Origin: Actinacidiphila alni | GTDB taxonomy: Bacteria > Actinomycetota > Actinomycetes > Streptomycetales > Streptomycetaceae | DNA: 64,000 bases | Direction of reading: 5' to 3' | Assembly (NCBI RefSeq): GCF_900112845.1 | Contig: NZ_FONG01000001.1 | Span: 124,001 to 188,000, forward strand | Shown here: positions 1 through 64,000 of the stretch, in pieces | Position numbering within the stretch: position 1 is the first letter of the stretch | How the letters are laid out: each line of letters opens with the position of its first letter | Program-made: the position numbers and the translations under genes | The notes under the pieces: model-generated | What the model was told of the DNA's origin: nothing | The model's input: the letters and a program-made list of their open reading frames with translations, nothing else | Databases searched by the model: none

Positions 1-1200
1 CTGCGGCAGCGGGGCGGCCGAGCTGCCCAGCACGCTCGCCAGCGTCTTCAGGTCCGGGGTCTGGAACGCCGGGTCGCTCTGCGCGGCCTTGACCGGCGGC
101 AGCGAACCGTACGTGGAGTTGAGGGTCTTCTGCTCGGCGTCGCTGGTCATGAAGTTGACGAACTTCAGGGCGCCGTCGATGTTCTTGGAGTTCTTGAAGA
201 CCGCCAGGTTGATGCCGGCCACCATCGAGGTGACACCGGCGTCACCGGTCGCGCCCGCCTGCTGGGTCGGGACCGGGACCACGCCGTACTGGTCCGGGTT
301 CATGCCGTGCGACTTGATGGAGGTGGCGGCGGACTGCCACATCATCATCGCGGCCTTGCCGGTGGCGAAGTCGGTGATGGTCTGGTTCTGCGCGTACTCC
401 GCGTTGCCCTTGGCGGCGATCTTGTCCTTGGCGATGAAGTCGACGTACTGCTTCACCGCGGCGACGTTGTTCGGGGTGTCGAAGGTCGCCTTGCCGGACG
501 CGTCGAACCAGTCCGAGCCCCGCTGCTTGGCCAGCACGAAGGCGTGGTGGATGTTCTCGGAACCGTTGCCGCCCTCGACCGCCAGACCGTAGTGGCCGCC
601 GGTGGTCAGCTTCTTGCCGTCCGCGACCAGCTCGTCCCAGGTCTTGGGCGGGTTGGCTATGCCCGCGTCGGCGAACATCTTCTTGTTGTAGTACAGCCCG
701 TACGCCATCGAGTACAGCGGCACCGCGGCCGGGTCCTTGCCGGCCGCGCCGGCGGCGGCGATCGAGGCGGGCGCGAACTTGTCCTTGCCGCCGATCTTGG
801 CGAACGTCGCGTCGTCGAAGGGCAGCAGGGCGCCGGTGGCCTGGAGGGAGGCCGACCACGTGTTGCCGATGTTCAGCACGTCGGGGCCCTGGCCGGACGT
901 GGCCGCGGCCAGGATCCGGTTGAGGAGGTCCGACCACGGGATGACCTCCAGCTTGACCTTGATGCCGGTCTGCTGGGTGAACTTGGCCAGTTCGGGGGTG
1001 AGCACCTGCTTGTCGTTGTCGAGGCTGGTGCCCTGGTTGCTCGCCCAGTACGTCAGCGTGCCGCCGCTGGAGGACTTGCCCTTGCTGCCGCTGCTGCCGT
1101 TGTCGTCGTCCCCGCCGCCACAGGCGGAGAGGGTGAGACCGAGCGCGGCCACGAGGGCAGTGGCCGCGAGGAGTCTGCTGGAGGTGCTGGAGGTGCGCAT
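1..1200 (-). CDS. Sugar ABC transporter substrate-binding lipoprotein (3' end cut by window edge)
   Basis: Extracellular solute-binding protein of the family-1 (MalE-like) type, which would capture an oligosaccharide or sugar outside the membrane for an ABC importer. The ATG at 1200 starts a lipoprotein signal: Arg/Ser n-region, Ala/Leu core and lipobox LTLSAC with Cys27, then a Gly/Asp/Ser-rich linker. The mature part has the family's features: a TLTYWAS start, 'VIPWSDLLNRILAA', 'GPDVLNIG', 'PLYSMAYGLYYNKKMF' and 'PPKTWDEL'. About 400 codons are visible and the frame runs off base 1, so only a short C-terminus is missing compared with the usual 420-440 residues. The permease genes would lie left of the window. 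It is divergent from the ROK regulator at 1349 across a gap with two inverted repeats, so that regulator probably controls it. Sugar specificity cannot be read from the sequence. Confidence 0.9.
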   Translation of the reverse strand, partial: MRTSSTSSRLLAATALVAALGLTLSACGGGDDDNGSSGSKGKSSSGGTLTYWASNQGTSLDNDKQVLTPELAKFTQQTGIKVKLEVIPWSDLLNRILAAATSGQGPDVLNIGNTWSASLQATGALLPFDDATFAKIGGKDKFAPASIAAAGAAGKDPAAVPLYSMAYGLYYNKKMFADAGIANPPKTWDELVADGKKLTTGGHYGLAVEGGNGSENIHHAFVLAKQRGSDWFDASGKATFDTPNNVAAVKQYVDFIAKDKIAAKGNAEYAQNQTITDFATGKAAMMMWQSAATSIKSHGMNPDQYGVVPVPTQQAGATGDAGVTSMVAGINLAVFKNSKNIDGALKFVNFMTSDAEQKTLNSTYGSLPPVKAAQSDPAFQTPDLKTLASVLGSSAAPLPQ

Positions 1201-1225
1201 AACGGTTCCCTCTCAGAGGTGGGTC

Positions 1226-1239
1226 CACTTCAGGAAGTG
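1226..1239. promoter_or_regulatory. Perfect inverted repeat in SBP/ROK intergenic region
   Basis: CACTTC-AG-GAAGTG, arms of 6 bp that match perfectly. It lies 26-39 bp upstream of the sugar-binding protein start and in the leader shared with the ROK regulator. It is a candidate operator; no family consensus is assigned. Confidence 0.4.
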
Positions 1240-1254
1240 AACAGCGCCTGTGCC

Positions 1255-1275
1255 TTAATTCAGGCCGTGATTTAA
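1255..1275. promoter_or_regulatory. AT-rich 21-bp palindrome, probable ROK operator
   Basis: Arms TTAATTCA and TGATTTAA separated by 5 bp, with one mismatch between arms. It is conspicuously AT-rich in a very GC-rich genome. It lies midway between the divergent sugar-binding protein gene (start 1200) and the ROK repressor gene (start 1349). ROK/XylR repressors are known to bind AT-rich inverted repeats in their own and transporter promoters, so this is the best operator candidate here. Confidence 0.55.
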
Positions 1276-1348
1276 CTTGTGAGAAAAGGTGGCGTCAAGA
1301 CCCTGTGCAGCGATAGATTCACGCCGGACGAGCCGGGAGGGCGACAAA

Positions 1349-2680
1349 GTGGCTGAACGCGGCAAGCGAACAGTGCGTGACCTGCGGCGCGGCAACCGTG
1401 CATCGCTTCTGCGTCATTTGTATTTCGAGGGACCCCTCAGCCGTCAGGAGCTGGGCCGGGACACCGGCCTGAGCGCCGGGTCGATCAGCAACGTCGTCGG
1501 CGAGCTGATCGCCGACGGCATGGTCGAGGAGGCGGGCGCCGTCGAGTCCGACGGCGGCCGGCCGCGCATCCTGCTCCAGGTCTCCGCGGGGTACGGGTAC
1601 GTGGTGGGCGTGGACGTCGGCGAAACCCGGGTCAGGGTCGAGCTGTTCGACCTCGCGCTGACCGAACGGGCCTCCGCCGACCTGCCGTTGTCCGACAGCG
1701 GCCACGACGTCGACCACGTCGTACGGCTCGCCCTCGAAGGCATCGAGTCGGTGGTCCGCGAGGCCGGGATCGACGACAGCGAGGTGCTCGGCGTCGGCAT
1801 CGGCGTGCCCGGCATCGTCGAACAGGGCGACACCGCGCCCGGCGAGGGCGACGGCGTCGTGGTGCACGGCCAGACCATCGGCTGGGACGCCGTGCCGTTC
1901 GGCCGGCTGCTGCGGGCCGGCACCGCGCTCCCGCTGCACATTGACAACGGTGCCAAGACCCTCGGCCAGGCCGAGATGTGGTTCGGCGGCGGACGCGGCT
2001 CGGGCAATGTCGTGATCGCGCTGCTCGGCTCCGGCGTCGGCGCCGCCGTGGTCGCCGACGGTCAGCCGTACCGCGGCGCCAGCAGCAGCGCGGGGGAGTG
2101 GGGCCACACCACCCTGCGGGTCGGCGGGCGCACCTGCCGCTGCGGCTCGCGCGGCTGCCTGGAGGCGTACGTCGGCGCCGAGGCGCTGCTCGGCCGCTGG
2201 CCCGGCGCGCCCGAGGGGGTCAGCGAGGAGACGGGCCTGGCCGCGCTGATCGCCGCCGCCGACCACGACCCGGAGGCCGGGGCGCTGCTCGCCGAGGCCG
2301 CCGAGTACCTGGGCGCCGGGATCGCCGACCTGATCAATCTCTTCAACCCGCAGCGCATCGTCATCGGCGGCTGGGCCGGCCTGCTGCTCGGCCCCCGGCT
2401 GCTGCCCACCGTCCGGGAGGTCGCCGCCGCCTACTCGCTGCGCCAGCCCTGCGAACAGACCTCGATCGAGCTGGGCAGGCTCGGCGCCGACGCGGTCACC
2501 GTGGGCGCCGCCACCCTCCCGCTGGCCCGCTTCCTCGAAACCGGCGGCGAGCGCCCCGTACGGCTGCCGGCGCAGGCCGACGGCCAGGACGGTACGGGAC
2601 CGGGCCCGGGGCAGGCCGGCGGGCCGGGACACGGCGGCCCGGATCCGGTGCGGAACCGAATCGCGCGGGCGGTACGTTGA
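1349..2680 (+). CDS. ROK family transcriptional repressor
   Basis: Sugar-responsive repressor of the ROK/NagC/XylR type, 443 residues from the GTG at 1349. An N-terminal winged helix (about residues 12-65; 'LSRQELGRDTGLSAGSISN') is followed by a ROK sugar-kinase fold with 'VDVGETRVRVELFD', 'GVGIGVPGIV' and the zinc-binding Cys cluster CRCGSRGCLE near residue 263. The GTG at 1349 was chosen because GGGAGG sits 8 bases upstream; a longer in-frame GTG at 1289 has no ribosome site. The C-terminus carries a Gly/Pro-rich tail of about 45 residues not needed for the fold. It is divergent from the sugar-binding lipoprotein gene, the usual ROK arrangement, and is likely its local repressor acting at 1255-1275. 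Confidence 0.92.
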   Translation: MAERGKRTVRDLRRGNRASLLRHLYFEGPLSRQELGRDTGLSAGSISNVVGELIADGMVEEAGAVESDGGRPRILLQVSAGYGYVVGVDVGETRVRVELFDLALTERASADLPLSDSGHDVDHVVRLALEGIESVVREAGIDDSEVLGVGIGVPGIVEQGDTAPGEGDGVVVHGQTIGWDAVPFGRLLRAGTALPLHIDNGAKTLGQAEMWFGGGRGSGNVVIALLGSGVGAAVVADGQPYRGASSSAGEWGHTTLRVGGRTCRCGSRGCLEAYVGAEALLGRWPGAPEGVSEETGLAALIAAADHDPEAGALLAEAAEYLGAGIADLINLFNPQRIVIGGWAGLLLGPRLLPTVREVAAAYSLRQPCEQTSIELGRLGADAVTVGAATLPLARFLETGGERPVRLPAQADGQDGTGPGPGQAGGPGHGGPDPVRNRIARAVR

Positions 2681-2813
2681 CAGGACGGTCCGGCAGGACG
2701 GCACCGGTCGGACGACAGGTCCGGTGACCGGCCCGTCCGATGGGTACCGTTCTCACGTATTTCCCGCACGTTCCCGCGCACGGAGCGTGCCCCGCACGTC
2801 CTAGGAGTCCGCA

Positions 2814-3644
2814 GTGACCCTCCAGCAGGAGATCGTCGGCAACGCCATGCAGATGGCGGTCTGCTCCCTCAACCCCGGCCAGACGGTGTACTGCGAGGCC
2901 GGGAAGTTCCTCTTCAAGACCGCCAATGTGTCGATGGAGACCCGGCTCGGCGGGCCCGGCGCCCGGCAGGGCGGCGGCTCCGGCGGTCCCGGGGGAGGCG
3001 GCGGCAGTGGCGGCATGGGCGGCATGCTGCGGCAGGCCATGGGCACCGCGATGCAGGTCGGCCAGCGCGCCCTGGCCGGCGAGTCACTGGCCTTCCAGTA
3101 CTTCACCGCCTCCGGCGGCGAGGGCACCGTCGGCTTCGCCGGTGTGCTGCCCGGCGAGATGCGGGCGCTGGAGCTGAACGGCTCGCGCGCCTGGTTCGCC
3201 GAGAAGGACGCCTTCGTGGCGGCCGAGTCCACCGTGCAGTTCGGCATCGCCTTCGCGGGCGGACGGCAGGGCATGAGCGGCGGCGAGGGCTTCATCCTGG
3301 AGAAGTTCACCGGCCACGGCACGGTGATCATCGCGGGCGCGGGCAACTTCATCGACCTCAACCCCGCCGACTTCGGCGGCCGGATCGAGGTCGACACCGG
3401 CTGCATCGTCGCCTTCGAGGAAGGCATCCAGTACGGCGTCCAGCGGATCGGCGGCCTCAACCGCCAGGGCATCATGAACGCCGTGTTCGGCGGCGAGGGC
3501 CTGTCCCTGGCCACCCTGGAGGGCAACGGGCGGGTGATCCTCCAGTCCATGACCATCGAGGGCCTGGCCAACGCGCTCAAGAAGGCGCAGGGCGGCGACA
3601 AGCAGGGCCCGACCGGCGGGATGTTCTCCACGCACGCCGGCTGA
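2814..3644 (+). CDS. AIM24 family protein
   Basis: 276-residue protein of the AIM24/TIGR00266 family, a beta-helix-like fold of unknown biochemical role, named for a yeast mitochondrial protein and common in actinobacteria. Family features seen are the opening 'IVGNAMQMAVCSLNPGQTVYCEAGKFLF', repeated strand-turn units ('GEMRALELNGSRAWFAEKDAFVAAE') and 'FTGHGTVIIAGAGNFIDLNP'. A Gly-rich insert of about 27 residues (near residues 45-72) replaces the usual tight loop and contains two short Met/Gly clusters. The GTG start at 2814 follows CTAGGAG at good spacing. It stands alone between the ROK regulator and the convergent aroA gene; nothing nearby suggests a pathway. Confidence 0.8.
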   Translation: MTLQQEIVGNAMQMAVCSLNPGQTVYCEAGKFLFKTANVSMETRLGGPGARQGGGSGGPGGGGGSGGMGGMLRQAMGTAMQVGQRALAGESLAFQYFTASGGEGTVGFAGVLPGEMRALELNGSRAWFAEKDAFVAAESTVQFGIAFAGGRQGMSGGEGFILEKFTGHGTVIIAGAGNFIDLNPADFGGRIEVDTGCIVAFEEGIQYGVQRIGGLNRQGIMNAVFGGEGLSLATLEGNGRVILQSMTIEGLANALKKAQGGDKQGPTGGMFSTHAG

Positions 3645-3677
3645 GCCCGCACCGCAGGGGGCCCGGCCTCGGTCCTC

Positions 3678-4913
3678 TCAGACGCCCCACTCCGCGCGGG
3701 TCGCCGCGAAGACCTCGTGGAAGCCGGGGAAGGTCTTCTTCACGCACCCCGGGTCGTCCAGGACCGTGCCCGGCGTGCGCAGCGCGGCGACGGAGAAGCT
3801 CATCGCGATGCGGTGGTCGCCGTGGCAGGCGATGGTCGCGGGCGCCGGGGTCCCGGGCCGGATCTCGATCCAGTCCCGGCCGGTGGCCACCTCGACGCCC
3901 TGGCGGCGCAGATTGTCCGCGCACGCCTCCAGCCGGTCGCACTCCTTGATCCGGGTGTTGTAGACGTCCTCGATCCGCACCGGGCCGTCCGCGAACGGGG
4001 CGATGGCCGCCAGCGTCGGCATCGTGTCCGAAATGTCGCGCATGTTGACGGTGAGTCCGGACAGCCGGCCCGTGCCGGTGACCGTCGTGGCGTCCGTACC
4101 GATCTCGACGTCGGCGCCCATCCGCCGCAGCACCTCCACGAAGGCCAGGTCGCCCTGGAGGGCGTCCGCGCCGAGGCCCTCCACGGTCGCGCCGCGGCCG
4201 CTGAGCGCGGCGGCGGCGAAGAAGTAGCTCGCCGTGGAGGCGTCCGGCTCCACCGGGTAGTCGGTGGCGCGGTAGCCGCCCGGCGGCACCACGAAGGTGT
4301 CGCCCTCGCGGGCGACCTCGACACCGAAGCGCCGCATCATCGCCAGGGTGATCTCCACATAGGGCGCCGACACCAGATCCGTGACGCGGATCCGCAGGCC
4401 CTCGGCCATCAGCGGCCCGGCCAGCAGCAGCGCGGTCAGGAACTGCGAGGACAGCCCCGCGTCCAGCTCGATCGCCCCGCCCTTGAGGCCGCCCGCGACC
4501 ACGGTCAGCGGCAGATGGCCCTCCGCCTCCTCGTGCGTCAGGTCCACCCCGAGCGAGCGCAGCGCGCCGGTCAGCGGCGCCACCGGCCGGCGCCGCATCT
4601 GCGCGGAGGCGTCGAAGCGGTACGTGCCGTGGCCCGCGGCGGCCAGCGCGGGCAGGAAGCGGGCGGCGGTGGCCGCGTCACGGCAGTAGACGTCCGCCTC
4701 CGGCACCGCGGGCCCGGCCGGGCGGCCGGTGATCCGCCACACGTCCGGCTCGCGCTCGACCCGGTACCCGAGCCGGACCAGCCCCTCCGCGAAGCCGTCG
4801 GTGTCGTCCGACAGCAGCGGACGGCGCAGCGCACTCGTACCGTCCGCCGCGGCGGCGAGGAAGAGGGCGCGGGCGGTCACCGACTTGGAGCCGGGGACGG
4901 CGACGACTGACAC
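3678..4913 (-). CDS. aroA: 3-phosphoshikimate 1-carboxyvinyltransferase (EPSP synthase), divergent paralogue
   Basis: Catalyses shikimate-3-phosphate plus phosphoenolpyruvate to EPSP in the shikimate pathway. 411 residues, GTG start at 4913 with GGAGG upstream. Conserved: 'PGSKSVTARAL' (Lys/Ser/Arg at residues 10-16), 'YNTRIKECDR' (catalytic Asp region and Lys), 'GDHRIAM' and 'CVKKTFPGF'. The N-terminus is about 15-20 residues shorter than E. coli AroA. The PEP/glyphosate loop reads D79-A-A-T-A-A-R-F, where E. coli has N94-A-G-T-A-M-R-P; thus Ala81 replaces Gly96 and Phe86 replaces Pro101. Streptomycetes usually have a housekeeping aroA elsewhere plus such a paralogue. It stands alone here, with no other shikimate gene in the window. 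Family is sure; housekeeping versus specialised role is not. Confidence 0.88.
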   Translation of the reverse strand: MSVVAVPGSKSVTARALFLAAAADGTSALRRPLLSDDTDGFAEGLVRLGYRVEREPDVWRITGRPAGPAVPEADVYCRDAATAARFLPALAAAGHGTYRFDASAQMRRRPVAPLTGALRSLGVDLTHEEAEGHLPLTVVAGGLKGGAIELDAGLSSQFLTALLLAGPLMAEGLRIRVTDLVSAPYVEITLAMMRRFGVEVAREGDTFVVPPGGYRATDYPVEPDASTASYFFAAAALSGRGATVEGLGADALQGDLAFVEVLRRMGADVEIGTDATTVTGTGRLSGLTVNMRDISDTMPTLAAIAPFADGPVRIEDVYNTRIKECDRLEACADNLRRQGVEVATGRDWIEIRPGTPAPATIACHGDHRIAMSFSVAALRTPGTVLDDPGCVKKTFPGFHEVFAATRAEWGV

Positions 4914-5053
4914 GGGGTGCCTCCTGGCAGGTCACACGGAACGCGGGGCGCGGGCTTGGGCGCCGCCGCGAGTCTAGGGCGTACGCCTCGCCCTTGTCGG
5001 AGCCGTCCGACTGCCGGGCGCGCGCCCCGCTCCGGTGTCCGCCCGGCGGACCG

Positions 5054-6241
5054 TCAGAAGGTCACCGGCAGCTTGTGCACCCCGCGGATCAGCAGGCCGG
5101 GGCGCCAGGTGAGGGCCGTGGGCGCCGCGGCCAGCGCCAGGTCCGGGCAGCGCTCCAGCAGCGTACGCACCGCGATCCGGCCCTCAAGCCGGGCCAGCGG
5201 GGCGCCCAGGCAGTAGTGGATGCCGTGGCCGAACGCCAGGTGCCCCTGCGTCCTGCGGCGGATGTCGAACGTGTCCGGCTCCGGGAAACGGTCCGGGTCG
5301 CGGTCGCCCGAGGCCAGCGCGATCAGTACGGGCTCGCCGGCCGTGATCCGCGCCCCGCCGATCTCCAGCGTCTCGCCGGCGAACCGCCAGGTCGCCGTCT
5401 CGACCGGCCCGTCGTAGCGCAGCATCTCCTCGACCGCGCCGTCCAGCAGCCCGGGATCGGCGCGCAGCGCGGCCAGTTGACCGGGGTGCCGGAGCAGCGC
5501 CAGCATCCCGTTGGAGATCAGATTGACCGTCGTCTCATGGCCCGCGACCAGCAGTAGGAAGGCCATGCCGACCAGCTCCTCGGGCGAGAGCCGGTCGTCG
5601 TCCTCGTCCCGGGTGCGGATCAGCGCGCTGAGCAGGTCGTCGCGCGGCGCGGTGCAGCGCTTGTCCTCGATCAGCTCCACGAGATACGACGTCATCGCGG
5701 TGACGGCCGCGGCCTCCGCGTCGGGTCCGGTCGGCCCGACGATCTCGTTGGACCAGCCGCGGAACGCCTCGCGGTCCAGGTCGGGTACGCCGAGCAGTTC
5801 GCAGATGACGGTCATCGGCAGCGGGAAGGCCAGCGCGTCGACCAGATCGGCGGCGCCGTGCGGCAGCATCGCGTCGATCAGCCCATCGGTGATCGCCTGC
5901 ACCCGCGGGCGCAGCGCCTCCACCCGGCGCGGGGTGAACTCCCGCGCCACCAGCTTGCGCAGCCGGGTGTGCCGCGGCGGATCGGAGTCGAGCATGTGAC
6001 TGGCGAAGCCCGCCAGTTCCGCGCCGTCCGGCATCACCGACAGCCAGTTCTTGCTGAGCCGGGGGTCGGCGAGCGCCGCGCGGGCCTCCTCGTAGCCGAC
6101 GACCAGCCACATCTCGCCGGTCTCCGGCGTACGGACCCGGTGCACGGGCCCGCGCTCGCGCAGCCGCGCGTAGACGGGATACGGGTCGGCGGTGAAGTCC
6201 TCGCCCGCCGCGTGCAGATCGACCGTTCCGATGAAGCTCAC
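5054..6241 (-). CDS. Cytochrome P450
   Basis: Class I bacterial P450 monooxygenase, 395 residues, soluble. Seen: I-helix oxygen-activation motif 'AGHETTVNLI', the K-helix ExxR in 'EEMLRYDGPVETATWR' with 'TWR', and the heme-thiolate loop 'FGHGIHYCLGAPLARLE' with its Cys ligand. The GTG start at 6241 is preceded by GGAGGGGG. No ferredoxin or ferredoxin reductase gene is adjacent and no biosynthetic genes flank it, so redox partners must come from elsewhere and the substrate is unknown. Size, the ETT variant and the loop fit the CYP105/CYP107-like streptomycete families, but a subfamily call would need an alignment. Confidence 0.95.
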   Translation of the reverse strand: MSFIGTVDLHAAGEDFTADPYPVYARLRERGPVHRVRTPETGEMWLVVGYEEARAALADPRLSKNWLSVMPDGAELAGFASHMLDSDPPRHTRLRKLVAREFTPRRVEALRPRVQAITDGLIDAMLPHGAADLVDALAFPLPMTVICELLGVPDLDREAFRGWSNEIVGPTGPDAEAAAVTAMTSYLVELIEDKRCTAPRDDLLSALIRTRDEDDDRLSPEELVGMAFLLLVAGHETTVNLISNGMLALLRHPGQLAALRADPGLLDGAVEEMLRYDGPVETATWRFAGETLEIGGARITAGEPVLIALASGDRDPDRFPEPDTFDIRRRTQGHLAFGHGIHYCLGAPLARLEGRIAVRTLLERCPDLALAAAPTALTWRPGLLIRGVHKLPVTF

Positions 6242-6299
6242 ACATCCCCCTCCGGGTCCGCGTCCCCCACGGGCCAGCTTAACCGGACGGGGCCTCCGG

Positions 6300-6923
6300 T
6301 CACGCGGTGTCGGCCAGCCGTTCCAGGAGGTCGGTGAGGCGCTTGGTGACCGTCTCGCGGTCGCCCGAGGTCAGGGCCGAGCCCATGCCGACGGCGGCGG
6401 CGCCCGCCGCGACCCAGTCCGGCGCGGCGGCCACGGTGATGCCGCCGCAGGGCAGCAGCGCCGCCTGCGGCATGATCGCCCGCACATCGGTGACCCAGGC
6501 GGTGGTGAAGGACGTCGCCGGGTAGAGGGTGAGCGCGTCGGCGCCCCATTCCATCGCGCGCACCACCTCGCCGGGCGTGGCGACCCCGGGGAAGACCGGG
6601 ACGCCGTAGCGGTGGCCGGTGCGCAGCACGTCCTCGTCCAGGCTCGGCGAGAGCAGGAAGCGGGCGCCCGCCTCGATCGCCATCCGCGCCGACACCGCGT
6701 CCAGCACGGTGCCCGCGCCGATCACCGCGTCGTCGCCCACCTCGCGGACCAGCGTCGTCACCGCCTCCAGGGCGAACGGCGTGGTGAGCGAGATCTCCAG
6801 CGTGGTCAGGCCCGCCGAGAGCAGTGTGTCGGCGGTCGCGGCGGCCTGGTCGTAGCTCTCGCTGCGGATGGTGGCGAACACCCGCTGGGCCAGTGCGGCC
6901 CGCGTGATCTCCCAGCGGTACAC
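6300..6923 (-). CDS. KDPG/KHG aldolase family protein lacking the Schiff-base lysine
   Basis: 207-residue TIM-barrel protein of the 2-keto-3-deoxy-6-phosphogluconate / 4-hydroxy-2-oxoglutarate aldolase family. Family features: 'TLEISLTTPFAL' (catalytic Glu43 retained), 'VIGAGTVLDAVSARMAIEAGARFLLSP', 'PVFPGVATPGEVVRAMEWGADAL' and 'LLPCGGIT'. The class I aldolase lysine normally sits in 'LKLFPA'; here the segment is L131-T132-L-Y-P-A, codon ACC at 6530-6528, so the lysine is replaced by Thr. The Arg after Glu43 ('LRT' in E. coli Eda) is also Thr. Normal Entner-Doudoroff aldolase activity is therefore doubtful. It lies alone between P450 and a small secreted protein. A sugar-acid lyase or non-catalytic role is possible; the annotation 'eda' would be risky. 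Confidence 0.75.
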   Translation of the reverse strand: MYRWEITRAALAQRVFATIRSESYDQAAATADTLLSAGLTTLEISLTTPFALEAVTTLVREVGDDAVIGAGTVLDAVSARMAIEAGARFLLSPSLDEDVLRTGHRYGVPVFPGVATPGEVVRAMEWGADALTLYPATSFTTAWVTDVRAIMPQAALLPCGGITVAAAPDWVAAGAAAVGMGSALTSGDRETVTKRLTDLLERLADTA

Positions 6924-7094
6924 GGCGGATCGCCGTCCTTCCTCGGGGCCTGCGACTGCGGCAGGGCCGCTGCGGTGCGGGCGGTGGCGGGCCGTGCGCC
7001 GGGGCGGTGCACGCGATCAGCACGCTACCGGCACGCGCCGGCGGATTCGGGGGCGGAGGAGGGAGCTGTCACCGCAACGTGACATGAGAGGAGC

Positions 7095-7511
7095 ATGAGA
7101 CCGCTGCGGTACGGTGCGCGCATCATGCGCCAGCGCACCACCGTCACCGCCGCCGCTCTCGCCGCCCTGTTCGCGGTCTGCTGCCTCCCCGCGGCCCCCG
7201 CGTCCGCGGCCACCGGCACCTTCGCGTACACCTTCCGGGCCCCGCGGGGCGTCCTGACCAGCGTCCTCACCGACCCGCCGAGCGGGATCTGCCTCCCGCT
7301 GCCCGAGGTGCTCGGGCCGCACGCCCTCGGGCCCGCCTACGCGCCGCACAACGACACCGGGGCGCCGGCCCGGGTGTTCACCGGGCCGGACTGCACCGGG
7401 GGTTACGCCACGCTGCGCCCGCACGGGCGCCGGGCGCCGGTCCAAGTGCTGCTGCGGTCCGTGCTGTTCACGCCGCGAGCGGGGCGACGGACGGCTCCCT
7501 GTCGAGGGTGA
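7095..7511 (+). CDS. Small secreted protein of unknown function
   Basis: Not recognised as a known family. Up to 138 residues with a clear Sec signal peptide: Arg-rich start, Ala/Leu core and 'AAPASAATG', cleavable after ASA. The mature part of about 100 residues has few cysteines ('GICLPL', 'PDCTGG', 'APCRG') and no catalytic motif. The start is uncertain: ATG 7095 has AGGAG only 1 base before it, while ATG 7125 gives a more typical signal peptide but has no ribosome site. The 3' end overlaps the convergent N-acetyltransferase gene by 44 bp, so the last 14 codons may be a recent extension. Confidence 0.5.
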   Translation: MRPLRYGARIMRQRTTVTAAALAALFAVCCLPAAPASAATGTFAYTFRAPRGVLTSVLTDPPSGICLPLPEVLGPHALGPAYAPHNDTGAPARVFTGPDCTGGYATLRPHGRRAPVQVLLRSVLFTPRAGRRTAPCRG

Positions 7512-8250
7512 TGCCGAAGTGCGTGCGGTAGGCCGGAAGGACCTCCGCCTCGGACAGGTGGTGTTCCTCGCGGCCCGCGGCCGTCGTCCGTACGAGTGAA
7601 CGTCCCGAGAGGCTGACGCGGCCGTCCTCGGTGAGGCGGGAGCAGATCAGGGACGTGCGGAAGTGGGACGTCGGCGAGGTCCGCTGCCACCAGCAGGTGG
7701 CCTCGAAGTCGCCGAGCTGCCGCGGGCGTTGCTCCAGCCGGTACTGCGGCACCCCGCCCCTGGACACCACCAGGTCGCCGTCCGGGGTCTCCTCGACCCG
7801 GAAGGTCCCGCCGGGGTCCCGCTGCTCGCCGCGCTCGTCGTAGCGCAGCGGGAAGTGGCTGTGGCGCCCGAACCCGACGTCGGCGAGCCAGCGTTCGCCG
7901 TCCGCGGTCCGCACCCGCAGCGCCAGATGGTCGTACGGAGGCCCCGGCCGGCCGTCCTCGCCGATCACCCGGGCGGCGAGCAGCTCCACGCTGTAGCCGA
8001 GCGACCGCAGCAGCGCGCCGAAGGCACCGTTCAACTCGTAGCAGAATCCGCCCCGTCGGGCCCCGACGATCTTCTCGTACAGCGCTTCCTCGGTGAGCAC
8101 GATGTCCTGCCCGAGGTGGATCGAGAGATTCTCGAACGGCACCGTCATCTGGTGCCCCAGGTGCAGGGCGCGCAGCGACGCGGCATCGGCTGCGGCGGGC
8201 CGCTCGACCCCGGTGCGCGCGAGATAGGCATCGGCCTGCGAGAAGTCCAT
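7468..8250 (-). CDS. nat: Arylamine N-acetyltransferase
   Basis: Cytosolic acetyl-CoA:arylamine N-acetyltransferase, 260 residues, the normal NAT length. The Cys-His-Asp triad is visible: Cys in 'RGGFCYELN', His in 'PYDHLALRV' and Asp in 'WLADVGFG'. The opening 'YLARTGVERPAAADAASLRALHLGHQMTVPFENLSIH' is also characteristic. ATG 8250 was chosen over an upstream in-frame start (8388, inside the preceding gene) because AAGGGGG lies directly before it and homologues begin here. It follows iolD by 29 bp on the same strand and could be read through from the inositol operon, although there is no metabolic reason for this. It could modify drug-like amines or intermediates such as amino-hydroxybenzoates. 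Confidence 0.93.
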   Translation of the reverse strand: MDFSQADAYLARTGVERPAAADAASLRALHLGHQMTVPFENLSIHLGQDIVLTEEALYEKIVGARRGGFCYELNGAFGALLRSLGYSVELLAARVIGEDGRPGPPYDHLALRVRTADGERWLADVGFGRHSHFPLRYDERGEQRDPGGTFRVEETPDGDLVVSRGGVPQYRLEQRPRQLGDFEATCWWQRTSPTSHFRTSLICSRLTEDGRVSLSGRSLVRTTAAGREEHHLSEAEVLPAYRTHFGITLDREPSVAPLAA

Positions 8251-8279
8251 GCCCCCTTTATACGGCGACACCCGCCCAC

Positions 8280-10129
<1,850 letters not shown>

Positions 10130-10133
<4 letters not shown>

Positions 10134-11017
10134 GCGGTGCCTTCCTGGGGCGGCGGCCCGTACAACGGCAGCCGGGGATCGGGGAGTTGGTCCGCCCAGG
10201 ACGTGCGCACCCAGGCGTGCGCCGGGTCGTCACTGATCAGCCAGGCCCGTTCGGGGCCGGGACCCGCCATCACGTTCAGGTAGTACATGTCGTAGCCGGG
10301 CACGGCCATGCTCGGGCCGTGCCAGCCGTCGGGGATCAACACCGCGTCCCCGGTGCGGACTTCGGCCAGCACATCGGTCGCCCCGGCGGGGGAGGGATAG
10401 ACGCGCTGGTAGCCCAGGGCGGCCGGGCCGCCGCCGAACTCGTAGTAGTAGATCTCCTCAAGGACCGACTCGTGCGGGCCCGCCTCGTCGTGCTTGTGCG
10501 GCGGGAAGGAGGACCAGTTGCCGCCGGGGGTCAGCACCTCCACCGCGATCAGACGGTCGCAGCCGAAGGCGTCCGCCGCCGCGAAGTTGTTGACCTGGCG
10601 GGTCGCGCCGCCGGCCCCGCGCACCTCCACCGGCACCGCGGACGCCGGGCCGTGGCGCGCCGCCAGCCGCCGTTCGCAGCGCGCGCCCGCCAGCGCGAGG
10701 CGGCAGCCGCCGGGGCTGCGCAGCACCGCCCGCGCGTCCCGCGGCACATACGCGAAGTCGCTGACCCCGTCGAAGACCGAGGCGCGCCCGCGCAGCGGGA
10801 AGACGGCCCGCTCCCCGGCGCCGTCCAGCACCTCCACCGTGGCCGCGCCCGCCAGCGGCAGCACGATCCATTCGCTCTCCCCGGCCGCGAACCGCCGCTC
10901 CCCGCCGGGCTCCAGCGTCAGCACCCGCAGCGACGAGTACGCCCACCCGGCGGTCTCCGGCTCCACCCACAGGTCGTACCCGTCCCTGGCGGTGCTGCCC
11001 GCGGCCAGATGCGTCAC
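10130..11017 (-). CDS. iolB: 5-deoxy-glucuronate isomerase
   Basis: Isomerises 5-deoxy-glucuronate to 2-deoxy-5-keto-gluconate, the substrate of IolC. 295 residues, a bicupin; the metal-binding cupin residues are seen in 'FPPHKHDEAGPHESVLEEIYYYEF' (His, His, Glu cluster) and a later 'PDGWHGPSMAVPGYDMYYLNVMAGP'. The GTG at 11017 was chosen because it has GGAGGAAGC just upstream and overlaps the iolC stop by GTGA; a longer open frame reading through iolC in another frame is not coding. Translational coupling on both sides (iolC and iolD) supports tight co-expression. Confidence 0.96.
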
Positions 11018-12015
11018 GCTTCCTCCTCGACTCCCGTGCCCGTGCCCGTGCCTGCGCCCGCGGCGGCTGTCGCGTTCGGCGCGGCGAGCATCGCGTCGAT
11101 CTCGGCGCGGGTCGGCATCGCGTCCGCGCAGGCGAGGCGGGCGGCGACCAGGGCGCCCGCCGCGTTGGCGGCGCGCAGGGTGTCCGGGAGCGGCGCGCCC
11201 GACAGCAGACCGGCACACAGCGCGCCGCCGAAGGCGTCGCCCGCGCCGAGGCCGTTGACGGCCTTGACCGGGACGGGCGGGACGACGTGCTGCTCGCGGG
11301 CGGTCCGGCCGAGCACGCCGGCCGGGCCTTGCTTGACGATCGCGGTGCGCACGCCGTGCCGCAGCAGCAGGCCGGCCGCGGTCTCCGGATCGCGGCTGCC
11401 GGTCGCGACTTCGGCCTCGGCGATATTGCCGACGGCCACCGAGGCGTACGACAGCGCGCGGGCGTAGAGGTCCGGTGCCTCGGCGGCGTCCGCCCAGAAG
11501 CCGGGCCGCCAGTCGAGGTCGAACCAGACCTCGCCGCCCTCGCGGGCCTCCAGCGCGGCGAAGACGGTGGAGCGGGTGGGTTCCACGGCCAGCGCGGAAC
11601 CGGTGATCCACAGGGCCCGCGCGGCGCGCACCGCCGCCCGGTCGAGCCGGTCAGGCGTCAGGCACTGGTCGGGTGCGACCGGCCGCCGGTAGAAGTAGAT
11701 CGGGAAGTCGTCGGGCGGGAACAGCTCGCAGAAGACGACGGGGGTCTGCACCCCGGGCACCGTGGTGACCAGCGCGTCGTCCACGCCGAAGTCCCGCAGC
11801 GCGCCCCGTACGTAGCCGCCGAAGGGATCGTCGCCGACCCCGCTCAGCAGCGCCGTCCGCAGCCCCAGCCGGGCCCCGGCGACCGCCACATTGCTCGCCG
11901 TCCCGCCCAGCGACTTGGCGAAGCTCCGCACGTCCGCCAGGCCCACTCCGCTCTGCTCCGGGTACAGATCGACCCCGACCCGGCCGACGGTGATCACGTC
12001 GTACGCGGCGCTCAT
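11014..12015 (-). CDS. iolC: 5-dehydro-2-deoxygluconokinase
   Basis: PfkB/ribokinase-type kinase that phosphorylates 2-deoxy-5-keto-gluconate in the inositol pathway. 333 residues from ATG 12015. Seen: 'VITVGRVGVDLYPEQSGVGLADV', 'SLGGTASNVAVAGARLGL' (sugar-binding GG motif) and 'VNGLGAGDAFGGALCAGLL' with the catalytic Asp of GAGD. The C-terminus ends in a Thr-Gly repeat encoded by a short (CCCGTG) run at about 11035-11052, which could vary in length by slippage. It lies 43 bp after iolE and overlaps iolB by 4 bp. No IolJ aldolase or methylmalonate-semialdehyde dehydrogenase gene is present in the window, so the last steps are encoded elsewhere. Confidence 0.96.
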   Translation of the reverse strand: MSAAYDVITVGRVGVDLYPEQSGVGLADVRSFAKSLGGTASNVAVAGARLGLRTALLSGVGDDPFGGYVRGALRDFGVDDALVTTVPGVQTPVVFCELFPPDDFPIYFYRRPVAPDQCLTPDRLDRAAVRAARALWITGSALAVEPTRSTVFAALEAREGGEVWFDLDWRPGFWADAAEAPDLYARALSYASVAVGNIAEAEVATGSRDPETAAGLLLRHGVRTAIVKQGPAGVLGRTAREQHVVPPVPVKAVNGLGAGDAFGGALCAGLLSGAPLPDTLRAANAAGALVAARLACADAMPTRAEIDAMLAAPNATAAAGAGTGTGTGVEEEA

Positions 12016-12058
12016 CGCGCGGCTCCCGATGTGCGCTCCGGCCGCGGTGCGTGACCGG

Positions 12059-12907
12059 TCACGCGTCGGCCAGCCAGCGCAGCGAGGTGCGGACGTCGGC
12101 CAACGGGCCCTGGTCCGGTGGGGGTTCCTCGGTGAGGACGGTGTCCTGCTCCATGACGTACCAGCCGGTGTAACCGGCCGCTTCGAGGTCGGTGACCAGG
12201 GCGCGCAGATCGAGGCCGCCGTGGCCGAGGGGGCGGTAGAGGCCGTCCTTGACGGCGGCGGTGTACGTGGTGCGGCCGTCGCGGACGGCGGCGGCCGTGT
12301 CCGGGTCGACGTCCTTGAGGTGGACGTGGCCCACGCGGCCGGCCGCGCGGTGCGCGAGGGCGACCGGGTCGGTGCCGCCGATGAGGAGGTGGCCGGTGTC
12401 GAGGCACAGGCCGATGCCGCTGCCGTCGAGCACCCGGTCCACCTCGGCGGGGCCCTCCACGACGGTGCCGACATGCGGGTGCAGCGTGGCGGTGACGCCC
12501 AGCGACGCGGCGAGGGCGGCGGCCTCGTCGAGCCGCGACAGCAGCAGGTGCCACCCCTCGGGGGAGACCGCGGGCCGCTCGTCGTAGCCGTCGAGGCCGG
12601 TCGCGGCGGCCAGCACGAGGGTGCGGGCGCCCGCCGCGGTGAAACGGTCGAGCGCGGCCCTGATGCCGGGCAGCGGGTCGTGCTCCGCGTCGTGCAGCAC
12701 CGCCGGGACGAAACCGCCGACGGCGGTCACGCCGTGCGCGGCCAGCAGCGGCCCCGGCAGAAAGCCGTCGGGCCCGAACTCGCTGGCGCCGATGCCGAGC
12801 CCGGCCATCTCCGCCAGCACCCGCTCGGGCGTCAACTGATGCCCCCAGCCGGGCACTTCGCACACCCCCCAGGAAATCGGCGCCCCGGCGATCCGCTCGG
12901 CCCTCAT
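12059..12907 (-). CDS. iolE: Myo-inosose-2 dehydratase
   Basis: Removes water from scyllo-inosose (2-keto-myo-inositol) to give the trihydroxycyclohexanedione used by IolD. 282 residues, xylose-isomerase-like TIM barrel. It begins 'IAGAPISWGVCEVPGWGHQLTPERVLAEM', the signature of IolE proteins. Metal-site regions are visible as 'TLHPHVGTVVEG' (His), 'GLCLDTGHLLIGG' (Asp/His), 'VGHVHLKDVDP' and the final 'WYVMEQDTVL' (Glu). Start ATG 12907. It is the second gene of the operon, 43 bp from iolG and 43 bp from iolC. A generic sugar phosphate isomerase/epimerase is an alternative name, but the context makes IolE nearly certain. Confidence 0.93.
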   Translation of the reverse strand: MRAERIAGAPISWGVCEVPGWGHQLTPERVLAEMAGLGIGASEFGPDGFLPGPLLAAHGVTAVGGFVPAVLHDAEHDPLPGIRAALDRFTAAGARTLVLAAATGLDGYDERPAVSPEGWHLLLSRLDEAAALAASLGVTATLHPHVGTVVEGPAEVDRVLDGSGIGLCLDTGHLLIGGTDPVALAHRAAGRVGHVHLKDVDPDTAAAVRDGRTTYTAAVKDGLYRPLGHGGLDLRALVTDLEAAGYTGWYVMEQDTVLTEEPPPDQGPLADVRTSLRWLADA

Positions 12908-12950
12908 TCCCTCACCGTCCCCGCCCGCCGCGCGGCGAGTCGCTGCCGCC

Positions 12951-13988
12951 TCATGCCACCACCCCGCTCACATCGTCCTCATGTACCCGCATGCCCACCT
13001 CGTCCACCGCCACCGGGCGGTGTTCGCGGCGCGAGATCTCGCACGCCTCGGCGACCAGGAGGGCGCGCAGCGCCTCATGACCCTCGCAGGGATTGGGGTC
13101 GGTGCCGCGGACGACGCGCAGGAAGGCGGCGAGTTCGGCGCGGTAGGCGGGGGCGAAGCGGTCGAGGAAGCCCGGCCAGGGGGCGGCGGTGGCCGGCGGC
13201 GCGCCCGGTTCGACGGAGCGCAGCGGCGCGCGCGGGCCGGTGCCGACCGCGATCTGGTCGTCGGACCCGGCCAACTCCATCCGGACGTCGTAGCCCGCGC
13301 CGTTGTAGCGCGTCGCGGTCGCCGTCGCGAGCAGACCGCCCTCCAGGGTGAGCAGCGCCGCCGCGGTGTCCGCGTCGCCCGCCGCCCGGAAGAAGTCCGC
13401 GCCGCCGTTCGCCCCCGCCGCGTACACCTCGGTGATCTCCCGGCCGGTGACCCAGCGCAGCATGTCGAAGTCGTGGATCAGGCAGTCCCGGTACAGCCCG
13501 CCGGACTGCGGTACGTACGCGGCCGGCGGCGGCGCAGGATCGGAGGTCACCGCCCGCACGGTGTGCAGCCGGCCGAGCCGCCCGGACCGTACCGCCTCGC
13601 GCGCCGCGCCGTAACCGGCGTCGAAGCGCCGCTGGAAACCGATCTGCAGCACACCGCCCGCCGCCCGGACCGTACGCAGCGCCGCCACCGTACCGGAGAG
13701 GTCGAGCGCGACCGGCTTCTCGCAGAAGGCGGGGACGCCGGCGCGCGCGGCCCGGGTGATCAGCGCGGCGTGCGCGGCGGTCGCCGAGGCGATGACCACG
13801 GCGTCCGGCGCCGCCTCGAAGAGCGCGTCCACCGAGAGCGCGGCCCGCCCGCCGACCGCCGTCGCGACCTGCCGGGCCCGCAGCGGATCGGAGTCGGCGA
13901 CCGTCAGCTCGCCGACATCGGGATGCGCGGCCAGCGTGGCGGCGTGGAAGGAGCCGATCCGCCCGGCGCCGATGAGTCCGATCCGCAT
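12951..13988 (-). CDS. iolG: Inositol 2-dehydrogenase (Gfo/Idh/MocA family)
   Basis: NAD-dependent oxidation of myo-inositol to scyllo-inosose, the first step of the pathway. 345 residues; Rossmann motif 'RIGLIGAGRIGSFHAATLA', 'AVVIASATAAHAAL', the 'CEKPVALDL' motif with the catalytic Lys typical of Gfo/Idh/MocA enzymes, and 'IHDFDMLRWVTG' with the Asp/His pair. ATG 13988 is preferred over an upstream TTG (14009): GAAGGGG lies upstream of the ATG, and the Rossmann start is directly at the N-terminus. It is the first gene of the minus-strand iol operon and diverges from the GntR gene. A related sugar dehydrogenase is possible, but iolE-C-B-D following it makes inositol the likely substrate. 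Confidence 0.93.
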   Translation of the reverse strand: MRIGLIGAGRIGSFHAATLAAHPDVGELTVADSDPLRARQVATAVGGRAALSVDALFEAAPDAVVIASATAAHAALITRAARAGVPAFCEKPVALDLSGTVAALRTVRAAGGVLQIGFQRRFDAGYGAAREAVRSGRLGRLHTVRAVTSDPAPPPAAYVPQSGGLYRDCLIHDFDMLRWVTGREITEVYAAGANGGADFFRAAGDADTAAALLTLEGGLLATATATRYNGAGYDVRMELAGSDDQIAVGTGPRAPLRSVEPGAPPATAAPWPGFLDRFAPAYRAELAAFLRVVRGTDPNPCEGHEALRALLVAEACEISRREHRPVAVDEVGMRVHEDDVSGVVA

Positions 13989-14066
13989 AGCTGCTCTGCC
14001 CCTTCGCAAGAGGGAGACGTGCGCGCTGTCCCAACCTCCCGCGCCGTCCGCCCGCTGTCAACGCTT

Positions 14067-14076
14067 TGTCCGGACA
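14067..14076. promoter_or_regulatory. Palindrome in iolG/GntR leader, probable inositol-regulator operator
   Basis: TGTCCGGACA, a perfect 10-bp palindrome about 80 bp before iolG and 43 bp before the divergent GntR gene. A TTGACC -35-like hexamer lies at 14095-14100 on the GntR side. A single GntR/HutC dimer site here would serve both transcripts. Confidence 0.5.
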
Positions 14077-14118
14077 TAAGGACTTCCGGTGATCTTGACC
14101 TGTCGATACGCTCCCTAC

Positions 14119-14982
14119 GTGCCCCAGCGCGAGCCTCCGCACGCACCCGGTCCCGGTTCCGATCACGTACCCGACAACGGATCCGTGACCGGACCCAAAC
14201 AGGCGCCGGGGCCGCGCGCCGATGACCGCCCGCCGCCGCGCCACCGCGATCTGCGGCTCGCCGTCGACCGCGCCAGCCCCGTACCGCTGTACTTCCAGCT
14301 CGCCCGGCAGCTCGAAGCCGCCATCGAGAGCGGCACCCTCGCCCCCGGCAGCCTGCTCGGCAACGAGATCGAACTCGCCGCCCGGCTCGGCCTGTCCCGC
14401 CCCACCGTCCGGCAGGCCATCCAGTCGCTGGTCGACAAGGGTCTGCTGGTGCGCCGCCGCGGGGTCGGCACCCAGGTGGTGCACAGCCATGTCGCGCGCC
14501 CGCTGGAATTGAGCAGCCTGTACGACGATCTGCTCGCCGCCGGGCAGCACCCCAGCACCCGGGTACTGCAGAACGCCCGCGGACCCGCCCCCGCGGCCGT
14601 CGCCGCCGCACTCGGGCTGCCGGAGTCCTGCCAGGTCGCCGTCGTGCACCGGCTGCGTCTGACGCACGGCGAGCCGATGGCGTACCTGTGCAACTACCTG
14701 CCCTGCGACCTGCTGGAGCCGGCCACCCCCGAGCTGGAGGCCACCGGCCTGTACGCGCTGATGCGGCACCACGGCATCACTCTGCACAGCGCCGAGCAGA
14801 CCGTCGGCGCCCGCGCCGCCACCGCCGAGGAGAGCCGGCTGCTCGCGGAACCGGCCGGCGCGGCGCTGCTGACGATGCAGCGCACCACGTACGACGACCG
14901 GGGCCGCGCGATCGAATTCGGCTCCCACCTCTACCGGGCCTCCCGCTACACCTTCGAATTCCGGCTGCTGGTGCGCGCCTGA
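14119..14982 (+). CDS. GntR family (HutC subfamily) transcriptional regulator
   Basis: 287 residues from GTG 14119. The first 45 residues are a Pro/Gly/Arg-rich disordered tail. Then follows a GntR winged helix ('VPLYFQLARQLEAAIESG', 'LLGNEIELAARLGLSRPTVRQAIQSLVDKGLLVRRRGVGTQVV') and a UTRA ligand domain ('ALMRHHGITLHSAEQTVGARAATAEESRLL', 'RTTYDDRGRAIEFGSHLYRASRYTFEF'). An in-frame start at 14089 has no ribosome site. It is divergent from iolG, with the sugar ABC transporter downstream on its own strand. I recall that a GntR protein represses inositol catabolism in S. coelicolor (SCO6974), and this gene has the same context, so it probably responds to inositol or an early intermediate. Confidence 0.92.
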   Translation: MPQREPPHAPGPGSDHVPDNGSVTGPKQAPGPRADDRPPPRHRDLRLAVDRASPVPLYFQLARQLEAAIESGTLAPGSLLGNEIELAARLGLSRPTVRQAIQSLVDKGLLVRRRGVGTQVVHSHVARPLELSSLYDDLLAAGQHPSTRVLQNARGPAPAAVAAALGLPESCQVAVVHRLRLTHGEPMAYLCNYLPCDLLEPATPELEATGLYALMRHHGITLHSAEQTVGARAATAEESRLLAEPAGAALLTMQRTTYDDRGRAIEFGSHLYRASRYTFEFRLLVRA

Positions 14983-15223
14983 GACCGGGCCAACCTCCCG
15001 GCCCGCTCGCGGTCCGACCGCCCCTGAGCCGCGGCCGGCCCCGGCCCGACCGCGCCTGACCGGCGGGTTCCGCGCGCACCGCACGACCCGCCGCACCGCC
15101 CCGGCGGCCATAGCGCCGTACCCCTTGACGGATACTTGGCCCGCCGGGATGGTCGCTCGCAGCACTCTCACCCCGGCAGTCACACACGCAGTAGCGGCGA
15201 ACCGCAGGGAAAGGCAGGGCCTC

Positions 15224-16240
15224 GTGGCGATGGCAAGGGCAGGAACACGAGTGGTGGGCGCGGTCCTGGTGGCGGTGCTCGGCGCGGCCTGCCTGGCCGG
15301 GTGCAGCAGCACCGGCGGCAAGCGGGCCGAGGACCGGGCCAAGCGCGCGGCGAAGGCCAACAGCTCCGCCGTGAACACCCCGCACTGGACCTTCGCGATG
15401 GTCACCCACTCGGGAGCGGGCGACACCTTCTGGGACATCGTGCAGAGCGGCGCCAAGCAGGCCGCCGACAAGGACAACATCAAATTCCTCTACTCCAACA
15501 GCGACCAGGCCAACGAGCAGTCGCAGCTGGTGCAGGCCGCCATCGACCAGCACGTGGACGGCCTGGTCGTCACCCTCGCCAAGCCCGACGCGATGAAGGC
15601 CGTGGTCCTCAAGGCCGAGAAGGCCGGCATCCCGGTCATCACCATCAACTCCGGCTCGCAGGAGTCCAAGGAGTTCGGCACCCTCGGCCACATCGGCCAG
15701 GACGAGACCATCGCCGGCCGCGCGGTCGGCGACGAGCTGAACAAGCGCGGCAAGAAGCACGCCCTGTGCGTCCTGCACGAACAGGGCAATGTCGGCCACG
15801 AGCAGCGCTGCGCCGGCGCCAAGGCCACCTTCTCCGGGAAGATGGACAATCTGTACGTCGACGGCACCAACATGCCCGATGTGCTCTCCGCCATCCAGGC
15901 CAAGCTCCAGGCCGACAAGAGCATCGACTCCGTCGTCACCCTCGGCGCGCCCTTCGCCGCCACCGCCGTCAAGGCCGCCGACCAGGCGGGCTCCTCCGCC
16001 GAGGTCGACACCTTCGACCTCAACGCGCAGGTCGCCTCCTCGCTCAAGGCCGGCACCCTCGGCTTCGCCGTCGACCAGCAGCCCTATCTCCAGGGCTACG
16101 AGGCGATCGACCTGCTGTGGCTCTACCGCTACAACGCCAACACCCTCGGCGGCGGCCAGCCGGTACTGACCGGACCGCAGATCGTCACCAAGGACGACGC
16201 GGACGCGCTGCTGGCGTACACCAAGCGAGGCACCCGTTGA
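15224..16240 (+). CDS. Sugar (probably inositol) ABC transporter substrate-binding lipoprotein
   Basis: Periplasmic-binding-protein type I (RbsB-like) lipoprotein, 338 residues. The signal peptide from GTG 15224 ends in the lipobox LAGC; an ATG at 15230 is nearly equivalent. The mature protein opens '[26 protein letters not shown]', then '[21 protein letters not shown]', '[12 protein letters not shown]' and '[16 protein letters not shown]', which are typical sugar-binding segments of the family. It is followed without a gap by the permease gene, so it is the first gene of a five-gene run. Beside the iol operon and its regulator it most likely binds myo-inositol; this is inferred from context, not from ligand residues. 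Confidence 0.93.
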
Positions 16241-17286
16241 GCACACCGGACCTTCTCGTGAGCCCGGTGGACGACGAGCGGCTGGCGCCGAGATCGGTGG
16301 TGCGGCGGCTGCTCGCCCGCCCCGAGCTGGGCTCTGCCGTCGGCGCCGTGGCCGTCTTCGTCTTCTTCTCGATCGTCGCCGACTCCTTCCTGCGCGCCTC
16401 CAGCCTCGGCACGGTGCTCTACGCGTCCTCGACGATCGGCATCATGGCCGTGCCCGTCGCGCTGCTGATGATCGGCGGCGAATTCGACCTGTCGGCCGGT
16501 GTGCTGGTGACCAGCTCCGCGCTGGTCTCCTCGATGTTCAGCTACCAGATGACCGCCAACGTCTGGGTCGGCGTCGGCGTCTCGCTGCTGGTCACGCTCG
16601 CCATCGGCGCCTTCAACGGGATCCTGCTGGTGCGCACCAAGCTGCCCAGCTTCATCATCACGCTGGGCACCTTCCTGATGCTCACCGGCCTGAATCTGGG
16701 CTTCACCAAGCTGATCAGCGGCACCGTCTCCACCAAGTCGATCTCCGACATGGAGGGCTTCCCGACCGCCCAGGACCTGTTCGCCTCGCACTGGACGATC
16801 GGCTCGGTCGACCTCCAGGTGACCATCGCCTGGTGGCTCGGCCTGGTCGTGGTCGCCACCTGGGTGCTGCTGCGCACCCGCGCGGGCAACTGGATCTTCG
16901 CCGCCGGCGGCAACGCGGACGCGGCCCGCGCGGTCGGCGTCCCCGTCGCCCGTACCAAGATCGGCCTGTACATGGCGGTCGCCTTCTGCGCCTGGATCTC
17001 CGGGCAGCACCTGCTGTTCTCCTTCGACGTGGTGCAGTCCGGCGAGGGCGTCGGCAACGAATTCCTCTACATCATCGCGGCCGTCATCGGCGGCTGCCTG
17101 ATGACCGGCGGATACGGCAGCGCCATCGGCTCGGCGGTCGGCGCGTTCATCTTCGGCATGACCAACAAGGGCATCGTCTACGCCCAGTGGAATCCGGACT
17201 GGTTCAAGTTCTTCCTCGGCGCGATGCTGCTGCTCGCGACGCTGCTGAACGCCTGGGTCCGCAAGCGGGCGGAGGCCGCGGCATGA
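16237..17286 (+). CDS. Sugar ABC transporter permease (RbsC type)
   Basis: Inner-membrane permease of the BPD_transp_2 family, 349 residues with about ten hydrophobic segments, for example '[18 protein letters not shown]', '[23 protein letters not shown]', '[19 protein letters not shown]' and '[17 protein letters not shown]'. 'GGEFDLSAG' and '[17 protein letters not shown]' are family signatures; the second is the loop contacting the ATPase. The start is TTG 16237, overlapping the binding-protein stop (TTGA) with GCGAGG upstream. A GTG at 16258 is the alternative. It overlaps the ATPase start by 4 bp. Confidence 0.95.
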
Positions 17287-18146
17287 ACGACCTCACCAAG
17301 GACACCCCGGCCCCCGCGCCCGCCCCGGCCGGCACCCCGCTGGTCGAGCTGACCGGCGTCTCCAAGTCGTACGGGAACGTCCGGGCGCTGCGCGAGGTCT
17401 CCCTCGAAGTGCACGCCGGGGAGATCACCTGCGTCCTCGGCGACAACGGCGCCGGCAAGTCCACCCTCATCAAGATCATCGCCGGGCTGCACCCGCACGA
17501 CGCGGGCACGTACACCATCGAGGGCGAGCAGGTGCGGCACACCTCGCCGCGCGAGGCCCTGGACCGCGGTATCGCCACCGTCTACCAGGATCTCGCGGTC
17601 GTCCCGCTGATGCCGGTCTGGCGGAATTTCTTCCTCGGCTCGGAGCCCACCAAGGGCCGCGGCCCGCTGCGCAGGCTCGACGTGGCCGCCATGCGCGGCA
17701 CCACCCACCAGGCGCTGCTGCGGATGGGCATCGACCTGCGCGACGTCGACCAGCCGATCGGCACCCTGTCCGGCGGCGAGCGGCAGTGCGTGGCCATCGC
17801 CCGCGCCGTGCACTTCGGCGCGAAGGTGCTGGTACTGGACGAGCCGACCGCGGCGCTCGGCGTCAAGCAGTCCGGTGTGGTGCTGAAATACGTGGCCGCC
17901 GCCCGCGACGCCGGGCTCGGCGTGGTGCTGATCACGCACAATCCGCACCACGCGTATCTGGTGGGCGACCGCTTCATTCTGCTCAAGCGCGGCACCATGT
18001 CGGGCAGCCACCTGAAGAAGGACATTACGCTGGACGAGCTGACCCGCGAGATGGCCGGGGGCAGCGAGCTGGACGAGCTGACCCACGAACTGATGCGCCG
18101 GACGACCACCGCGCCACCGGCGACCGACCCGGAGAACCCCGCTTGA
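17283..18146 (+). CDS. Sugar ABC transporter ATP-binding protein (single nucleotide-binding domain)
   Basis: ATPase subunit, 287 residues with one nucleotide-binding domain rather than the duplicated domain of RbsA/MglA; FrcA-like transporters share this form. Walker A 'GDNGAGKST', Q-loop '[21 protein letters not shown]', signature '[15 protein letters not shown]', Walker B '[12 protein letters not shown]' and switch His in '[10 protein letters not shown]'. The N-terminal 18 residues are an Ala/Pro-rich extension. ATG 17283 overlaps the permease stop. It ends in TGA overlapping the TTG of the ROK kinase, so four genes are translationally linked. Confidence 0.96.
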
Positions 18147-19282
18147 GTGCCAATCGTGAACGTGTGTACCGCGGCGGCGCCGCCAGGGCGACGGTGCTCC
18201 AGACCGTCGGCCGCCGCGAGAGGCGCTCGCACCTGACCGCGCCCCGCGTGCCCACCGTCGGTATCGACATCGGCGGCACCAAGGTGATGGCCGGCGTGGT
18301 CGACGCGGACGGCAACATCCTGGAGAAGCTGCGCACCGAGACGCCGGACAAGTCCAAGAGCCCCAAGGTCGTCGAGGACACCATCGTCGAGCTGGTCCTC
18401 GACCTGTCGGAGCGGCACGACGTGCACGCGGTCGGCATCGGCGCCGCGGGCTGGGTGGACGCCGACCGCTCCCGGGTGCTGTTCGCGCCGCACCTGTCCT
18501 GGCGGGACGAACCGCTGCGCGACCGGCTGGCAGAGCGGCTGCTGGTCCCCGTCATGGTCGACAACGACGCGAACACCGCGGCCTGGGCCGAGTGGCGCTT
18601 CGGCGCGGGCCGCGGCGAGGCCGACCTGGTGATGATCACCCTCGGCACCGGCATCGGCGGCGCCATCCTGGAGGGCGGCCAGGTCAAGCGGGGCCGCTAC
18701 GGCGTCGCGGGTGAATTCGGCCATATGCAGGTCGTGCAGGGCGGCCACCGCTGCGCCTGCGGCAACCGCGGCTGCTGGGAGCAGTACAGCTCGGGGAACG
18801 CACTGGTCAGGGAGGCGCGGGAGATGGCCGCCGCGGACTCGCCGGTCGCCTACGGGATCATCGACCGGGTCGGCGGCGCCATCGGCGAGATCACCGGCCC
18901 GCTGATCACCGAGCTGGCCCGCGAGGGCGACGCGATGTGCGTCGAGCTGTTCCAGGACATCGGCCAGTGGCTGGGCGTCGGCATCGCCAATCTCGCCGCC
19001 GCCCTCGACCCGTCCTGCTTCGTCATCGGCGGCGGCGTCAGCGCCGCGGACGACCTGCTGATCGCCCCGGCCAGGGACGCCTTCCGGCGCAATCTCACCG
19101 GCCGCGGCTACCGGCCCGAGGCCAGGATCGCCAAGGCCGAGCTGGGTCCGGAGGCCGGCATGGTCGGCGCCGCCGACCTGGCCCGGCTGGTCGCCCGCCG
19201 CTTCCGCCGCGCCACCCGCCGCCGCGTCGAGCGGTACGAGCGCTACGGCCGGGTCTACGGGCGGCAGGGGGCCCAGTCGTGA
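18143..19282 (+). CDS. ROK family sugar kinase
   Basis: 379 residues from TTG 18143 (GGAG about 9 bases upstream; overlaps the ATPase stop). The first 40 residues are basic and unlike other ROK proteins. The kinase fold then starts '[20 protein letters not shown]' (phosphate-1 motif), with '[14 protein letters not shown]', '[15 protein letters not shown]' and the zinc site '[12 protein letters not shown]'; catalytic Asp is in 'VDNDAN'. No winged helix is seen, so this is a kinase-type ROK protein and not a repressor. A GTG at 18164 is an alternative start without ribosome site. It probably phosphorylates the transported sugar. It is similar to glucokinases; inositol itself is not phosphorylated in the iol route, so its substrate may be a different cyclitol or hexose. 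Confidence 0.9.
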
Positions 19283-19938
19283 CGGCCACGCCGCCCGACC
19301 AGCACACCGGCACCGGACAGGAAGGCCACGACGGTCAGGACGAGGAGGGGAGCGTCGGCGGGGCGTCCGCCGACGGGCGGCCCGACCCGTACCACCGCGA
19401 GCCCAGGAGCGCGCCGCGCTGGGTGCGCTGGACCGTCGTCCCGCTGCTCGTCCTGGTGCCACTGGTGTACGCGCTGATCTCCGCCGAGCAGAGCCGCGGC
19501 AGCGGCGAGGCCAAGCAGAAGCAGGCCGCGATCAGCCACCTCACGATGGCCGAGCCGACCGCGCTCCAGCAGCGGATCTACCAGGTGCCGTTCCCCGACG
19601 GCGCCAAGTCGCCCGGCTACCTGGAGACCAATTCCTGGGACACCAGCGTGCTGTACGCCCAGTTCACCACCACCTCGGGCGGCCTCGACACCTTCCTGGC
19701 CAAGATCGGCACCAGCCGGTACGCGCTGCGCTCCGGCACCAAGGCGCTGACCGGCGAGCAGACCGAAACGGCCGGCTGGATCTTCAAGCCCGGCCGGGAC
19801 CTGAAGGGCGTCGCCCGCCACCAGGTCGGCGACAAGCCGGACCACGACATCGTGGTGGACCTGACCAGGCCCGACCTGCCCATCGTGTACGTCGCCTCCA
19901 CGGTGAACTTCCAGCACGGCTTCGGCGGCGGAGGCTGA
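19279..19938 (+). CDS. Membrane-anchored protein of unknown function
   Basis: Not recognised. 219 residues from GTG 19279, overlapping the ROK kinase stop by 4 bp. It has an acidic Gly/Asp-rich cytoplasmic N-terminus (about 50 residues), one transmembrane helix ('WTVVPLLVLVPLVYALISA', about residues 55-73) and an extracellular domain of about 145 residues. That domain reads like a soluble sensor or binding fold ('YLETNSWDTSVLYAQFTTTSGGLDTFLAKIG', 'AGWIFKPGRDLKGVARHQV', 'HDIVVDLTRPDLPIVYVAS'). Its place as last gene of the transporter operon suggests a role tied to uptake or cell surface, but no motif shows it. Confidence 0.8.
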   Translation: MTATPPDQHTGTGQEGHDGQDEEGSVGGASADGRPDPYHREPRSAPRWVRWTVVPLLVLVPLVYALISAEQSRGSGEAKQKQAAISHLTMAEPTALQQRIYQVPFPDGAKSPGYLETNSWDTSVLYAQFTTTSGGLDTFLAKIGTSRYALRSGTKALTGEQTETAGWIFKPGRDLKGVARHQVGDKPDHDIVVDLTRPDLPIVYVASTVNFQHGFGGGG

Positions 19939-20063
19939 CCGCCGGTCCCGGAACGCGGCCGTGCCCGAGGTGACCGAAAGCCGCGGGTGACGTCGGCCAC
20001 AGGCACCCAGTAGCCTGCCGCTCTGGTTTCGGAAGCACACACTCCAGTGGGTAGCGTGAGGCG

Positions 20064-21338
20064 ATGAGCGACTCGAGCGACGGCGCCGACGGCGAACTGC
20101 GCCCGCTGCCCCTCCAGCACCGTTTCGACGGCCCGGACGACGCGCCCGTCATCGTGCTGGGCCCCGCGCTCGGCGCCACCTGGCACATGTGGGACCGGCA
20201 GCTCCCCGTCCTCACCGAGCAGTGGCGGGTGCTCCGCTACGAACTGCCGGGCCACGGCGGCGCCCCCGCCGAACCCGCCGCCTCGGTCGACGACCTGGCC
20301 ACCCGGCTGCTGGCCGTCCTCGACAAGGAGGGCGTGGAGAGCTTCGGCTACGCGGGCTGCTCGCTCGGCGCCGCGATCGGCGCCCGGCTGGCGCTGCTGC
20401 GCCCCGACCGGGTCGCAGCCCTCGCCCTGGTCTCGGCCGCCGCCCGGTACGGCACCGCCGACCTGTGGCGGCAGCGCGGCGTCGTGGTCCGGGCCAACGG
20501 CATGGACCGCACCGCGCTCGGCAGCCCCGAGCGCTGGTTCACCGGCGCCTTCCTGGCCACCCAGCCCGCCATCACCGAATGGGCCGTGCAGATGGTCAGG
20601 ACCACCGACGCGGACTGCTACGTCGCCGGCTGCGAGGCGCTCGCCTCCTTCGACATCCGCGACGCGCTCGGCAGCATCAAGCTGCCCACGCTGGTCGTGG
20701 CCGGCGCCGACGACACCGAGACACCGCCCGCCGACGCCCGGCTGCTGGTCGCCGGCATACCCGACGCCCGGCTCGCGGTCGTCCCCGGCACCGCGCACCT
20801 GGCGCCGGTCGAGGAACCGGTGGCGGTCGGCGACCTGCTCGCCACCCACTTCGCGGGCGCCTGGGCGGACACCGGCTCCCTGACAACGTCGTCGGTCGCC
20901 GTGCCCCCGGCGCCCGCCGTACCGCCGCAGGCCCCGCCCGCGCCGCCCGCCCCCGCACCCGACACGTACCAGGACGGGCTGCGGCTGCGGCGGGAGCTGA
21001 CCGGGGACGCCGAGGTGGACCGGGCGCTGGCCCGCGCCGAGGGCTTCGGGGCCGGCTTCGACGCCTTCCAGACCCGCTACGCCTGGGGCGAGGTCTGGTC
21101 CCGGCCGGGCCTGGACCGGCGCACCAGGAGCTGCGTGACACTCACCGCGCTGACCGCCACCGGGCAGCTGACGGAACTGGCCGAGCAGACCAGGGCCGCG
21201 CTGCGCAACGGCCTGACGCCCGCCGAGATCGAAGAGGTCCTGCTGCACACCGCCGTCTACTGCGGCCTGCCCGCCGCCCGGGCCGCCGTCGACACCGCCC
21301 GTACGGTCGTGCGGCAGGAGACCGGCGCGCACTCGTGA
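20064..21338 (+). CDS. pcaL: Fused 3-oxoadipate enol-lactonase / 4-carboxymuconolactone decarboxylase (PcaL-type)
   Basis: Two-domain enzyme of the beta-ketoadipate (protocatechuate) pathway, 424 residues. Domain 1 (about 1-265) is an alpha/beta hydrolase: oxyanion region 'LGPALGATWHMWD', nucleophile elbow 'GCSLG' with Ser100, acid 'GADDTETP' and His in 'PGTAHLAPVEEP'. A Pro/Ala linker (about 275-300) leads to domain 2 (about 320-424) of the carboxymuconolactone decarboxylase family ('RRTRSCVTLTALTATGQLTELAEQTRAALRNGL', 'EVLLHTAVYCGLPAARAAV'). Such a fusion is known as PcaL in streptomycetes. No pcaGHBIJ genes are nearby, so this copy is isolated and may be a paralogue. ATG 20064 is the first start of the frame. 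Confidence 0.85.
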   Translation: MSDSSDGADGELRPLPLQHRFDGPDDAPVIVLGPALGATWHMWDRQLPVLTEQWRVLRYELPGHGGAPAEPAASVDDLATRLLAVLDKEGVESFGYAGCSLGAAIGARLALLRPDRVAALALVSAAARYGTADLWRQRGVVVRANGMDRTALGSPERWFTGAFLATQPAITEWAVQMVRTTDADCYVAGCEALASFDIRDALGSIKLPTLVVAGADDTETPPADARLLVAGIPDARLAVVPGTAHLAPVEEPVAVGDLLATHFAGAWADTGSLTTSSVAVPPAPAVPPQAPPAPPAPAPDTYQDGLRLRRELTGDAEVDRALARAEGFGAGFDAFQTRYAWGEVWSRPGLDRRTRSCVTLTALTATGQLTELAEQTRAALRNGLTPAEIEEVLLHTAVYCGLPAARAAVDTARTVVRQETGAHS

Positions 21339-21350
21339 GGCGGGACCCGG

Positions 21351-21384
21351 GGCGACCCTCGGCGCGACCCTCGGCGCGACCCGG
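21351..21384. repeat. Short tandem repeat between pcaL and MBL gene
   Basis: About three head-to-tail copies of a 10-12 bp unit (GGCGCGACCCTC; copies at 21351, 21361 and 21373). It lies 13 bp after the pcaL stop. Probably slippage-prone filler; no hairpin. Confidence 0.5.
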
Positions 21385-21444
21385 CACCGGGGGAGCGGGC
21401 AGGATGGGGGAGTATCCGCACACGCGCTGCCGAGGACGGTCCCT

Positions 21445-22077
21445 GTGAAGCTCACCAAGAAGCGCCACGCCTGCATCCGGCTGGAGAAGGACGGGCAGGT
21501 GCTCGTCATCGACCCGGGCACCTTCACCGAGGAGGACGCGGCCGTCGGCGCCGACGCCATCCTCGTCACCCACGAGCACCTGGACCACTTCAACGAGGAC
21601 CGGCTGCGCGCCGGGCTCGAAGCCAATCCCGGCGCCCGGCTGTGGACGCTGCGCAGCGTCGCCGAGAAGGTCTCCGCGGCCTTCCCCGGCCGGGTGCACA
21701 CCGTCGGCCACGGCGACACCTTCCAGGCGGCGGGCTTCGACGTCCAGGTGCACGGCGAACTGCACGCCGTCATCCACCCGGACATCCCGCGGATCACCAA
21801 CGTCGGCTATCTCGTCGACGGTTCGGTCTTCCACCCCGGCGACGCGCTCACCGTGCCCGGCGCGGACGTGGACACCCTGCTGCTGCCCGTACAGGCGCCG
21901 TGGAGCAAGATCTCCGAGGTCATCGACTATGTGCGCGAAGTCAAACCGCGTCGCGCGATCGATGTGCACGACGCGCTGCTGACCGATCTGGCCCGGCCGA
22001 TCTACGACATGCAGATCGGCGGTCTGGGCGGCGCCGAGCACGTCAGGCTCACCCCGGGCGACAGCTCGGACGCCTGA
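21445..22077 (+). CDS. Metallo-beta-lactamase fold hydrolase (UlaG-like)
   Basis: 210 residues. The metal site 'THEHLDHF' (His43, His45, Asp47, His48) and later 'FHPGDAL' and 'IDVHDALLTD' fit the MBL superfamily, in the group with UlaG-like and RNase Z-like hydrolases. The opening 'MKLTKKRHACIRLEKDGQVLVIDPG' is typical of a streptomycete group of unknown substrate. GTG 21445 follows a weak ribosome site. It is cytosolic: no signal peptide. It stands before xth with a 74-bp gap; no pathway link is seen. Confidence 0.85.
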   Translation: MKLTKKRHACIRLEKDGQVLVIDPGTFTEEDAAVGADAILVTHEHLDHFNEDRLRAGLEANPGARLWTLRSVAEKVSAAFPGRVHTVGHGDTFQAAGFDVQVHGELHAVIHPDIPRITNVGYLVDGSVFHPGDALTVPGADVDTLLLPVQAPWSKISEVIDYVREVKPRRAIDVHDALLTDLARPIYDMQIGGLGGAEHVRLTPGDSSDA

Positions 22078-22151
22078 CGGCCCGAGCCGCTGCCGACGGC
22101 TGTCGGGCGGCCGCCGGGTGACTGTCGGACCCAGCGGCTAAGTTGGTGGAC

Positions 22152-22931
22152 ATGCGCATCGCGACCTGGAACATCAACTCGATCACCGCCCGCCTGCCGC
22201 GGCTGCTCGCCTGGCTGGAGAGCAGCGGCACCGATGTCCTGTGCCTCCAGGAGACCAAGTGCACCGCCGAGCAGTTCCCGCGCGACGAGCTGCGCGAGCT
22301 GGGGTACGAGGCCGCGGTGCACGCCACCGGCAGGTGGAACGGGGTGGCGCTGGTCTCCCGGGTGGGCCTGGAGGACGTCGTCGAGGGCCTGCCCGGCGGC
22401 CCCGACTACGAGGGCGTGCACGAGCCGCGCTCGGTCTCCGCGACCTGCGGCCCGGTCCGCCTCTGGTCGGTCTACGTGCCCAACGGCCGCGAGGTCGGCC
22501 ACCCGCACTACGCCTACAAGCTCCAGTGGTTCGAGGCGCTGCGCGCCGCCGTCGCCGAGGACGCGGCGGGCCCGCGGCCCTTCGCGGTGCTCGGCGACTT
22601 CAATGTGGCGCCCGCCGACGAGGACGTGTGGGACCTGTCGGTCTTCGAGGGCCAGACGCATGTCACCGAACCCGAGCGGGCCGCGCTGGCCGCCCTGCGC
22701 GGGACCGGCCTCACCGATGTGGTGCCGCGCCCGCTGAAGTACGACCACCCGTTCACCTACTGGGACTACCGCCAGCTCGGCTTCCCCAAGAACCGCGGCA
22801 TGCGGATCGACCTGGTGTACGGCAACGAACCGTTCGCCAAGGCCGTCGGCGACGCGTACGTGGACCGCGAGGAGCGCAAGGGCAAGGGCGCCTCCGACCA
22901 CGCGCCCGTCGTGGTGGACCTGGAGGTCTGA
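22152..22931 (+). CDS. xth: Exodeoxyribonuclease III / AP endonuclease
   Basis: Class II apurinic endonuclease and 3'-5' exonuclease of base excision repair, 259 residues. Catalytic and metal residues are in the usual places: Asn7 in 'RIATWNINS', Glu34 in 'LCLQETKC', 'WNGVALVSR', Asp/Asn pair in 'VLGDFNVAP', 'GMRIDLVYG', and final 'GASDHAPVVVDL' with the Asp-His pair. ATG 22152 was chosen so the protein starts directly at the first strand; upstream TTG and GTG codons in frame add only 3 residues. A gene of 126 codons follows after 3 bp. Confidence 0.96.
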   Translation: MRIATWNINSITARLPRLLAWLESSGTDVLCLQETKCTAEQFPRDELRELGYEAAVHATGRWNGVALVSRVGLEDVVEGLPGGPDYEGVHEPRSVSATCGPVRLWSVYVPNGREVGHPHYAYKLQWFEALRAAVAEDAAGPRPFAVLGDFNVAPADEDVWDLSVFEGQTHVTEPERAALAALRGTGLTDVVPRPLKYDHPFTYWDYRQLGFPKNRGMRIDLVYGNEPFAKAVGDAYVDREERKGKGASDHAPVVVDLEV

Positions 22932-22934
22932 CCG

Positions 22935-23312
22935 ATGGAAAGCGCGCCCGACCCCGGCACCATGACCGAACTCCTCGGCGAGTGCCCGCTGCTGCGCGCC
23001 CGCGCCGCCGACTCCGGGGTGGACCTGGACGACACGCCGGAGTCGCTGACCGCGCTCGACCAGCTCGCGCCCGACTGGCGGGACGGCGAGGAGGACGAGC
23101 TGTCCGGGCTCGGCAATGACGCGGGGCTCTACCTCGGCACCGTCGTCGTCCGCACCGTCCCGGGCGCCGGCTGGACGCTCCGGCCGAACGGCGACCCCGT
23201 GGTACGCCTCGCCTCCGGCCGTGAGATCGAGGTCGTGGAGATCGGCCACGCGTGGGCCGAGAGCGGCAGCCCCGAGCTGTCCCAGGTGCTCGCCGAGTCG
23301 TCGGAAGACTGA
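22935..23312 (+). CDS. Small acidic protein, possibly DUF6278
   Basis: 125 residues, strongly acidic, no signal or membrane segment. It begins 'MESAPDPGTMTELLGECPLLRARA', with 'DDTPESLTALDQLAPDWRDGEEDELSGLGNDAGLYLGTVVVRTVPGAGW' in the middle. It resembles small streptomycete proteins I remember as DUF6278, but I cannot confirm this. ATG 22935 lies 3 bp after xth, so the two are co-transcribed, a weak hint at DNA repair or nucleotide context. Function unknown. Confidence 0.72.
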   Translation: MESAPDPGTMTELLGECPLLRARAADSGVDLDDTPESLTALDQLAPDWRDGEEDELSGLGNDAGLYLGTVVVRTVPGAGWTLRPNGDPVVRLASGREIEVVEIGHAWAESGSPELSQVLAESSED

Positions 23313-23472
23313 ACGTCCGCGCGGCGGCGCGCCGTCACCCGATCCGGTGGTCCGCAGCACACCGTGCGGGTCGGTCACGGGCGTGTCAGCCGCCGATGGC
23401 CCGGCACGGCCCGGTCGTACGTGCATGATGGCGCCGGAGGTTCCCCCACCAGCTCGGTACCGGAGGCGCGAC

Positions 23473-23724
23473 GTGGACTCCCTTCAGCAGCTCCCGAACA
23501 TCGGGGCGGTGCTCGCCGACCGCCTGCGCCGGGCCGGCGTGGACGACGCGGGCGAACTGCGGCGCCTGGGCTCCGGCCGCGCCTTCGAGAAGATCCGCCC
23601 CGAACTGCCCGAGGACGCCTGCACCCACACCCTGCTCGCCCTGGAGGGCGCGCTGCGCGGCATGCGCTGGACCGCGATCCCGCAGACCGAACGCGACACA
23701 CTCGTCCACCGCGTGCTGGGCTGA
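23473..23724 (+). CDS. TfoX/Sxy C-terminal domain protein
   Basis: 83 residues from GTG 23473, with GGAGG 8 bases upstream. The whole protein matches the TfoX C-terminal domain: a helix-hairpin-helix-like segment '[38 protein letters not shown]', then '[17 protein letters not shown]' and '[10 protein letters not shown]'. In Haemophilus Sxy this domain follows an N-terminal domain and acts in competence gene control; stand-alone C-terminal domains are common in actinobacteria and have no assigned role. It is 8 bp before the amino-acid ABC transporter, which is probably chance or read-through. Confidence 0.82.
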
Positions 23725-23732
23725 CCGCGCGG

Positions 23733-24476
23733 ATGGCCAGGGAACCACTGATCGTCCTCAGCGGGGTCAACAAGCACTTCGGTCAGCTGCATGTGCTCAA
23801 GGACATCGAGCTGACCATCGGCCGCGGCGAGGTCGTGGTCGTCATCGGCCCCTCGGGCTCCGGCAAGTCCACCCTGTGCCGGGCCATCAACCGGCTGGAG
23901 CCGGTCGAGTCGGGCACCATCACCATCGACGGCGAGCCGCTGCCCGCCGAGGGCCGCGCGCTGGCCCGGCTGCGCGCCGACGTCGGCATGGTCTTCCAGT
24001 CCTTCAACCTCTTCGCGCACAAGACCGTGCTGCAGAACGTGATGCTCGCACCGGTCAAGGTGCGGGGCCGGGGCAAGGCCGAGTCCGAGCGGCACGCCCG
24101 TGAACTGCTGGAGCGGGTCGGGCTGGTGGCGCACGCCGACAAGTACCCGGCACAGCTGTCCGGCGGCCAGCAGCAGCGGGTCGCCATCGCCCGCGCGCTG
24201 GCGATGAACCCCAAGGCGATGCTCTTCGACGAGCCGACCTCCGCACTCGACCCCGAGATGATCAACGAGGTGCTGGAGGTGATGCGGCAGCTCGCCGAGG
24301 AGGGCATGACCATGGTCGTGGTCACCCACGAGATGGGCTTCGCCCGCTCCGCCGCGCACCGGGTGGTCTTCATGGCCGACGGCCGGATCATCGAGGACCG
24401 GGTGCCCGAGGAGTTCTTCACCGCGCCCGAGAGCGAGCGAGCCAAGGACTTCCTCTCCAAGATCCTGCACCACTGA
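23733..24476 (+). CDS. gluA: Glutamate-type amino acid ABC transporter ATP-binding protein
   Basis: ATPase of a polar amino acid importer, 247 residues. Walker A 'GPSGSGKST', Q-loop '[20 protein letters not shown]', signature '[16 protein letters not shown]', Walker B '[15 protein letters not shown]', switch His '[10 protein letters not shown]' and the C-terminal '[20 protein letters not shown]' are those of GlnQ/GluA proteins. ATG 23733 was chosen because the family begins near '[12 protein letters not shown]'. The genes for binding protein and two permeases follow in the order gluBCD, the glutamate uptake arrangement first described in Corynebacterium. Confidence 0.95.
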
Positions 24477-24547
24477 CGTGCACCGCTGACCTGCACCACT
24501 GACCCGCGCCACCGCCCCCAGCACCGACCCGCACCACTGACCAGCAC
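24471..24547. repeat. Degenerate 13-bp tandem repeat between gluA and gluB
   Basis: About six imperfect units of CACTGACCTGCAC fill almost all of the gap: 24471-24483, 24484-24496, 24497-24509, 24510-24524, 24525-24534 and 24535-24547. The first unit overlaps the end of gluA including its stop. It looks like expansion of the gluA 3' end by slippage. It may alter the ATPase/binding protein expression ratio, but no hairpin is evident. Confidence 0.7.
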
Positions 24548-24557
24548 CGGGACCGCC

Positions 24558-25481
24558 ATGCGACGACGCTCCATCCGGCTCGTCACGCCGGTCTGCCTGG
24601 CCGCGGTCGCCGTGCTCACCGCACTCGCCGGCCTGACCGGCTGCGGCAAGCAGGGCAGCCCGCCCGCCAAGGGACCGCGCTCGGACGACCTGCCGACGTA
24701 TCAGGTGATGCGCGACTTCGCGCTGCCCGCCTCCCGCACCTGGAGCGCCGCGCACCGGCGCGGCAAGGTCGTGGTCGGCGTCAAGGACGACCAGCCGTAT
24801 CTGGGCGAGCGCGATCCGGCCACCGGTACGTACTCCGGTTTCGACATCGAGATCGCCCGGATGATGGCCGCCTCGCTGGGCTTCGGCGCGGACCGCATCC
24901 AGTACAAGCCGATCGCCTCCGCCAACCGCGAGACCGCGCTGAGCAACGGTCAGATCGACTACTACGTCGGCACGTACACCATCAACGACCTGCGCAAGAA
25001 GCAGGTCGGCTTCGCCGGGCCGTACTACATGGCCGGGCAGGGACTGCTGGTGCGCAAGGACGAGAAGGACATCAACGGCCCGCAGGACCTGGACGGCAAG
25101 AAGGTCTGCTCGGCGGCCGGTTCCACCCCGATCCAGCGGATCGAGAAGGACTACCCGGACGCGACGCCGGTCACGTACGACACGTACTCGGTGTGCGTGG
25201 ACAATCTGCTGACCTATCAGGTCGACGCGGTCACCACCGACGACTCGATCCTGCTGGGCTACGCGGCCAAGGCCCCGGACGAGATGAAGGTGGTCGGCAA
25301 GCCCTTCTCGAAGGAGCCGTACGGCATCGGGCTGGCCAAGGGCGACACGGCGCTGCGCAACGCGCTGGACGACGCGATCGAGACGCACGTGCGCAACGGC
25401 GACTGGAAGAAGGCGTATCAGGCGACGCTCGGCCTGTCCGGGGTGCCCGCGCCCGCCCCGCCGCCCGTCGACCGGTACTGA
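24558..25481 (+). CDS. gluB: Glutamate-type ABC transporter substrate-binding lipoprotein
   Basis: Extracellular solute-binding protein family 3, 307 residues. Lipoprotein signal with lipobox LTGC (Cys29). The mature part has 'GKVVVGVKDDQPYLGERDPATGTYSGFDIEIARMMA', 'QIDYYVGTYTINDLRKKQVGFAGPYYMAGQGLLV' and 'VTTDDSILLGYAA', typical for glutamate/glutamine binding (GluB/GlnH). A region between the lipid anchor and the binding domain of about 40 residues is longer than in many homologues. ATG 24558 follows the 13-bp repeat region. The glutamate ligand is inferred from family and operon order. Confidence 0.92.
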   Translation: MRRRSIRLVTPVCLAAVAVLTALAGLTGCGKQGSPPAKGPRSDDLPTYQVMRDFALPASRTWSAAHRRGKVVVGVKDDQPYLGERDPATGTYSGFDIEIARMMAASLGFGADRIQYKPIASANRETALSNGQIDYYVGTYTINDLRKKQVGFAGPYYMAGQGLLVRKDEKDINGPQDLDGKKVCSAAGSTPIQRIEKDYPDATPVTYDTYSVCVDNLLTYQVDAVTTDDSILLGYAAKAPDEMKVVGKPFSKEPYGIGLAKGDTALRNALDDAIETHVRNGDWKKAYQATLGLSGVPAPAPPPVDRY

Positions 25482-25508
25482 CCCGGCACTGAAAGGGGCC
25501 CGACGCCG

Positions 25509-26153
25509 ATGAATGTGCTGTCCGACAATTTCTCGCTCTTCGCCAAGGGGCTGTGGGGCACGGTGCAGCTGACCCTGCTCGCCGGGGCGCTCTCGCTCGT
25601 GGTGGGGGTGATCATCGCCGGTTTCCGGGTGTCGCCGGTCAAGGCGCTGCGCGCCTTCGGCACCGCGTGGGTGACGGTGCTGCGCAACACCCCGCTGACG
25701 CTGCTGTTCTTCGCGGTGCTGCTCGGCCTGCCGCGCTTCGGCGTGGTGCTGCCCTTCCGGGTCTTCGCGGTGCTGGCGCTCGGCGCGTACACCTCGGCGT
25801 TCATCTGCGAGGCGGTCAGGGCCGGTATCAACACCGTGCCGCTGGGTCAGGGCGAGGCGGCCCGCAGCCTCGGCATGACCTTCACCCAGACGCTGAGTCT
25901 GGTGGTGCTGCCGCAGGCGGCCCGCTCGGTGATCTCGCCGATCGGCTCCACACTGATCGCGCTCGCCAAGAACTCCGCGATCGCCGGCTCCTTCTCGGTC
26001 ACCGAACTGCTGGGCACGTACAAACCGCTCAACGAACTGGGCTACAGCATCGTGTGGACCTTCGTCTGGATCGCCGTCGGCTATCTGATCGTCACGCTCA
26101 CGATCAGCGCCGTCTTCAATCTGCTGGAGCGGAAGCTGGGGGTCGCCCGATGA
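25509..26153 (+). CDS. gluC: Glutamate-type ABC transporter permease 1
   Basis: HisM/GlnP-type permease, 214 residues, five predicted membrane helices. The opening 'LFAKGLWGTVQLTLLAGALSLVVGVIIAGFRVSP' and the EAA-like loop 'INTVPLGQGEAARSLGMTFTQTLSLVVLPQAAR' identify the amino acid permease family. ATG 25509 lies 27 bp after gluB with an AAAGGGG ribosome site. The stop overlaps the start of the second permease gene (ATGA), so the two subunits are translationally coupled and should form a heterodimer. Confidence 0.95.
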   Translation: MNVLSDNFSLFAKGLWGTVQLTLLAGALSLVVGVIIAGFRVSPVKALRAFGTAWVTVLRNTPLTLLFFAVLLGLPRFGVVLPFRVFAVLALGAYTSAFICEAVRAGINTVPLGQGEAARSLGMTFTQTLSLVVLPQAARSVISPIGSTLIALAKNSAIAGSFSVTELLGTYKPLNELGYSIVWTFVWIAVGYLIVTLTISAVFNLLERKLGVAR

Positions 26154-26992
26154 GCGGCAGCAGCGCGCTGTACGACATCCCGGGGCCCAAGGCGCTAGCC
26201 AGGCACCGGCTGTACGCCTGGATCACCACGGCGGTGCTGGCCGCGCTGGTCGGCCTGATCGTCTGGAAGCTGGTGGACACCGGCCAGTTCGCGGCCGTGA
26301 AATGGCGGCCGTTCGAATACGAGGGCATCCAGCGGCTGCTGCTGCGGGGCCTGGGCAACACGCTCAAGGCGTTCGGCTGGGCGGCGGCGCTGTCCCTGGT
26401 GTTCGGCGCGGTCTTCGCCGCGGGACGGCTGTCCGACCACCGGGTGGTGCGCTGGTTCAGCACCCTGGTCGTGGAGTTCTTCCGGGCCATGCCACTGCTG
26501 GTGATGATCTTCTTCATCTTCATCGCCCTCAAGCTGGAGCCGATGACGGCCCTGGTCATCGGGCTCACCCTCTACAACGGCTCGGTGCTCGCCGAGGTCT
26601 TCCGCTCCGGTGTCAACGCGGTGCCGCGCGGCCAGGGCGAGGCCGCCTTCGCGCTCGGCATGCGCAAGACGCAGGTGATGGCGCAGGTGCTGGTGCCGCA
26701 GGCGGCCCGCGCGATGCTGCCCGCGATCGTCAGCCAACTCGTGGTGGCCCTGAAGGACACCTCGCTCGGCTACCTGATCACCTACGAGGAGTTCCTCTAC
26801 GCGGGCAAGCTGATCGCCACCAATCTCGACTACGACCTGCCCTTCATCCCGGTCGTGATGGTGATCGCGCCGATCTACATCGGCATGTGCATGCTGCTGT
26901 CGTGGTTCGCCAACTGGCTGGCGGGCCGTGAACGGCGCAGCCCCAAGGTGAAGGACACGCCGGTCACGGTCGACACACCGCAGGAGATCTAG
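26150..26992 (+). CDS. gluD: Glutamate-type ABC transporter permease 2
   Basis: Second permease of the heterodimer, 280 residues. A cytoplasmic N-terminus of about 25 residues, one extra helix ('ITTAVLAALVGLIVWKLV') and then the permease core: 'GLGNTLKAFGWAAALSLVFGAVFA', 'FFRAMPLLVMIFFIFIAL' and EAA-like loop 'VNAVPRGQGEAAFALGMRKTQVMAQVLVPQAAR'. ATG 26150 overlaps gluC. Only 15 bp separate its stop from the stop of the convergent CocE-like gene, and no strong terminator fits there, so the two transcripts probably overlap. Confidence 0.95.
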   Translation: MSGSSALYDIPGPKALARHRLYAWITTAVLAALVGLIVWKLVDTGQFAAVKWRPFEYEGIQRLLLRGLGNTLKAFGWAAALSLVFGAVFAAGRLSDHRVVRWFSTLVVEFFRAMPLLVMIFFIFIALKLEPMTALVIGLTLYNGSVLAEVFRSGVNAVPRGQGEAAFALGMRKTQVMAQVLVPQAARAMLPAIVSQLVVALKDTSLGYLITYEEFLYAGKLIATNLDYDLPFIPVVMVIAPIYIGMCMLLSWFANWLAGRERRSPKVKDTPVTVDTPQEI

Positions 26993-27007
26993 GCTTTTCC
27001 CAGTGGA

Positions 27008-28660
27008 TCACTCGTCCCGCAGCGGCACCGACAGCGTCGAGGGATCGGCGGCGGGGGAGGAGAAGGTCACCGTCGCGAAGGCCGGGTTCTCCCCGATGTA
27101 GAGCGGGTCGGCGGTGTCCACGACCAGCGCGAGCCGGTGCCCGGCCGGTACGTCGTACGCCGTCGCCTGGAGCGCGATGTCGGTGCCGAACGCCTTGCCC
27201 GGTGTCTTCCCGATCCAGGTGTACGGCGCGTGCGCGACCAGCTTGCCGGTGCCGAGCGCGTCCACGTCGTAGAGGTAGGCGATCACCGTGCCGTTGGCCG
27301 CCGACGGGGTGAGCGTGGTGTGCAGCACCGCGGTGCCGCGCACATGGCGGGCGGTGGCGTACGGCTGCGACTGCCACACCCCGGCGAAGGCGCGCGGCAG
27401 CAGCGGGATCGAGGCGGTGGGCGGCGCCTTGGCGAACTGGTCGAGCAGGCTGGACAGGAAGATCACCCCGCCGTCCGCGCCGGAGTCCGCGCCGGTGCCG
27501 ATCGTGGTGCGCCAGCCGGAGCCCGCGTCGCCGCCGAGCGCCCCGGTGCGCAGGCCCTTGGCGCCCAGCGCCAGCTTCTCGGTCCTCGACGGCACCGCCG
27601 ACCAGTCCGCGTACCCCTCGTAGGCGCCGGTGGAGCGGGACTTGAGCTGGACCGGGGGCTGCCGGTCGATGCCGTTGTCGCTGCCCTTGAGGTAGTGGTC
27701 GAGCCAGGCGCGGGCGTCGGTCCAGGTGTCGTTGGGCAGCCCCAGCAGACCGGTGGCCTCGGCGGTCGCGTGGTCGCCCGGGCGGAATTCCAGCCGTTTG
27801 GGGCCGGTCAGCTTCTCGTAGAAGTCGGCGTACTGATTGGGCGGGAAGAGGCTGTCGCCCCACGCGTTGGCGAGCATCACCGCGGTGTGGTGGGCGTTGA
27901 GCTGGTCCACATAGGTGAGCGGCGAGCGCAGCCTGCCCCAGGCGATCATGGTGTCCTCGTTGGCCAGGTTGGCGCTGAGGAAATTGCTCAGGATCGACTG
28001 GAGTTCGGCGCTGGGGCGGCCGGTCAGATAGGCGGCGCCGCCGAGCAGCGCGGCGGCCTGGAGGTGCGGGGTGCGGCCCTGGTAGATCGACTCGACCAGG
28101 TCGGCCCAGCCGCTGAGCGCGGCCACCGCCTTGATCCGCGGGTCGTGCGCGGCGCCCAGCAGCGAGATGCCGGCCCCGTACGAGACGCCGGCCATGCCGA
28201 TCCGGTCCGGGTCGGCCGGGGTGTTGGCGAGCGTCCAGTCGATCACCTCGGACACGTCGGCGACGTCCGGCGGGCCCGCGGTCTCGATCTCGCCGCCGGA
28301 CAGCCAGAAGCCGCGGCTGGTGTAACTGACCACCACATAGCCGGAGTCGGCGAGCAGCTTCTCCTGGGCCAGGTACTCCAGGTCGTTGATCGCCCAGCTG
28401 CTGGGCAGCACGACGACCGGGTAGCGCTGCGAGCCGTCGTAGCCGGCGGGGGTGTAGACGTTCGCCTTGAGGGTGATGCCGCCCGAGCCGGGGATGTCGA
28501 CGAAGCGCAGCGTCGGGGCGGCGGCCGGGGCGGCGGCGTACGCGGCCGAGGCGGGGGCGGCGGGTGCGGGTGCGGGTGCGGCGGTGGCCGAGGGGGCGAG
28601 GCCGAGGGCCGTGGAGGCGAGCAGAGCCGCGCCGACGACACCCGCTGTGGTTGCTCTCAT
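27008..28660 (-). CDS. Secreted CocE/NonD family hydrolase (X-Pro dipeptidyl-peptidase-like)
   Basis: 550 residues with a Sec signal peptide ('RATTAGVVGAALLASTALGLAPSATAAPA') and an Ala/Pro-rich linker. An alpha/beta-hydrolase domain of the peptidase S15 type follows: 'YPVVVLPSSWAINDLEYLAQEKLLADSGYVVVSYTSRGFWLSGG', nucleophile elbow 'GVSYG' with Ser160, acid and His in 'LANAWGDSLFPPNQ' and 'FRPGDHATAEATG'. It ends in a jelly-roll C-terminal domain ('TPSAANGTVIAYLYDVDALG', 'GHRLALVVDTADPLY'). The substrate may be an ester or a Pro-containing peptide; cocaine esterase itself is not implied. ATG 28660 has CAGGAG upstream. It is divergent from transketolase. Confidence 0.88.
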   Translation of the reverse strand: MRATTAGVVGAALLASTALGLAPSATAAPAPAPAAPASAAYAAAPAAAPTLRFVDIPGSGGITLKANVYTPAGYDGSQRYPVVVLPSSWAINDLEYLAQEKLLADSGYVVVSYTSRGFWLSGGEIETAGPPDVADVSEVIDWTLANTPADPDRIGMAGVSYGAGISLLGAAHDPRIKAVAALSGWADLVESIYQGRTPHLQAAALLGGAAYLTGRPSAELQSILSNFLSANLANEDTMIAWGRLRSPLTYVDQLNAHHTAVMLANAWGDSLFPPNQYADFYEKLTGPKRLEFRPGDHATAEATGLLGLPNDTWTDARAWLDHYLKGSDNGIDRQPPVQLKSRSTGAYEGYADWSAVPSRTEKLALGAKGLRTGALGGDAGSGWRTTIGTGADSGADGGVIFLSSLLDQFAKAPPTASIPLLPRAFAGVWQSQPYATARHVRGTAVLHTTLTPSAANGTVIAYLYDVDALGTGKLVAHAPYTWIGKTPGKAFGTDIALQATAYDVPAGHRLALVVDTADPLYIGENPAFATVTFSSPAADPSTLSVPLRDE

Positions 28661-28967
28661 GGACTGCTCCTGACACGCCGGATGCAAAGTGACTGGAGAG
28701 TAACCACGCGGCCTTACCGAAGGTAACGTGCGTGCGTGTTACGCACGGGTAACGATTGCGGGGGAGGCCACGACCACCGCGGACCGCGCCGCCGGCCGCC
28801 GCCCTGTTTGTCCGCCCCTCGTCCGGGCAGCCGCACGGCGTGGGAGCCGTACGGAAGCACGCGCGCGGGGAGCGGAGGCATCGCGCCCCCGCGGCGGCCC
28901 GTCCGCCGCACCGGCTCCCCGCTGCCGTCGCCCGCGGTGGCCCCGCCACGAAGGGAGAGACGCCCCG
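28661..28967. other. 307-bp divergent leader between CocE-like gene and transketolase
   Basis: No gene is supported here. The first 100 bases contain a cluster of GTAAC-type half-sites and a hairpin, listed separately; the rest is GC-rich sequence ending in the transketolase ribosome site AAGGGAGAG. Confidence 0.6.
28700..28753. promoter_or_regulatory. Cluster of GTAAC/GTTAC half-sites with a central hairpin
   Basis: Five elements within 54 bp: GTAACC (28700), TTACC (28714), GGTAAC (28722), GTTAC (28738) and GGTAAC (28748). Between the last three, CGTGCGT-GTT-ACGCACG (28731-28747) is a perfect inverted repeat. The cluster sits 40-95 bp upstream of the CocE-like gene. It is a plausible multi-site operator for the divergent promoters; the regulator is unknown. 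Confidence 0.45.
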
Positions 28968-30875
28968 ATGAACGACACCGTCCGTACGTCCGCCGGCACA
29001 TCCGCCGGGACCCGGCCCGCCGACCCGTCGGCGCCCGGTCCGAGCGACGCCGAGATCGCCGAGCTGGGACAGCAGCTCCGGGTCGACGCGGTCCGCGCCG
29101 CCGACGCCGCCGGCTCCGGCCACCCCACCTCGTCGATGTCCGCCGCCGACCTGATGGCCGTCCTGCTCGCCCGCCATCTGCGCTACGACTTCGACCGGCC
29201 GGGCCACCCCGGCAACGACCACCTGATCCTGTCCAAGGGCCACGCCTCGCCGCTGCTCTACGCCGCCTACAAGGCCGCGGGCGCCATCGACGACGAGGAA
29301 CTGCTGACCTTCCGCACGCTCGGCAGCCGTCTGGAGGGCCACCCCACGCCCCGGCTGCCGTGGGTAGACGTGGCCACCGGCTCGCTCGGCCAGGGCCTGC
29401 CGATCGGCGTCGGCGTCGCCCTGTCCGCCAAACGGCTCGAACACCTGCCGTACCGCACCTGGGTGCTGTGCGGCGACAGCGAACTCGCCGAGGGCTCGGT
29501 CTGGGAGGCGTTCGAGCAGGCGGGCATCGAAGGACTCGACAATCTCACCGCGATCCTCGACATCAACCGGCTCGGCCAGCGCGGCCCCACCCGGCACGGC
29601 TGGGACCTGGGCGCCTACGCCCGCCGGATCCGCGCCTTCGGCTGGCACACCGTCGAGGTGGACGGCCACGACATCGACGCCGTGGACGAGGCGATGGCCA
29701 CCGCCCGCACCACCCGCGGCGCACCCACCGCCATCATCGCCAGGACCCGCAAGGGCCGCGGGGTCGCCGCCGTCGAGGACCGCGAGGGCATGCACGGCAA
29801 ACCGCTGCCCGACGCCGAGGCCGCGATCCGCGAACTCGGCGGCGTCCGCTCCTCGCGGGTGCACGTACGCCGCCCGCCGGACGCCCAGGAGCCGGAGCTG
29901 GACGAGCGGCCGGACGCGCCCCTGCCCGACTACCCGCCGGGCGAGGACGTGGCCACCCGTACCGCCTTCGGCGAGGCACTGGCCGCGCTCGGCAGCCGGC
30001 GCGGCGACGTCGTCGTCCTGGACGGCGAGGTCGGCGATTCCACCAAGGCCGAACTGTTCAGCAAGGAGCACCCCGAGCGGTACATCGAGTGCTACATCGC
30101 CGAGCAGCAGCTCATCGGCACCGCCGTCGGCCTGGACGTACGCGGCTGGACCCCGTACGCCTGCACCTTCGCCGCCTTCCTGACCCGCGCGCACGACTTC
30201 CTGCGGATGGCCGCGATCAGCCGCTCCGGCATCAAGGTCGTCGGCTCGCACGCCGGCGTCGCCATCGGCGAGGACGGGCCCTCGCAGATGGCGCTGGAGG
30301 ACCTGGCGATGATGCGCGCGATCCACGGCACCACGGTGCTCTACCCCTGCGACGCCAACCAGACCGCCAAGCTCGTCGCGGCGCTCGCCGACCGGCCGGG
30401 CATCGGCTATCTGCGCACCACCCGCGGCGACACTCCGGTGATCTACGGGCCCGAGGAGGACTTCCCGGTCGGCGGCAGCAAGACGCTGCGCTCGCACCCC
30501 GACGACCAGGTGACCCTGATCGCCGCGGGCGTCACCCTGCACCAGGCGCTGACCGCGGCCGACCGGCTGGCCGACGAGGGCATCCGGGCCCGGGTGATCG
30601 ACCTGTACTCGGTCAAGCCCGTCGACACCCAGGCGCTGCGCCGGGCCGCGCAGGAGACCGGCCGCTTCGTCACCGTCGAGGACCACCACCCCGAGGGCGG
30701 GCTCGCCGACGCGGTCCTGGAGTCCTTCGGCAACGGCCACCCCATGCCGCGGCTCACCCGCCTCGCGGTGCACTCCATGCCCGGGTCCGCCACCTCCGCC
30801 GAGCAGTTGGCGGCGGCCGGCATCGACGCCGACTCCGTCGTGGCGGCGGCCCGCACCCTGATCGGCAACGGATGA
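28968..30875 (+). CDS. tkt: Transketolase
   Basis: Thiamine-diphosphate transketolase of the pentose phosphate pathway, 635 residues with all three domains in one chain. N-terminal ThDP domain: 'RAADAAGSGHPTSSMSAADLMAVLL', 'LILSKGHASPLLYAAY', 'GSLGQGLPIGVG' and cofactor motif 'CGDSELAEGSVWEAFEQAG' (GDS in place of GDG). Middle domain: catalytic Glu in 'ECYIAEQQLIGTAVGL' and 'GSHAGVAIGEDGPSQMALEDLAMMR'. C-terminal domain: 'VIDLYSVKPVD', 'VTVEDHHPEGGLADAV'. ATG 28968 has AAGGGAGAG upstream. It differs from the housekeeping tkt-tal-zwf arrangement: here it is followed by a LigD-type polymerase gene with a 4-bp overlap. The function is clear; why it is coupled to repair is not. Confidence 0.93.
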   Translation: MNDTVRTSAGTSAGTRPADPSAPGPSDAEIAELGQQLRVDAVRAADAAGSGHPTSSMSAADLMAVLLARHLRYDFDRPGHPGNDHLILSKGHASPLLYAAYKAAGAIDDEELLTFRTLGSRLEGHPTPRLPWVDVATGSLGQGLPIGVGVALSAKRLEHLPYRTWVLCGDSELAEGSVWEAFEQAGIEGLDNLTAILDINRLGQRGPTRHGWDLGAYARRIRAFGWHTVEVDGHDIDAVDEAMATARTTRGAPTAIIARTRKGRGVAAVEDREGMHGKPLPDAEAAIRELGGVRSSRVHVRRPPDAQEPELDERPDAPLPDYPPGEDVATRTAFGEALAALGSRRGDVVVLDGEVGDSTKAELFSKEHPERYIECYIAEQQLIGTAVGLDVRGWTPYACTFAAFLTRAHDFLRMAAISRSGIKVVGSHAGVAIGEDGPSQMALEDLAMMRAIHGTTVLYPCDANQTAKLVAALADRPGIGYLRTTRGDTPVIYGPEEDFPVGGSKTLRSHPDDQVTLIAAGVTLHQALTAADRLADEGIRARVIDLYSVKPVDTQALRRAAQETGRFVTVEDHHPEGGLADAVLESFGNGHPMPRLTRLAVHSMPGSATSAEQLAAAGIDADSVVAAARTLIGNG

Positions 30876-31862
30876 GCGAGCGGCGGCCGGCCGACGAGGG
30901 CCGGAGCGGCGACCAGGGGCGGATCGGCGCGGCGACGGCCACGGGCGGGCGGCGCGAGGTGGAGATCACGCGCGCCGACAAGGTGCTGTTCCCGGCGCAC
31001 GGCGCGCTGCCCGCCGTCACCAAGGCGGACCTCGCCGCGTACTACCGCGACATCGCGCCCTGGATGCTGCCCGAACTGCGCGACCGGCCGCTGACGCTGG
31101 AACTCCACCCCGACGGCGTCGACGGCCCGCGGATCATGCGCAAGAACGTGCCCGAGCACTTCCCCGACTGGGTGCGCAGGGCCGAGGTGGACAAGGAGGG
31201 CGGCACGGTGACGCACGTACTGGCCGCGGGCGCCGACACGCTGGTCTACCTGGCGGGACAGGGCTGCGTCACGCTGCACCGCTGGCTCGCCAGGACCGAC
31301 CTGCCGCGCCGCCCCGACCGGCTGGTCTTCGACCTCGACCCGGCGGAGAGCGCCGGGGACGCGGCAGCCGACTTCGCGGCGGTACGCCGGGCCGCGCGCC
31401 GGCTCGGCGACCTGCTGGACCAACTGCGGCTGCCGTGGGCGCCGATGACCACCGGCTCGCGCGGCCTGCACCTGATCGTCCCGCTCGACTGCCGCGCCGA
31501 CGCCGACGACGTACGGGACTTCGCCCCGGGAGGCCGCCGACCTGCTGGCCGCCCGGCACCCCGACGAGCTGACCACCGAGCCGCGCAAGGCCGACCGCGG
31601 CGACCGGCTCTACCTGGACGTCATGCGCAACGGCTACGCGCAGACCGCCGTCGCGCCCTACTCCGTACGGCCGTTGCCCGGCGCGCCCGTCGCGGTGCCG
31701 GTGGCCCGCGACGTCCTGGACGACCCGAAGGCGACCGCCCGCCAATGGACGCTCGCCGACGCCGTCGAGCACGCCAAGAGCGACCCGTGGGCCGGACTGC
31801 TGCCGAGCCGGGGCCGCTCGCTCGGCCCGGCCAGGCGCCGGCTGCGCGCCCTGGAGCGCTGA
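30872..31862 (+). pseudogene. ligD: LigD-type DNA repair polymerase domain gene with a one-base frameshift
   Basis: Stand-alone polymerase/primase domain related to LigD of bacterial non-homologous end joining. Frame 1 (from ATG 30872) has 'VEITRADKVLFPAHGALPAVTKADLAAYYRDIAPWMLP', 'RIMRKNVPEHFPDW', 'LGQGCVTLHRWLAR'-like text and the metal-binding 'LVFDLDPAE'. At the C-run 31524-31527 the match continues only in another frame, as 'REAADLLAARHPDELTTEPRK' and 'LYLDVMRNGYAQTAVAPYSVR', ending at 31862. The total length of 991 bases equals 330 codons plus one base, so removing one C restores a 329-residue protein. The shift separates FDLDP from the third catalytic Asp (LDVMRN). Either a real mutation or a sequencing error. 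It overlaps tkt and the efflux gene start by a few bases. Confidence 0.85.
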
Positions 31863-32944
31863 TGGCGACGGACGAGCGGGAATGGACCGCGGAGGCGGAG
31901 AAGGGCTACGACGACGGCGTGGACGAAGGTCAGGACAGTAGCGGCCAGGACGGCGGCCAAGACAGTGATCAGGGCGGCGGCCAGGACGGTGGTCAGGGCG
32001 GCGGAACCGGCGGTGGGCGGGACGAGGGCACCAGGAGCGCCGTCCTCGTCGCGCTCGGCGCCAATCTGCTGATCGCCGCCGCCAAGACGGCCGCGGGCCT
32101 GTTCTCCGGCTCGCCCGCGCTGCTGTCGGAGGCCGCCCACTCGGTGGCCGACAGCCTCAACGAGGTCTTCCTGCTGCTCTCGCTGCGCCGCAGCCGCCGC
32201 GCACCCGACAGCGACCACCCCTTCGGCTACGGCAAGGAGCGCTACTTCTGGTCGCTGCTCGCCGCCGTCGGCATCTTCGTGCTCGGCGGCTGCTTCTCCT
32301 TCTACCAGGGCGTGCACGCGCTCGGCGGCTCCGAGGACGAGACCCGCAGCGGATACGTGGCCGGCCTTGCCGTGCTGCTGATCGCGCTGCTCGCCGAGGG
32401 CGCCTCGCTGCTCAGGGCCGTGGTGCAGGCCCGCCGTTCGGAGGAGGGCGCGAGCGACCCGGCGCTGCGCACGGTGCTCGCCGAGGACGGCACCGCCGTG
32501 ATCGGCGTCCTGCTCGCGGCCGGCGGCATGGTGCTGCACATGACCACGGGCAGCCCCGTCGGCGAGGCCGTCGCCTCGATGGCGATCGGCGTGCTGCTGA
32601 TGGTGGTGGCCTTCGGCCTCGGCCGCAGCGCGCACCAGCAGCTCATCGGCGTCTCGGTGGACTCCGAACTCAGTGACGGCATCCGGGAACTGCTCGCCCG
32701 GCAGCCCGAGATCGACACGGTCGAGGAACTGCTCACGATGCGGCTCGGCCTGGACTCCACGCTCGTCGCCGCCCGGATCGACCTGGTGGGCGGCCTGGAC
32801 AGTGAGCGCGTGGAAGAGGTCAGCCTTCGGATCCGGCACGACATCCACGACAAGTGGCCGACCGCCGACCGGGTCTTCCTGGACATCACCGACGCGCGAA
32901 CGGAACGTGAAGTCAGGGCAAGACGGCAGCGCCCGGAGGATTGA
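31862..32944 (+). CDS. Cation diffusion facilitator family transporter
   Basis: Metal efflux protein (Zn/Fe/Co type), 360 residues. An acidic Gly/Gln/Asp-rich N-terminal tail (about residues 17-55, repeated GGQD-like units) precedes about six membrane helices: 'VLVALGANLLIAAAKTAAGLF', 'SPALLSEAAHSVADSLNEVFLLLSL' with the HxxxD metal site, 'FWSLLAAVGIFVLGGCFSFY', 'GYVAGLAVLLIALLAEG', 'VIGVLLAAGGMVLH' and 'VASMAIGVLLMVVAFGLG'. It ends in a cytoplasmic CDF domain ('LARQPEIDTVEELLTMRLG', 'RVFLDITDA'). ATG 31862 overlaps the previous stop (TGATG), so it is the third gene of the tkt operon. Confidence 0.93.
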   Translation: MATDEREWTAEAEKGYDDGVDEGQDSSGQDGGQDSDQGGGQDGGQGGGTGGGRDEGTRSAVLVALGANLLIAAAKTAAGLFSGSPALLSEAAHSVADSLNEVFLLLSLRRSRRAPDSDHPFGYGKERYFWSLLAAVGIFVLGGCFSFYQGVHALGGSEDETRSGYVAGLAVLLIALLAEGASLLRAVVQARRSEEGASDPALRTVLAEDGTAVIGVLLAAGGMVLHMTTGSPVGEAVASMAIGVLLMVVAFGLGRSAHQQLIGVSVDSELSDGIRELLARQPEIDTVEELLTMRLGLDSTLVAARIDLVGGLDSERVEEVSLRIRHDIHDKWPTADRVFLDITDARTEREVRARRQRPED

Positions 32945-33004
32945 CAGCGGTCGTGTCACACCCGAGCCTGATCATCGTCAACGACGACATCAGGGGAGGG
33001 CCCG

Positions 33005-34030
33005 ATGGCCGCAGGCCAGGACAAGGCGAACGACAGCGCCGCGCACGACGCGAAGGGCGCGGGCACGGGCGGGGTACGGGTCGGGCCGTCCGGCCGGCGC
33101 ACCGCCGTCACCGTGGCCGCGGCGCTCGGCGGCGCCCTCGCGCTGACCGCCGCCGCCGTGACCCCCGCGGCGGCCCACTCCGGCCGCCCGTCCGGCCCCG
33201 GCGGCGGGCACGGCGGCCACGCCCCGGCGGCGCACTACGTCGCGCTCGGCGACTCCTACACCGCGGGCCCGGTCATCCCGACCCAGGTCGACGCCATCTG
33301 CGCGCGCTCGGACAACAATTACCCGTCGCTGGTGAACAGGACCGACCACTTCGCGTCCTTCACCGACGCGAGCTGCAGCGGCGCCACCACCGCCGAGATG
33401 TGGAAGCCGCAGGGCACCAACGGCCCGCAGCTCGACGCCGTGCACCGCGACACCACCCTGGTCACCGTCCAGATCGGCGGCAATGACGTCGGCTTCGGCC
33501 CGATCATCGCCACCTGCGCCGGGCTGAGCGTCACCGACCCGGCCGGCGCCCCCTGCAAGGACCACTACCGCGCCACCGGCGTCGACCAGCTCACCGTCAC
33601 CATCCTCAAGACCGCCCCCAAGATCGCCCAGGTGCTGCGCGCCGTGCACAGCAGGGCGCCGCGCGCCGAGGTGGTCGTGGTCGGCTACCCGGACCTGCTG
33701 CCCGACGACGGCGTGGGCTGCTTCCCCTCGGTGCCCTTCGCCGCCGGGGACTTCCCCTACCTGCGGGACGTCGAGAAGAAGCTCAACGCGATGCTCCGCG
33801 TCGAGGCGCTGCTGAACGGGGCCCGCTACGTCGACACCTACAAGCCGACCGTCGGCCACGACATGTGCAAGGCGCCCGCCGACCGCTGGATCGAGCCGCT
33901 GGTCCCGGCGTCACCGGCCGCGCCCGCGCACCCCAACGCCAAGGGCGAGCAGTCCATGGCGCAGGCCGTGCTGCGGACGGTCGGCGACGGGCGGCAGGGC
34001 TCCGGGCACGGCGGCCCCTGGCACTGGTAG
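33005..34030 (+). CDS. Secreted SGNH/GDSL family lipase or esterase
   Basis: 341 residues. A long N-terminal region with a charged stretch and then a signal-like helix ('AVTVAAALGGALALTAAAVTPAAAH', about residues 34-58). The SGNH core shows block I 'YVALGDSYTAG' with Ser84, block III 'QIGGNDVGFG' with Gly/Asn and a His near the C-terminus in 'HPNAKGEQ'; the catalytic partner is in 'RWIEPLVPASPAAPAHPN'. Paired Cys residues ('DAICARSDNN', 'ASCSGATT', 'ATCAGLS', 'APCKDHY', 'VGCFPS', 'DMCKAP') indicate disulfides like the S. coelicolor lipase of this family. ATG 33005 follows AGGGGAGGG. Stands alone. Confidence 0.92.
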   Translation: MAAGQDKANDSAAHDAKGAGTGGVRVGPSGRRTAVTVAAALGGALALTAAAVTPAAAHSGRPSGPGGGHGGHAPAAHYVALGDSYTAGPVIPTQVDAICARSDNNYPSLVNRTDHFASFTDASCSGATTAEMWKPQGTNGPQLDAVHRDTTLVTVQIGGNDVGFGPIIATCAGLSVTDPAGAPCKDHYRATGVDQLTVTILKTAPKIAQVLRAVHSRAPRAEVVVVGYPDLLPDDGVGCFPSVPFAAGDFPYLRDVEKKLNAMLRVEALLNGARYVDTYKPTVGHDMCKAPADRWIEPLVPASPAAPAHPNAKGEQSMAQAVLRTVGDGRQGSGHGGPWHW

Positions 34031-34105
34031 CGGACCGGCGGCGAAGGGGTGCCCGGCACGTCCGGCGGTAAGGGGCACCCCTGAGTCGCGGGCCCGAGAG
34101 GCGTC

Positions 34106-34873
34106 GTGGATCATGACCTCATGCCGGTCCTCATAGCCGCGTGCGCGTTCGCGATGACCCTGGTGGGCGGGATCGTCGCCCAGCGCATCGGGGACCGCCG
34201 GCACCTCGTCCTCGGCCTCGCCGCCGGCCTCATGCTCGGCGTCGTCGGCTTCGACCTGCTGCCCGAGGCGCTGGAGATGCAGGCCAGGATCATCTTCGGG
34301 GTGCCCGCTGCGCTGCTGATGTTCGTGGCCGGCTTCCTCGCCCTGCACATCGTCGAGCGCTCCGTGGCGATCCACCGGGCCCACGAGGGCGAGTACGCGC
34401 CGCACGCGCACGGCCACGGGCACGCCCACGACCCGGTCCGCGGCATCGGCCTCACCGCGGGCGCCGCACTGGTCGGCCACAGCGTGATGGACGGCTTCGC
34501 GATCGGCGCCGCCTTCCAGGCGGGCAGCACCGTCGGCATCGTCGTGGCCATCGCCGTCGTCGCGCACGACTTCGCCGACGGCTTCAACACGTACACGATC
34601 ACCCGCATGTACGGGAACGACCACGGGCGGGCGCGGCTGCTGCTCGGCGCCGACGCGCTGGCCCCGGTGATCGGCGCCGCGATCACCCTCGGCTTCACCA
34701 TCCCGTCCGGCGTCCTCGGCCTCTACCTCGGCTTCTTCGCGGGATTCCTGCTCTATCTGGCGACCTCCGACATCCTCCCGGAGGCGCACAGCCCGCACCC
34801 GTCGACCTCGACCCTGCTGTGCACCGTCGCCGGGGCGTCGCTCATGTGGCTGGTGATCGGTCTGGCGGAATGA
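34106..34873 (+). CDS. ZIP family metal transporter
   Basis: 255 residues, about eight membrane helices. Typical ZIP segments: a His-rich cytoplasmic loop ('EYAPHAHGHGHAHDP', about residues 94-108) between helices 3 and 4, then 'ALVGHSVMDGFAIGAAF' and 'AVVAHDFADGFNTYT' with the paired His/Asp metal ligands. GTG 34106 was used (GAGAGG upstream); ATG 34121 would remove 5 residues. Probably imports Zn(II) or a related divalent ion. The 3' end overlaps the convergent gene at 34842 by 32 bp. Confidence 0.9.
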   Translation: MDHDLMPVLIAACAFAMTLVGGIVAQRIGDRRHLVLGLAAGLMLGVVGFDLLPEALEMQARIIFGVPAALLMFVAGFLALHIVERSVAIHRAHEGEYAPHAHGHGHAHDPVRGIGLTAGAALVGHSVMDGFAIGAAFQAGSTVGIVVAIAVVAHDFADGFNTYTITRMYGNDHGRARLLLGADALAPVIGAAITLGFTIPSGVLGLYLGFFAGFLLYLATSDILPEAHSPHPSTSTLLCTVAGASLMWLVIGLAE

Positions 34874-35618
34874 CCTTCCCGCCCTTGGGTGCTTTCGGGG
34901 GCGTTACGGCCGCTTTGGTGACGTCGGCGACCAGTTCCACCACGTCCGAGCCGTACGCCTGGGAATTCACCACGCGCAGCAGCAGGCAGAAGGTGCCGTC
35001 GGTGCCGTGCTTGCGGGCCAGCCGGGTCTGGTGCCTGGCCAGATAGCGGGTCGCGGCCTGATTGGCGATACCGCGCTGGCCGGCCGAGAGGAAGACCGGA
35101 CGGTCGTTGCCCGAGTCGCCGGCCGAGGCCAGCCGGGCCAGCAGGACGTACTCGACGGCGCCCTTCTCCATCCGGTACGTGTCGCCGCCCACCGTGATCG
35201 CGCCCTGGTCGGGGCCCGGCGCCGGGTCGGTGTCGATCTCGACGCCCGGCAGCATCGAGCGCAGGTGCGCGGCCAGCCGCAGATTCGCCGCGGGTCCGCC
35301 GATGCAGAATTCGGTGCGCGCCCCGAAGCCCTGCCAGGCCGTGTCGTGCGCCAGCACCTCGGCGTGCGCCCCGCACTCCTTGATCACCGCCGCCAGCTCC
35401 AGCAGCGCGAAGGCGTCGTGCCGGGCCAGGCTCCAGCCCCGGGAGCCGGGGTCGCGGGGCACCACCAGCAGGCACTCGGAGTCCTGCGGCAGCCCGAAGA
35501 AGCGCTGCTTGCGCTGGAGTCTGCGGCGTATCAGATACGTGCGCGCGAACCAGCCCAGGGCGGCGCCGATGGCGAGGGCCACCAGGCCCAGGACGAGGTT
35601 GCGGAGGTCGTCGCTCAT
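34842..35618 (-). CDS. Membrane-anchored protein of unknown function
   Basis: Not recognised. 258 residues from ATG 35618. An N-terminal transmembrane helix ('LVLGLVALAIGAALGWFARTYLI') is followed by a basic patch and a soluble domain of about 200 residues with 'QRFFGLPQDSECLLVVPRDPGS', 'GFGARTEFCIGGPAANLRLAAHLR', 'DTYRMEKGAVEYVLLARL' and 'FLSAGQRGIANQAATRYLARH'. The pattern resembles nucleotide- or phosphate-binding Rossmann-like folds with a Gly-rich turn (FCIGGPAAN), seen in large streptomycete families of unknown role near nucleotide-sensing systems. The ribosome site is weak. It faces the ZIP gene and is divergent from ggt. Confidence 0.8.
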   Translation of the reverse strand: MSDDLRNLVLGLVALAIGAALGWFARTYLIRRRLQRKQRFFGLPQDSECLLVVPRDPGSRGWSLARHDAFALLELAAVIKECGAHAEVLAHDTAWQGFGARTEFCIGGPAANLRLAAHLRSMLPGVEIDTDPAPGPDQGAITVGGDTYRMEKGAVEYVLLARLASAGDSGNDRPVFLSAGQRGIANQAATRYLARHQTRLARKHGTDGTFCLLLRVVNSQAYGSDVVELVADVTKAAVTPPKAPKGGKVIPPDRSPAT

Positions 35619-35727
35619 GGCGCGGCATCGTAGCGGTGTTCGACCCACCGCGGGGCCACGCGGTCCTGACGGGACAGCGGATACGCCGTTACTCTTCCGG
35701 GACGGCCGTTGAGTGGAGGTTTCCGCA

Positions 35728-37671
35728 ATGCGACGCATCCGCACAGGCGAGGACATCGCGCCCGCCATCGCTCCGCACGCCCGAAGCCGCGACCGGGCCG
35801 CGGCCCGCACCGGTCCCGCGGCCCGCACCCATCCCGCGGTCCGTCGCCGGTCCCGGTCGCGTACGGCCGCTTTACGCGCGGTCGCGGCGCTCGCCGTCAC
35901 CGCCGCGGTGGCCGCCGTCACCGCGGCCGCACCCGCAGGGCACGGCGGCCCGCCGCCCCCGCCGCCCGGCTCCGGCGGCAAGACCCCGCTGGCCGTCGGC
36001 TACGGGGGAGCGGTCGCCAGCGTGGACGCCGACGCCTCGGCCGCCGGCATCGAGGTGCTGCGCCGCGGCGGCAACGCCGTGGACGCGGCCGTCGCGACCG
36101 CCGCCGCGCTCGGCGTGACCGAGCCGTACTCCTCCGGCATCGGCGGCGGCGGATACTTCGTCTACTACAGCGCGCGCCAGCACAAGGTCTTCACCGTCGA
36201 CGGCCGCGAGACCGCCCCGCGCAGCGCCACCGACCAGCTCTTCGTGGAGAACGGACAGCCGCTCGCCTTCGCCGACGCCGTCACCAGCGGCCGCAGCGTC
36301 GGCGTGCCCGGCACCGCCGCCACCTGGCAGACCGCGCTCGACTCCTGGGGCAGCCGCTCGCTCGGCGACGTCCTGAAGCCCGCCGAGCGGATCGCCCGGG
36401 ACGGCTTCACCGTGGACGCGACCTTCAACTCCCAGACCGCCGCCAACCAGGACCGCTTCAAGGACTTCCCCGCCACCGCGGCGCTGTTCCTGCCCGGCGG
36501 GCAGCCCCCTGCGGTCGGCTCCACCCTGCGCAATCCCCAACTGGCGGCCACGTACAAGGAATTGGGCCGCAAGGGGATCGGGGCGATCTACCACGGCGAC
36601 ATCGGCGCCGACATCGTGAAGACGGTGCGCAAGCCCCCGGTCGACCCGGCCGCGACCCGCGTGGTGCGCACCGGCGACCTCACCACCGCCGACCTGGCCG
36701 CGTACCGCGCCAAGAAGCAGGCGCCGACGCACACCACGTACCGGGGCCGCGACGTGTACGGACCCGCGCCGTCGTCCTCCGGCGGCACCACCGTCGCCGA
36801 GGCGCTGAACATCCTGGAGCACACCGACTTGGCGCACGCCAGCCAGGCGCAGTATCTGCACCACTTCGACGAGGCGAGCCGGATCGCCTTCGCCGACCGG
36901 GGGCGCTGGGTCGGCGACCCGGCCTTCGAGCAGGTGCCGACCGCCGGGCTGACCTCCAAGGGCTTCGCCGCCTCGCGGGCCTGCCTGATCAAGGACGACA
37001 CCACCTTGACCAGCCCGCTCGCGCCCGGCGACCCGGCGCACCCGACCCCTTGTGCCGCCACCGGCACGGCCGCGCCGACCACCTACGAGGGCGAGAACAC
37101 CACGCACCTGACGGTCGCCGACAAGTGGGGGAACGTCGTCTCCTACACCCTCACCATCGAGCAGACCGGCGGCAGCGCGATCACCGTGCCCGGCCGCGGC
37201 TTCCTGCTCAACAACGAACTGACCGACTTCTCCTTCGTGCCCGCCAACCCGGCCGTGCACGACCCGAATCTGCCCGGCCCGGGGAAGCGGCCGCGGTCCT
37301 CGATCTCCCCGACGATCGTGCTCAAGGACGGCAAGGTCGACTTCGCGGCCGGTTCGCCCGGCGGCGCGACGATCATCACCACGGTGCTCCAGGTGCTCAC
37401 CGAACACATCGACCGCGGGCTGCCGTTGGTGGACGCCATCGCCGCGCCGCGCGCCAGCCAGCGCAACGCGGCCGCCACCGAACTCGAACCCGCGCTCTGG
37501 AACAGCCCGCTGAGGGCCCAACTGGAAGCGCTCGGCGAGACGTTCACCCAGAATCCGGAGATCGGCGCGGCGACCGGTGTGCAACGGCTGCCGGACGGCC
37601 GCTGGCTGGCCGCCGCCGAACCCGTACGGCGCGGTGGCGGGTCCGCACTCGTGGTGCGGCCCGCCCGGTAA
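35728..37671 (+). CDS. ggt: Gamma-glutamyltransferase
   Basis: Secreted glutathione hydrolase/transpeptidase, 647 residues, made as one chain and self-cleaved. A basic N-terminus precedes a Sec signal ('AVAALAVTAAVAAVTAAAP'). The large subunit shows 'VASVDADASAAGIEVLRRGGNAVDAAVATAAALGVTEPYSSGIGGGGYFVYY'. The small subunit begins at Thr of 'ENTTHLTVADKWGNVVSYT', the autoproteolysis and nucleophile residue, followed by 'FLLNNELTDFSF', 'RPRSSISPTIV' and 'GSPGGATIIT'. ATG 35728 was chosen because GGAGG lies just before it; an upstream GTG (35713) lacks a site. It stands alone and degrades glutathione or other gamma-glutamyl compounds outside the cell. Confidence 0.95.
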   Translation: MRRIRTGEDIAPAIAPHARSRDRAAARTGPAARTHPAVRRRSRSRTAALRAVAALAVTAAVAAVTAAAPAGHGGPPPPPPGSGGKTPLAVGYGGAVASVDADASAAGIEVLRRGGNAVDAAVATAAALGVTEPYSSGIGGGGYFVYYSARQHKVFTVDGRETAPRSATDQLFVENGQPLAFADAVTSGRSVGVPGTAATWQTALDSWGSRSLGDVLKPAERIARDGFTVDATFNSQTAANQDRFKDFPATAALFLPGGQPPAVGSTLRNPQLAATYKELGRKGIGAIYHGDIGADIVKTVRKPPVDPAATRVVRTGDLTTADLAAYRAKKQAPTHTTYRGRDVYGPAPSSSGGTTVAEALNILEHTDLAHASQAQYLHHFDEASRIAFADRGRWVGDPAFEQVPTAGLTSKGFAASRACLIKDDTTLTSPLAPGDPAHPTPCAATGTAAPTTYEGENTTHLTVADKWGNVVSYTLTIEQTGGSAITVPGRGFLLNNELTDFSFVPANPAVHDPNLPGPGKRPRSSISPTIVLKDGKVDFAAGSPGGATIITTVLQVLTEHIDRGLPLVDAIAAPRASQRNAAATELEPALWNSPLRAQLEALGETFTQNPEIGAATGVQRLPDGRWLAAAEPVRRGGGSALVVRPAR

Positions 37672-37693
37672 CCGGGCCCGTTCCAGGGGGCGT

Positions 37694-38257
37694 TCAGACG
37701 GCGGCGGCCGGCAGCAGCGCGAGGATCTCGTCGGTGCTGCCGGTCTCCGCCAGGCGCGGGAAGATCTTGGTGACCGAGTGCGTGTGCGACTCGGCGTCGG
37801 TGTCGGTCACCGCGTCGGTGGCCACGGTGACGTGGTAGCCCAGCTCGTGCGCGGTACGCGCGGTCGACTCGACGCCGATGCTCGTCGAGATGCCGGCCAG
37901 CACGATCTGGGTGACACCGCGGCGGCGCAGCTCCATGTCCAGCGCGGTGCCGTTGAAGGCGCCCCACTGGTGCTTGGTGATCCTGATGTCGCTGTCCCGC
38001 GCGTCGAGCCCGTCCACCAGCACCGCCCAGTCGGCGGGCAGCGAACCGCTTATCGCCGGGCCCTCGTTGCGCCCGGGCGCGACCCCCGCCACATTCACCA
38101 GCACCACCGGCAGCCCCCGCTCCCGGAAGGCCGCGGCCAGCTTCGCACTGCGCGCCACGACCTCCTGCGCGGGGTGCGCGGTGGGCAGCGCGACGATGCC
38201 CCGCTGGAGGTCGATGACGACGAGTGCGGTCCGCGGGTCGAGAGTGGTGGCGGTCAT
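37694..38257 (-). CDS. Isochorismatase family hydrolase without the catalytic cysteine
   Basis: 187 residues, isochorismatase-like fold. 'TALVVIDLQRGIVALP' (catalytic Asp), 'ITKHQWGAFNGTALDMELRRRGV' (catalytic Lys region) and 'LAGISTSIGVESTARTAHELG'. In cysteine hydrolases of this superfamily the last segment is GVAT-x-x-C-V; here the Cys is Gly, as in true isochorismatases such as PhzD and EntB. The reaction may therefore be hydrolysis of an enol ether rather than an amide, but this is inference. ATG 38257 has AAGGAG upstream. The MarR gene lies 183 bp upstream on the same strand, so it is the likely target of that regulator. Confidence 0.85.
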   Translation of the reverse strand: MTATTLDPRTALVVIDLQRGIVALPTAHPAQEVVARSAKLAAAFRERGLPVVLVNVAGVAPGRNEGPAISGSLPADWAVLVDGLDARDSDIRITKHQWGAFNGTALDMELRRRGVTQIVLAGISTSIGVESTARTAHELGYHVTVATDAVTDTDAESHTHSVTKIFPRLAETGSTDEILALLPAAAV

Positions 38258-38359
38258 GCGGGAACTCCTTGTGCCGGCATTTCGGTGCTTCGGTGCGGCG
38301 TGCGCCGCGGGGTGGGGATGGTCGTGGGGTGCCGGGGCCCGGGCCTGCGGGGCCCTTTC

Positions 38360-38375
38360 CCGGCAAGCTTGCCGG
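38360..38375. promoter_or_regulatory. 16-bp perfect palindrome upstream of isochorismatase gene
   Basis: CCGGCAAGCTTGCCGG, self-complementary throughout. It sits between the marR stop (38440) and the isochorismatase start (38257). It carries the same CAAG/CTTG half-sites as the palindrome at 38901 in the opposite phase. It may be a second MarR operator; without a T-run it is a poor terminator. Confidence 0.45.
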
Positions 38376-38439
38376 TGTCCGTGCGGATGTACCGGGGCCG
38401 TGAGGCGGCCGGTCCGGGGTGCCCGCCGCGGGCGACGGG

Positions 38440-38874
38440 TCACGGGACCAGGCGCCGGAGTACGGGAAGCGCCTCGGCAAGGCGGCGCTGGTCCGCGGGG
38501 GACAGCTCGGCCTCGATCGCCTCGGCCAGCCAGCCGCGGCGCGCCCTGCGGCCCGTACCGCGCAGCAGCGCGCCCTGCTCGGTGAGCGAGAAGACGACCT
38601 GGCGGCCGTCGGTGGGGTGCGGGCGCCGGTCCACGAGCCCGCGCTCCTCCAGCGCGGCGAGCGTCGTCCGCATCGACTGCGGCCGGACGATCTCCGCGCG
38701 CGCCAGCGCGGCCGTCGTCGCCGGTCCGTCCCGGCCGAGCCGTGCCACCACCGACACCTGCGAGGGCGTCAACTCGTCCTCCGCCGCCGCCGACGCGGCC
38801 CGCAACCTGCGGTGGAACCGCGCGATCACATCCGTCAGCTCGTCGGCGGCACGCGCCTGATCGTCGGTGGGCAC
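38440..38874 (-). CDS. MarR family transcriptional regulator
   Basis: 144 residues, winged-helix MarR protein: 'ELTPSQVSVVARLGRDGPATTAALARAEIVRPQSMRTTLAALEERGLVDRRPHPTDGRQVVFSLTEQG' covers recognition helix and wing (about residues 35-100), and terminal helices allow dimerisation. The GTG at 38874 was chosen because homologues start just before 'ADELTDVIARFH'; a longer frame reaching 38988 has no family match and overlaps the operator. AAGG is very close to the start, so it may be read from a short or leaderless message. A perfect palindrome lies 27-40 bp upstream (38901-38914). It probably controls itself and the downstream isochorismatase gene. Confidence 0.9.
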   Translation of the reverse strand: MPTDDQARAADELTDVIARFHRRLRAASAAAEDELTPSQVSVVARLGRDGPATTAALARAEIVRPQSMRTTLAALEERGLVDRRPHPTDGRQVVFSLTEQGALLRGTGRRARRGWLAEAIEAELSPADQRRLAEALPVLRRLVP

Positions 38875-38900
38875 CCTTGCACCGTAAAACGGCCGCGGGA

Positions 38901-38914
38901 AAACTTGCAAGTTT
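38901..38914. promoter_or_regulatory. 14-bp perfect palindrome upstream of marR, probable MarR operator
   Basis: AAACTTGCAAGTTT, perfectly self-complementary and AT-rich. It is 27-40 bp upstream of the marR start and 109 bp before the divergent gene at 39023. This size, symmetry and place are typical of MarR autoregulatory sites. Confidence 0.65.
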
Positions 38915-39022
38915 GCCTGCCGAAATCGTTCCGCGTGGGGAAAACTCTTCGTAGCAGCGCCGTAACACTCCGGGTGTCGAATGCCCACCGGACGGCGGCG
39001 CGGCGGCGGAGGACGTGAGGGT

Positions 39023-40444
39023 GTGGTGACGACGGAACCGGCCGGTGCGGCAGCGGAGTTCGCGTTTTACTTCCGGTCGATGGTGGTGGCGCTCGGCGAC
39101 CACGCCGGCTGGTACCGCGTATTCACCGAACGCGAGCCAGGCGCGGCGCGCGCCTATGAGGACGGTACGGATGTGCCGCCGTGGGACGTCGTCAGCGCCG
39201 TCCTGCACGATCTGGCGGCCGCCGCGGGCGCGCCGCTCGACGACGCGGAGGCCGGCCGCGCCCGCACCCTGCACCGCGCGGCCGTCGCCGACCAGGACTC
39301 CGCCCCGGGCGCGGAGAACGCGCTGCGGAACCGGCTCGACGCCACCTCGCGGGCCCGCGAGACCGCGCTGCTGCGCGAGCGGGAGGCGACCCGCGCGCTC
39401 GACAGGACCGGCGCCGACCCGGCCAACCCCGCCGTGGCCCGGCTCGCCAACATCCTCGCCTGGGCGCGCGACGACCGGGAGCGGGCCGCGGCCCGCTGCG
39501 ACGAGATCCGGGCCCGGCTCGCGGCTTTCACGGCTCCGTCGGCGGACGAGTGGTTCCGGCAGCCGCCGCAGTTCGCCGGGGAGGGCGCGGGCGGCGCGGT
39601 GCCGCGCGTCCCGGCGCCGCGCCCGCGCATGGACGACGCCGGTACGGGCGCGGCCCGGCCCGCGCGCAGCGCCTCCTGGGCGCGCGAGGACGCCGACACC
39701 GGTGACGGCGCCGAGGACGCGGCGGCGTCGCGGTCCGGCCGCGGCAGGGGCTTCGCCCGGCTGCGCGGCGCCCGCTTCGCCGGGGTCTTCCAGGAGACCG
39801 CGGCGGCGCCCGAGCCCGGGCTTCCCGCGGACGCCGGACCCGCGCCGCGCGGCGCGCGCTTCGCGGGCGCTCCCGAGCGGGGCCGCCCCTCGGTGCCCGA
39901 ACTGCCCCTCGACCCGGGCCGACGGGCCCAGGCCCGGCAGGACGCCGCGCGCCTCGGCGATCTGCGGCGCACCGGGCAGAGCGGGGCCGCCTACGTCTTC
40001 CTGAGCGAGGCGGCCAACGGGCCGGCCGCCGCGCTGCCGTATCTCGTACGGGAGTTGGAGCGGTCCGAGCTGGCCGCCGACGTGGCCACGCTGCTGTGGG
40101 AGGTCGCGACGCTGCCGGCCGATCCGCTGGCCGCCGCCGCGACGGAGCTCGCCGCCGCCGGGCGCGCCGACGACTGCCGCACGCTGCTGCACCAGGCGGC
40201 GTCCCGGCCGCCCGCCGACCTCGCGATGATCGCCGGGGCGCTCACCGCGGCGGGCTGCCACGAGGAGGTGGCCGAGCTTTTGGGGGCGCTGGTCCGGGTG
40301 CGGCCTCCCGAGGAGGCCGTCGCCGTCGTCAAGGCCCGGCCGGGCCTCGCCCAGCCGCTCCTCGCCGCCGCCGAGGCCGTCTCCCGCTCTCGTCAGCGTG
40401 ACATCGCCGCGGCCCTCCGCCGCTCCTCCCTCCCCGACCGCTAG
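39023..40444 (+). CDS. Protein of unknown function, Ala/Arg-rich, 473 residues
   Basis: Not recognised. No signal peptide or membrane helix. The first 180 residues look helical with a possible coiled-coil ('RARETALLREREATRALDRTG', 'RDDRERAAARCDEIRARLAAF') after a start resembling an XRE-type helix-turn-helix adaptor ('FAFYFRSMVVALGDHAGWY', 'VPPWDVVSAVLHDLAAAAGAPLDD'). A disordered Pro/Arg/Gly linker (about 180-300) contains two copies of 'LRGARFAG/PRGARFAG'. The C-terminal 150 residues have TPR-like alpha repeats ('AAYVFLSEAANGPAAALPYLVRELERSELAADVATLLWEVATLP'). This layout resembles streptomycete regulatory or scaffolding proteins. GTG 39023 uses GGAGG 10 bases upstream; GTG 39026 or ATG 38981 are possible. 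Confidence 0.75.
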   Translation: MVTTEPAGAAAEFAFYFRSMVVALGDHAGWYRVFTEREPGAARAYEDGTDVPPWDVVSAVLHDLAAAAGAPLDDAEAGRARTLHRAAVADQDSAPGAENALRNRLDATSRARETALLREREATRALDRTGADPANPAVARLANILAWARDDRERAAARCDEIRARLAAFTAPSADEWFRQPPQFAGEGAGGAVPRVPAPRPRMDDAGTGAARPARSASWAREDADTGDGAEDAAASRSGRGRGFARLRGARFAGVFQETAAAPEPGLPADAGPAPRGARFAGAPERGRPSVPELPLDPGRRAQARQDAARLGDLRRTGQSGAAYVFLSEAANGPAAALPYLVRELERSELAADVATLLWEVATLPADPLAAAATELAAAGRADDCRTLLHQAASRPPADLAMIAGALTAAGCHEEVAELLGALVRVRPPEEAVAVVKARPGLAQPLLAAAEAVSRSRQRDIAAALRRSSLPDR

Positions 40445-40458
40445 CCCCCTGCGGGGGC
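40444..40458 (+). terminator. Short GC hairpin directly after the 39023 gene
   Basis: GCCCCC-TGC-GGGGGC begins at the last base of the stop codon. No U-run follows. Probably a streptomycete-type hairpin terminator or RNA 3' end. Confidence 0.5.
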
Positions 40459-40556
40459 GCCTTCCCGCCCGACGGCGAGCGAGGCCGTTCCGGACGCGCC
40501 CCGCTGCCCGCCCGCCGCGGAGGACGGTTCCCTCCTGCGGAGGGACGGCAACCCTC

Positions 40557-40686
40557 AGGGGCGCGGGGAACTGCGCGCTCAGCCCGCGCGGGGTGCGGGT
40601 CAAAGACCGCCCCCAGCGGGGCAGACGCTGTTGTTTTTGCGACCACCGGGCCGGTGGGGGCTGAGCGCGCAGTTCCCCGCGCCCCT
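40557..40686. repeat. 130-bp terminal-inverted-repeat element, copy A
   Basis: Starts AGGGGCGCGGGGAACTGCG and ends with its complement. The arms 40557-40585 and 40658-40686 are 29 bp and match perfectly. The core 40605-40660 has two smaller inverted repeats (CCCCAGCGGGG and CACCGGGCCGGTG) and a T-run (40633-40639 region). The same length and arms occur at 48096 (opposite orientation) and 52263 (same orientation). It contains no coding frame and so cannot move itself; it is MITE/REP-like. Confidence 0.9.
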
Positions 40687-40768
40687 GTCGGGCACCCACT
40701 TCCGCCGGCGCAGCGCGCGGCCCCGCGCCCCCCCAAGGACCTCACTCGCCGGCAGGCGAATCGGCACG

Positions 40769-40785
40769 CCCCTCCGCAGGAGGGG
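40769..40785. terminator. GC hairpin in intergenic repeat region
   Basis: CCCCTCC-GCA-GGAGGGG, 7-bp perfect stem. The same CTCCGCAGGAG core is seen near 48240 and several times in 52415-52490, so it may belong to the repeat family rather than act as a terminator. Confidence 0.4.
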
Positions 40786-40814
40786 AACGCCCCCCGCGCG
40801 TGCGGGTGGAGAGA

Positions 40815-40834
40815 TCGGCCCCGAGAGGGGCCGA
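40815..40834. terminator. GC hairpin with GAGA tetraloop
   Basis: TCGGCCCC-GAGA-GGGGCCGA, 8-bp perfect stem. A stable tetraloop hairpin 160 bp before the nitrilase start; terminator-like for transcription from either side, or part of a 5' leader. Confidence 0.45.
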
Positions 40835-40935
40835 ATGGGGTACCCGGGGAGCGAAATGTGATCGTCTTCCGCCGGTAACGGCACCACCCTTGCCACAGTG
40901 GGTACCCCGCTTCTACGTTCTTCCCACGGCCGGAA

Positions 40936-40949
40936 TCTACGTGCGTAGA
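40936..40949. promoter_or_regulatory. Palindrome upstream of nitrilase operon
   Basis: TCTACG-TG-CGTAGA, perfect 6-bp arms, 46-59 bp before the start codon. A further TTCTACG half-site lies at 40911-40917. Candidate operator for the pyrimidine/hydantoin operon; the regulator gene is not adjacent. Confidence 0.5.
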
Positions 40950-40994
40950 ACGAAAAGCGGCCGACGTGAAGCTGCCGCGTCAGAGGAGCTGATC

Positions 40995-41837
40995 ATGAGC
41001 AATGTCGTGCGTGCCGCACTGGTCCAGGCCACCTGGACCGGCGATACGGAATCGATGATCGCGAAGCACGAGGAACACGCTCGCGCCGCCGCCGCGCAGG
41101 GCGCGAAGGTGATCGGCTTCCAGGAGGTGTTCAACGCCCCCTACTTCTGCCAGGTCCAGGAATCCGAGCTCTACCGCTGGGCGGAACCGGTGCCGGACGG
41201 CCCGACCGTCCAGCGGATGCGGGCGCTGGCCCGCGAGACCGGCATGGTCATCGTGGTGCCCGTCTTCGAGATCGAGCAGCCCGGCGTGTACTACAACACC
41301 GCCGCCGTGATCGACGCCGACGGCACCGTCCTCGGCAAGTACCGCAAGCACCACATCCCGCAGGTCAGCGGTTTCTGGGAGAAGTACTACTTCAAGCCGG
41401 GCAACCTCGGCTGGCCGGTCTTCGACACCGCCGTCGGCCGGATCGGCGTCTACATCTGCTACGACCGGCACTTCCCGGAGGGCTGGCGCGCGCTGGGCCT
41501 GGCGGGAGCCCAGATCGTCTACAACCCGTCGGCGACCAGCCGCGGCCTGTCGGCGTACCTGTGGAAGCTGGAACAGCCCGCCGCGGCCGTCGCCAACGAG
41601 TACTTCGTCGCCGCGATCAACCGCGTCGGCCAGGAGGAGTACGGCGACAACGACTTCTACGGCACCAGCTATTTCGTGGACCCGCGCGGGCAGTTCGTGG
41701 ACGGCACCGCCTCCGACACCAAGGAGGAGCTGCTGGTCCGCGACCTGGACCTGGACCTGATCGACGAGGTCCGGCAGACCTGGGCGTTCTACCGGGACCG
41801 CAGGCCGGACGCCTACGGCGACCTCACGGAGGGCTGA
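40995..41837 (+). CDS. Nitrilase-superfamily amidohydrolase, probable beta-ureidopropionase
   Basis: 280 residues with the complete Glu-Lys-Cys triad: Glu44 ('IGFQEVFNAPYF'), Lys118 ('LGKYRKHHIP') and Cys155 ('VYICYDRHFPE'). It is close to N-carbamoyl-beta-alanine amidohydrolases and N-carbamoylputrescine amidases ('VSGFWEKYYFKPGNLGWPVFDT'). It would release ammonia and CO2 from the N-carbamoyl product of dihydropyrimidinase. ATG 40995 has AGAGGAG upstream. The aminotransferase gene follows after 3 bp, and dihydropyrimidinase and an F420-type oxidoreductase complete the operon, which strongly supports a pyrimidine or hydantoin role. Confidence 0.9.
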   Translation: MSNVVRAALVQATWTGDTESMIAKHEEHARAAAAQGAKVIGFQEVFNAPYFCQVQESELYRWAEPVPDGPTVQRMRALARETGMVIVVPVFEIEQPGVYYNTAAVIDADGTVLGKYRKHHIPQVSGFWEKYYFKPGNLGWPVFDTAVGRIGVYICYDRHFPEGWRALGLAGAQIVYNPSATSRGLSAYLWKLEQPAAAVANEYFVAAINRVGQEEYGDNDFYGTSYFVDPRGQFVDGTASDTKEELLVRDLDLDLIDEVRQTWAFYRDRRPDAYGDLTEG

Positions 41838-41840
41838 GCG

Positions 41841-43175
41841 ATGGCGACCGCCACCGAGAGCGCGCACGCCGCGCTGCACGCCCGCCACCTGGCGGTGGCC
41901 CCCGACTGGCTGGCCACGTACTACGCCCGGCCGATCGAGCTGACGCACGGCGAGGGCCGCCATGTGTGGGACGCCGAGGGCACCCGCTACCTGGACTTCT
42001 TCGGCGGCATCCTCACCACGATGACCGCGCACGCACTGCCCGAGGTGACCGCGGCCGTCACCGAGCAGGCCGGGAAGATCCTGCACTCCTCGACGCTCTA
42101 CCTCAGCCGCCAGGCGGTGGAACTGGCCGAGCGGATCGCCCGGCTGTCCGGCATCCCCGACGCGCGCGTCTTCTTCACCACCTCCGGCACCGAGGCCAAC
42201 GACACGGCCCTGCTGCTGGCGACCACGTACCGCCGCTCCAACCAGGTGCTGGCGCTGCGCAACAGCTACCACGGCCGGTCCTTCACCTCGATCGGCATCA
42301 CCGGCAACACCGCCTGGTCGCCGACGAGCCTGTCCCCGCTGCAAACGCTGTACGTGCACGGCGGGGTGCGCAGCCGCGGGCCGTACGCGCACCTGACCGA
42401 CGCGCAGTTCACCGCCGCGTGCGTCGCGGACCTGGAGGACATCCTCGGCCAGGCCAACGGTACGGTCGCCGCGCTGATCGCCGAACCCGTGCAGGGTGTC
42501 GGCGGTTTCACCTCGGGACCCGACGGGCTGCTGGCCGCGTTCAAGGAAGTCCTCGACCGGCACGGCATCCTGTGGATCACCGACGAGGTGCAGACCGGCT
42601 GGGGCCGTACCGGCGACAATTTCTGGGGCTGGCAGGCGCACAGCGGCTCCGGCACCCCCGACATCCTCACCTTCGCCAAGGGCGTCGGCAACGGCATGTC
42701 GATGGGCGGTGTGGTGGCCCGCGCCGAGGTGATGAACTGCCTGGGCGCCAACTCCATCTCCACCTTCGGCGGCAGCCCGATCACCACCGCCGCGGCGCTC
42801 GCCAACCTCGGCTATCTGATCGACCACGACCTCCAGGGCAACGCCCGCCGCGTCGGCGGCCTGCTCAAGTCCCGGCTCACCGCCATCACCGCCGGTCTCG
42901 GCATCGTCCGCGAGGTGCGCGGACGCGGCCTGATGCTCGGTGTCGAACTCGTCGAGCCGGGCACCGACACCCCGTCGGCCGCCGCGGCCTCCGCCGTACT
43001 GGAAGCGGCCCGCGAGCACGGCCTGCTGATCGGCAAGGGCGGCCTGGCGGGCAACGTCCTGCGGATCGCACCGCCGCTGTCGCTGACCGTCGCCGAGGCC
43101 GAGGAAGGCGCCGAGGCGCTGGAGGCGGCGCTCAAGCAGGCCCAGGCCGAACTGGAAGGAGGGACCGCGCAGTGA
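41841..43175 (+). CDS. Class III aminotransferase, probable beta-alanine/pyruvate type
   Basis: PLP enzyme, 444 residues. PLP-binding Lys280 is in 'ILTFAKGVGNG', with the class III signature 'LWITDEVQTGWGRTGDNFWGW' (Asp contacting the pyridine nitrogen) and 'FFTTSGTEANDTALLLA'. The sequence 'GRHVWDAEGTRYLDFFGGILTTMTAHALPEV' resembles alanine-glyoxylate aminotransferase 2 and omega-amino acid transaminases. In this operon it would convert beta-alanine or 3-aminoisobutyrate, the product of the previous gene, to the semialdehyde. ATG 41841 follows the nitrilase stop by 3 bp; its stop overlaps the next start. Confidence 0.9.
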   Translation: MATATESAHAALHARHLAVAPDWLATYYARPIELTHGEGRHVWDAEGTRYLDFFGGILTTMTAHALPEVTAAVTEQAGKILHSSTLYLSRQAVELAERIARLSGIPDARVFFTTSGTEANDTALLLATTYRRSNQVLALRNSYHGRSFTSIGITGNTAWSPTSLSPLQTLYVHGGVRSRGPYAHLTDAQFTAACVADLEDILGQANGTVAALIAEPVQGVGGFTSGPDGLLAAFKEVLDRHGILWITDEVQTGWGRTGDNFWGWQAHSGSGTPDILTFAKGVGNGMSMGGVVARAEVMNCLGANSISTFGGSPITTAAALANLGYLIDHDLQGNARRVGGLLKSRLTAITAGLGIVREVRGRGLMLGVELVEPGTDTPSAAAASAVLEAAREHGLLIGKGGLAGNVLRIAPPLSLTVAEAEEGAEALEAALKQAQAELEGGTAQ

Positions 43176-44578
43176 CCACGACACGCACGGTCGTCCGCGG
43201 CGGCCTCGTCATCACCGCGGCCGACGAGATGCACGCCGACGTCCTCATCGAGGGCGGCCGGATCGCGGCACTCGCCGCGCACGACAGCGACGCGGCGGCC
43301 GGCTGGAGCGCCGACACCGTCATCGACGCCACGAACAAGTACGTCATCCCGGGCGGCGTCGACGGCCACACCCACATGGAGATGCCGTTCGGCGGCACCA
43401 CCGCCTCCGACACCTTCGAGACCGGCACCCGCGCCGCCGCCTGGGGCGGCACCACGACCATCGTGGACTTCGCCATCCAGAGCGTCGGCGGCTCGCTGCG
43501 CTCGGGCCTGGACACCTGGCACGCCAAGGCCGACGCGCAGTGCGCCATCGACTACGGCTTCCACATGATCGTCTCCGACGTCACCGACAACACCCTCAAG
43601 GAGATGGACGTCCTCGTCGAGGAGGGCGTGACCAGCTTCAAGATGTTCATGGCCTACCCGGGCGTCTTCTACAGCGACGACGGGAAGATCCTGCGCGCCA
43701 TGCAGCGCGCGGCGGCCAACGGCGGCCTGACGATGATGCACGCCGAGAACGGCATCGCCATCGACGTCCTGGTGCAGCAGGCGCTCGCCGCCGGGCGGAC
43801 CGACCCCCGCTACCACGGCGAGGTCCGGCACGCCCTGTTGGAGGCCGAGGCCACCCACCGCGCGATCCAGCTCGCCCGCGTGGCCGGCGCCCCGCTCTAC
43901 ATCGTGCACGTCTCGGCGCAGCAGGCCGTCGCCGAACTCACGGCCGCCCGCGACCTCGGCCTCAATGTCTTCGGCGAGACCTGTCCGCAGTATCTGTTCC
44001 TGTCCACCGACAATCTCGCCGAACCCGGCTTCGAGGGCGCCAAGTACGTGTGCAGCACACCGCTGCGGCCCCGCGAGCACCAGGCGGCGCTGTGGCAGGG
44101 GCTGCGCACCAACGACCTCCAGGTGGTCTCCACCGACCACTGCCCGTTCTGCTTCGCCGGCCAGAAGGACATGGGCGTCGGCGACTTCTCGAAGATCCCC
44201 AACGGCATGCCGGGCGTGGAGAACCGGATGGACCTGCTCCACCAGGGCGTGGTCGACGGGCAGATCAGCCGCCGCCGCTGGATCGAGATCGCCTGCGCCA
44301 CCCCGGCCCGGATGTTCGGCCTCTACCCGCGCAAGGGCACCATCGCGCCGGGCGCCGACGCCGACGTGGTGATCTACGACCCGCACGCCGAGCAGGTGAT
44401 GTCGGCCGAGACCCATCACATGAACGTCGACTACTCCGCCTACGAGGGCCGGCGCACCACCGGCCGGGTCGAGACGGTGCTCTCCCGCGGCGTCCCGGTG
44501 ATCGACAACCGCACGTACGTGGGCCGCGCGGGACACGGCCAGTACACGCCGCGCGGCATCTGCCAGTACCTGATCTAG
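43172..44578 (+). CDS. hydA: Dihydropyrimidinase / D-hydantoinase
   Basis: Opens the ring of dihydrouracil or 5-substituted hydantoins to N-carbamoyl amino acids. 468 residues, amidohydrolase fold with binuclear metal centre: 'GGVDGHTHMEMPFGG' (HxH), carboxylated Lys157 in 'SFKMFMAYPG', 'MMHAENG', 'YIVHVSA' and 'VSTDHCPF' (Asp). GTG 43172 overlaps the aminotransferase stop (GTGA) with GAAGGAGGG just upstream. The very end of the gene, including its TAG stop, is part of a 21-bp tandem duplication. Confidence 0.95.
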   Translation: MTTTRTVVRGGLVITAADEMHADVLIEGGRIAALAAHDSDAAAGWSADTVIDATNKYVIPGGVDGHTHMEMPFGGTTASDTFETGTRAAAWGGTTTIVDFAIQSVGGSLRSGLDTWHAKADAQCAIDYGFHMIVSDVTDNTLKEMDVLVEEGVTSFKMFMAYPGVFYSDDGKILRAMQRAAANGGLTMMHAENGIAIDVLVQQALAAGRTDPRYHGEVRHALLEAEATHRAIQLARVAGAPLYIVHVSAQQAVAELTAARDLGLNVFGETCPQYLFLSTDNLAEPGFEGAKYVCSTPLRPREHQAALWQGLRTNDLQVVSTDHCPFCFAGQKDMGVGDFSKIPNGMPGVENRMDLLHQGVVDGQISRRRWIEIACATPARMFGLYPRKGTIAPGADADVVIYDPHAEQVMSAETHHMNVDYSAYEGRRTTGRVETVLSRGVPVIDNRTYVGRAGHGQYTPRGICQYLI

Positions 44579-44605
44579 CCCGTGCAGTACCTGATCCAGC
44601 CCGTG
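44564..44605 (+). repeat. 21-bp tandem duplication across the hydA stop codon
   Basis: Two head-to-tail copies, 44564-44584 and 44585-44605, differ by one base. The first has TAG (the hydA stop) where the second has CAG. Each copy is seven codons in the hydA frame (Gln-Tyr-Leu-Ile ...). So one copy's sense codon became the stop, or the reverse. Confidence 0.85.
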
Positions 44606-44644
44606 CCCGACCGAAGGCAGCCAAGGAAACGAAGGAGCGGCGCC

Positions 44645-45658
44645 ATGGACTTCGGCCTCGTACTGCAGACCGACCCGCCCGCCTCGAACGTCGTCGATCT
44701 GATGCGCCGCGCCGAACGGGCCGGCTTCACCCACGGCTGGACCTTCGACTCCGCCGTCCTGTGGCAGGAGCCGTTCGTCATCCACAGCCGCATCCTCGAC
44801 CACACCGACCGGCTCAAGGTCGGCACGATGGTCACCAACCCCGGCACCCGCACCTGGGAGGTGACCGCCTCCACCTTCGCCACCCTCAACTCGATGTACG
44901 GCAACCGCACCGTCTGCGGCATCGGGCGCGGCGACTCCGCGATGCGGGTGGCGGGCCGCAGGCCCAACACCCTTGCCCGGCTGGGCGAGGCGATGACCGT
45001 CATCCGCGACCTCGCCGAGGGCCGGGAGGCCGTGGTCGACGGCACCCCGCTGCGGCTGCCCTGGGTGGAGAACGGTGAACTGCCGGTCTGGATGGCGGCG
45101 TACGGCCCGAAGGCGCTCGCGCTGACCGGTGAGAAGGCCGACGGCTTCATCCTCCAGCTCGCCGACGTCTACCTCACCGAATGGATGGTCAAGGCGGTGC
45201 GCGAGGCCGCCGAGAAGGCGGGCCGCGACCCGGCCTCGGTCACCGTCTGCGTGGCCGCGCCCGCCTACGTCACGGCCGACGACTCGCCCGAGGCGCTGGC
45301 CCACGCGCGGGAGCAGTGCCGCTGGTTCGGCGGCATGGTCGGCAATCACGTCGCCGATCTCGTCGGCCGCTACGGCGAGCACTCCGACCTGGTGCCCGAG
45401 GAGCTGACCGCGTACATCGCGAGCCGGCAGGGCTACGACTACGCGCACCACGGCAGGTCGGGCAATCCCGACACCGCCTTCGTGCCCGACGAGATCGTGG
45501 ACCGCTTCTGCCTGATCGGCCCGGTCGAACGGCACCTGGAGAAACTGCGGGCCCTGCGGGACCTGGGCGTCGACCAGTTCGCCGTCTACGACATGCACGA
45601 CGCGAAGGAGGCGACGATCGACGCGTACGGCGAGCACATCGTGCCGGTCCTGGGCTGA
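44645..45658 (+). CDS. LLM-class F420-dependent oxidoreductase, TIGR03842-like
   Basis: 337 residues of the luciferase-like monooxygenase fold. The opening 'MDFGLVLQTDPPASNVVDLMRRAERAGFTHGWTFDS', then 'VGTMVTNPGTRTWEVTASTFATLNSMYGNRTVCGIGRGDSAMRVAGRRP' and 'PVWMAAYGPKALALTGEKADGFILQLAD' are those of F420-type LLM enzymes. I recall that family TIGR03842 is found next to dihydropyrimidinases and is restricted to F420-using organisms, as here. Its reaction is unknown; reduction of pyrimidines or oxidation of a hydantoin side chain are possible. ATG 44645 has GAAGGAG upstream. Fourth gene of the operon. Confidence 0.88.
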   Translation: MDFGLVLQTDPPASNVVDLMRRAERAGFTHGWTFDSAVLWQEPFVIHSRILDHTDRLKVGTMVTNPGTRTWEVTASTFATLNSMYGNRTVCGIGRGDSAMRVAGRRPNTLARLGEAMTVIRDLAEGREAVVDGTPLRLPWVENGELPVWMAAYGPKALALTGEKADGFILQLADVYLTEWMVKAVREAAEKAGRDPASVTVCVAAPAYVTADDSPEALAHAREQCRWFGGMVGNHVADLVGRYGEHSDLVPEELTAYIASRQGYDYAHHGRSGNPDTAFVPDEIVDRFCLIGPVERHLEKLRALRDLGVDQFAVYDMHDAKEATIDAYGEHIVPVLG

Positions 45659-45759
45659 TTCCCGGGCGGGCCCCTGCGACTCCCGGCGGCTCCCGGCCCG
45701 CACGGCCGCCTTGCCCGGGCCCGGAGCCGCCGTGCCCCGCGGTCTGATTGGATGGCGGC

Positions 45760-46638
45760 ATGAGCGACGAGGTCGGTGCGGTACCCGGTGACGCGGCGGG
45801 CGCGTACGGCGCTCCCGGCGGCGTGGACGACGAGCTGCTCGCCGCCGTCGAGGACGTGATCAGAGCGGTGGTCGCCGCCGAGGTCACCCCGCGCTGGCGG
45901 CGGCTCGACGACGGCGACATCGCGCACAAGAGCGGCCCGTACGACCTGGTGACCACCGCCGACCGGCTCGCCGAGGAACGGCTCACCGAAGAACTCACCG
46001 CGCTGCTGCCCGGCTCCGTCGTCGTCGGCGAGGAGGCGGTCAGCGCCGACAGCGGTGTCCTGGACCGCCTCGGCGGCAACGACCCGGTGTGGGTGGTCGA
46101 CCCGGTCGACGGCACCGCCGCCTTCGTCCGCGGCGAGGACGGCTTCGCCACCCTCGTCGCGCTGGTGCACGGCGGACAGCCGCTCGCGTCCTGGACGTAC
46201 GCCCCGCAGCGCGGCCTGTTCGCGACCGCGCGGCGCGGCCGGGGCGCCCACCTGGACGGCGAACGGCTGCGCACCGCGACCCCGGCGGCCGGCGAACCGC
46301 TGCGGCTGACCACCTCCAACCCGGTCTACCGCACCGGGTACGAGCGCGACGTGCTCACCCGGCTCGACGCCTCCGGCGCCGTCTGCACCCCCTGCACCTG
46401 CGCGGGCCTGGCCTATCTGGACGTCGCGCGCGGCGCGATCGACGGCGTGGCCTTCTTCTGGGAGGCGCCCTGGGACCACGCCGCGGGACTGCTGCTCGCC
46501 ACCGAGGCGGGCGGCGTCAGCCGTACGGCGTCGGGCGCGCCCTTCTCCATCCCCGGCGGCAACGAACTGCCCTTCACCCTCGCCCGCGACGAGGCCACCG
46601 CGCGCCGGGTCACCGACCTGATGGCGGCCGGACGGTGA
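45760..46638 (+). CDS. Inositol monophosphatase family protein
   Basis: 292 residues, lithium-sensitive phosphatase fold. Metal-binding residues: '[11 protein letters not shown]' (Glu), '[27 protein letters not shown]' (DPxDGT) and '[17 protein letters not shown]' (final Asp). '[16 protein letters not shown]' is also typical. It may act on inositol phosphate, histidinol phosphate or another sugar phosphate. ATG 45760 was chosen; a frame start at 45748 only adds four residues. Its stop overlaps the start of the FAD oxidoreductase gene, so both are co-translated. Unlinked to the iol genes. Confidence 0.9.
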
Positions 46639-48065
46639 GCCGCGCCGTCGTCGCCGACGCGGTCGTCGTCGGGGCCGGCCCCAACGGGCTGACCGCCGCG
46701 GTGGAGTTGGCCCGCGCCGGCCTCTCCGTCCAGGTCTACGAGGCGGCCGACACCGTCGGCGGCGGCGCCCGCACCGAGGAGCTGACCCTGCCGGGCTTCC
46801 GGCACGACCCGTGCTCCGCGGTCCACCCCTTCGGCGTCGGCTCGCCCGTCTTCCGCGCCCTGCCGCTGCGCGAGCACGGCCTGGAGTGGCTGCAGCCAGA
46901 ACTCCCGCTCGCCCACCCCTTTCCCGACGGCACCGCCGCCGTGCTCGCCCGCAGCGTGGGGGAGACCGCGGCCTCCCTCGGCGCCCGCGACGCCGGCACC
47001 TACCGGCGGCTGCTCGCGCCGTACACCGGCCACTGGGACACCCTCGCCGCGGACTTCTTCCGCCCGCAGTGGGCCGGGATCCCGCACGACCCCTACCGCT
47101 TCCTGCGGTTCGGGCTGACCGGCACCCCGCCCGCCGCCGTGCTGGCGCTGCGCTTCCACGACGCGAAGGCGCGGGCGCTGATCGCGGGCCTGGCCGGGCA
47201 CGCCATCACCCGGCTCGGGCAGCCCTTCACCGGGGCGATGGCCATGATGTTCGCGCTCGCCGCGCACGAGAACGGCTGGCCGGTCGCCCGCGGCGGCTCC
47301 CAGGCCATCGCGGACGCGCTGGCCGCGCACCTCACCGAACTCGGCGGCACCATCGTCACCGGTACCACCGTCCGCAAGCTCGACGAACTGCCGCCGGCCC
47401 GCGCGTACGTCTTCGACACCTCGCCGACCGCGCTCGCCCGGATCGCCGGGCTCGGCGACGCCTATCGCGGCTACCGCTACGGGCCGTCCGTCTTCAAGAT
47501 CGACTACGCGCTGGACGGGCCCGTGCCCTGGACGGCGCCGGACGCGCGCCGCGCCGGCACGGTGCACATCGGTCCCACCTACACCGAGATCGGTGACGCG
47601 CTCAACCGGGCGGTCACCGGGCGCGCCCCCCAGACGCCCTTCCTGATCACCGCGCAGCCCTCGGTGATCGATCCCTCCCGGGCGCCCGAGGGCAAGCACG
47701 TCTTCTGGGCCTACGCCCATGTGCCGCACGACTGGCGCGGGGACGCGACCGACGCGGTCGAGCGGCAGATCGAGCGGTTCGCGCCGGGCTTCCGGGATCT
47801 CGTACTGGCCCGGGCCGTCAGCGGACCGCCCGCGCTCGCGGCGCGCAACGCCAACTATGTCGGCGGCGACATTGCCTGCGGCGCTTATACGGGACTTCAG
47901 GCGGTTCTGCGGCCACGGCTGGCCTTCAACCCCTACACCACCATCCGGCCGAACGTCTTCCTCTGCTCCTCCGCCACCCCGCCCGGGCCCGGCGTCCACG
48001 GCATGTCCGGCCACCACGCCGCCCGCACCGTCCTCCACCACCTCCGCCACGCGGCCCGCCACTGA
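46635..48065 (+). CDS. FAD-dependent oxidoreductase of the phytoene-desaturase type
   Basis: 476 residues from GTG 46635. The dinucleotide-binding motif '[50 protein letters not shown]' is that of the CrtI/phytoene dehydrogenase-like and amine oxidase superfamily. It has '[19 protein letters not shown]' and an FAD C-terminal part '[28 protein letters not shown]'. No carotenoid genes are nearby, and this branch in streptomycetes is of unknown substrate. It may oxidise or reduce a lipophilic molecule. It overlaps the IMPase-like gene by 4 bp. The 130-bp repeat copy B begins 31 bp after its stop. Confidence 0.88.
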
Positions 48066-48095
48066 CCCGCACCTCTACGGAAGTGGGTGCCCGAT

Positions 48096-48225
48096 AGGGG
48101 CGCGGGGAACTGCGCGCTCAGCCCCCACCGGCCCGGTGGTCGCAAAACAACAGCGTCTGCCCCGCTGGGGGCGGTTTTTCGCCTGAAGGCGCGCTTCGGC
48201 TGGTCGCGCAGTTCCCCGCGCCCCT
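48096..48225. repeat. 130-bp terminal-inverted-repeat element, copy B
   Basis: Same 130-bp length as copies A and C, with perfect 21-bp arms (48096-48116 and 48205-48225). Its core is in the opposite orientation to A and C (ACAACAGCGTCTGCCCCG instead of its complement). The 14 bases before it (GGAAGTGGGTGCCC, from about 48080) match, reversed, the flank of copy A, so the repeat unit may be longer than 130 bp. It lies in the convergent gap between the FAD oxidoreductase and nucleotidyltransferase genes. Confidence 0.9.
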
Positions 48226-48248
48226 AACTGAACGCCCTCCGCAGGAGA

Positions 48249-49109
48249 TCAGGCACCACCCTCCGCGAGGAGAAAGGCTCGGGTCGTGGCGACGGCCTCC
48301 GCGGCGGCGGCGACGGTGCGGGCCAACTCCGCAGGAGAGGAGCCCGGGCGGCCGAGGAGGGCGTGGACGCGCGGGAGAAGGCCGGCCGGGGCACCCGGAA
48401 GAGCGGCGGCAGCCGGAAAGGCCCCCTTTTCGTTGAGGCACCACAAGCGGTGCCACGCGTGCAGCGACTGCGCGAGGATCCCGAACGCCCGGGACAGGCA
48501 GAGCGATACGTACACGGCGTCACCGGCCGCCGCCCCCTTGACCGCGGCGGCCACCGTGAACTCCGCTTCCCACGAAGCGTCGATGAGAGCCCTCCGCAGG
48601 GCCTCGGGATATTCGCGCGCCGCAGCGCGCAGAGCGGTCAACTCCCCACCGGCGTCGGCGAGTACGTGCCCGAGAGCGACCTCACCCGGATAGCAGGGCG
48701 ACCAGAAGCCGAGCGGATGGCCGGGCTGGATCCCCACCTCGTAACGCCCCTCGCGGCAGCCCTCCCAGACGCGCCGCACGCGGTCGAGGTCGCGCAGGAT
48801 CCAGTCGACGGCGACGCCGTCCACGGTCAGCCAGGCACCGGCGTTGACCCACGGCCCCCAGCCGCCGGGCGCGGCGACCTCCACCGGCCGTCCGGCGAAC
48901 TCCGCGGCCAGCGCGGCCAGCGCGGCGACATCGGGCTCGCCCCGGTAGTAGATCCCGAGATCCCAGTCGGAGTCCGGCCGGTGGGTGCCGCGCGCCCGGC
49001 TGCCGCCGAGCAGTACGCCCACGACACCCGGCACCTCCCGCAGGGCGCGGGCCATCCCGGCCACATCGGGACCGTCGGCGAGCGGGGGCACATACGGATC
49101 ACTGGGCAT
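48249..49109 (-). CDS. Nucleotidyltransferase domain protein
   Basis: 286 residues. The N-terminal domain (about 1-110) has the polymerase-beta/kanamycin nucleotidyltransferase motif 'VLLGGSRARGTHRPDSDWDLGIYY' with its two metal Asp residues and a third in 'GVAVDWILRDL'. The C-terminal part is helical ('GEVALGHVLADAGGELTALRAAARE', 'SLCLSRAFGILAQSLHAWHRLWCLNEKGAF') and resembles DUF4037-like or minimal NTase substrate domains. No antitoxin-like gene or HEPN partner is adjacent, so it is probably not a toxin-antitoxin pair. It could adenylylate a small molecule. ATG 49109. Confidence 0.82.
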   Translation of the reverse strand: MPSDPYVPPLADGPDVAGMARALREVPGVVGVLLGGSRARGTHRPDSDWDLGIYYRGEPDVAALAALAAEFAGRPVEVAAPGGWGPWVNAGAWLTVDGVAVDWILRDLDRVRRVWEGCREGRYEVGIQPGHPLGFWSPCYPGEVALGHVLADAGGELTALRAAAREYPEALRRALIDASWEAEFTVAAAVKGAAAGDAVYVSLCLSRAFGILAQSLHAWHRLWCLNEKGAFPAAAALPGAPAGLLPRVHALLGRPGSSPAELARTVAAAAEAVATTRAFLLAEGGA

Positions 49110-49207
49110 CCCGCGACCGTACGGGAGAGTGCGCCCCCGCGCCCGTGAGTTTCCGCCGAGCCCCCGGCAGGGGAGCCGCTTGCCAGTGCGAGCCGCCGAA
49201 CCTACTC

Positions 49208-49221
49208 TTACCCACCAGTAA
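49208..49221. promoter_or_regulatory. TetR-type operator-like site before SCP2 gene
   Basis: TTACCCACCAGTAA with TTAC/GTAA ends, 31-44 bp before the SCP2 start. A second palindrome ACTCCGGAGT follows at 49226-49235. The site matches 10 of 14 bases of TAACCGGCGAGTAA at 62859-62872 before the 3-hydroxyacyl-CoA dehydrogenase gene. The pattern resembles operators of lipid-metabolism TetR regulators in actinobacteria. Confidence 0.5.
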
Positions 49222-49251
49222 ACTTACTCCGGAGTCAGGAAGGTCCCCGAC

Positions 49252-49719
49252 ATGGCGGCGCTCGACGATATCGACCTGGAACTCCTCGACTTCGGCACCG
49301 TGGAGCCGCGGGAATTCGCCCGGATCGTACGGGACCTGCCGGCCCGGAAGATCGCCGACTTCATGGCGGGACCGCAGCGCCGCCGGGTGCTGGACGAGGT
49401 CTTCCACCGGATGAAGGACCAGTTCAAGCCGGAGTCCGCGGGCAGCCGCGACGCGCTGATCCGCTGGCGGATCACCGCGGGCGACGAGGCGCCCGACGTC
49501 TACGAGACGCACATCGCGGACGGCGCCTGCACGGTCACGGCCGAGGACACCGGCAGGACCCCGCGGCTGACACTGACGATGGCGGCGCCGGAATTCCTGA
49601 AGCTGGTGTCCGGCAACGCCTCGGGCCCGACGCTGTTCTTCACCCGCAAGCTCAAGGTCCAGGGCGACATCCGGCTGGCCGGCGGCCTCACGTACTTCTT
49701 CGACATCCCGAAGGCGTGA
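49252..49719 (+). CDS. SCP2 sterol-binding domain protein
   Basis: 155 residues. The first 60 are a helical region ('EPREFARIVRDLPARKIADFMAG', 'RRRVLDEVFHRMKDQF'); the rest matches the SCP2 fold ('DALIRWRITAGDEAPDVYETHIADGACTVTAEDTGRTPRLTLTMAAPEFLKLVSGNASGPTLFFTRKLKVQGDIRLAG'). Such proteins bind hydrophobic ligands (sterols, fatty acyl chains) or transfer them. ATG 49252 follows a GGAGTCAGGAAGG ribosome region. The TetR-like site just upstream suggests control together with fatty acid genes. Family is clear, ligand is not. Confidence 0.88.
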   Translation: MAALDDIDLELLDFGTVEPREFARIVRDLPARKIADFMAGPQRRRVLDEVFHRMKDQFKPESAGSRDALIRWRITAGDEAPDVYETHIADGACTVTAEDTGRTPRLTLTMAAPEFLKLVSGNASGPTLFFTRKLKVQGDIRLAGGLTYFFDIPKA

Positions 49720-49787
49720 CCGTCCGTATACGGTGAACGCGGCCGGGGGAGCCCGGCCGCGGACACCCGGGGGAGCGGCGGCACACC

Positions 49788-50327
49788 ATGACGGACCCAG
49801 CACCAGCACCGGCAGAGGCGGCGCGGGACCGCGTCCCGCGCCGCGCCGCACGCGTCGCGGTACTCGACCCGGACGGCGCGGTCTTCCTGCTCCGTTACGA
49901 CAATCCCGAGGTCGGCCGGCACTGGGCGATGCCGGGCGGCGGCCTCGAAGGCGACGAGACGCCCCGCGAGGGCGCCGTGCGCGAGGCGCGCGAGGAGACC
50001 GGCTGGACCGATGTCGAACCGGGCCCGCTGCTGTGCACCTGGGAGCACGACTTCACCCGCGGCGACGTCCCGGTGCGGCAACACGAGCACATCTACGTTG
50101 CCCACGCCCCGCACCGCCCGCTCTCCGGGGACCTGGTTGCGGCCCACCGCGCGGACGGCATCCTGGACGGCCGCTGGTGGACCCCGGCCGAACTGGTCGC
50201 CACCGACGAGGCGTTGTGGCCGCCGCAACTGCCCGCGCTCCTGGCCGAACTGCGCGCGCACGGTCCGGCGGACCCGGCGCCCGACCTCGGTTACGTACCC
50301 AACGGCCCGCGCCGCACGGCTGGTTGA
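49788..50327 (+). CDS. Nudix hydrolase
   Basis: 179 residues. Complete Nudix box G-x5-E-x7-REUxEExGU: 'GGGLEGDETPREGAVREAREETGW'-type sequence at about residues 47-69 of the chain. It is followed by 'LLCTWEHDFTRGDVPVRQHEHIYVAHAP' and 'DGRWWTPAEL', the latter typical of 8-oxo-dGTP or nucleoside-diphosphate-linked hydrolases. Substrate not evident. ATG 49788 has a GGGGGAG ribosome site. It is convergent with another Nudix gene, with only 7 bp between the stops. Confidence 0.92.
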   Translation: MTDPAPAPAEAARDRVPRRAARVAVLDPDGAVFLLRYDNPEVGRHWAMPGGGLEGDETPREGAVREAREETGWTDVEPGPLLCTWEHDFTRGDVPVRQHEHIYVAHAPHRPLSGDLVAAHRADGILDGRWWTPAELVATDEALWPPQLPALLAELRAHGPADPAPDLGYVPNGPRRTAG

Positions 50328-50334
50328 CCGGCCG

Positions 50335-50838
50335 TCAGGGGGCGCCCGCCGGGCGGCCGTTCTCCAGCTCGACCGTGCCGGTGCCCGCGGCCAGCGCCGC
50401 GAGGGCGGCCCGCACGCGCCGCGCGGCGCCCGGCGAGAAGTAGCCGTCGACCTCCTCGGGCGCGATCAGCTTCCAGGAGTCCAGCTCCTCCTCCTGGAGC
50501 CGGACCGCCGCAAGCCGCTCCTCGTCCAGGACGCCGCCGTCGTACAGATAGCTCGCCAGCGGCGGCCTGCCGGGTCCGGTCACCCAGTCGACCGCGAGCA
50601 GCGCGCCGGGCGCGATGTCGAGGCCGATCTCCTCCTCGCTCTCCCGGCGGGCCGCCTGCCGCGGCGTCTCGTTCCGGTCGGACTCGATGGTGCCGCCCGG
50701 CAGCGTCCAGGTGCCGTCGTCGCGGTAGTTCGGCTCCACGATCAGGATCCGGCCGTCGGCGGACCGGAAAAGGGTGTTCGCACCCGAGATGATCTTTGGC
50801 AGACCTGCGATGTACGTGGCGAAGTCGGTCGTCGTCAT
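50335..50838 (-). CDS. Nudix hydrolase with a two-residue insertion in the Nudix box
   Basis: 167 residues. The box reads 'GGTIESDRNETPRQAARRES' then 'EEEIGL'; the catalytic REUxEE part is complete, but there are seven residues instead of five between the first Gly and the first Glu. Flanked by 'ADGRILIVEPNYRDDGTWTLPG' and 'LIAPEEVDGYFSPGAARRVRAAL', typical of Streptomyces Nudix proteins of unknown substrate. ATG 50838. Convergent with the preceding Nudix gene and divergent from glycerate kinase. The two Nudix proteins are not close copies. Confidence 0.9.
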   Translation of the reverse strand: MTTTDFATYIAGLPKIISGANTLFRSADGRILIVEPNYRDDGTWTLPGGTIESDRNETPRQAARRESEEEIGLDIAPGALLAVDWVTGPGRPPLASYLYDGGVLDEERLAAVRLQEEELDSWKLIAPEEVDGYFSPGAARRVRAALAALAAGTGTVELENGRPAGAP

Positions 50839-50985
50839 GGCGCCAACCTACGTCGCCGGGCCGCCCGCCCGGCGTGCGGTCCGCGTGATCGCGCGGTCAC
50901 GCGGCCCGCCTGCCCATGGGCAGGCGGGCCGCGGCGGGATAAGGTCCGAACGGCGCGACGTTCCGTTTTCTGCTGGGGAGTACGA

Positions 50986-51000
50986 CAGTGTCCGACACTG
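50986..51000. promoter_or_regulatory. Palindrome overlapping the glycerate kinase start codon
   Basis: CAGTGT-CCG-ACACTG, perfect 6-bp arms. It includes the GTG start at 50988. A DNA-binding protein or an RNA hairpin there would block translation initiation. Confidence 0.4.
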
Positions 51001-52142
51001 CAACAAGATCCACGGGGCGCGTGCTGATCGCCGCGGACAAGTTCAAGGGGTCACTGACCGCGGTGCAGGTCGCCGCCCATGTCGCGGTGGGCCTGCACAA
51101 GGGCGCGCCCGGGGTGAGGGTCACCTCGGTGCCGGTCGCCGACGGCGGTGACGGCACGGTCGACGCCGCCGTCGCGGGCGGCTTCGAGCGCCGTACGGTA
51201 CGGGTCACCGGGCCGCTCGGCGAACCCGTCGAGGCCGCGTACGCCCTGCGGGGCGGCACCGCCGTGGTCGAGATGGCCGAGGCGTCCGGGCTCCAGCATC
51301 TGCCCTCCGGCGTCTTCGCGCCGCTCACGGCCACCACGTACGGCACCGGCGAGCTGCTCAAGGCCGCGCTCGACGCGGGCGCCCGCAGCATCGTGCTGGG
51401 CGTCGGCGGCAGCGCCACCAACGACGGCGGCTCCGGCATGCTCAGCGCTCTCGGCGCGCGGCTGCTGGACGCCGACGGGGCGCCCGTGCCGCCCGGCGGC
51501 GGGCCGCTGGCCGCGCTCGCCACCGCCGACCTGTCCGGGCTCGACCCGCGGCTCGCCGAGACCGAGGTCGTGCTCGCCAGCGACGTCGACAATCCGCTGC
51601 TCGGGCCCAAGGGGGCCGCGGCCGTCTACGGGCCGCAGAAGGGTGCCTCCGCGGCGGACGTCGCCGCCCTCGACGCCGCTCTCGGCCACTACGTCGCCGT
51701 GCTCGCCGAGGCCGCCGGGCCCGCCGCCGCCTCCGCCGCCGAGGCGCCCGGCGCGGGCGCCGCCGGCGGCATCGGCTACGGCGCCCTCGTCGGGCTCGGG
51801 GCTTCCTTCCGGGCCGGGATCGACGTCATGCTCGACGTCCTCGGCTTCGCCGAGGCGCTCGACGGGGTCGACCTCGTCATCACCGGTGAGGGGTCGCTCG
51901 ACGAGCAGACGCTGCACGGGAAGGCGCCCGTCGGGGTCGCCCAGGCCGCGCGTGCCCGCGGTATCGACGTCGTCGCCGTCTGCGGGCGCCTCGCCCTCAG
52001 CCCCTCCGCGCTCGGCGCCGCCGGAATCCGTCGCGCCTACCCGCTCTCCGCCCTCGAGCCCGATCCCGCTCTCTCCATCCCCAACGCCGGCCCCCTCCTC
52101 GAACGCGTCGCCCAATCCCTCGCCGAGGATTTCCTCACCTAG
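50988..52142 (+). CDS. glxK: Glycerate kinase
   Basis: Phosphorylates glycerate to 2-phosphoglycerate (GlxK/GarK type), 384 residues. Family features: 'RVLIAADKFKGSLTAVQVAAHV', 'PVADGGDGTVDA', 'LGVGGSATNDGGSGMLSALGARLLDADG', 'ASDVDNPLLGPKGAAAVYGPQKGA', 'VITGEGSLDEQTLHGKAPVGVA'. GTG 50988 has GGGGAG about 10 bases upstream; the start lies within a palindrome. An Ala-rich loop of about 15 residues (near 245-258) is longer than usual. It is a single gene; it could serve glyoxylate, glycerol or sugar acid breakdown. Confidence 0.94.
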   Translation: MSDTATRSTGRVLIAADKFKGSLTAVQVAAHVAVGLHKGAPGVRVTSVPVADGGDGTVDAAVAGGFERRTVRVTGPLGEPVEAAYALRGGTAVVEMAEASGLQHLPSGVFAPLTATTYGTGELLKAALDAGARSIVLGVGGSATNDGGSGMLSALGARLLDADGAPVPPGGGPLAALATADLSGLDPRLAETEVVLASDVDNPLLGPKGAAAVYGPQKGASAADVAALDAALGHYVAVLAEAAGPAAASAAEAPGAGAAGGIGYGALVGLGASFRAGIDVMLDVLGFAEALDGVDLVITGEGSLDEQTLHGKAPVGVAQAARARGIDVVAVCGRLALSPSALGAAGIRRAYPLSALEPDPALSIPNAGPLLERVAQSLAEDFLT

Positions 52143-52145
52143 CCC

Positions 52146-52262
52146 TGCGGAGAAGGGTGCCCGATCAGGGCCGCGCCCCCCTGTACCCGCGCCTCTGCGG
52201 AGGAGGGTGCCCTTTAGGGACGCGGGGACGCGGCGCTGCGCTGGCGGAGAAGGGTGCCCGAT
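52146..52262. repeat. Truncated copies of the 130-bp element's left end
   Basis: Three direct copies of a GCGGAGAAGGGTGCCC-type unit start at 52146, 52196 and 52244, 48-50 bp apart. Each is followed by a version of the element's first bases (AGGGCCGCG, TAGGGACGCGGGGA and ATAGGGGCGCGGGGAACTG). Only the third continues into a full element (copy C). This looks like repeated insertion and decay at one site after glycerate kinase. Confidence 0.75.
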
Positions 52263-52392
52263 AGGGGCGCGGGGAACTGCGCGCTCAGCCCACGCGCGCC
52301 TTCAGGCGAAAGACCGCCCCCAGCGGGGCAGACGCTGTTGTTTTGCGACCACCGGGCCGGTGGGGGCGGGCCGCGCAGTTCCCCGCGCCCCT
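52263..52392. repeat. 130-bp terminal-inverted-repeat element, copy C
   Basis: Same 130-bp length and same orientation as copy A. Perfect 21-bp arms at 52263-52283 and 52372-52392. The core (GACCGCCCCCAGCGGGGCAG, T-run, CCACCGGGCCGGTGG) is nearly identical to copy A; the T-run is one base shorter. It lies in the convergent gap between glycerate kinase and pssA. Confidence 0.9.
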
Positions 52393-52440
52393 AAAAACAT
52401 GACTCCCGCACTCCGCAGGAGACCTCAGGCGCCCCCGACA

Positions 52441-52488
52441 GGAGATCACGCACCGCCCTCCGCAGGAGATCACGCACCGCCCTCCGCA
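52441..52488. repeat. 24-bp tandem repeat, two exact copies
   Basis: Unit GGAGATCACGCACCGCCCTC plus CGCA, at 52441-52464 and 52465-52488, followed by a partial third copy from 52489. Contains the CCCTCCGCAGGAG motif also seen beside the other 130-bp elements. Confidence 0.85.
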
Positions 52489-52521
52489 GGAGGACACCGC
52501 CCTCCGTGAGGGCACCCGAGA

Positions 52522-52573
52522 ACGGGCGCGGCCCGTTCCCGCTTCGAAAGAAGCGGGAACGGGCCGCGCCCGT
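52522..52573. terminator. 24-bp perfect stem with GAAA tetraloop, pssA/psd terminator
   Basis: Arms 52522-52545 and 52550-52573 are perfectly complementary; loop GAAA. It ends 9 bp from the pssA stop (52582). It is long enough to end transcription from both sides and lies between convergent genes. Confidence 0.85.
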
Positions 52574-52581
52574 ACGTGTGG

Positions 52582-53493
52582 CTACCGCGCCGGAGGCGCG
52601 CAGCGGGCCTCGCGGCGATTGGCCCGCATCGTATTGACGCGACGCGTAGTCGCAAAGCACGGAATGACCGCGGCCGCCACGCATTGGAGAGCCGCACCGG
52701 TCTGGAGCAGCTGGTGCCCGCCGGGCACGTCGAGCGTCCAGGCGGTGAGGCAGCCCATGCTGATGAGGATCCAGCCGAGGGTGACGACGGCGAGCCGTCC
52801 CCGCGGCTTGGGATATTCGACCCGGCTGACCATGAGCCACGCGACACCGACGATCGCGACGACGGTCGGGATGAAGGGCAGCTCCAGCAGCACGACGGAG
52901 ACCACCGTCATCGCCCCGAAGGGGCTGGGCATGCCCTGGAAGACGCCGTCCCTGATGGTGGTGCAGGAGAAGCGGGCCAGCCGCAGGACGACGGCGAGCA
53001 CCACCATGACCGCGGCGGCGGCCGACACCTTGCCGTGGGCGTCGTCGGCGACCAGGCCCCAGACGACCACGAAGTACGCCGGCGCGAGCCCGAAGCTGAT
53101 CAGGTCGGACAGATTGTCCAGCTCGGCCCCCATCGCGGAGCTGCGCAGCTTGCGCGCGACGAGCCCGTCGAAGAGGTCGAAGACGGACGCGAGCAGCATC
53201 AGCGTGACCGCCGTGGCGGCGCTGTGCTTGGACATGCCGCCGTCGTTGGTGCCCATCAGGTGCGGGACGAGCACACCGGTGGTCGTGAAGTACACGGCCA
53301 TGAAGCCGCAGATCGCGTTACCGAGCGTGAGCGCGTCGGCGATGGAGAGCCGCGTGGAGAGCGGCAGGTCGGCGACCTCGTCCTCCAGGTCGGTGACCCA
53401 GTGCGGCCGGTCCTGTGCGGAGGACGCGGACGACGGAGAGGAGGCCGAGGATGCCGTGGCGGACGTCTGCGTGTCGGGATCAAGCACGGTCAA
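52582..53493 (-). CDS. pssA: CDP-diacylglycerol-serine O-phosphatidyltransferase
   Basis: Makes phosphatidylserine from CDP-diacylglycerol and serine in the membrane. 303 residues, several helices. The CDP-alcohol phosphotransferase motif DG-x2-AR-x8-G-x3-D-x3-D is complete in 'LFDGLVARKLRSSAMG' and 'AELDNLSD'. A Ser/Ala-rich N-terminus of about 30 residues and an Arg-rich C-terminus are cytoplasmic. The start ATG 53493 lies inside the end of psd (14-bp overlap). Psd then decarboxylates the product to phosphatidylethanolamine. The stop is followed by a strong hairpin terminator. Confidence 0.95.
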   Translation of the reverse strand: MTVLDPDTQTSATASSASSPSSASSAQDRPHWVTDLEDEVADLPLSTRLSIADALTLGNAICGFMAVYFTTTGVLVPHLMGTNDGGMSKHSAATAVTLMLLASVFDLFDGLVARKLRSSAMGAELDNLSDLISFGLAPAYFVVVWGLVADDAHGKVSAAAAVMVVLAVVLRLARFSCTTIRDGVFQGMPSPFGAMTVVSVVLLELPFIPTVVAIVGVAWLMVSRVEYPKPRGRLAVVTLGWILISMGCLTAWTLDVPGGHQLLQTGAALQCVAAAVIPCFATTRRVNTMRANRREARCAPPAR

Positions 53494-54136
53494 GGCGAGT
53501 CACCCCAGCCGTGGTGGTCTGCCCGACCTCGACGGCGGGCTCGATGCCCTCCGGCAGGTACACGTCGACCCGCGAGCCGAACCGGATCAGGCCGATCCGG
53601 TCGCCCTGCTCGACCTTGCAGCCGCGCGGCACGTACGGCACGATGCGGCGCGCCACGGCCCCGGCGATCTGGATCATCTCGACGTCACCGATCTCGGTGT
53701 CGAAGTGCCAGACCACCCGCTCGTTGTTCTCGCTCTCCTTGTTGAACGCCGGAACGTAGCCGCCGGGGATGTGCTCGACGGAGGTGACCGTGCCGGACAG
53801 CGGGGCGCGGTTCACATGCACGTTCAGCGGGCTCATGAAGATCGCGACCCGGGTGCGGCCGTCCTTCCACGGCATGATGCTCTGCACCACGCCGTCCGCC
53901 GGACAGATCACCCGGCCCTCGGCGATCTCCCGCTCGGGGTCGCGGAAGAACCACAGCATGCCCGCGGCGAGCGCGGTGGCGGGGACGGCCACCGCCGCCC
54001 AGCGGCCGGAGCGGCGCGCGCGGACCAGACCGACCGCCGCCGTGGCGAGGGTCGGCAGGAGCCACGGCGACGCTCCGCGCGCGAGTCGTACCCCGGCAAG
54101 GCTGTCGCGTGGTGCTGAGGAATGGCTGTGGGGCAT
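53480..54136 (-). CDS. psd: Phosphatidylserine decarboxylase
   Basis: Pyruvoyl enzyme that converts phosphatidylserine to phosphatidylethanolamine. 218 residues, the short (PSD-A/archaeal-like) form. An N-terminal membrane helix ('AAVAVPATALAAGMLWFFRDPERE') precedes 'GRVICPADGVVQSIMPW', 'VAIFMSPLNVHVNRAPLSGTV' and the self-cleavage site 'IRFGSRVDVYLP', where Gly-Ser is cut to form the pyruvoyl group. ATG 54136. It comes first in the psd-pssA operon, an order I recall from S. coelicolor (SCO6467/6468). Confidence 0.95.
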   Translation of the reverse strand: MPHSHSSAPRDSLAGVRLARGASPWLLPTLATAAVGLVRARRSGRWAAVAVPATALAAGMLWFFRDPEREIAEGRVICPADGVVQSIMPWKDGRTRVAIFMSPLNVHVNRAPLSGTVTSVEHIPGGYVPAFNKESENNERVVWHFDTEIGDVEMIQIAGAVARRIVPYVPRGCKVEQGDRIGLIRFGSRVDVYLPEGIEPAVEVGQTTTAGVTRLDRA

Positions 54137-54317
54137 GGAAGACCTTCGTAGCGGAGGGTGCCGCGAATGCTTCTGGGGACGGCGGCTTTAGCTCGATGGT
54201 ATCGGTTGGCACGGGCAACTCGGCAAGCTCAAGGGCGAGTCGATGGCCGGTTCCCGTGCCGTCCGGCTTCACACTGTGTGACCTTCACCTCGGATAAATG
54301 CGGGCAAATGCGGACAT

Positions 54318-55529
54318 TCAGCCCTGGAAGCGATACTCCTCCAGGAGCCGTCGTCCGATGATCATTTTCTGGATCTCGGCGGTGCCCTCGCCGATCAGCA
54401 GCATCGGCGCCTCACGGTAGAGCCGCTCGATCTCGTACTCCTTGGAGAAGCCGTAGCCGCCGTGGATCCGGAAGGCGTCCTCGACGACCTCCTTGCAGTA
54501 TTCGGCGGCCAGGTACTTCGCCATTCCGGCCTCCAGGTCGTTGCGCTCGCCGGAGTCCTTCTTGCGTGCCGCGTTGACCATCATGCGGTGCGCGGCCTCC
54601 ACCTTGGTGGCCATTTCGGCGAGCTTGAACTGGATCGCCTGGTGCTGGGCGATCGGCTTGCCGAAGGTGTGCCGCTGCTGTGCGTAGGCGATGCCGAGTT
54701 CGAAGGCCCGCTGCGCCACACCGCAGCCGCGCGCGGCCACATTGACCCGGCCGACCTCGACGCCGTCCATCATCTGGTAAAAACCGCGGCCGCTGACGCC
54801 GCCGAGCACCCGGTCGGCCGGCACCCGTACGTCCTGCAGGACCAGCTCGGTGGTGTCGACGCCCTTGTAGCCCATCTTGTCGATCTTCCCGGGCACGGTC
54901 AGGCCGGGGACCTTGGGGTTGGCGCCGAAGCCCGGCTCCTTCTCGATCAGGAAGGTCGTCATCGACTTGTGCGGCGCCGCGTCCTGCGGCTGCCCCTCGT
55001 CGGTCCTGCACAGCACCGCGACCAGATTCGACGAACCGCCGTTGGTCAGCCACATCTTCTGGCCGTTGACGACGTACGTGTCCCCGTCGCGTACGCCCTT
55101 GGTGCGGATCGCCGAGACGTCCGAGCCCAGTTCCGGCTCCGACATCGAGAACGCGCCCCGTACGTCACCGGCGGCCATCCGCGGCAGGAAGTGGTCCTTC
55201 TGCTCCTGGGTGCCGTGCTGCTTGATCATGTAGGCGACGATGAAATGGGTGTTGATGATGCCCGAGACGCTCATCCAGCCGCGCGCGATCTCCTCGACGG
55301 TGAGCGCGTAGGTCAGCAGCGACTCGCCGAGGCCGCCGTACTCCTCCGGAATCATCAGGCCGAAGATGCCCAGTTCCTTGAGCCCCTCGACGATGTCCGA
55401 CGGATATTCGTCGCGGTGCTCCAGTTCGGTGGCGACCGGCAGGATCTCCTTGTTCACGAAATCCCGGACGGTGGAGAGGATCTCCTGCTGGACGTCGGTC
55501 AGTCCGTCGGTCTGCGCGAGGCGGCCCAT
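54318..55529 (-). CDS. Acyl-CoA dehydrogenase, probable methylsuccinyl-CoA dehydrogenase
   Basis: FAD-dependent acyl-CoA dehydrogenase, 403 residues, with the three usual domains: N-terminal helices ('EYPSDIVEGLKELGIFGLMIPEEYGG'), middle beta domain ('FSMSEPELGSDVSAIRTKG', 'KMWLTNGG') and C-terminal helical domain with catalytic Glu in 'APMLLIGEGTAEIQKMIIGRRLL'. In the ccr-meaA operon this family member oxidises (2S)-methylsuccinyl-CoA to mesaconyl-CoA. ATG 55529 begins one base after the maoC stop. The longer frame starting inside maoC is not coding. The specific substrate is inferred from operon context. Confidence 0.9.
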   Translation of the reverse strand: MGRLAQTDGLTDVQQEILSTVRDFVNKEILPVATELEHRDEYPSDIVEGLKELGIFGLMIPEEYGGLGESLLTYALTVEEIARGWMSVSGIINTHFIVAYMIKQHGTQEQKDHFLPRMAAGDVRGAFSMSEPELGSDVSAIRTKGVRDGDTYVVNGQKMWLTNGGSSNLVAVLCRTDEGQPQDAAPHKSMTTFLIEKEPGFGANPKVPGLTVPGKIDKMGYKGVDTTELVLQDVRVPADRVLGGVSGRGFYQMMDGVEVGRVNVAARGCGVAQRAFELGIAYAQQRHTFGKPIAQHQAIQFKLAEMATKVEAAHRMMVNAARKKDSGERNDLEAGMAKYLAAEYCKEVVEDAFRIHGGYGFSKEYEIERLYREAPMLLIGEGTAEIQKMIIGRRLLEEYRFQG

Positions 55530-55530
55530 C

Positions 55531-56037
55531 TCAGCTCTCTCCCAGCTCGGGACGGCCGGGCTGTTCCCCGCCGCGCTCCTTGATGTACGTGGCGGTCGGC
55601 ACCAGTACCTTGCGCCGGAACACGCAGACCAGCGTGCCGTCCTGCTTGTAGCCGCGGGTCTCCACCGCGACGATGCCGCGGTCGTCCTTGGACTTCGACG
55701 GCCGCTTGTCGAGCACGGTCGTCTCGCCGTAGATCGTGTCGCCGTGGAAGGTCGGCGCGACGTGCTTGAGCGACTCGATCTCCAGATTGGCGATGGCCTT
55801 GCCGGAGACATCGGGCACCGACATGCCGAGCAGCAGCGAGTAGACGTAGTTGCCGACGACCACATTGCGGCCGAAGTCGGTCGTCTTCTCGGCGTAGTTG
55901 GCGTCCATGTGCAGCGGGTGGTGATTCATGGTGAGGAGGCAGAAGAGGTGGTCGTCGTACTCGGTGACCGTCTTTCCCGGCCAGTGCTTGTAGATCGCAC
56001 CGACCTCGAACTCCTCGTATGTGCGGCCGAACTGCAC
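55531..56037 (-). CDS. MaoC family dehydratase, probable mesaconyl-CoA hydratase
   Basis: 168-residue hot-dog-fold (R)-hydratase. 'DHLFCLLTMNHHPLHMDANYAEKTTDFGRNVVVGNYVYSLLLGM' contains the Asp/His catalytic pair of MaoC domains. In the ethylmalonyl-CoA pathway a MaoC protein adds water to mesaconyl-CoA to give beta-methylmalyl-CoA. The enzyme in proteobacteria is about twice this length; the short form appears in streptomycete operons. GTG 56037 starts one base before the meaA stop end (56039) with GGAGG in the meaA tail. No lyase gene lies between meaA and this gene, unlike the S. coelicolor operon as I recall it. Confidence 0.88.
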   Translation of the reverse strand: MQFGRTYEEFEVGAIYKHWPGKTVTEYDDHLFCLLTMNHHPLHMDANYAEKTTDFGRNVVVGNYVYSLLLGMSVPDVSGKAIANLEIESLKHVAPTFHGDTIYGETTVLDKRPSKSKDDRGIVAVETRGYKQDGTLVCVFRRKVLVPTATYIKERGGEQPGRPELGES

Positions 56038-56038
56038 G

Positions 56039-58060
56039 TCATACCTCCAGCTTTTCCAGCTTGTTCGCGAGCCGGATCTCGTCCACGATCCGGCCGATGA
56101 TCTCGGTGATGCCGAAGTCCTTCGGAGTGAACACCGCGGCCACCCCGGCCGCCAGCAGCGCCTTGGTGTCCGCCGAGGGGATGATCCCGCCGACCACCAC
56201 CGGGATGTCGTCCACCCCGGCCCTGCGCAGCCGTTGCAGCACGTCCGGCACCAGGGCCGCGTGCGAACCCGACAGGATCGACAGGCCCACGCAGTGCACG
56301 TCCTCGGCGACGGCCGCCGACACGATCTGCTCGGGCGTCAGCCTGATCCCCTGGTAGACCACCTCGAAACCGGCGTCGCGGGCGCGCACCGCGATCTGCT
56401 CGGCGCCGTTGGAGTGCCCGTCCAGGCCCGGCTTGCCGACCAGCAGCCGCAGCCGTCCGCCGCCCAGTTCCTTCGCCGTCTCCGCGACCTTGCGGCGCAC
56501 CCCGGCCAGCGGGCTGCCCGCCTCGGCGGCCACCGCGACCGGCGCGCTGCTGACCCCGGTGGGCGCCCGGAACTCGCCGAAGACGTCGCGCAGCGCCCAG
56601 GACCACTCGCCGGTCGTCACCCCCGCCCGCGCGCACTCCAGGGTGGCCGGCATCAGATTGCCGGTGCCGGCCGCGACCGACCGCAGCGCGGTCAGCGCCT
56701 CCTGCGCCCGCCGCTCGTCGCGCGCCACCCGCCAGTCGTGCAGCGCGGCCACCACCCTGGCCTCGTTGTCCGGGTCGACGGTCATGATCGCGGTGTCGAG
56801 GTCGGCGGTCAGCGGATTGGGCTCGGTGGACTCGTAGACGTTGACGCCGACGATCTTCTCCTCGCCCGACTCGATCCTGGCCCGCCGTTCGGCGTGCGAG
56901 GACACCAGCTGCGACTTGAGGTAGCCCGACTCGACCGCGGCCATGGCGCCGCCCAGTTCCTCGATGTGCGCCATCTCGGCGGTCGCCAACCGCACCAGCT
57001 CCTCGACCTTCGCCTCGATCACATGGCTGCCGTCGAAGATGTCCTCGTACTCCAGCAGGTCGCTCTCATGGGCCAGCACCTGCTGGATGCGCAGGCTCCA
57101 CTGCTGGTCCCAGGGGCGCGGCAGGCCCAACGCCTCGTTCCAGGCCGGGAGTTGCACCGCGCGGGCACGGGCGTCCTTGGAGAGCGTGACGGCCAGCATC
57201 TCCAGCACGATCCGCTGGACGTTGTTCTCCGGCTGCGCCTCGGTCAGGCCGAGCGAGTTGACCTGCACGCCGTAGCGGAAGCGGCGCTGCTTGGGGTCCT
57301 CGATGCCGTACCGCTCGCGCGTGACGGTGTCCCAGATCCGGCCGAAGGCGCGCATCTTGCACATCTCCTCGACGAAGCGGACACCCGCGTTGACGAAGAA
57401 GGAGATCCGCGCGACGACCTCGCCCCTGCGCTCCTCGGGCACCTGGCCCGAGGCGAAGACCGCGTCCAGGACGGCGACCGCCGTGGACATCGCGTAGGCG
57501 ATCTCCTGCACCGGCGTGGCACCGGCCTCCTGGAGGTGGTAGCTGCAGATGTTGATCGGGTTCCACTTGGGGATGTGGTTGACCGTGTACGTGATCATGT
57601 CGGTGGTCAGCCGCAGCGAGGGGACCGGCGGGAAGACATGCGTACCGCGGGAGAGGTACTCCTTGACGATGTCGTTCTGTGTCGTGCCCTGGAGCGCGGT
57701 GACATCGGCGCCCTGCTCCTCGGCGACCACCTGGTAGAGCGCCAGCAGCCACATGGCGGTGGCGTTGATGGTCATCGAGGTGTTCATCCGCTCCAGCGGG
57801 ATGTCCTGGAACAGCCGCCGCATGTCGCCCAGATGGGAGACCGGCACACCGACCCGGCCGACCTCGCCGCGGGCCAGCACATGGTCCGGGTCGTAGCCGG
57901 TCTGGGTCGGCAGGTCGAACGCGACCGACAGGCCCGTCTGGCCCTTGTCGAGATTGCGGCGGTACAGCGCGTTGGACGCCTCGGCGGTCGAGTGCCCCGC
58001 GTAGGTCCGCATCAGCCAGGGCCGGTCCTTCGCCCGGCGCCCGCTCGTCTCCTGCGTCAT
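56039..58060 (-). CDS. meaA: Ethylmalonyl-CoA mutase (MeaA)
   Basis: Adenosylcobalamin-dependent mutase converting (2R)-ethylmalonyl-CoA to (2S)-methylsuccinyl-CoA. 673 residues in one chain. The TIM-barrel catalytic domain has 'PWLMRTYAGHSTAEASNALYRRNLDKGQTGLSVAFDLPTQTGYDPDHVLARGEVGRVGVPV' and 'YHLQEAGATPVQEIAYA'. The C-terminal B12 domain (about 545-673) carries the cobalamin-binding 'GLDGHSNGAEQIAV' (DxHxxG), 'SILSGSHAAL' and 'VVVGGII'. ATG 58060. It follows ccr by 9 bp. The bulk of the sequence matches MeaA rather than methylmalonyl-CoA mutase, as expected next to ccr. Confidence 0.94.
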   Translation of the reverse strand: MTQETSGRRAKDRPWLMRTYAGHSTAEASNALYRRNLDKGQTGLSVAFDLPTQTGYDPDHVLARGEVGRVGVPVSHLGDMRRLFQDIPLERMNTSMTINATAMWLLALYQVVAEEQGADVTALQGTTQNDIVKEYLSRGTHVFPPVPSLRLTTDMITYTVNHIPKWNPINICSYHLQEAGATPVQEIAYAMSTAVAVLDAVFASGQVPEERRGEVVARISFFVNAGVRFVEEMCKMRAFGRIWDTVTRERYGIEDPKQRRFRYGVQVNSLGLTEAQPENNVQRIVLEMLAVTLSKDARARAVQLPAWNEALGLPRPWDQQWSLRIQQVLAHESDLLEYEDIFDGSHVIEAKVEELVRLATAEMAHIEELGGAMAAVESGYLKSQLVSSHAERRARIESGEEKIVGVNVYESTEPNPLTADLDTAIMTVDPDNEARVVAALHDWRVARDERRAQEALTALRSVAAGTGNLMPATLECARAGVTTGEWSWALRDVFGEFRAPTGVSSAPVAVAAEAGSPLAGVRRKVAETAKELGGGRLRLLVGKPGLDGHSNGAEQIAVRARDAGFEVVYQGIRLTPEQIVSAAVAEDVHCVGLSILSGSHAALVPDVLQRLRRAGVDDIPVVVGGIIPSADTKALLAAGVAAVFTPKDFGITEIIGRIVDEIRLANKLEKLEV

Positions 58061-58069
58061 GGCGCCGCC

Positions 58070-59407
58070 TCACGCGCCCCGGAAGAGATTGATCGCGCTC
58101 TCGTGCTTCGCGCGCAGCTCCGGGTCCGTGACGCCCATGCCCTCCTCGGGCGCCAGCGCGAGGACACCGACCTTGCCCTGGTGCAGATTGCGGTGCACGT
58201 CGTACGCCGCCTGCCCGGTCTCCTCCAGCGTGTACGTCCGGGACAGCGTGGGGTGGATCTTGCCCTTGGCGATCAGCCGGTTGGCCTCCCACGCCTCGCG
58301 GTAGTTGGCGAAGTGCGAGCCGACGATCTTCTTCAGGCTCATCCACAGATAGCGGTTGTCGTACTCGTGGTTGTAGCCGCTGGTGGAGGCGCAGGTGACG
58401 ATGGTGCCGCCCTTGCGGGTGACGTAGACGGAGGCGCCGAAGGTCTCCCGGCCCGGGTGCTCGAAGACGATGTCCACGTCCTCGCCTCCGGTCAGTTCAC
58501 GGATCCGGGCGCCGAAGCGCTTCCACTCGCGCGGGTCCTGGTGCTGGTCGTCCTTCCAGAAGCGGTAGCCCTCGGCATTGCGGTCGATGATCGCCTCCGC
58601 GCCCATCCGGCGGCAGATCTCCGCCTTCTGCGGGCTGGAGACCACACAGATCGGGTTGGCGCCGCCGGCCAGCGCGAACTGCGTGGCGTAGGAGCCGAGT
58701 CCGCCGCTTGCGCCCCAGATCAGCACATTGTCGCCCTGCTTCATGCCGGCGCCGTTGCGCGAGACGAGCTGGCGGTAGGCGGTGGAGTTGACCAGGCCGG
58801 GGGCCGCGGCCTCCTCCCAGGTGAGGTGCGCCGGCTTGGGCATCAGCTGGTTGGACTTGACCAGGGCGATCTCGGCGAGGCCGCCGAAGTTGGTCTCGAA
58901 GCCCCAGATCCGCTGCTCCGGGTCGAGCATCGTGTCGTTGTGCCCGTCGGCGGACTCCAGTTCCACGCTCAGGCAGTGCGCCACGACCCGGTCGCCCGGC
59001 TTCCAGGCGTTGACCCCGGCGCCGGTGCGCAGCACGACGCCCGCCAGGTCGGAGCCGATGACGTGGTACGGCAGGTCGTGCCGCTTGGTGAGCGGCGACA
59101 GCTTCCCGTAGCGCTCCAGGAAGGCGAAGGTCGAGACCGGCTCGAAGATCGAGGTCCAGACCGAGTTGTAGTTGACCGAGCTGGCCATCACGGCCACCAG
59201 GGCCTCACCGGGCCCGAGTTCGGGCAGCGGCACCCGGTCGACGTGCAGGGACTTGCGGGGGTCCTTCTCGCGGGCGTCGAGCCCTTCGAACATTCCGGCC
59301 TCGTCCTTGCGGACGGTCACGGCGCGGTAGGACTCCGGCAGCGGCAGGGCCGCGAAGTCGCTGGCTGAACTGTCCGGCGCGAGGATCGCGTCCAGGATTT
59401 CCTTCAT
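58070..59407 (-). CDS. ccr: Crotonyl-CoA carboxylase/reductase
   Basis: NADPH-dependent reductive carboxylation of crotonyl-CoA to ethylmalonyl-CoA, the entry reaction of the ethylmalonyl-CoA pathway and a source of extender units. 445 residues, medium-chain dehydrogenase/reductase fold with 'WGASGGLGSYATQFALAGGA' for NADPH. The four CO2-binding residues known from the Kitasatospora setae enzyme, Asn81, Phe170, Glu171 and His365, are all present and at the same numbering ('VNYNS', 'IWGFETN', 'GSHFANY'). So it should be a true carboxylase rather than a simple enoyl-CoA reductase. ATG 59407. First gene of the ccr-meaA-maoC-acd operon. Confidence 0.97.
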   Translation of the reverse strand: MKEILDAILAPDSSASDFAALPLPESYRAVTVRKDEAGMFEGLDAREKDPRKSLHVDRVPLPELGPGEALVAVMASSVNYNSVWTSIFEPVSTFAFLERYGKLSPLTKRHDLPYHVIGSDLAGVVLRTGAGVNAWKPGDRVVAHCLSVELESADGHNDTMLDPEQRIWGFETNFGGLAEIALVKSNQLMPKPAHLTWEEAAAPGLVNSTAYRQLVSRNGAGMKQGDNVLIWGASGGLGSYATQFALAGGANPICVVSSPQKAEICRRMGAEAIIDRNAEGYRFWKDDQHQDPREWKRFGARIRELTGGEDVDIVFEHPGRETFGASVYVTRKGGTIVTCASTSGYNHEYDNRYLWMSLKKIVGSHFANYREAWEANRLIAKGKIHPTLSRTYTLEETGQAAYDVHRNLHQGKVGVLALAPEEGMGVTDPELRAKHESAINLFRGA

Positions 59408-59628
59408 GGTGACTGGCCTCCGGCGAAGCGTGCTGCGGCTGCGAAAACGCTTGAGGGAACGCAGGGGTGGATGAACGGGTGCCGTCGTCGGTCCGGCGGT
59501 ACTGCGGTGGAACTGACCATGTCGCGCGGTGGCGCGGGGATACCTGTGACGCAGGCCGTCCGGGCCTTGGGGACAGCCGGCGTACGTGGGATCTCCGTAC
59601 GCCGGCCGCCCGGACTACCGTCACGGTA

Positions 59629-59643
59629 TGGCACGCGGTGCCA
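59629..59643. promoter_or_regulatory. Inverted repeat upstream of ccr
   Basis: TGGCAC-GCG-GTGCCA, perfect 6-bp arms, about 222 bp before ccr. A further GCGTGCCA lies at 59658-59665, inverted to TGGCACGC, followed by a T-rich stretch. Candidate operator for the ccr operon and possibly the target of the TetR protein. Confidence 0.45.
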
Positions 59644-59832
59644 CTCGTAAAGACACTGCGTGCCATGATTTTTTCTCAAGCGTCACCGGGCGGGCACAGA
59701 TGAGCGGCCCACGCCATGGGGAAAATACGGTGAACGCCGCCGAAACGGCAGGAAGCGGGCGCGGAGACGCACGACAGCGACCGACCGTGGTTCCGGTCGG
59801 CCGCTGTCACGAATGGCGGGTGCGGCGGGGCG

Positions 59833-59856
59833 GGCGCCCGGGCGGTCCCGGGCGCC
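59833..59856. terminator. Hairpin downstream of TetR gene
   Basis: GGCGCCCGGG-CGGT-CCCGGGCGCC, 10-bp perfect stem, 19 bp after the TetR stop on the minus strand. Likely ends the regulator transcript before ccr. Confidence 0.65.
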
Positions 59857-59874
59857 GACGACGCCCGGTACGGC

Positions 59875-60666
59875 TCAGGCGCGGCGCAGGGCCTGCTCGA
59901 TCGTCCGCAGGATCTCGGCGGGCGAGGCATCGGTGCGGGCGACCGCGACCACCACCTCGCCCTGCCGGGACACGGTCGCCACAGGCTCCACCGCGACCCG
60001 CGACGGTATCCGGCCGGCGCCGATACCGGTGCCGAAAGTGGCCTTGATGACGTCGAAGGCGTGATCGAGCTGCGCCTCCACATCGCCCTTGCCGTCGGCG
60101 CGCAGCCAGCGGCGCAGCACATGATTGTGCGCCGCGACCACCGCGGACGCGGCCACCTCCGCCAGCAGCGGGTCGTCGTCGCCGTCGCGATGCGCGCCCT
60201 CGTCGAAATGGCCCAGCAGATAACGGGTGAACAGCCGCTCGTAGCGGGCCACCGAGGCGATCTCCCGCTCCCGCAGCGTCGGCACCTCGCGCGTCAGCCG
60301 ATACCGCTCGACCGACACCTCCGGCATGTGCGCGTACATCCGCAGCACCTCGGTGATGCCCCGGCACACGGTGTCCAGCGGGTGCTCGTGCGGGTCGGCG
60401 GAGTCCAGCACCGCCTGCACCCGCACCAGCGTGTCGTCGTGGTCGGGGAAGATCGCCTCTTCCTTGGAGCGGAAGTGCCGGAAGAAGGTCCGCCGGGCGA
60501 CCCCGGCCGTCGCCGCGATCTCGTCCACCGTGGTGGCCTCGTACCCCTGCGTCGCGAACAGGTGCATCGCGGCCGACGCGAGGTCCTGGCGCACCCGGTG
60601 GCGCTGGGCCGCGGCACGGCGGCCGTTCGCGGTCTCGGGCTGATCGGTCTTCGCGGGCTGGGACAT
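59875..60666 (-). CDS. TetR family transcriptional regulator
   Basis: 263 residues. The N-terminal TetR helix-turn-helix: 'HRVRQDLASAAMHLFATQGYEATTVDEIAATAGVARRTFFRHFRSKEEAIFPDHD' (about residues 20-75). The C-terminal ligand domain is helical and has an extra 40-50 residue tail after 'AFDVIKATFGTGIGAG', carrying 'VATVSRQGEVVVAVARTDASPAEILRTIEQALRR', which looks like a separate small strand-helix module. ATG 60666 was chosen because homologues start at 'SQPAKTDQ'; a longer frame (to 60780) is not supported. It lies between 3-hydroxyacyl-CoA dehydrogenase and ccr on the same strand, so it probably regulates the ethylmalonyl-CoA genes. Confidence 0.92.
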   Translation of the reverse strand: MSQPAKTDQPETANGRRAAAQRHRVRQDLASAAMHLFATQGYEATTVDEIAATAGVARRTFFRHFRSKEEAIFPDHDDTLVRVQAVLDSADPHEHPLDTVCRGITEVLRMYAHMPEVSVERYRLTREVPTLREREIASVARYERLFTRYLLGHFDEGAHRDGDDDPLLAEVAASAVVAAHNHVLRRWLRADGKGDVEAQLDHAFDVIKATFGTGIGAGRIPSRVAVEPVATVSRQGEVVVAVARTDASPAEILRTIEQALRRA

Positions 60667-60766
60667 GTGGGGAACGTAACACGCCCCGGCCCCGCGCCCG
60701 GCGGCCGGGGGAAAACCTCCCCAGCCCGCCGTACGCCCCTGCTCCCGGCCCCGCCCGCCCCTTGTC

Positions 60767-62632
60767 TCAGCGCCGGGCATACTCGCGGAAGCCGCGGCCG
60801 GTCTTGCGGCCCAGGCATCCCGCGGACACCAGGTGCTCCAGCAGCGGCGCGGGCGCCAGACCCGGGTCGCGGAACTCCTCGTGCAGCACCTGCTCGATCG
60901 CCAGCGACACGTCCAGGCCCACCACGTCCAGCAGCTCGAACGGCCCCATCGGATAGCCGCCGCCCAGCTTCATGGCCGCGTCGATGTCGTCCACGCTCGC
61001 GTAGTGGTCCTGCACCATCTTCACCGCGTTGTTCAGGTACGGGAACAGCAGCGCGTTCACGATGAAGCCGGCCCGGTCGCCGCAGTCCACCGCGTGCTTG
61101 CGGACCGCGCCGCACACCTCGTGCACGGTCGCCCGCACCTCGTCGGCGGTCAGCACGGTGTGCACCACCTCGACCAGCTTCATGGCCGGCGCCGGATTGA
61201 AGAAGTGCATCCCGACGACGTCCTGCGGGCGGCCCGTGGCCCGGGCGACCGCGACCACCGGCAGCGAGGAGGTCGTGGTGGCCAGCACCGCGCCCGGCTT
61301 GCAGACCTTGTCGAAGGTCTGGAAGAGCTGCTGCTTGACCGCCAGGTCCTCGGCCACCGCCTCGACCACCAGATCCGCGTCGGCCAGCGCGTCGTACGAA
61401 CCGGACGGCGTCACCCTGGCCACCGCCGCGTCCCGCTGCTCCCGCGTCAGCCGCCCCTTGGCCACCGACCGGTCCAGCGACCGGGACAGCCGCACCACCG
61501 CCGCCTCGGCCTTCTCCAGGGTGCGGGCGGTGAGCACCACCTCGAAGCCGGCCTTCGCGAACACCTCCGCGATCCCGGCCGCCATCGTCCCCGAGCCCGC
61601 GACGCCGACCGTACGCACCGGCCGGCCCGTCGCCCGCACCGCGCTCGCGGTCCCCGGGGTCTCGGCGTCCGGCACCACGACCGGGCTCGCGGGCGCCTGG
61701 TAACTGTAGAAACCGCGGCCCGACTTGCGGCCCAGCAGCCCGGCGGAGGTCAGCTGCTTGAGCACCGGCGCGGGCGCGTGCAGCCGGTCGTGGGACGCCT
61801 CGTACATCGCCTCCAGGACGGTCGTGGCGGTGTCGATGCCGATCAGGTCGAGCAGCGCCAGCGGGCCCATCGGCAGGCCGCAGCCCAGCCGCATCGCCGC
61901 GTCGATGTCCTCGCGGGTGGCGTAGCGGGCCTCGTACATCGCGGCGGCCTGGTTGAGGTAGCCGAACAGCAGGCCGTCGGCGATGAATCCGGGCCGGTCG
62001 CCGACCGGCACCGGCTCCTTGCCGAGGCTCAGCACCAGTTCGGTGACGGTCGCCGTGGTCTCCGGCGAGGTCAGCACCGTGGACACCACCTCGACCAGCT
62101 TCATCGCGGGCGCGGGCGCGAAGAAGTGCAGGCCGAGCACCCGGTCCGGGCGGGCGGTCTCGGCCGCGAGCCGGGTCACCGACAGCGCGTTGGTGCCGGT
62201 CGCGAGGATCGCCTCCGGCTTCACCAGCCGGTCCAGCTCGGTGAAGACCTCGCGCTTGATGTCGTAGCGCTCGTCGACCACCTCGATCACCAGGTCCGCC
62301 TCGGCGGCGGCCCGCAGATCGGGGAAGGTGCGGAAGCGGGCGAGCGCGTCGCCCCGCTCGGCCTCGGTGCTCCGGCCGCGCTCGACGGCGCGGGCCGTGG
62401 AGCGCTCCAGCGCGGTGACCGCGCGGCGCGCGGCGCCCGGGTCGATGTCGATCCCGATCACCTCGTGACCGGCGCGGGTCAGCACCTCGGCGATACCGGT
62501 GCCCATGGTGCCGAGGCCGACCACGGCGACGGTCGCGGGGCGGGCGGCGGGGGACTTCCCGGGGGATGCTGCCGCGGAAGCGGCGGGGGACGCGGACGAG
62601 GGTGCGGACGGGGGTGTGGACGGACGGTCCAT
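60767..62632 (-). CDS. Tandem 3-hydroxyacyl-CoA (3-hydroxybutyryl-CoA) dehydrogenase
   Basis: 621 residues made of two complete 3-hydroxyacyl-CoA dehydrogenase units (about 35-322 and 345-621). Each has an NAD motif ('GLGTMGTGIAE', 'GSGTMAAGIAE') and the C-terminal 'GRKSGRGFYSY' / 'GRKTGRGFREY'. The second unit keeps the catalytic Ser, His and Asn ('TTTSSLPVV', 'MHFFNPAPAM', 'GFIVNALL'). The first has 'GTNALSVT', 'LHFFAPAPAM' and 'GFIADGLL', so Ser and Asn are lost. The enzyme would supply or remove 3-hydroxybutyryl-CoA next to ccr. ATG 62632 with GGAG upstream; the first 35 residues are an Ala/Ser/Pro tail. Confidence 0.92.
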   Translation of the reverse strand: MDRPSTPPSAPSSASPAASAAASPGKSPAARPATVAVVGLGTMGTGIAEVLTRAGHEVIGIDIDPGAARRAVTALERSTARAVERGRSTEAERGDALARFRTFPDLRAAAEADLVIEVVDERYDIKREVFTELDRLVKPEAILATGTNALSVTRLAAETARPDRVLGLHFFAPAPAMKLVEVVSTVLTSPETTATVTELVLSLGKEPVPVGDRPGFIADGLLFGYLNQAAAMYEARYATREDIDAAMRLGCGLPMGPLALLDLIGIDTATTVLEAMYEASHDRLHAPAPVLKQLTSAGLLGRKSGRGFYSYQAPASPVVVPDAETPGTASAVRATGRPVRTVGVAGSGTMAAGIAEVFAKAGFEVVLTARTLEKAEAAVVRLSRSLDRSVAKGRLTREQRDAAVARVTPSGSYDALADADLVVEAVAEDLAVKQQLFQTFDKVCKPGAVLATTTSSLPVVAVARATGRPQDVVGMHFFNPAPAMKLVEVVHTVLTADEVRATVHEVCGAVRKHAVDCGDRAGFIVNALLFPYLNNAVKMVQDHYASVDDIDAAMKLGGGYPMGPFELLDVVGLDVSLAIEQVLHEEFRDPGLAPAPLLEHLVSAGCLGRKTGRGFREYARR

Positions 62633-63008
62633 CGCGTGACTCCAGACGCTGAGAAGACCGGGGCGCGAACGCGCGCACGGCTGAGGAATGAGGTGGAGTC
62701 GCGGGCCTGGGGCGCAAGGGTCGCGTGCCCGCGCGAAGAGTGGGCGAGCCCTGTCCCGGGGCCGCGCCGCGATGATGCCGAACCGACGTGGTGTGAAACT
62801 GCTGAACTCCCGTACCCGACGGCTGCGTCACCGGCCGGCGAGTACGTTCCCCCGAGCGTAACCGGCGAGTAACTTCTCCGCCAGTCCTGTGCGCATGTGA
62901 TGTGGGCCGCTCACATCTGAGCGGGCGCTCGGGGGTGCGGTGCTTGGGGGCGCGGTTCTTCGTGTCAGGGACAGGGGCGGGAGCGGGCCGGACGGATAGC
63001 GGGCCGCG
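62633..63008. other. 376-bp upstream region of the 3-hydroxyacyl-CoA dehydrogenase gene
   Basis: No gene is supported. It holds the operator-like site at 62859-62872, a second CCGGCGAGTA copy at 62835-62844 and a GATGTG-N7-CACATC inverted repeat at 62899-62917. Confidence 0.6.
62859..62872. promoter_or_regulatory. TetR-type operator-like site before 3-hydroxyacyl-CoA dehydrogenase gene
   Basis: TAACCGGCGAGTAA inside GTAAC...GTAAC, about 230 bp before the start codon. The right half CCGGCGAGTA is repeated 27 bp to the left (62835). Similar to 49208-49221 (10 of 14 bases). Candidate site for a lipid-responsive TetR regulator. Confidence 0.5.
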
Positions 63009-63983
63009 TCAGGCCGTCAGGCTCTCCACGGTGCCTGACAGCGCCGACCAGGACACGGCGGTGTCCCGCGTCCTGGCGTGCGGGCCGCGAAATTCCGCGA
63101 TGCTCAGCGCCACGTCGTCCAGCGCCCAGCGCAGCCGGTACAGCGCCAGCGCCGCCGGATCGGCCGCCCGCCCGGCCGCGTCCGCGTAACGCGCCAGGTC
63201 CTCCGCCGTCTCCGCGACCAGCCACAGATCGCGCTCCGGCACGGCCAGCGCCACGGTGTCCCAGTCGACCAGCAGCCGGCGCTCACCCGTACGCAGCACA
63301 TTGCCGGGGTGCGGCTCGCCGTGCGTCACCACGGGCGCGCCGCCCGCGGCCGTCGCCGCCAGCCGGTCGAATTCGGCCAGCCGCCGCCGCAGACCCGCGC
63401 CGTGGGCCGCGAGCAGTTCACGGGCCGGCTCCGCGTACGGGCCGCCGCTCCACGGCCGCGCCAGCGCGCCGAGCGCCGCTTCCAGGCCCGGCCGCGACGG
63501 CAACTCCGGCCGGTGCGCGGGGATCGCGGCCGGCGGCGCTGTCCGGTGCAGGGCGGCGAGCAGGTCGAGCACCCGGCCGCGTTCCGCGGCGCTCAGCACC
63601 TCGCCGAAGTCCCCTGCCGTCCCGGCCTCGAAGGGGAACACGCTCACCGCGTGGCGGCCGTCCGGCAGCGGGTGCAGCGTCCGCCCGTCGGCGGCCGGTT
63701 CCGGGGCGACGACGAAGTCCAGGCCCGAGGCGCGCAGCGCCGCCGCCGTGTCCATCGCCCGCTCCAGGCCCGCGTACGCGGCCGGCGCGTCGGGACCGCA
63801 GTACGCCTTGGCGGTGAGGTCGGCGACGGTCACGAACCAGTGCCGGCCCTCGGTGTCCAGCGCCTGCCAGTGGTAGTCGCCGAAGCCGACCGCCGCGTAC
63901 GTCAGCCGGCCCGGCGCCAGACCCCACGCGGCGAGCGCCGACCACAGATCCGGCTCGCCGACGTCCTCCGGAAGCTCGTGCAT
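63009..63983 (-). CDS. Aminoglycoside phosphotransferase (APH) family protein
   Basis: 324 residues, APH/choline kinase fold. N-terminal lobe 'WGLAPGRLTYAAVGFGDYHWQALD' and 'YAGLERAMDTAAALRASGL'; catalytic loop 'VVTHGEPHPGNVLR' and metal-binding 'RLLVDWDTVALAVPERDLWLV'. In classic APH enzymes the catalytic loop is HGDxxxxN; here the Asp is Glu, a variant that I recall in many streptomycete members without proven resistance function. It probably phosphorylates a small hydroxyl compound. ATG 63983 is the first start; 17 bases remain to the window end. Not linked to the lipid genes. Confidence 0.85.
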   Translation of the reverse strand: MHELPEDVGEPDLWSALAAWGLAPGRLTYAAVGFGDYHWQALDTEGRHWFVTVADLTAKAYCGPDAPAAYAGLERAMDTAAALRASGLDFVVAPEPAADGRTLHPLPDGRHAVSVFPFEAGTAGDFGEVLSAAERGRVLDLLAALHRTAPPAAIPAHRPELPSRPGLEAALGALARPWSGGPYAEPARELLAAHGAGLRRRLAEFDRLAATAAGGAPVVTHGEPHPGNVLRTGERRLLVDWDTVALAVPERDLWLVAETAEDLARYADAAGRAADPAALALYRLRWALDDVALSIAEFRGPHARTRDTAVSWSALSGTVESLTA

Positions 63984-64000
63984 GTGGCAGACCGTAGACC

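Follow-up and report, generated by a model that had tools for sequence, protein, structure and literature searches.

A KDPG-aldolase-family protein of Actinacidiphila that lacks the Schiff-base lysine

The gene and its altered active site

The window, a stretch of 64,000 nucleotides from Actinacidiphila alni, carries on its minus strand a gene for a protein of the KDPG/KHG-aldolase family which has a threonine at the position of the Schiff-base lysine. The open reading frame starts with GTG, and GAGGAAGGA stands upstream of the start codon. The gene and its notable codons are listed here, with counts in three sets of orthologues: the 25 Thr-bearing sequences of the window's clade (the Thr clade), the 55 orthologues that carry the lysine, and the 12 other lysine-less orthologues.

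6300..6923, minus strand: KDPG/KHG-aldolase-family protein without the Schiff-base lysine, 207 amino acids (from the open reading frame, PF01081, the AF2 model and PDB superposition)
6528..6530, minus strand: Thr132 codon ACC, at the Schiff-base lysine position (from the sequence and an alignment to T. maritima-derived chains)
6522..6524, minus strand: Tyr134 codon; Phe in 55 of 55 Lys-bearing orthologues, Tyr in 25 of 25 in the Thr clade
6870..6872, minus strand: Thr18 codon, two residues before Arg20; Ile or Val in 54 of 55 Lys-bearing orthologues, Thr in 25 of 25 in the Thr clade
6864..6866, minus strand: Arg20 codon, kept; 25 of 25 in the Thr clade, 54 of 55 Lys-bearing, 12 of 12 other lysine-less
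6795..6797, minus strand: codon of the general base Glu43, kept; 25 of 25 in the Thr clade, 55 of 55 Lys-bearing, 11 of 12 other lysine-less
6708..6710, minus strand: Thr72 codon (GAGT motif), kept; 25 of 25 in the Thr clade, 47 of 55 Lys-bearing, 12 of 12 other lysine-less
6447..6449, minus strand: Cys159 codon, at the E. coli Thr161 position; in the Thr clade Ile 17, Val 3, Cys 2, Thr 2, Met 1
6342..6344, minus strand: codon of Lys194, the sole lysine of the protein, in the last helix; also in 52 of 55 Lys-bearing orthologues

The original prediction was that the LKLFPA segment of the family reads LTLYPA here, with an ACC codon for Thr132 in place of the lysine codon, and that Glu43 is kept. 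Both statements hold. The minus-strand codons at 6533-6522 encode Leu131-Thr132-Leu133-Tyr134, an ungapped phmmer alignment places Thr132 on the Lys of LKLFPG in T. maritima-derived chains, and the structural superposition described below agrees; Glu43 is present in all 25 sequences of the Thr clade. The prediction had overlooked the changes of Phe134 to Tyr and Thr159 to Cys, and the fact that K194 is the only lysine of the protein. The Schiff-base lysine, on strand 6, is K133 in E. coli and K129 in T. maritima, and Arg20 and Thr72 occupy the positions of T. maritima Arg17 and E. coli Thr73; further named residues of the E. coli enzyme are R17 and E45.

The protein matches PF01081 with 130.5 bits (cut-off 27.8) over profile positions 8-183 of 196, and falls below the cut-off of the NCBIfam Eda model TIGR01182, with 149.9 versus 156.05 bits. 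The genome holds three PF01081 genes, this one among them.

The AF2 model of the protein has a mean pLDDT of 96 and a pTM of 0.91. It superposes on 1wa3_A over 202 residues (5..206 on 2..203) with an rmsd of 1.5 and a Z of 31.5, and the constant offset of 3 places Thr132 on residue 129 of 1wa3_A. The model and its superposition show the (beta/alpha)8 barrel of KDPG aldolase, so that the protein is predicted to fold as a normal member of the family. It resembles the KDPG/KHG aldolase Eda (PF01081; T. maritima 1wa3/1vlw) in fold, length, catalytic Glu, Arg20, and the GAGT and GG motifs, at 31-32% identity and the Z of 31.5 given above, but it has Thr132 for the Schiff-base Lys, Tyr for Phe134 and Cys for the phosphate-site Thr. 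KDPGal aldolase (2v81/2v82) has the same fold, with a Z of about 28 and 28% identity, and the protein differs from it by Thr132, Tyr134 and Cys159, as it does from Eda. According to PMC3962226, the phosphate/aldehyde site of the E. coli enzyme consists of T161-G162-G163-S184. The corresponding Gly160, Gly161 and Ser182 are kept here, and Cys159 stands in for the Thr (most of the clade has Ile).

A check proposed with the original prediction was to model the structure and look for a displaced lysine or a metal site. There is no lysine at position 159 or anywhere else except K194, which lies in the C-terminal helix. As 52 of the 55 orthologues that retain the active-site Lys have it too, K194 is not a catalytic lysine that has moved. 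A relocated lysine was therefore rejected; the finding that would have countered the original prediction, a second lysine placed at the active site, did not appear. The pocket positions compared in the sequences showed no conserved set of metal ligands. Both observations bear on the idea that a different lysine or a metal keeps the protein active as an aldolase. The site could in principle have moved, as an E. coli enzyme engineered as K133Q/T161K was crystallised (title of 1fwr), but the T161K position is Cys159 in this protein, and with its single lysine in the last helix and no set of metal ligands, residual aldolase activity of this kind is hardly credible. The aldol cleavage of the family goes via a Schiff base on the active-site lysine. 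Since that chemistry uses the missing residue, the protein should be unable to act as a class I aldolase and has presumably lost this activity.

Proteins of this family in which the lysine has been replaced are known from the laboratory: the engineered I3-01 K129A nanocages and E. coli K133Q/T161K (1fwr) still fold and assemble. PMC12148025 uses the I3-01 cage as K129A. Those mutants are laboratory products, whereas the loss described here is natural, repeated and kept by selection. Full-text literature searches, with partial coverage, found no description of natural lysine-less KDPG aldolases.

Distribution of the lysine among orthologues and paralogues

Thirty-two of 35 Actinacidiphila genomes have an orthologue of at least 74% identity, and the remaining three have only paralogues. 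At site 132 these 32 orthologues carry Thr in 25 cases, Lys in 5, Met in 1 and Arg in 1. As a control, the other PF01081 matches listed for the same 35 genomes were inspected (60 loci plus the window genome's own two paralogues), and 62 of 62 have Lys. Thr132 is thus not a chance event, since a 95% identical orthologue from an independent genome (L005/L034) and 23 more in the genus have Thr at the site while all 62 paralogues have Lys. A sequencing error was considered and rejected, because Thr occurs at the site in 25 genomes of the genus.

The genome's two Lys-bearing paralogues would also offer partners for mixed trimers, in which the lysine-less protein would serve as a subunit of an active aldolase; the family is trimeric according to PMC12148025. 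But identity to these paralogues is only about 34-39%, and their genes are on other contigs; such an arrangement is very improbable.

Over all first-round loci, those of the genus included, 92 distinct orthologues (at least 50% identity) comprise 55 with Lys, 27 with Thr, 3 with Met, 3 with Arg and one each with Gln, Asn, Gly and Ala, so that 37 are without the lysine. The outgroup rows L001, L002, L064 and L114 stand outside these counts, and L001 and L064 also outside the tree. The lysine codon is AAG or AAA in 55 of 55 Lys-bearing orthologues. Where relatives of the locus are named, most of the records are from Actinacidiphila or Streptomyces. In one related genus, of which 392 genomes were drawn, 51 had a match; the 31 loci with new sequences (40 minus 9 that repeat earlier sequences, not deduplicated among themselves) have Lys in 30 cases and Met in one. 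Scans of the genus around three relatives gave no further orthologue.

A maximum-likelihood tree was built from 94 rows with columns 132 and 134 removed. The 25 Thr sequences of the window's clade form a single group with support 100/99, and the lowest identity inside it is 75%. On this tree Lys and non-Lys must have interchanged at least 8 times (8 throughout the 5%-95% range of bootstrap trees), and the starred branches alone force 5. If lysine was never regained, we read about ten independent losses, to T, M, R, Q, N, G and A: the Thr clade, L119 (Met), L093 (Arg), L112 (Gln), L111 (Arg), L088 with L110 (Met), L108 with L060 and L061 (Asn/Gly/Ala), L059 (Thr), L084 (Thr) and L103 (Arg). L241, the Met-bearing sequence among the new loci, is not part of the tree. 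The replacement codons are mostly one base from a lysine codon (ATG, ACG, AGG, CAG, AAC). The Gln132 sequence of G040, outside the Thr group, was reported with one TAG within the matched stretch; the tblastn match used has 204 columns and is without the TAG.

Gene neighbourhood

A PfkB kinase gene lies directly upstream of many Lys-bearing orthologues; the NCBIfam model that it matches best is KDG/KDGal kinase, with a score under the cut-off. A KDPG-forming kinase next to a KDPG-cleaving aldolase is a classic pairing. In the 64 of 92 orthologue loci that are longer than 9 kb (the wide loci), the kinase is adjacent to 22 Lys and 2 non-Lys orthologues, and not adjacent to 13 Lys and 27 non-Lys orthologues. 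In the 31 new loci it accompanies 15 Lys-bearing genes and is missing from 15 Lys-bearing genes and the one with Met, although its absence from L245 is uninformative, as that locus extends only 55 bases upstream. Taken over the wide and the new loci, 28 Lys-bearing loci have no adjacent kinase. In the 35 genomes of the genus, the best PfkB match to the partner kinase is at most 48% identical, and several of these matches adjoin paralogous aldolases, so the dedicated kinase appears to have been lost from the genus.

Thirty of 31 members of the kinase cluster have the PfkB motif GAGD. The exception is L111 (7001-7954), a PfkB protein with GAGP encoded directly upstream of an Arg132 aldolase; judged by their residues, this kinase and its aldolase look as if both were inactivated together. 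Against a simple rule linking kinase and lysine, the Thr132 aldolase of L059 adjoins a kinase with an intact GAGD. Most of the lysine losses fall where the KDG-kinase-like neighbour is absent or damaged, but the phylogeny is too clustered to test the link: a pair test had 4 independent pairs (p = 1), and it is powerless because the presence of the kinase changes only 3 times on the tree. The two-by-two table is striking but not statistically independent of phylogeny, so that kinase loss stands as a possible, not a proven, cause of the lysine losses.

Downstream of the gene in the window lie two others on the same strand:

5054..6241, minus strand: cytochrome P450 gene, 58 bases downstream, a variable neighbour; within 1 kb in 11 of the 19 wide Thr-clade loci
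3678..4913, minus strand: gene of a second, AroA-type EPSP synthase, more constant in the genus than any other downstream neighbour; TIGR01356 410.7 bits, cut-off 287.25

With that frequency, the P450 was ruled out as an obligate partner. The EPSP synthase gene is co-directional within 4 kb in 17 of the 19 wide Thr-clade loci; in the two exceptions it lies 8 kb away on the opposite strand (L126), or the locus ends 1.3 kb downstream (L036). In the genus it likewise stands downstream of the orthologues with Lys, Met or Arg, so this shared arrangement is probably older than the loss of the lysine and independent of it. The genome has seven PF00275 genes; the EPSP synthase gene of the window is one of them, and its product is 37% identical to the other AroA-type copy.

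Inositol catabolism genes (iolD, iolB, iolC, iolE-like and iolG-like) adjoin the locus at 8280-13988 of the window. The iolC gene is unfused, and no aldolase for its product was found among the window genes checked up to 21.3 kb. Given these neighbours, the lysine-less protein was considered as the missing aldolase of the inositol pathway; this is not supported, because that reaction too is expected to need the lysine in this fold.

In Streptomyces, a small secreted PF00545 ribonuclease (barnase-like; L096, 6294-6719) is a frequent upstream neighbour of the aldolase or its kinase. A promoter and terminator scan found nothing, as expected for a high-GC organism. Context genes were called by a custom GC-position script, so small genes may be missed; the target itself was uncalled in two outgroup loci.

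Selection, pocket changes and possible function

The gene is under strong purifying selection in the Thr clade. Its omega (GY+F3X4) is 0.039 there (25 genes), compared with 0.062 in a Lys-bearing sample (26 genes, every second row after omitting L062, L106 and L107) and 0.073 in a side group of 7 lysine-less genes and 1 Lys-bearing gene. Median pairwise NG86 dN/dS values are 0.17, 0.25 and 0.32 for the three groups, higher in absolute terms with the order unchanged. In the 19 wide Thr-clade loci the gene has an omega of 0.044, and its neighbours have 0.032 (AIM24, 19 loci), 0.062 (EPSP synthase, 17), 0.074 (ROK, 18) and 0.111 (P450, 11); with a value inside this range, it is as constrained as functional neighbours. 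The intact frames and the omega rule out a pseudogene in the Thr clade.

These values bear on the suggestion that the gene is a decaying orphan, dispensable after the kinase was lost, with the lysine loss as its first visible damage. The many independent losses, to seven residues that are mostly one base from a lysine codon, are what such decay would produce, and so is the erosion of the pocket in side lineages, where Gly160 is Ala or Cys in four rows and Glu43 is Gln in one. But in the Thr clade the omega lies below that of the Lys-bearing orthologues and on a par with functional neighbours, the frames are intact, Thr is fixed clade-wide, and identity does not fall under 75%. For this clade decay is improbable. 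Pocket erosion looks more like decay in the side lineages, and the Thr clade and the side lineages may for that reason have had separate fates. The lysine-less L060, L061, L088 and L110 also have Cys or Ala for Gly160, the phosphate-loop glycine, which suggests for them another, more eroded fate than that of the window's clade.

Within the Thr clade three changes, I18T, K132T and F134Y, are fixed together in 25 of 25 sequences. From the alternation of residues along the strands, positions 18, 132 and 134 would all face the barrel interior. Position 159, which is Thr in 45 of the 55 Lys-bearing orthologues, is usually replaced in the clade. Arg20, Glu43, Thr72, Pro93, Gly113, Pro135, Gly160 and Gly161 are invariant; invariance at the ligand site compared with the background (9 of 11 positions versus 115 of 207) is not significant (p = 0.065).

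The original prediction proposed a new reaction or a ligand-binding role. That proposal gains from the lack of a replacement lysine, the purifying selection and the fixation in a clade of 25 sequences, and the product very probably does something other than its annotation says. We lean towards a pseudoenzyme, which would have arisen as follows. The dedicated kinase would have gone from the genus and left the aldolase orphaned, although the order of events could be different. The orphaned aldolase would then have lost its Schiff-base lysine repeatedly, once as Lys to Thr in the ancestor of the window's clade, and the product, unable to form a pyruvyl Schiff base, would not be a class I aldolase. 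It would have kept the residues that bind carboxylate and phosphate and the general base (R20, E43, T72, G160-G161), in a pocket retuned at T18, T132, Y134 and residue 159. Such a protein would bind a 2-oxo acid or a phosphorylated sugar acid non-covalently, as a sensor, a carrier or a partner subunit. The strong selection, together with the retained base and anion-binding residues, makes non-covalent binding the likeliest role, and we think the pseudoenzyme reading somewhat better than an even guess. Against it counts that a new catalytic activity would be an equally good explanation of the three pocket changes fixed together.

A new lysine-independent reaction in the Thr clade would use Glu43 as the base, with Thr132, Tyr134 and Arg20 in the reshaped pocket. 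It could be, for example, an enolisation, isomerisation or dehydration of a 2-oxo acid, and might be connected with the co-directional genes for the P450 and the second EPSP synthase. It would account for the joint fixation of I18T, K132T and F134Y and the mostly Ile residue at 159, and it fits the invariant catalytic Glu and anion-binding residues, the lowest omega of the three groups and the EPSP synthase gene's steady place in 17 of 19 wide loci. But the neighbours do not track the lysine, since orthologues of the genus with Lys, Met or Arg stand in the same operon order; in other lineages the Lys gave way to seven different residues and these pocket changes are absent; and we know of no such lysine-free reaction in the KDPG-aldolase family. 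A new reaction is a serious but rather unlikely alternative to non-covalent binding. More doubtful still, and bolder, is the conjecture that the barrel shed its lysine repeatedly in Streptomycetaceae and that the Actinacidiphila clade rebuilt it (I18T, K132T, F134Y, T159I/V/C) into a lysine-free 2-oxo-acid enzyme of an unrecognised pathway with the second EPSP synthase.

The fold and the family are known; what is new here is that the defining catalytic residue has been lost about ten times in one orthologous group, with the protein still under selection. With no losses in same-genome paralogues, nature has in effect run a replicated experiment on how an enzyme dies or is converted. Lys-bearing and lysine-less orthologues, about 80% identical, occupy the same locus, so that the remaining function is directly testable. 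The case also calls for caution with annotation, in that family profiles name such proteins aldolases despite the missing defining residue.
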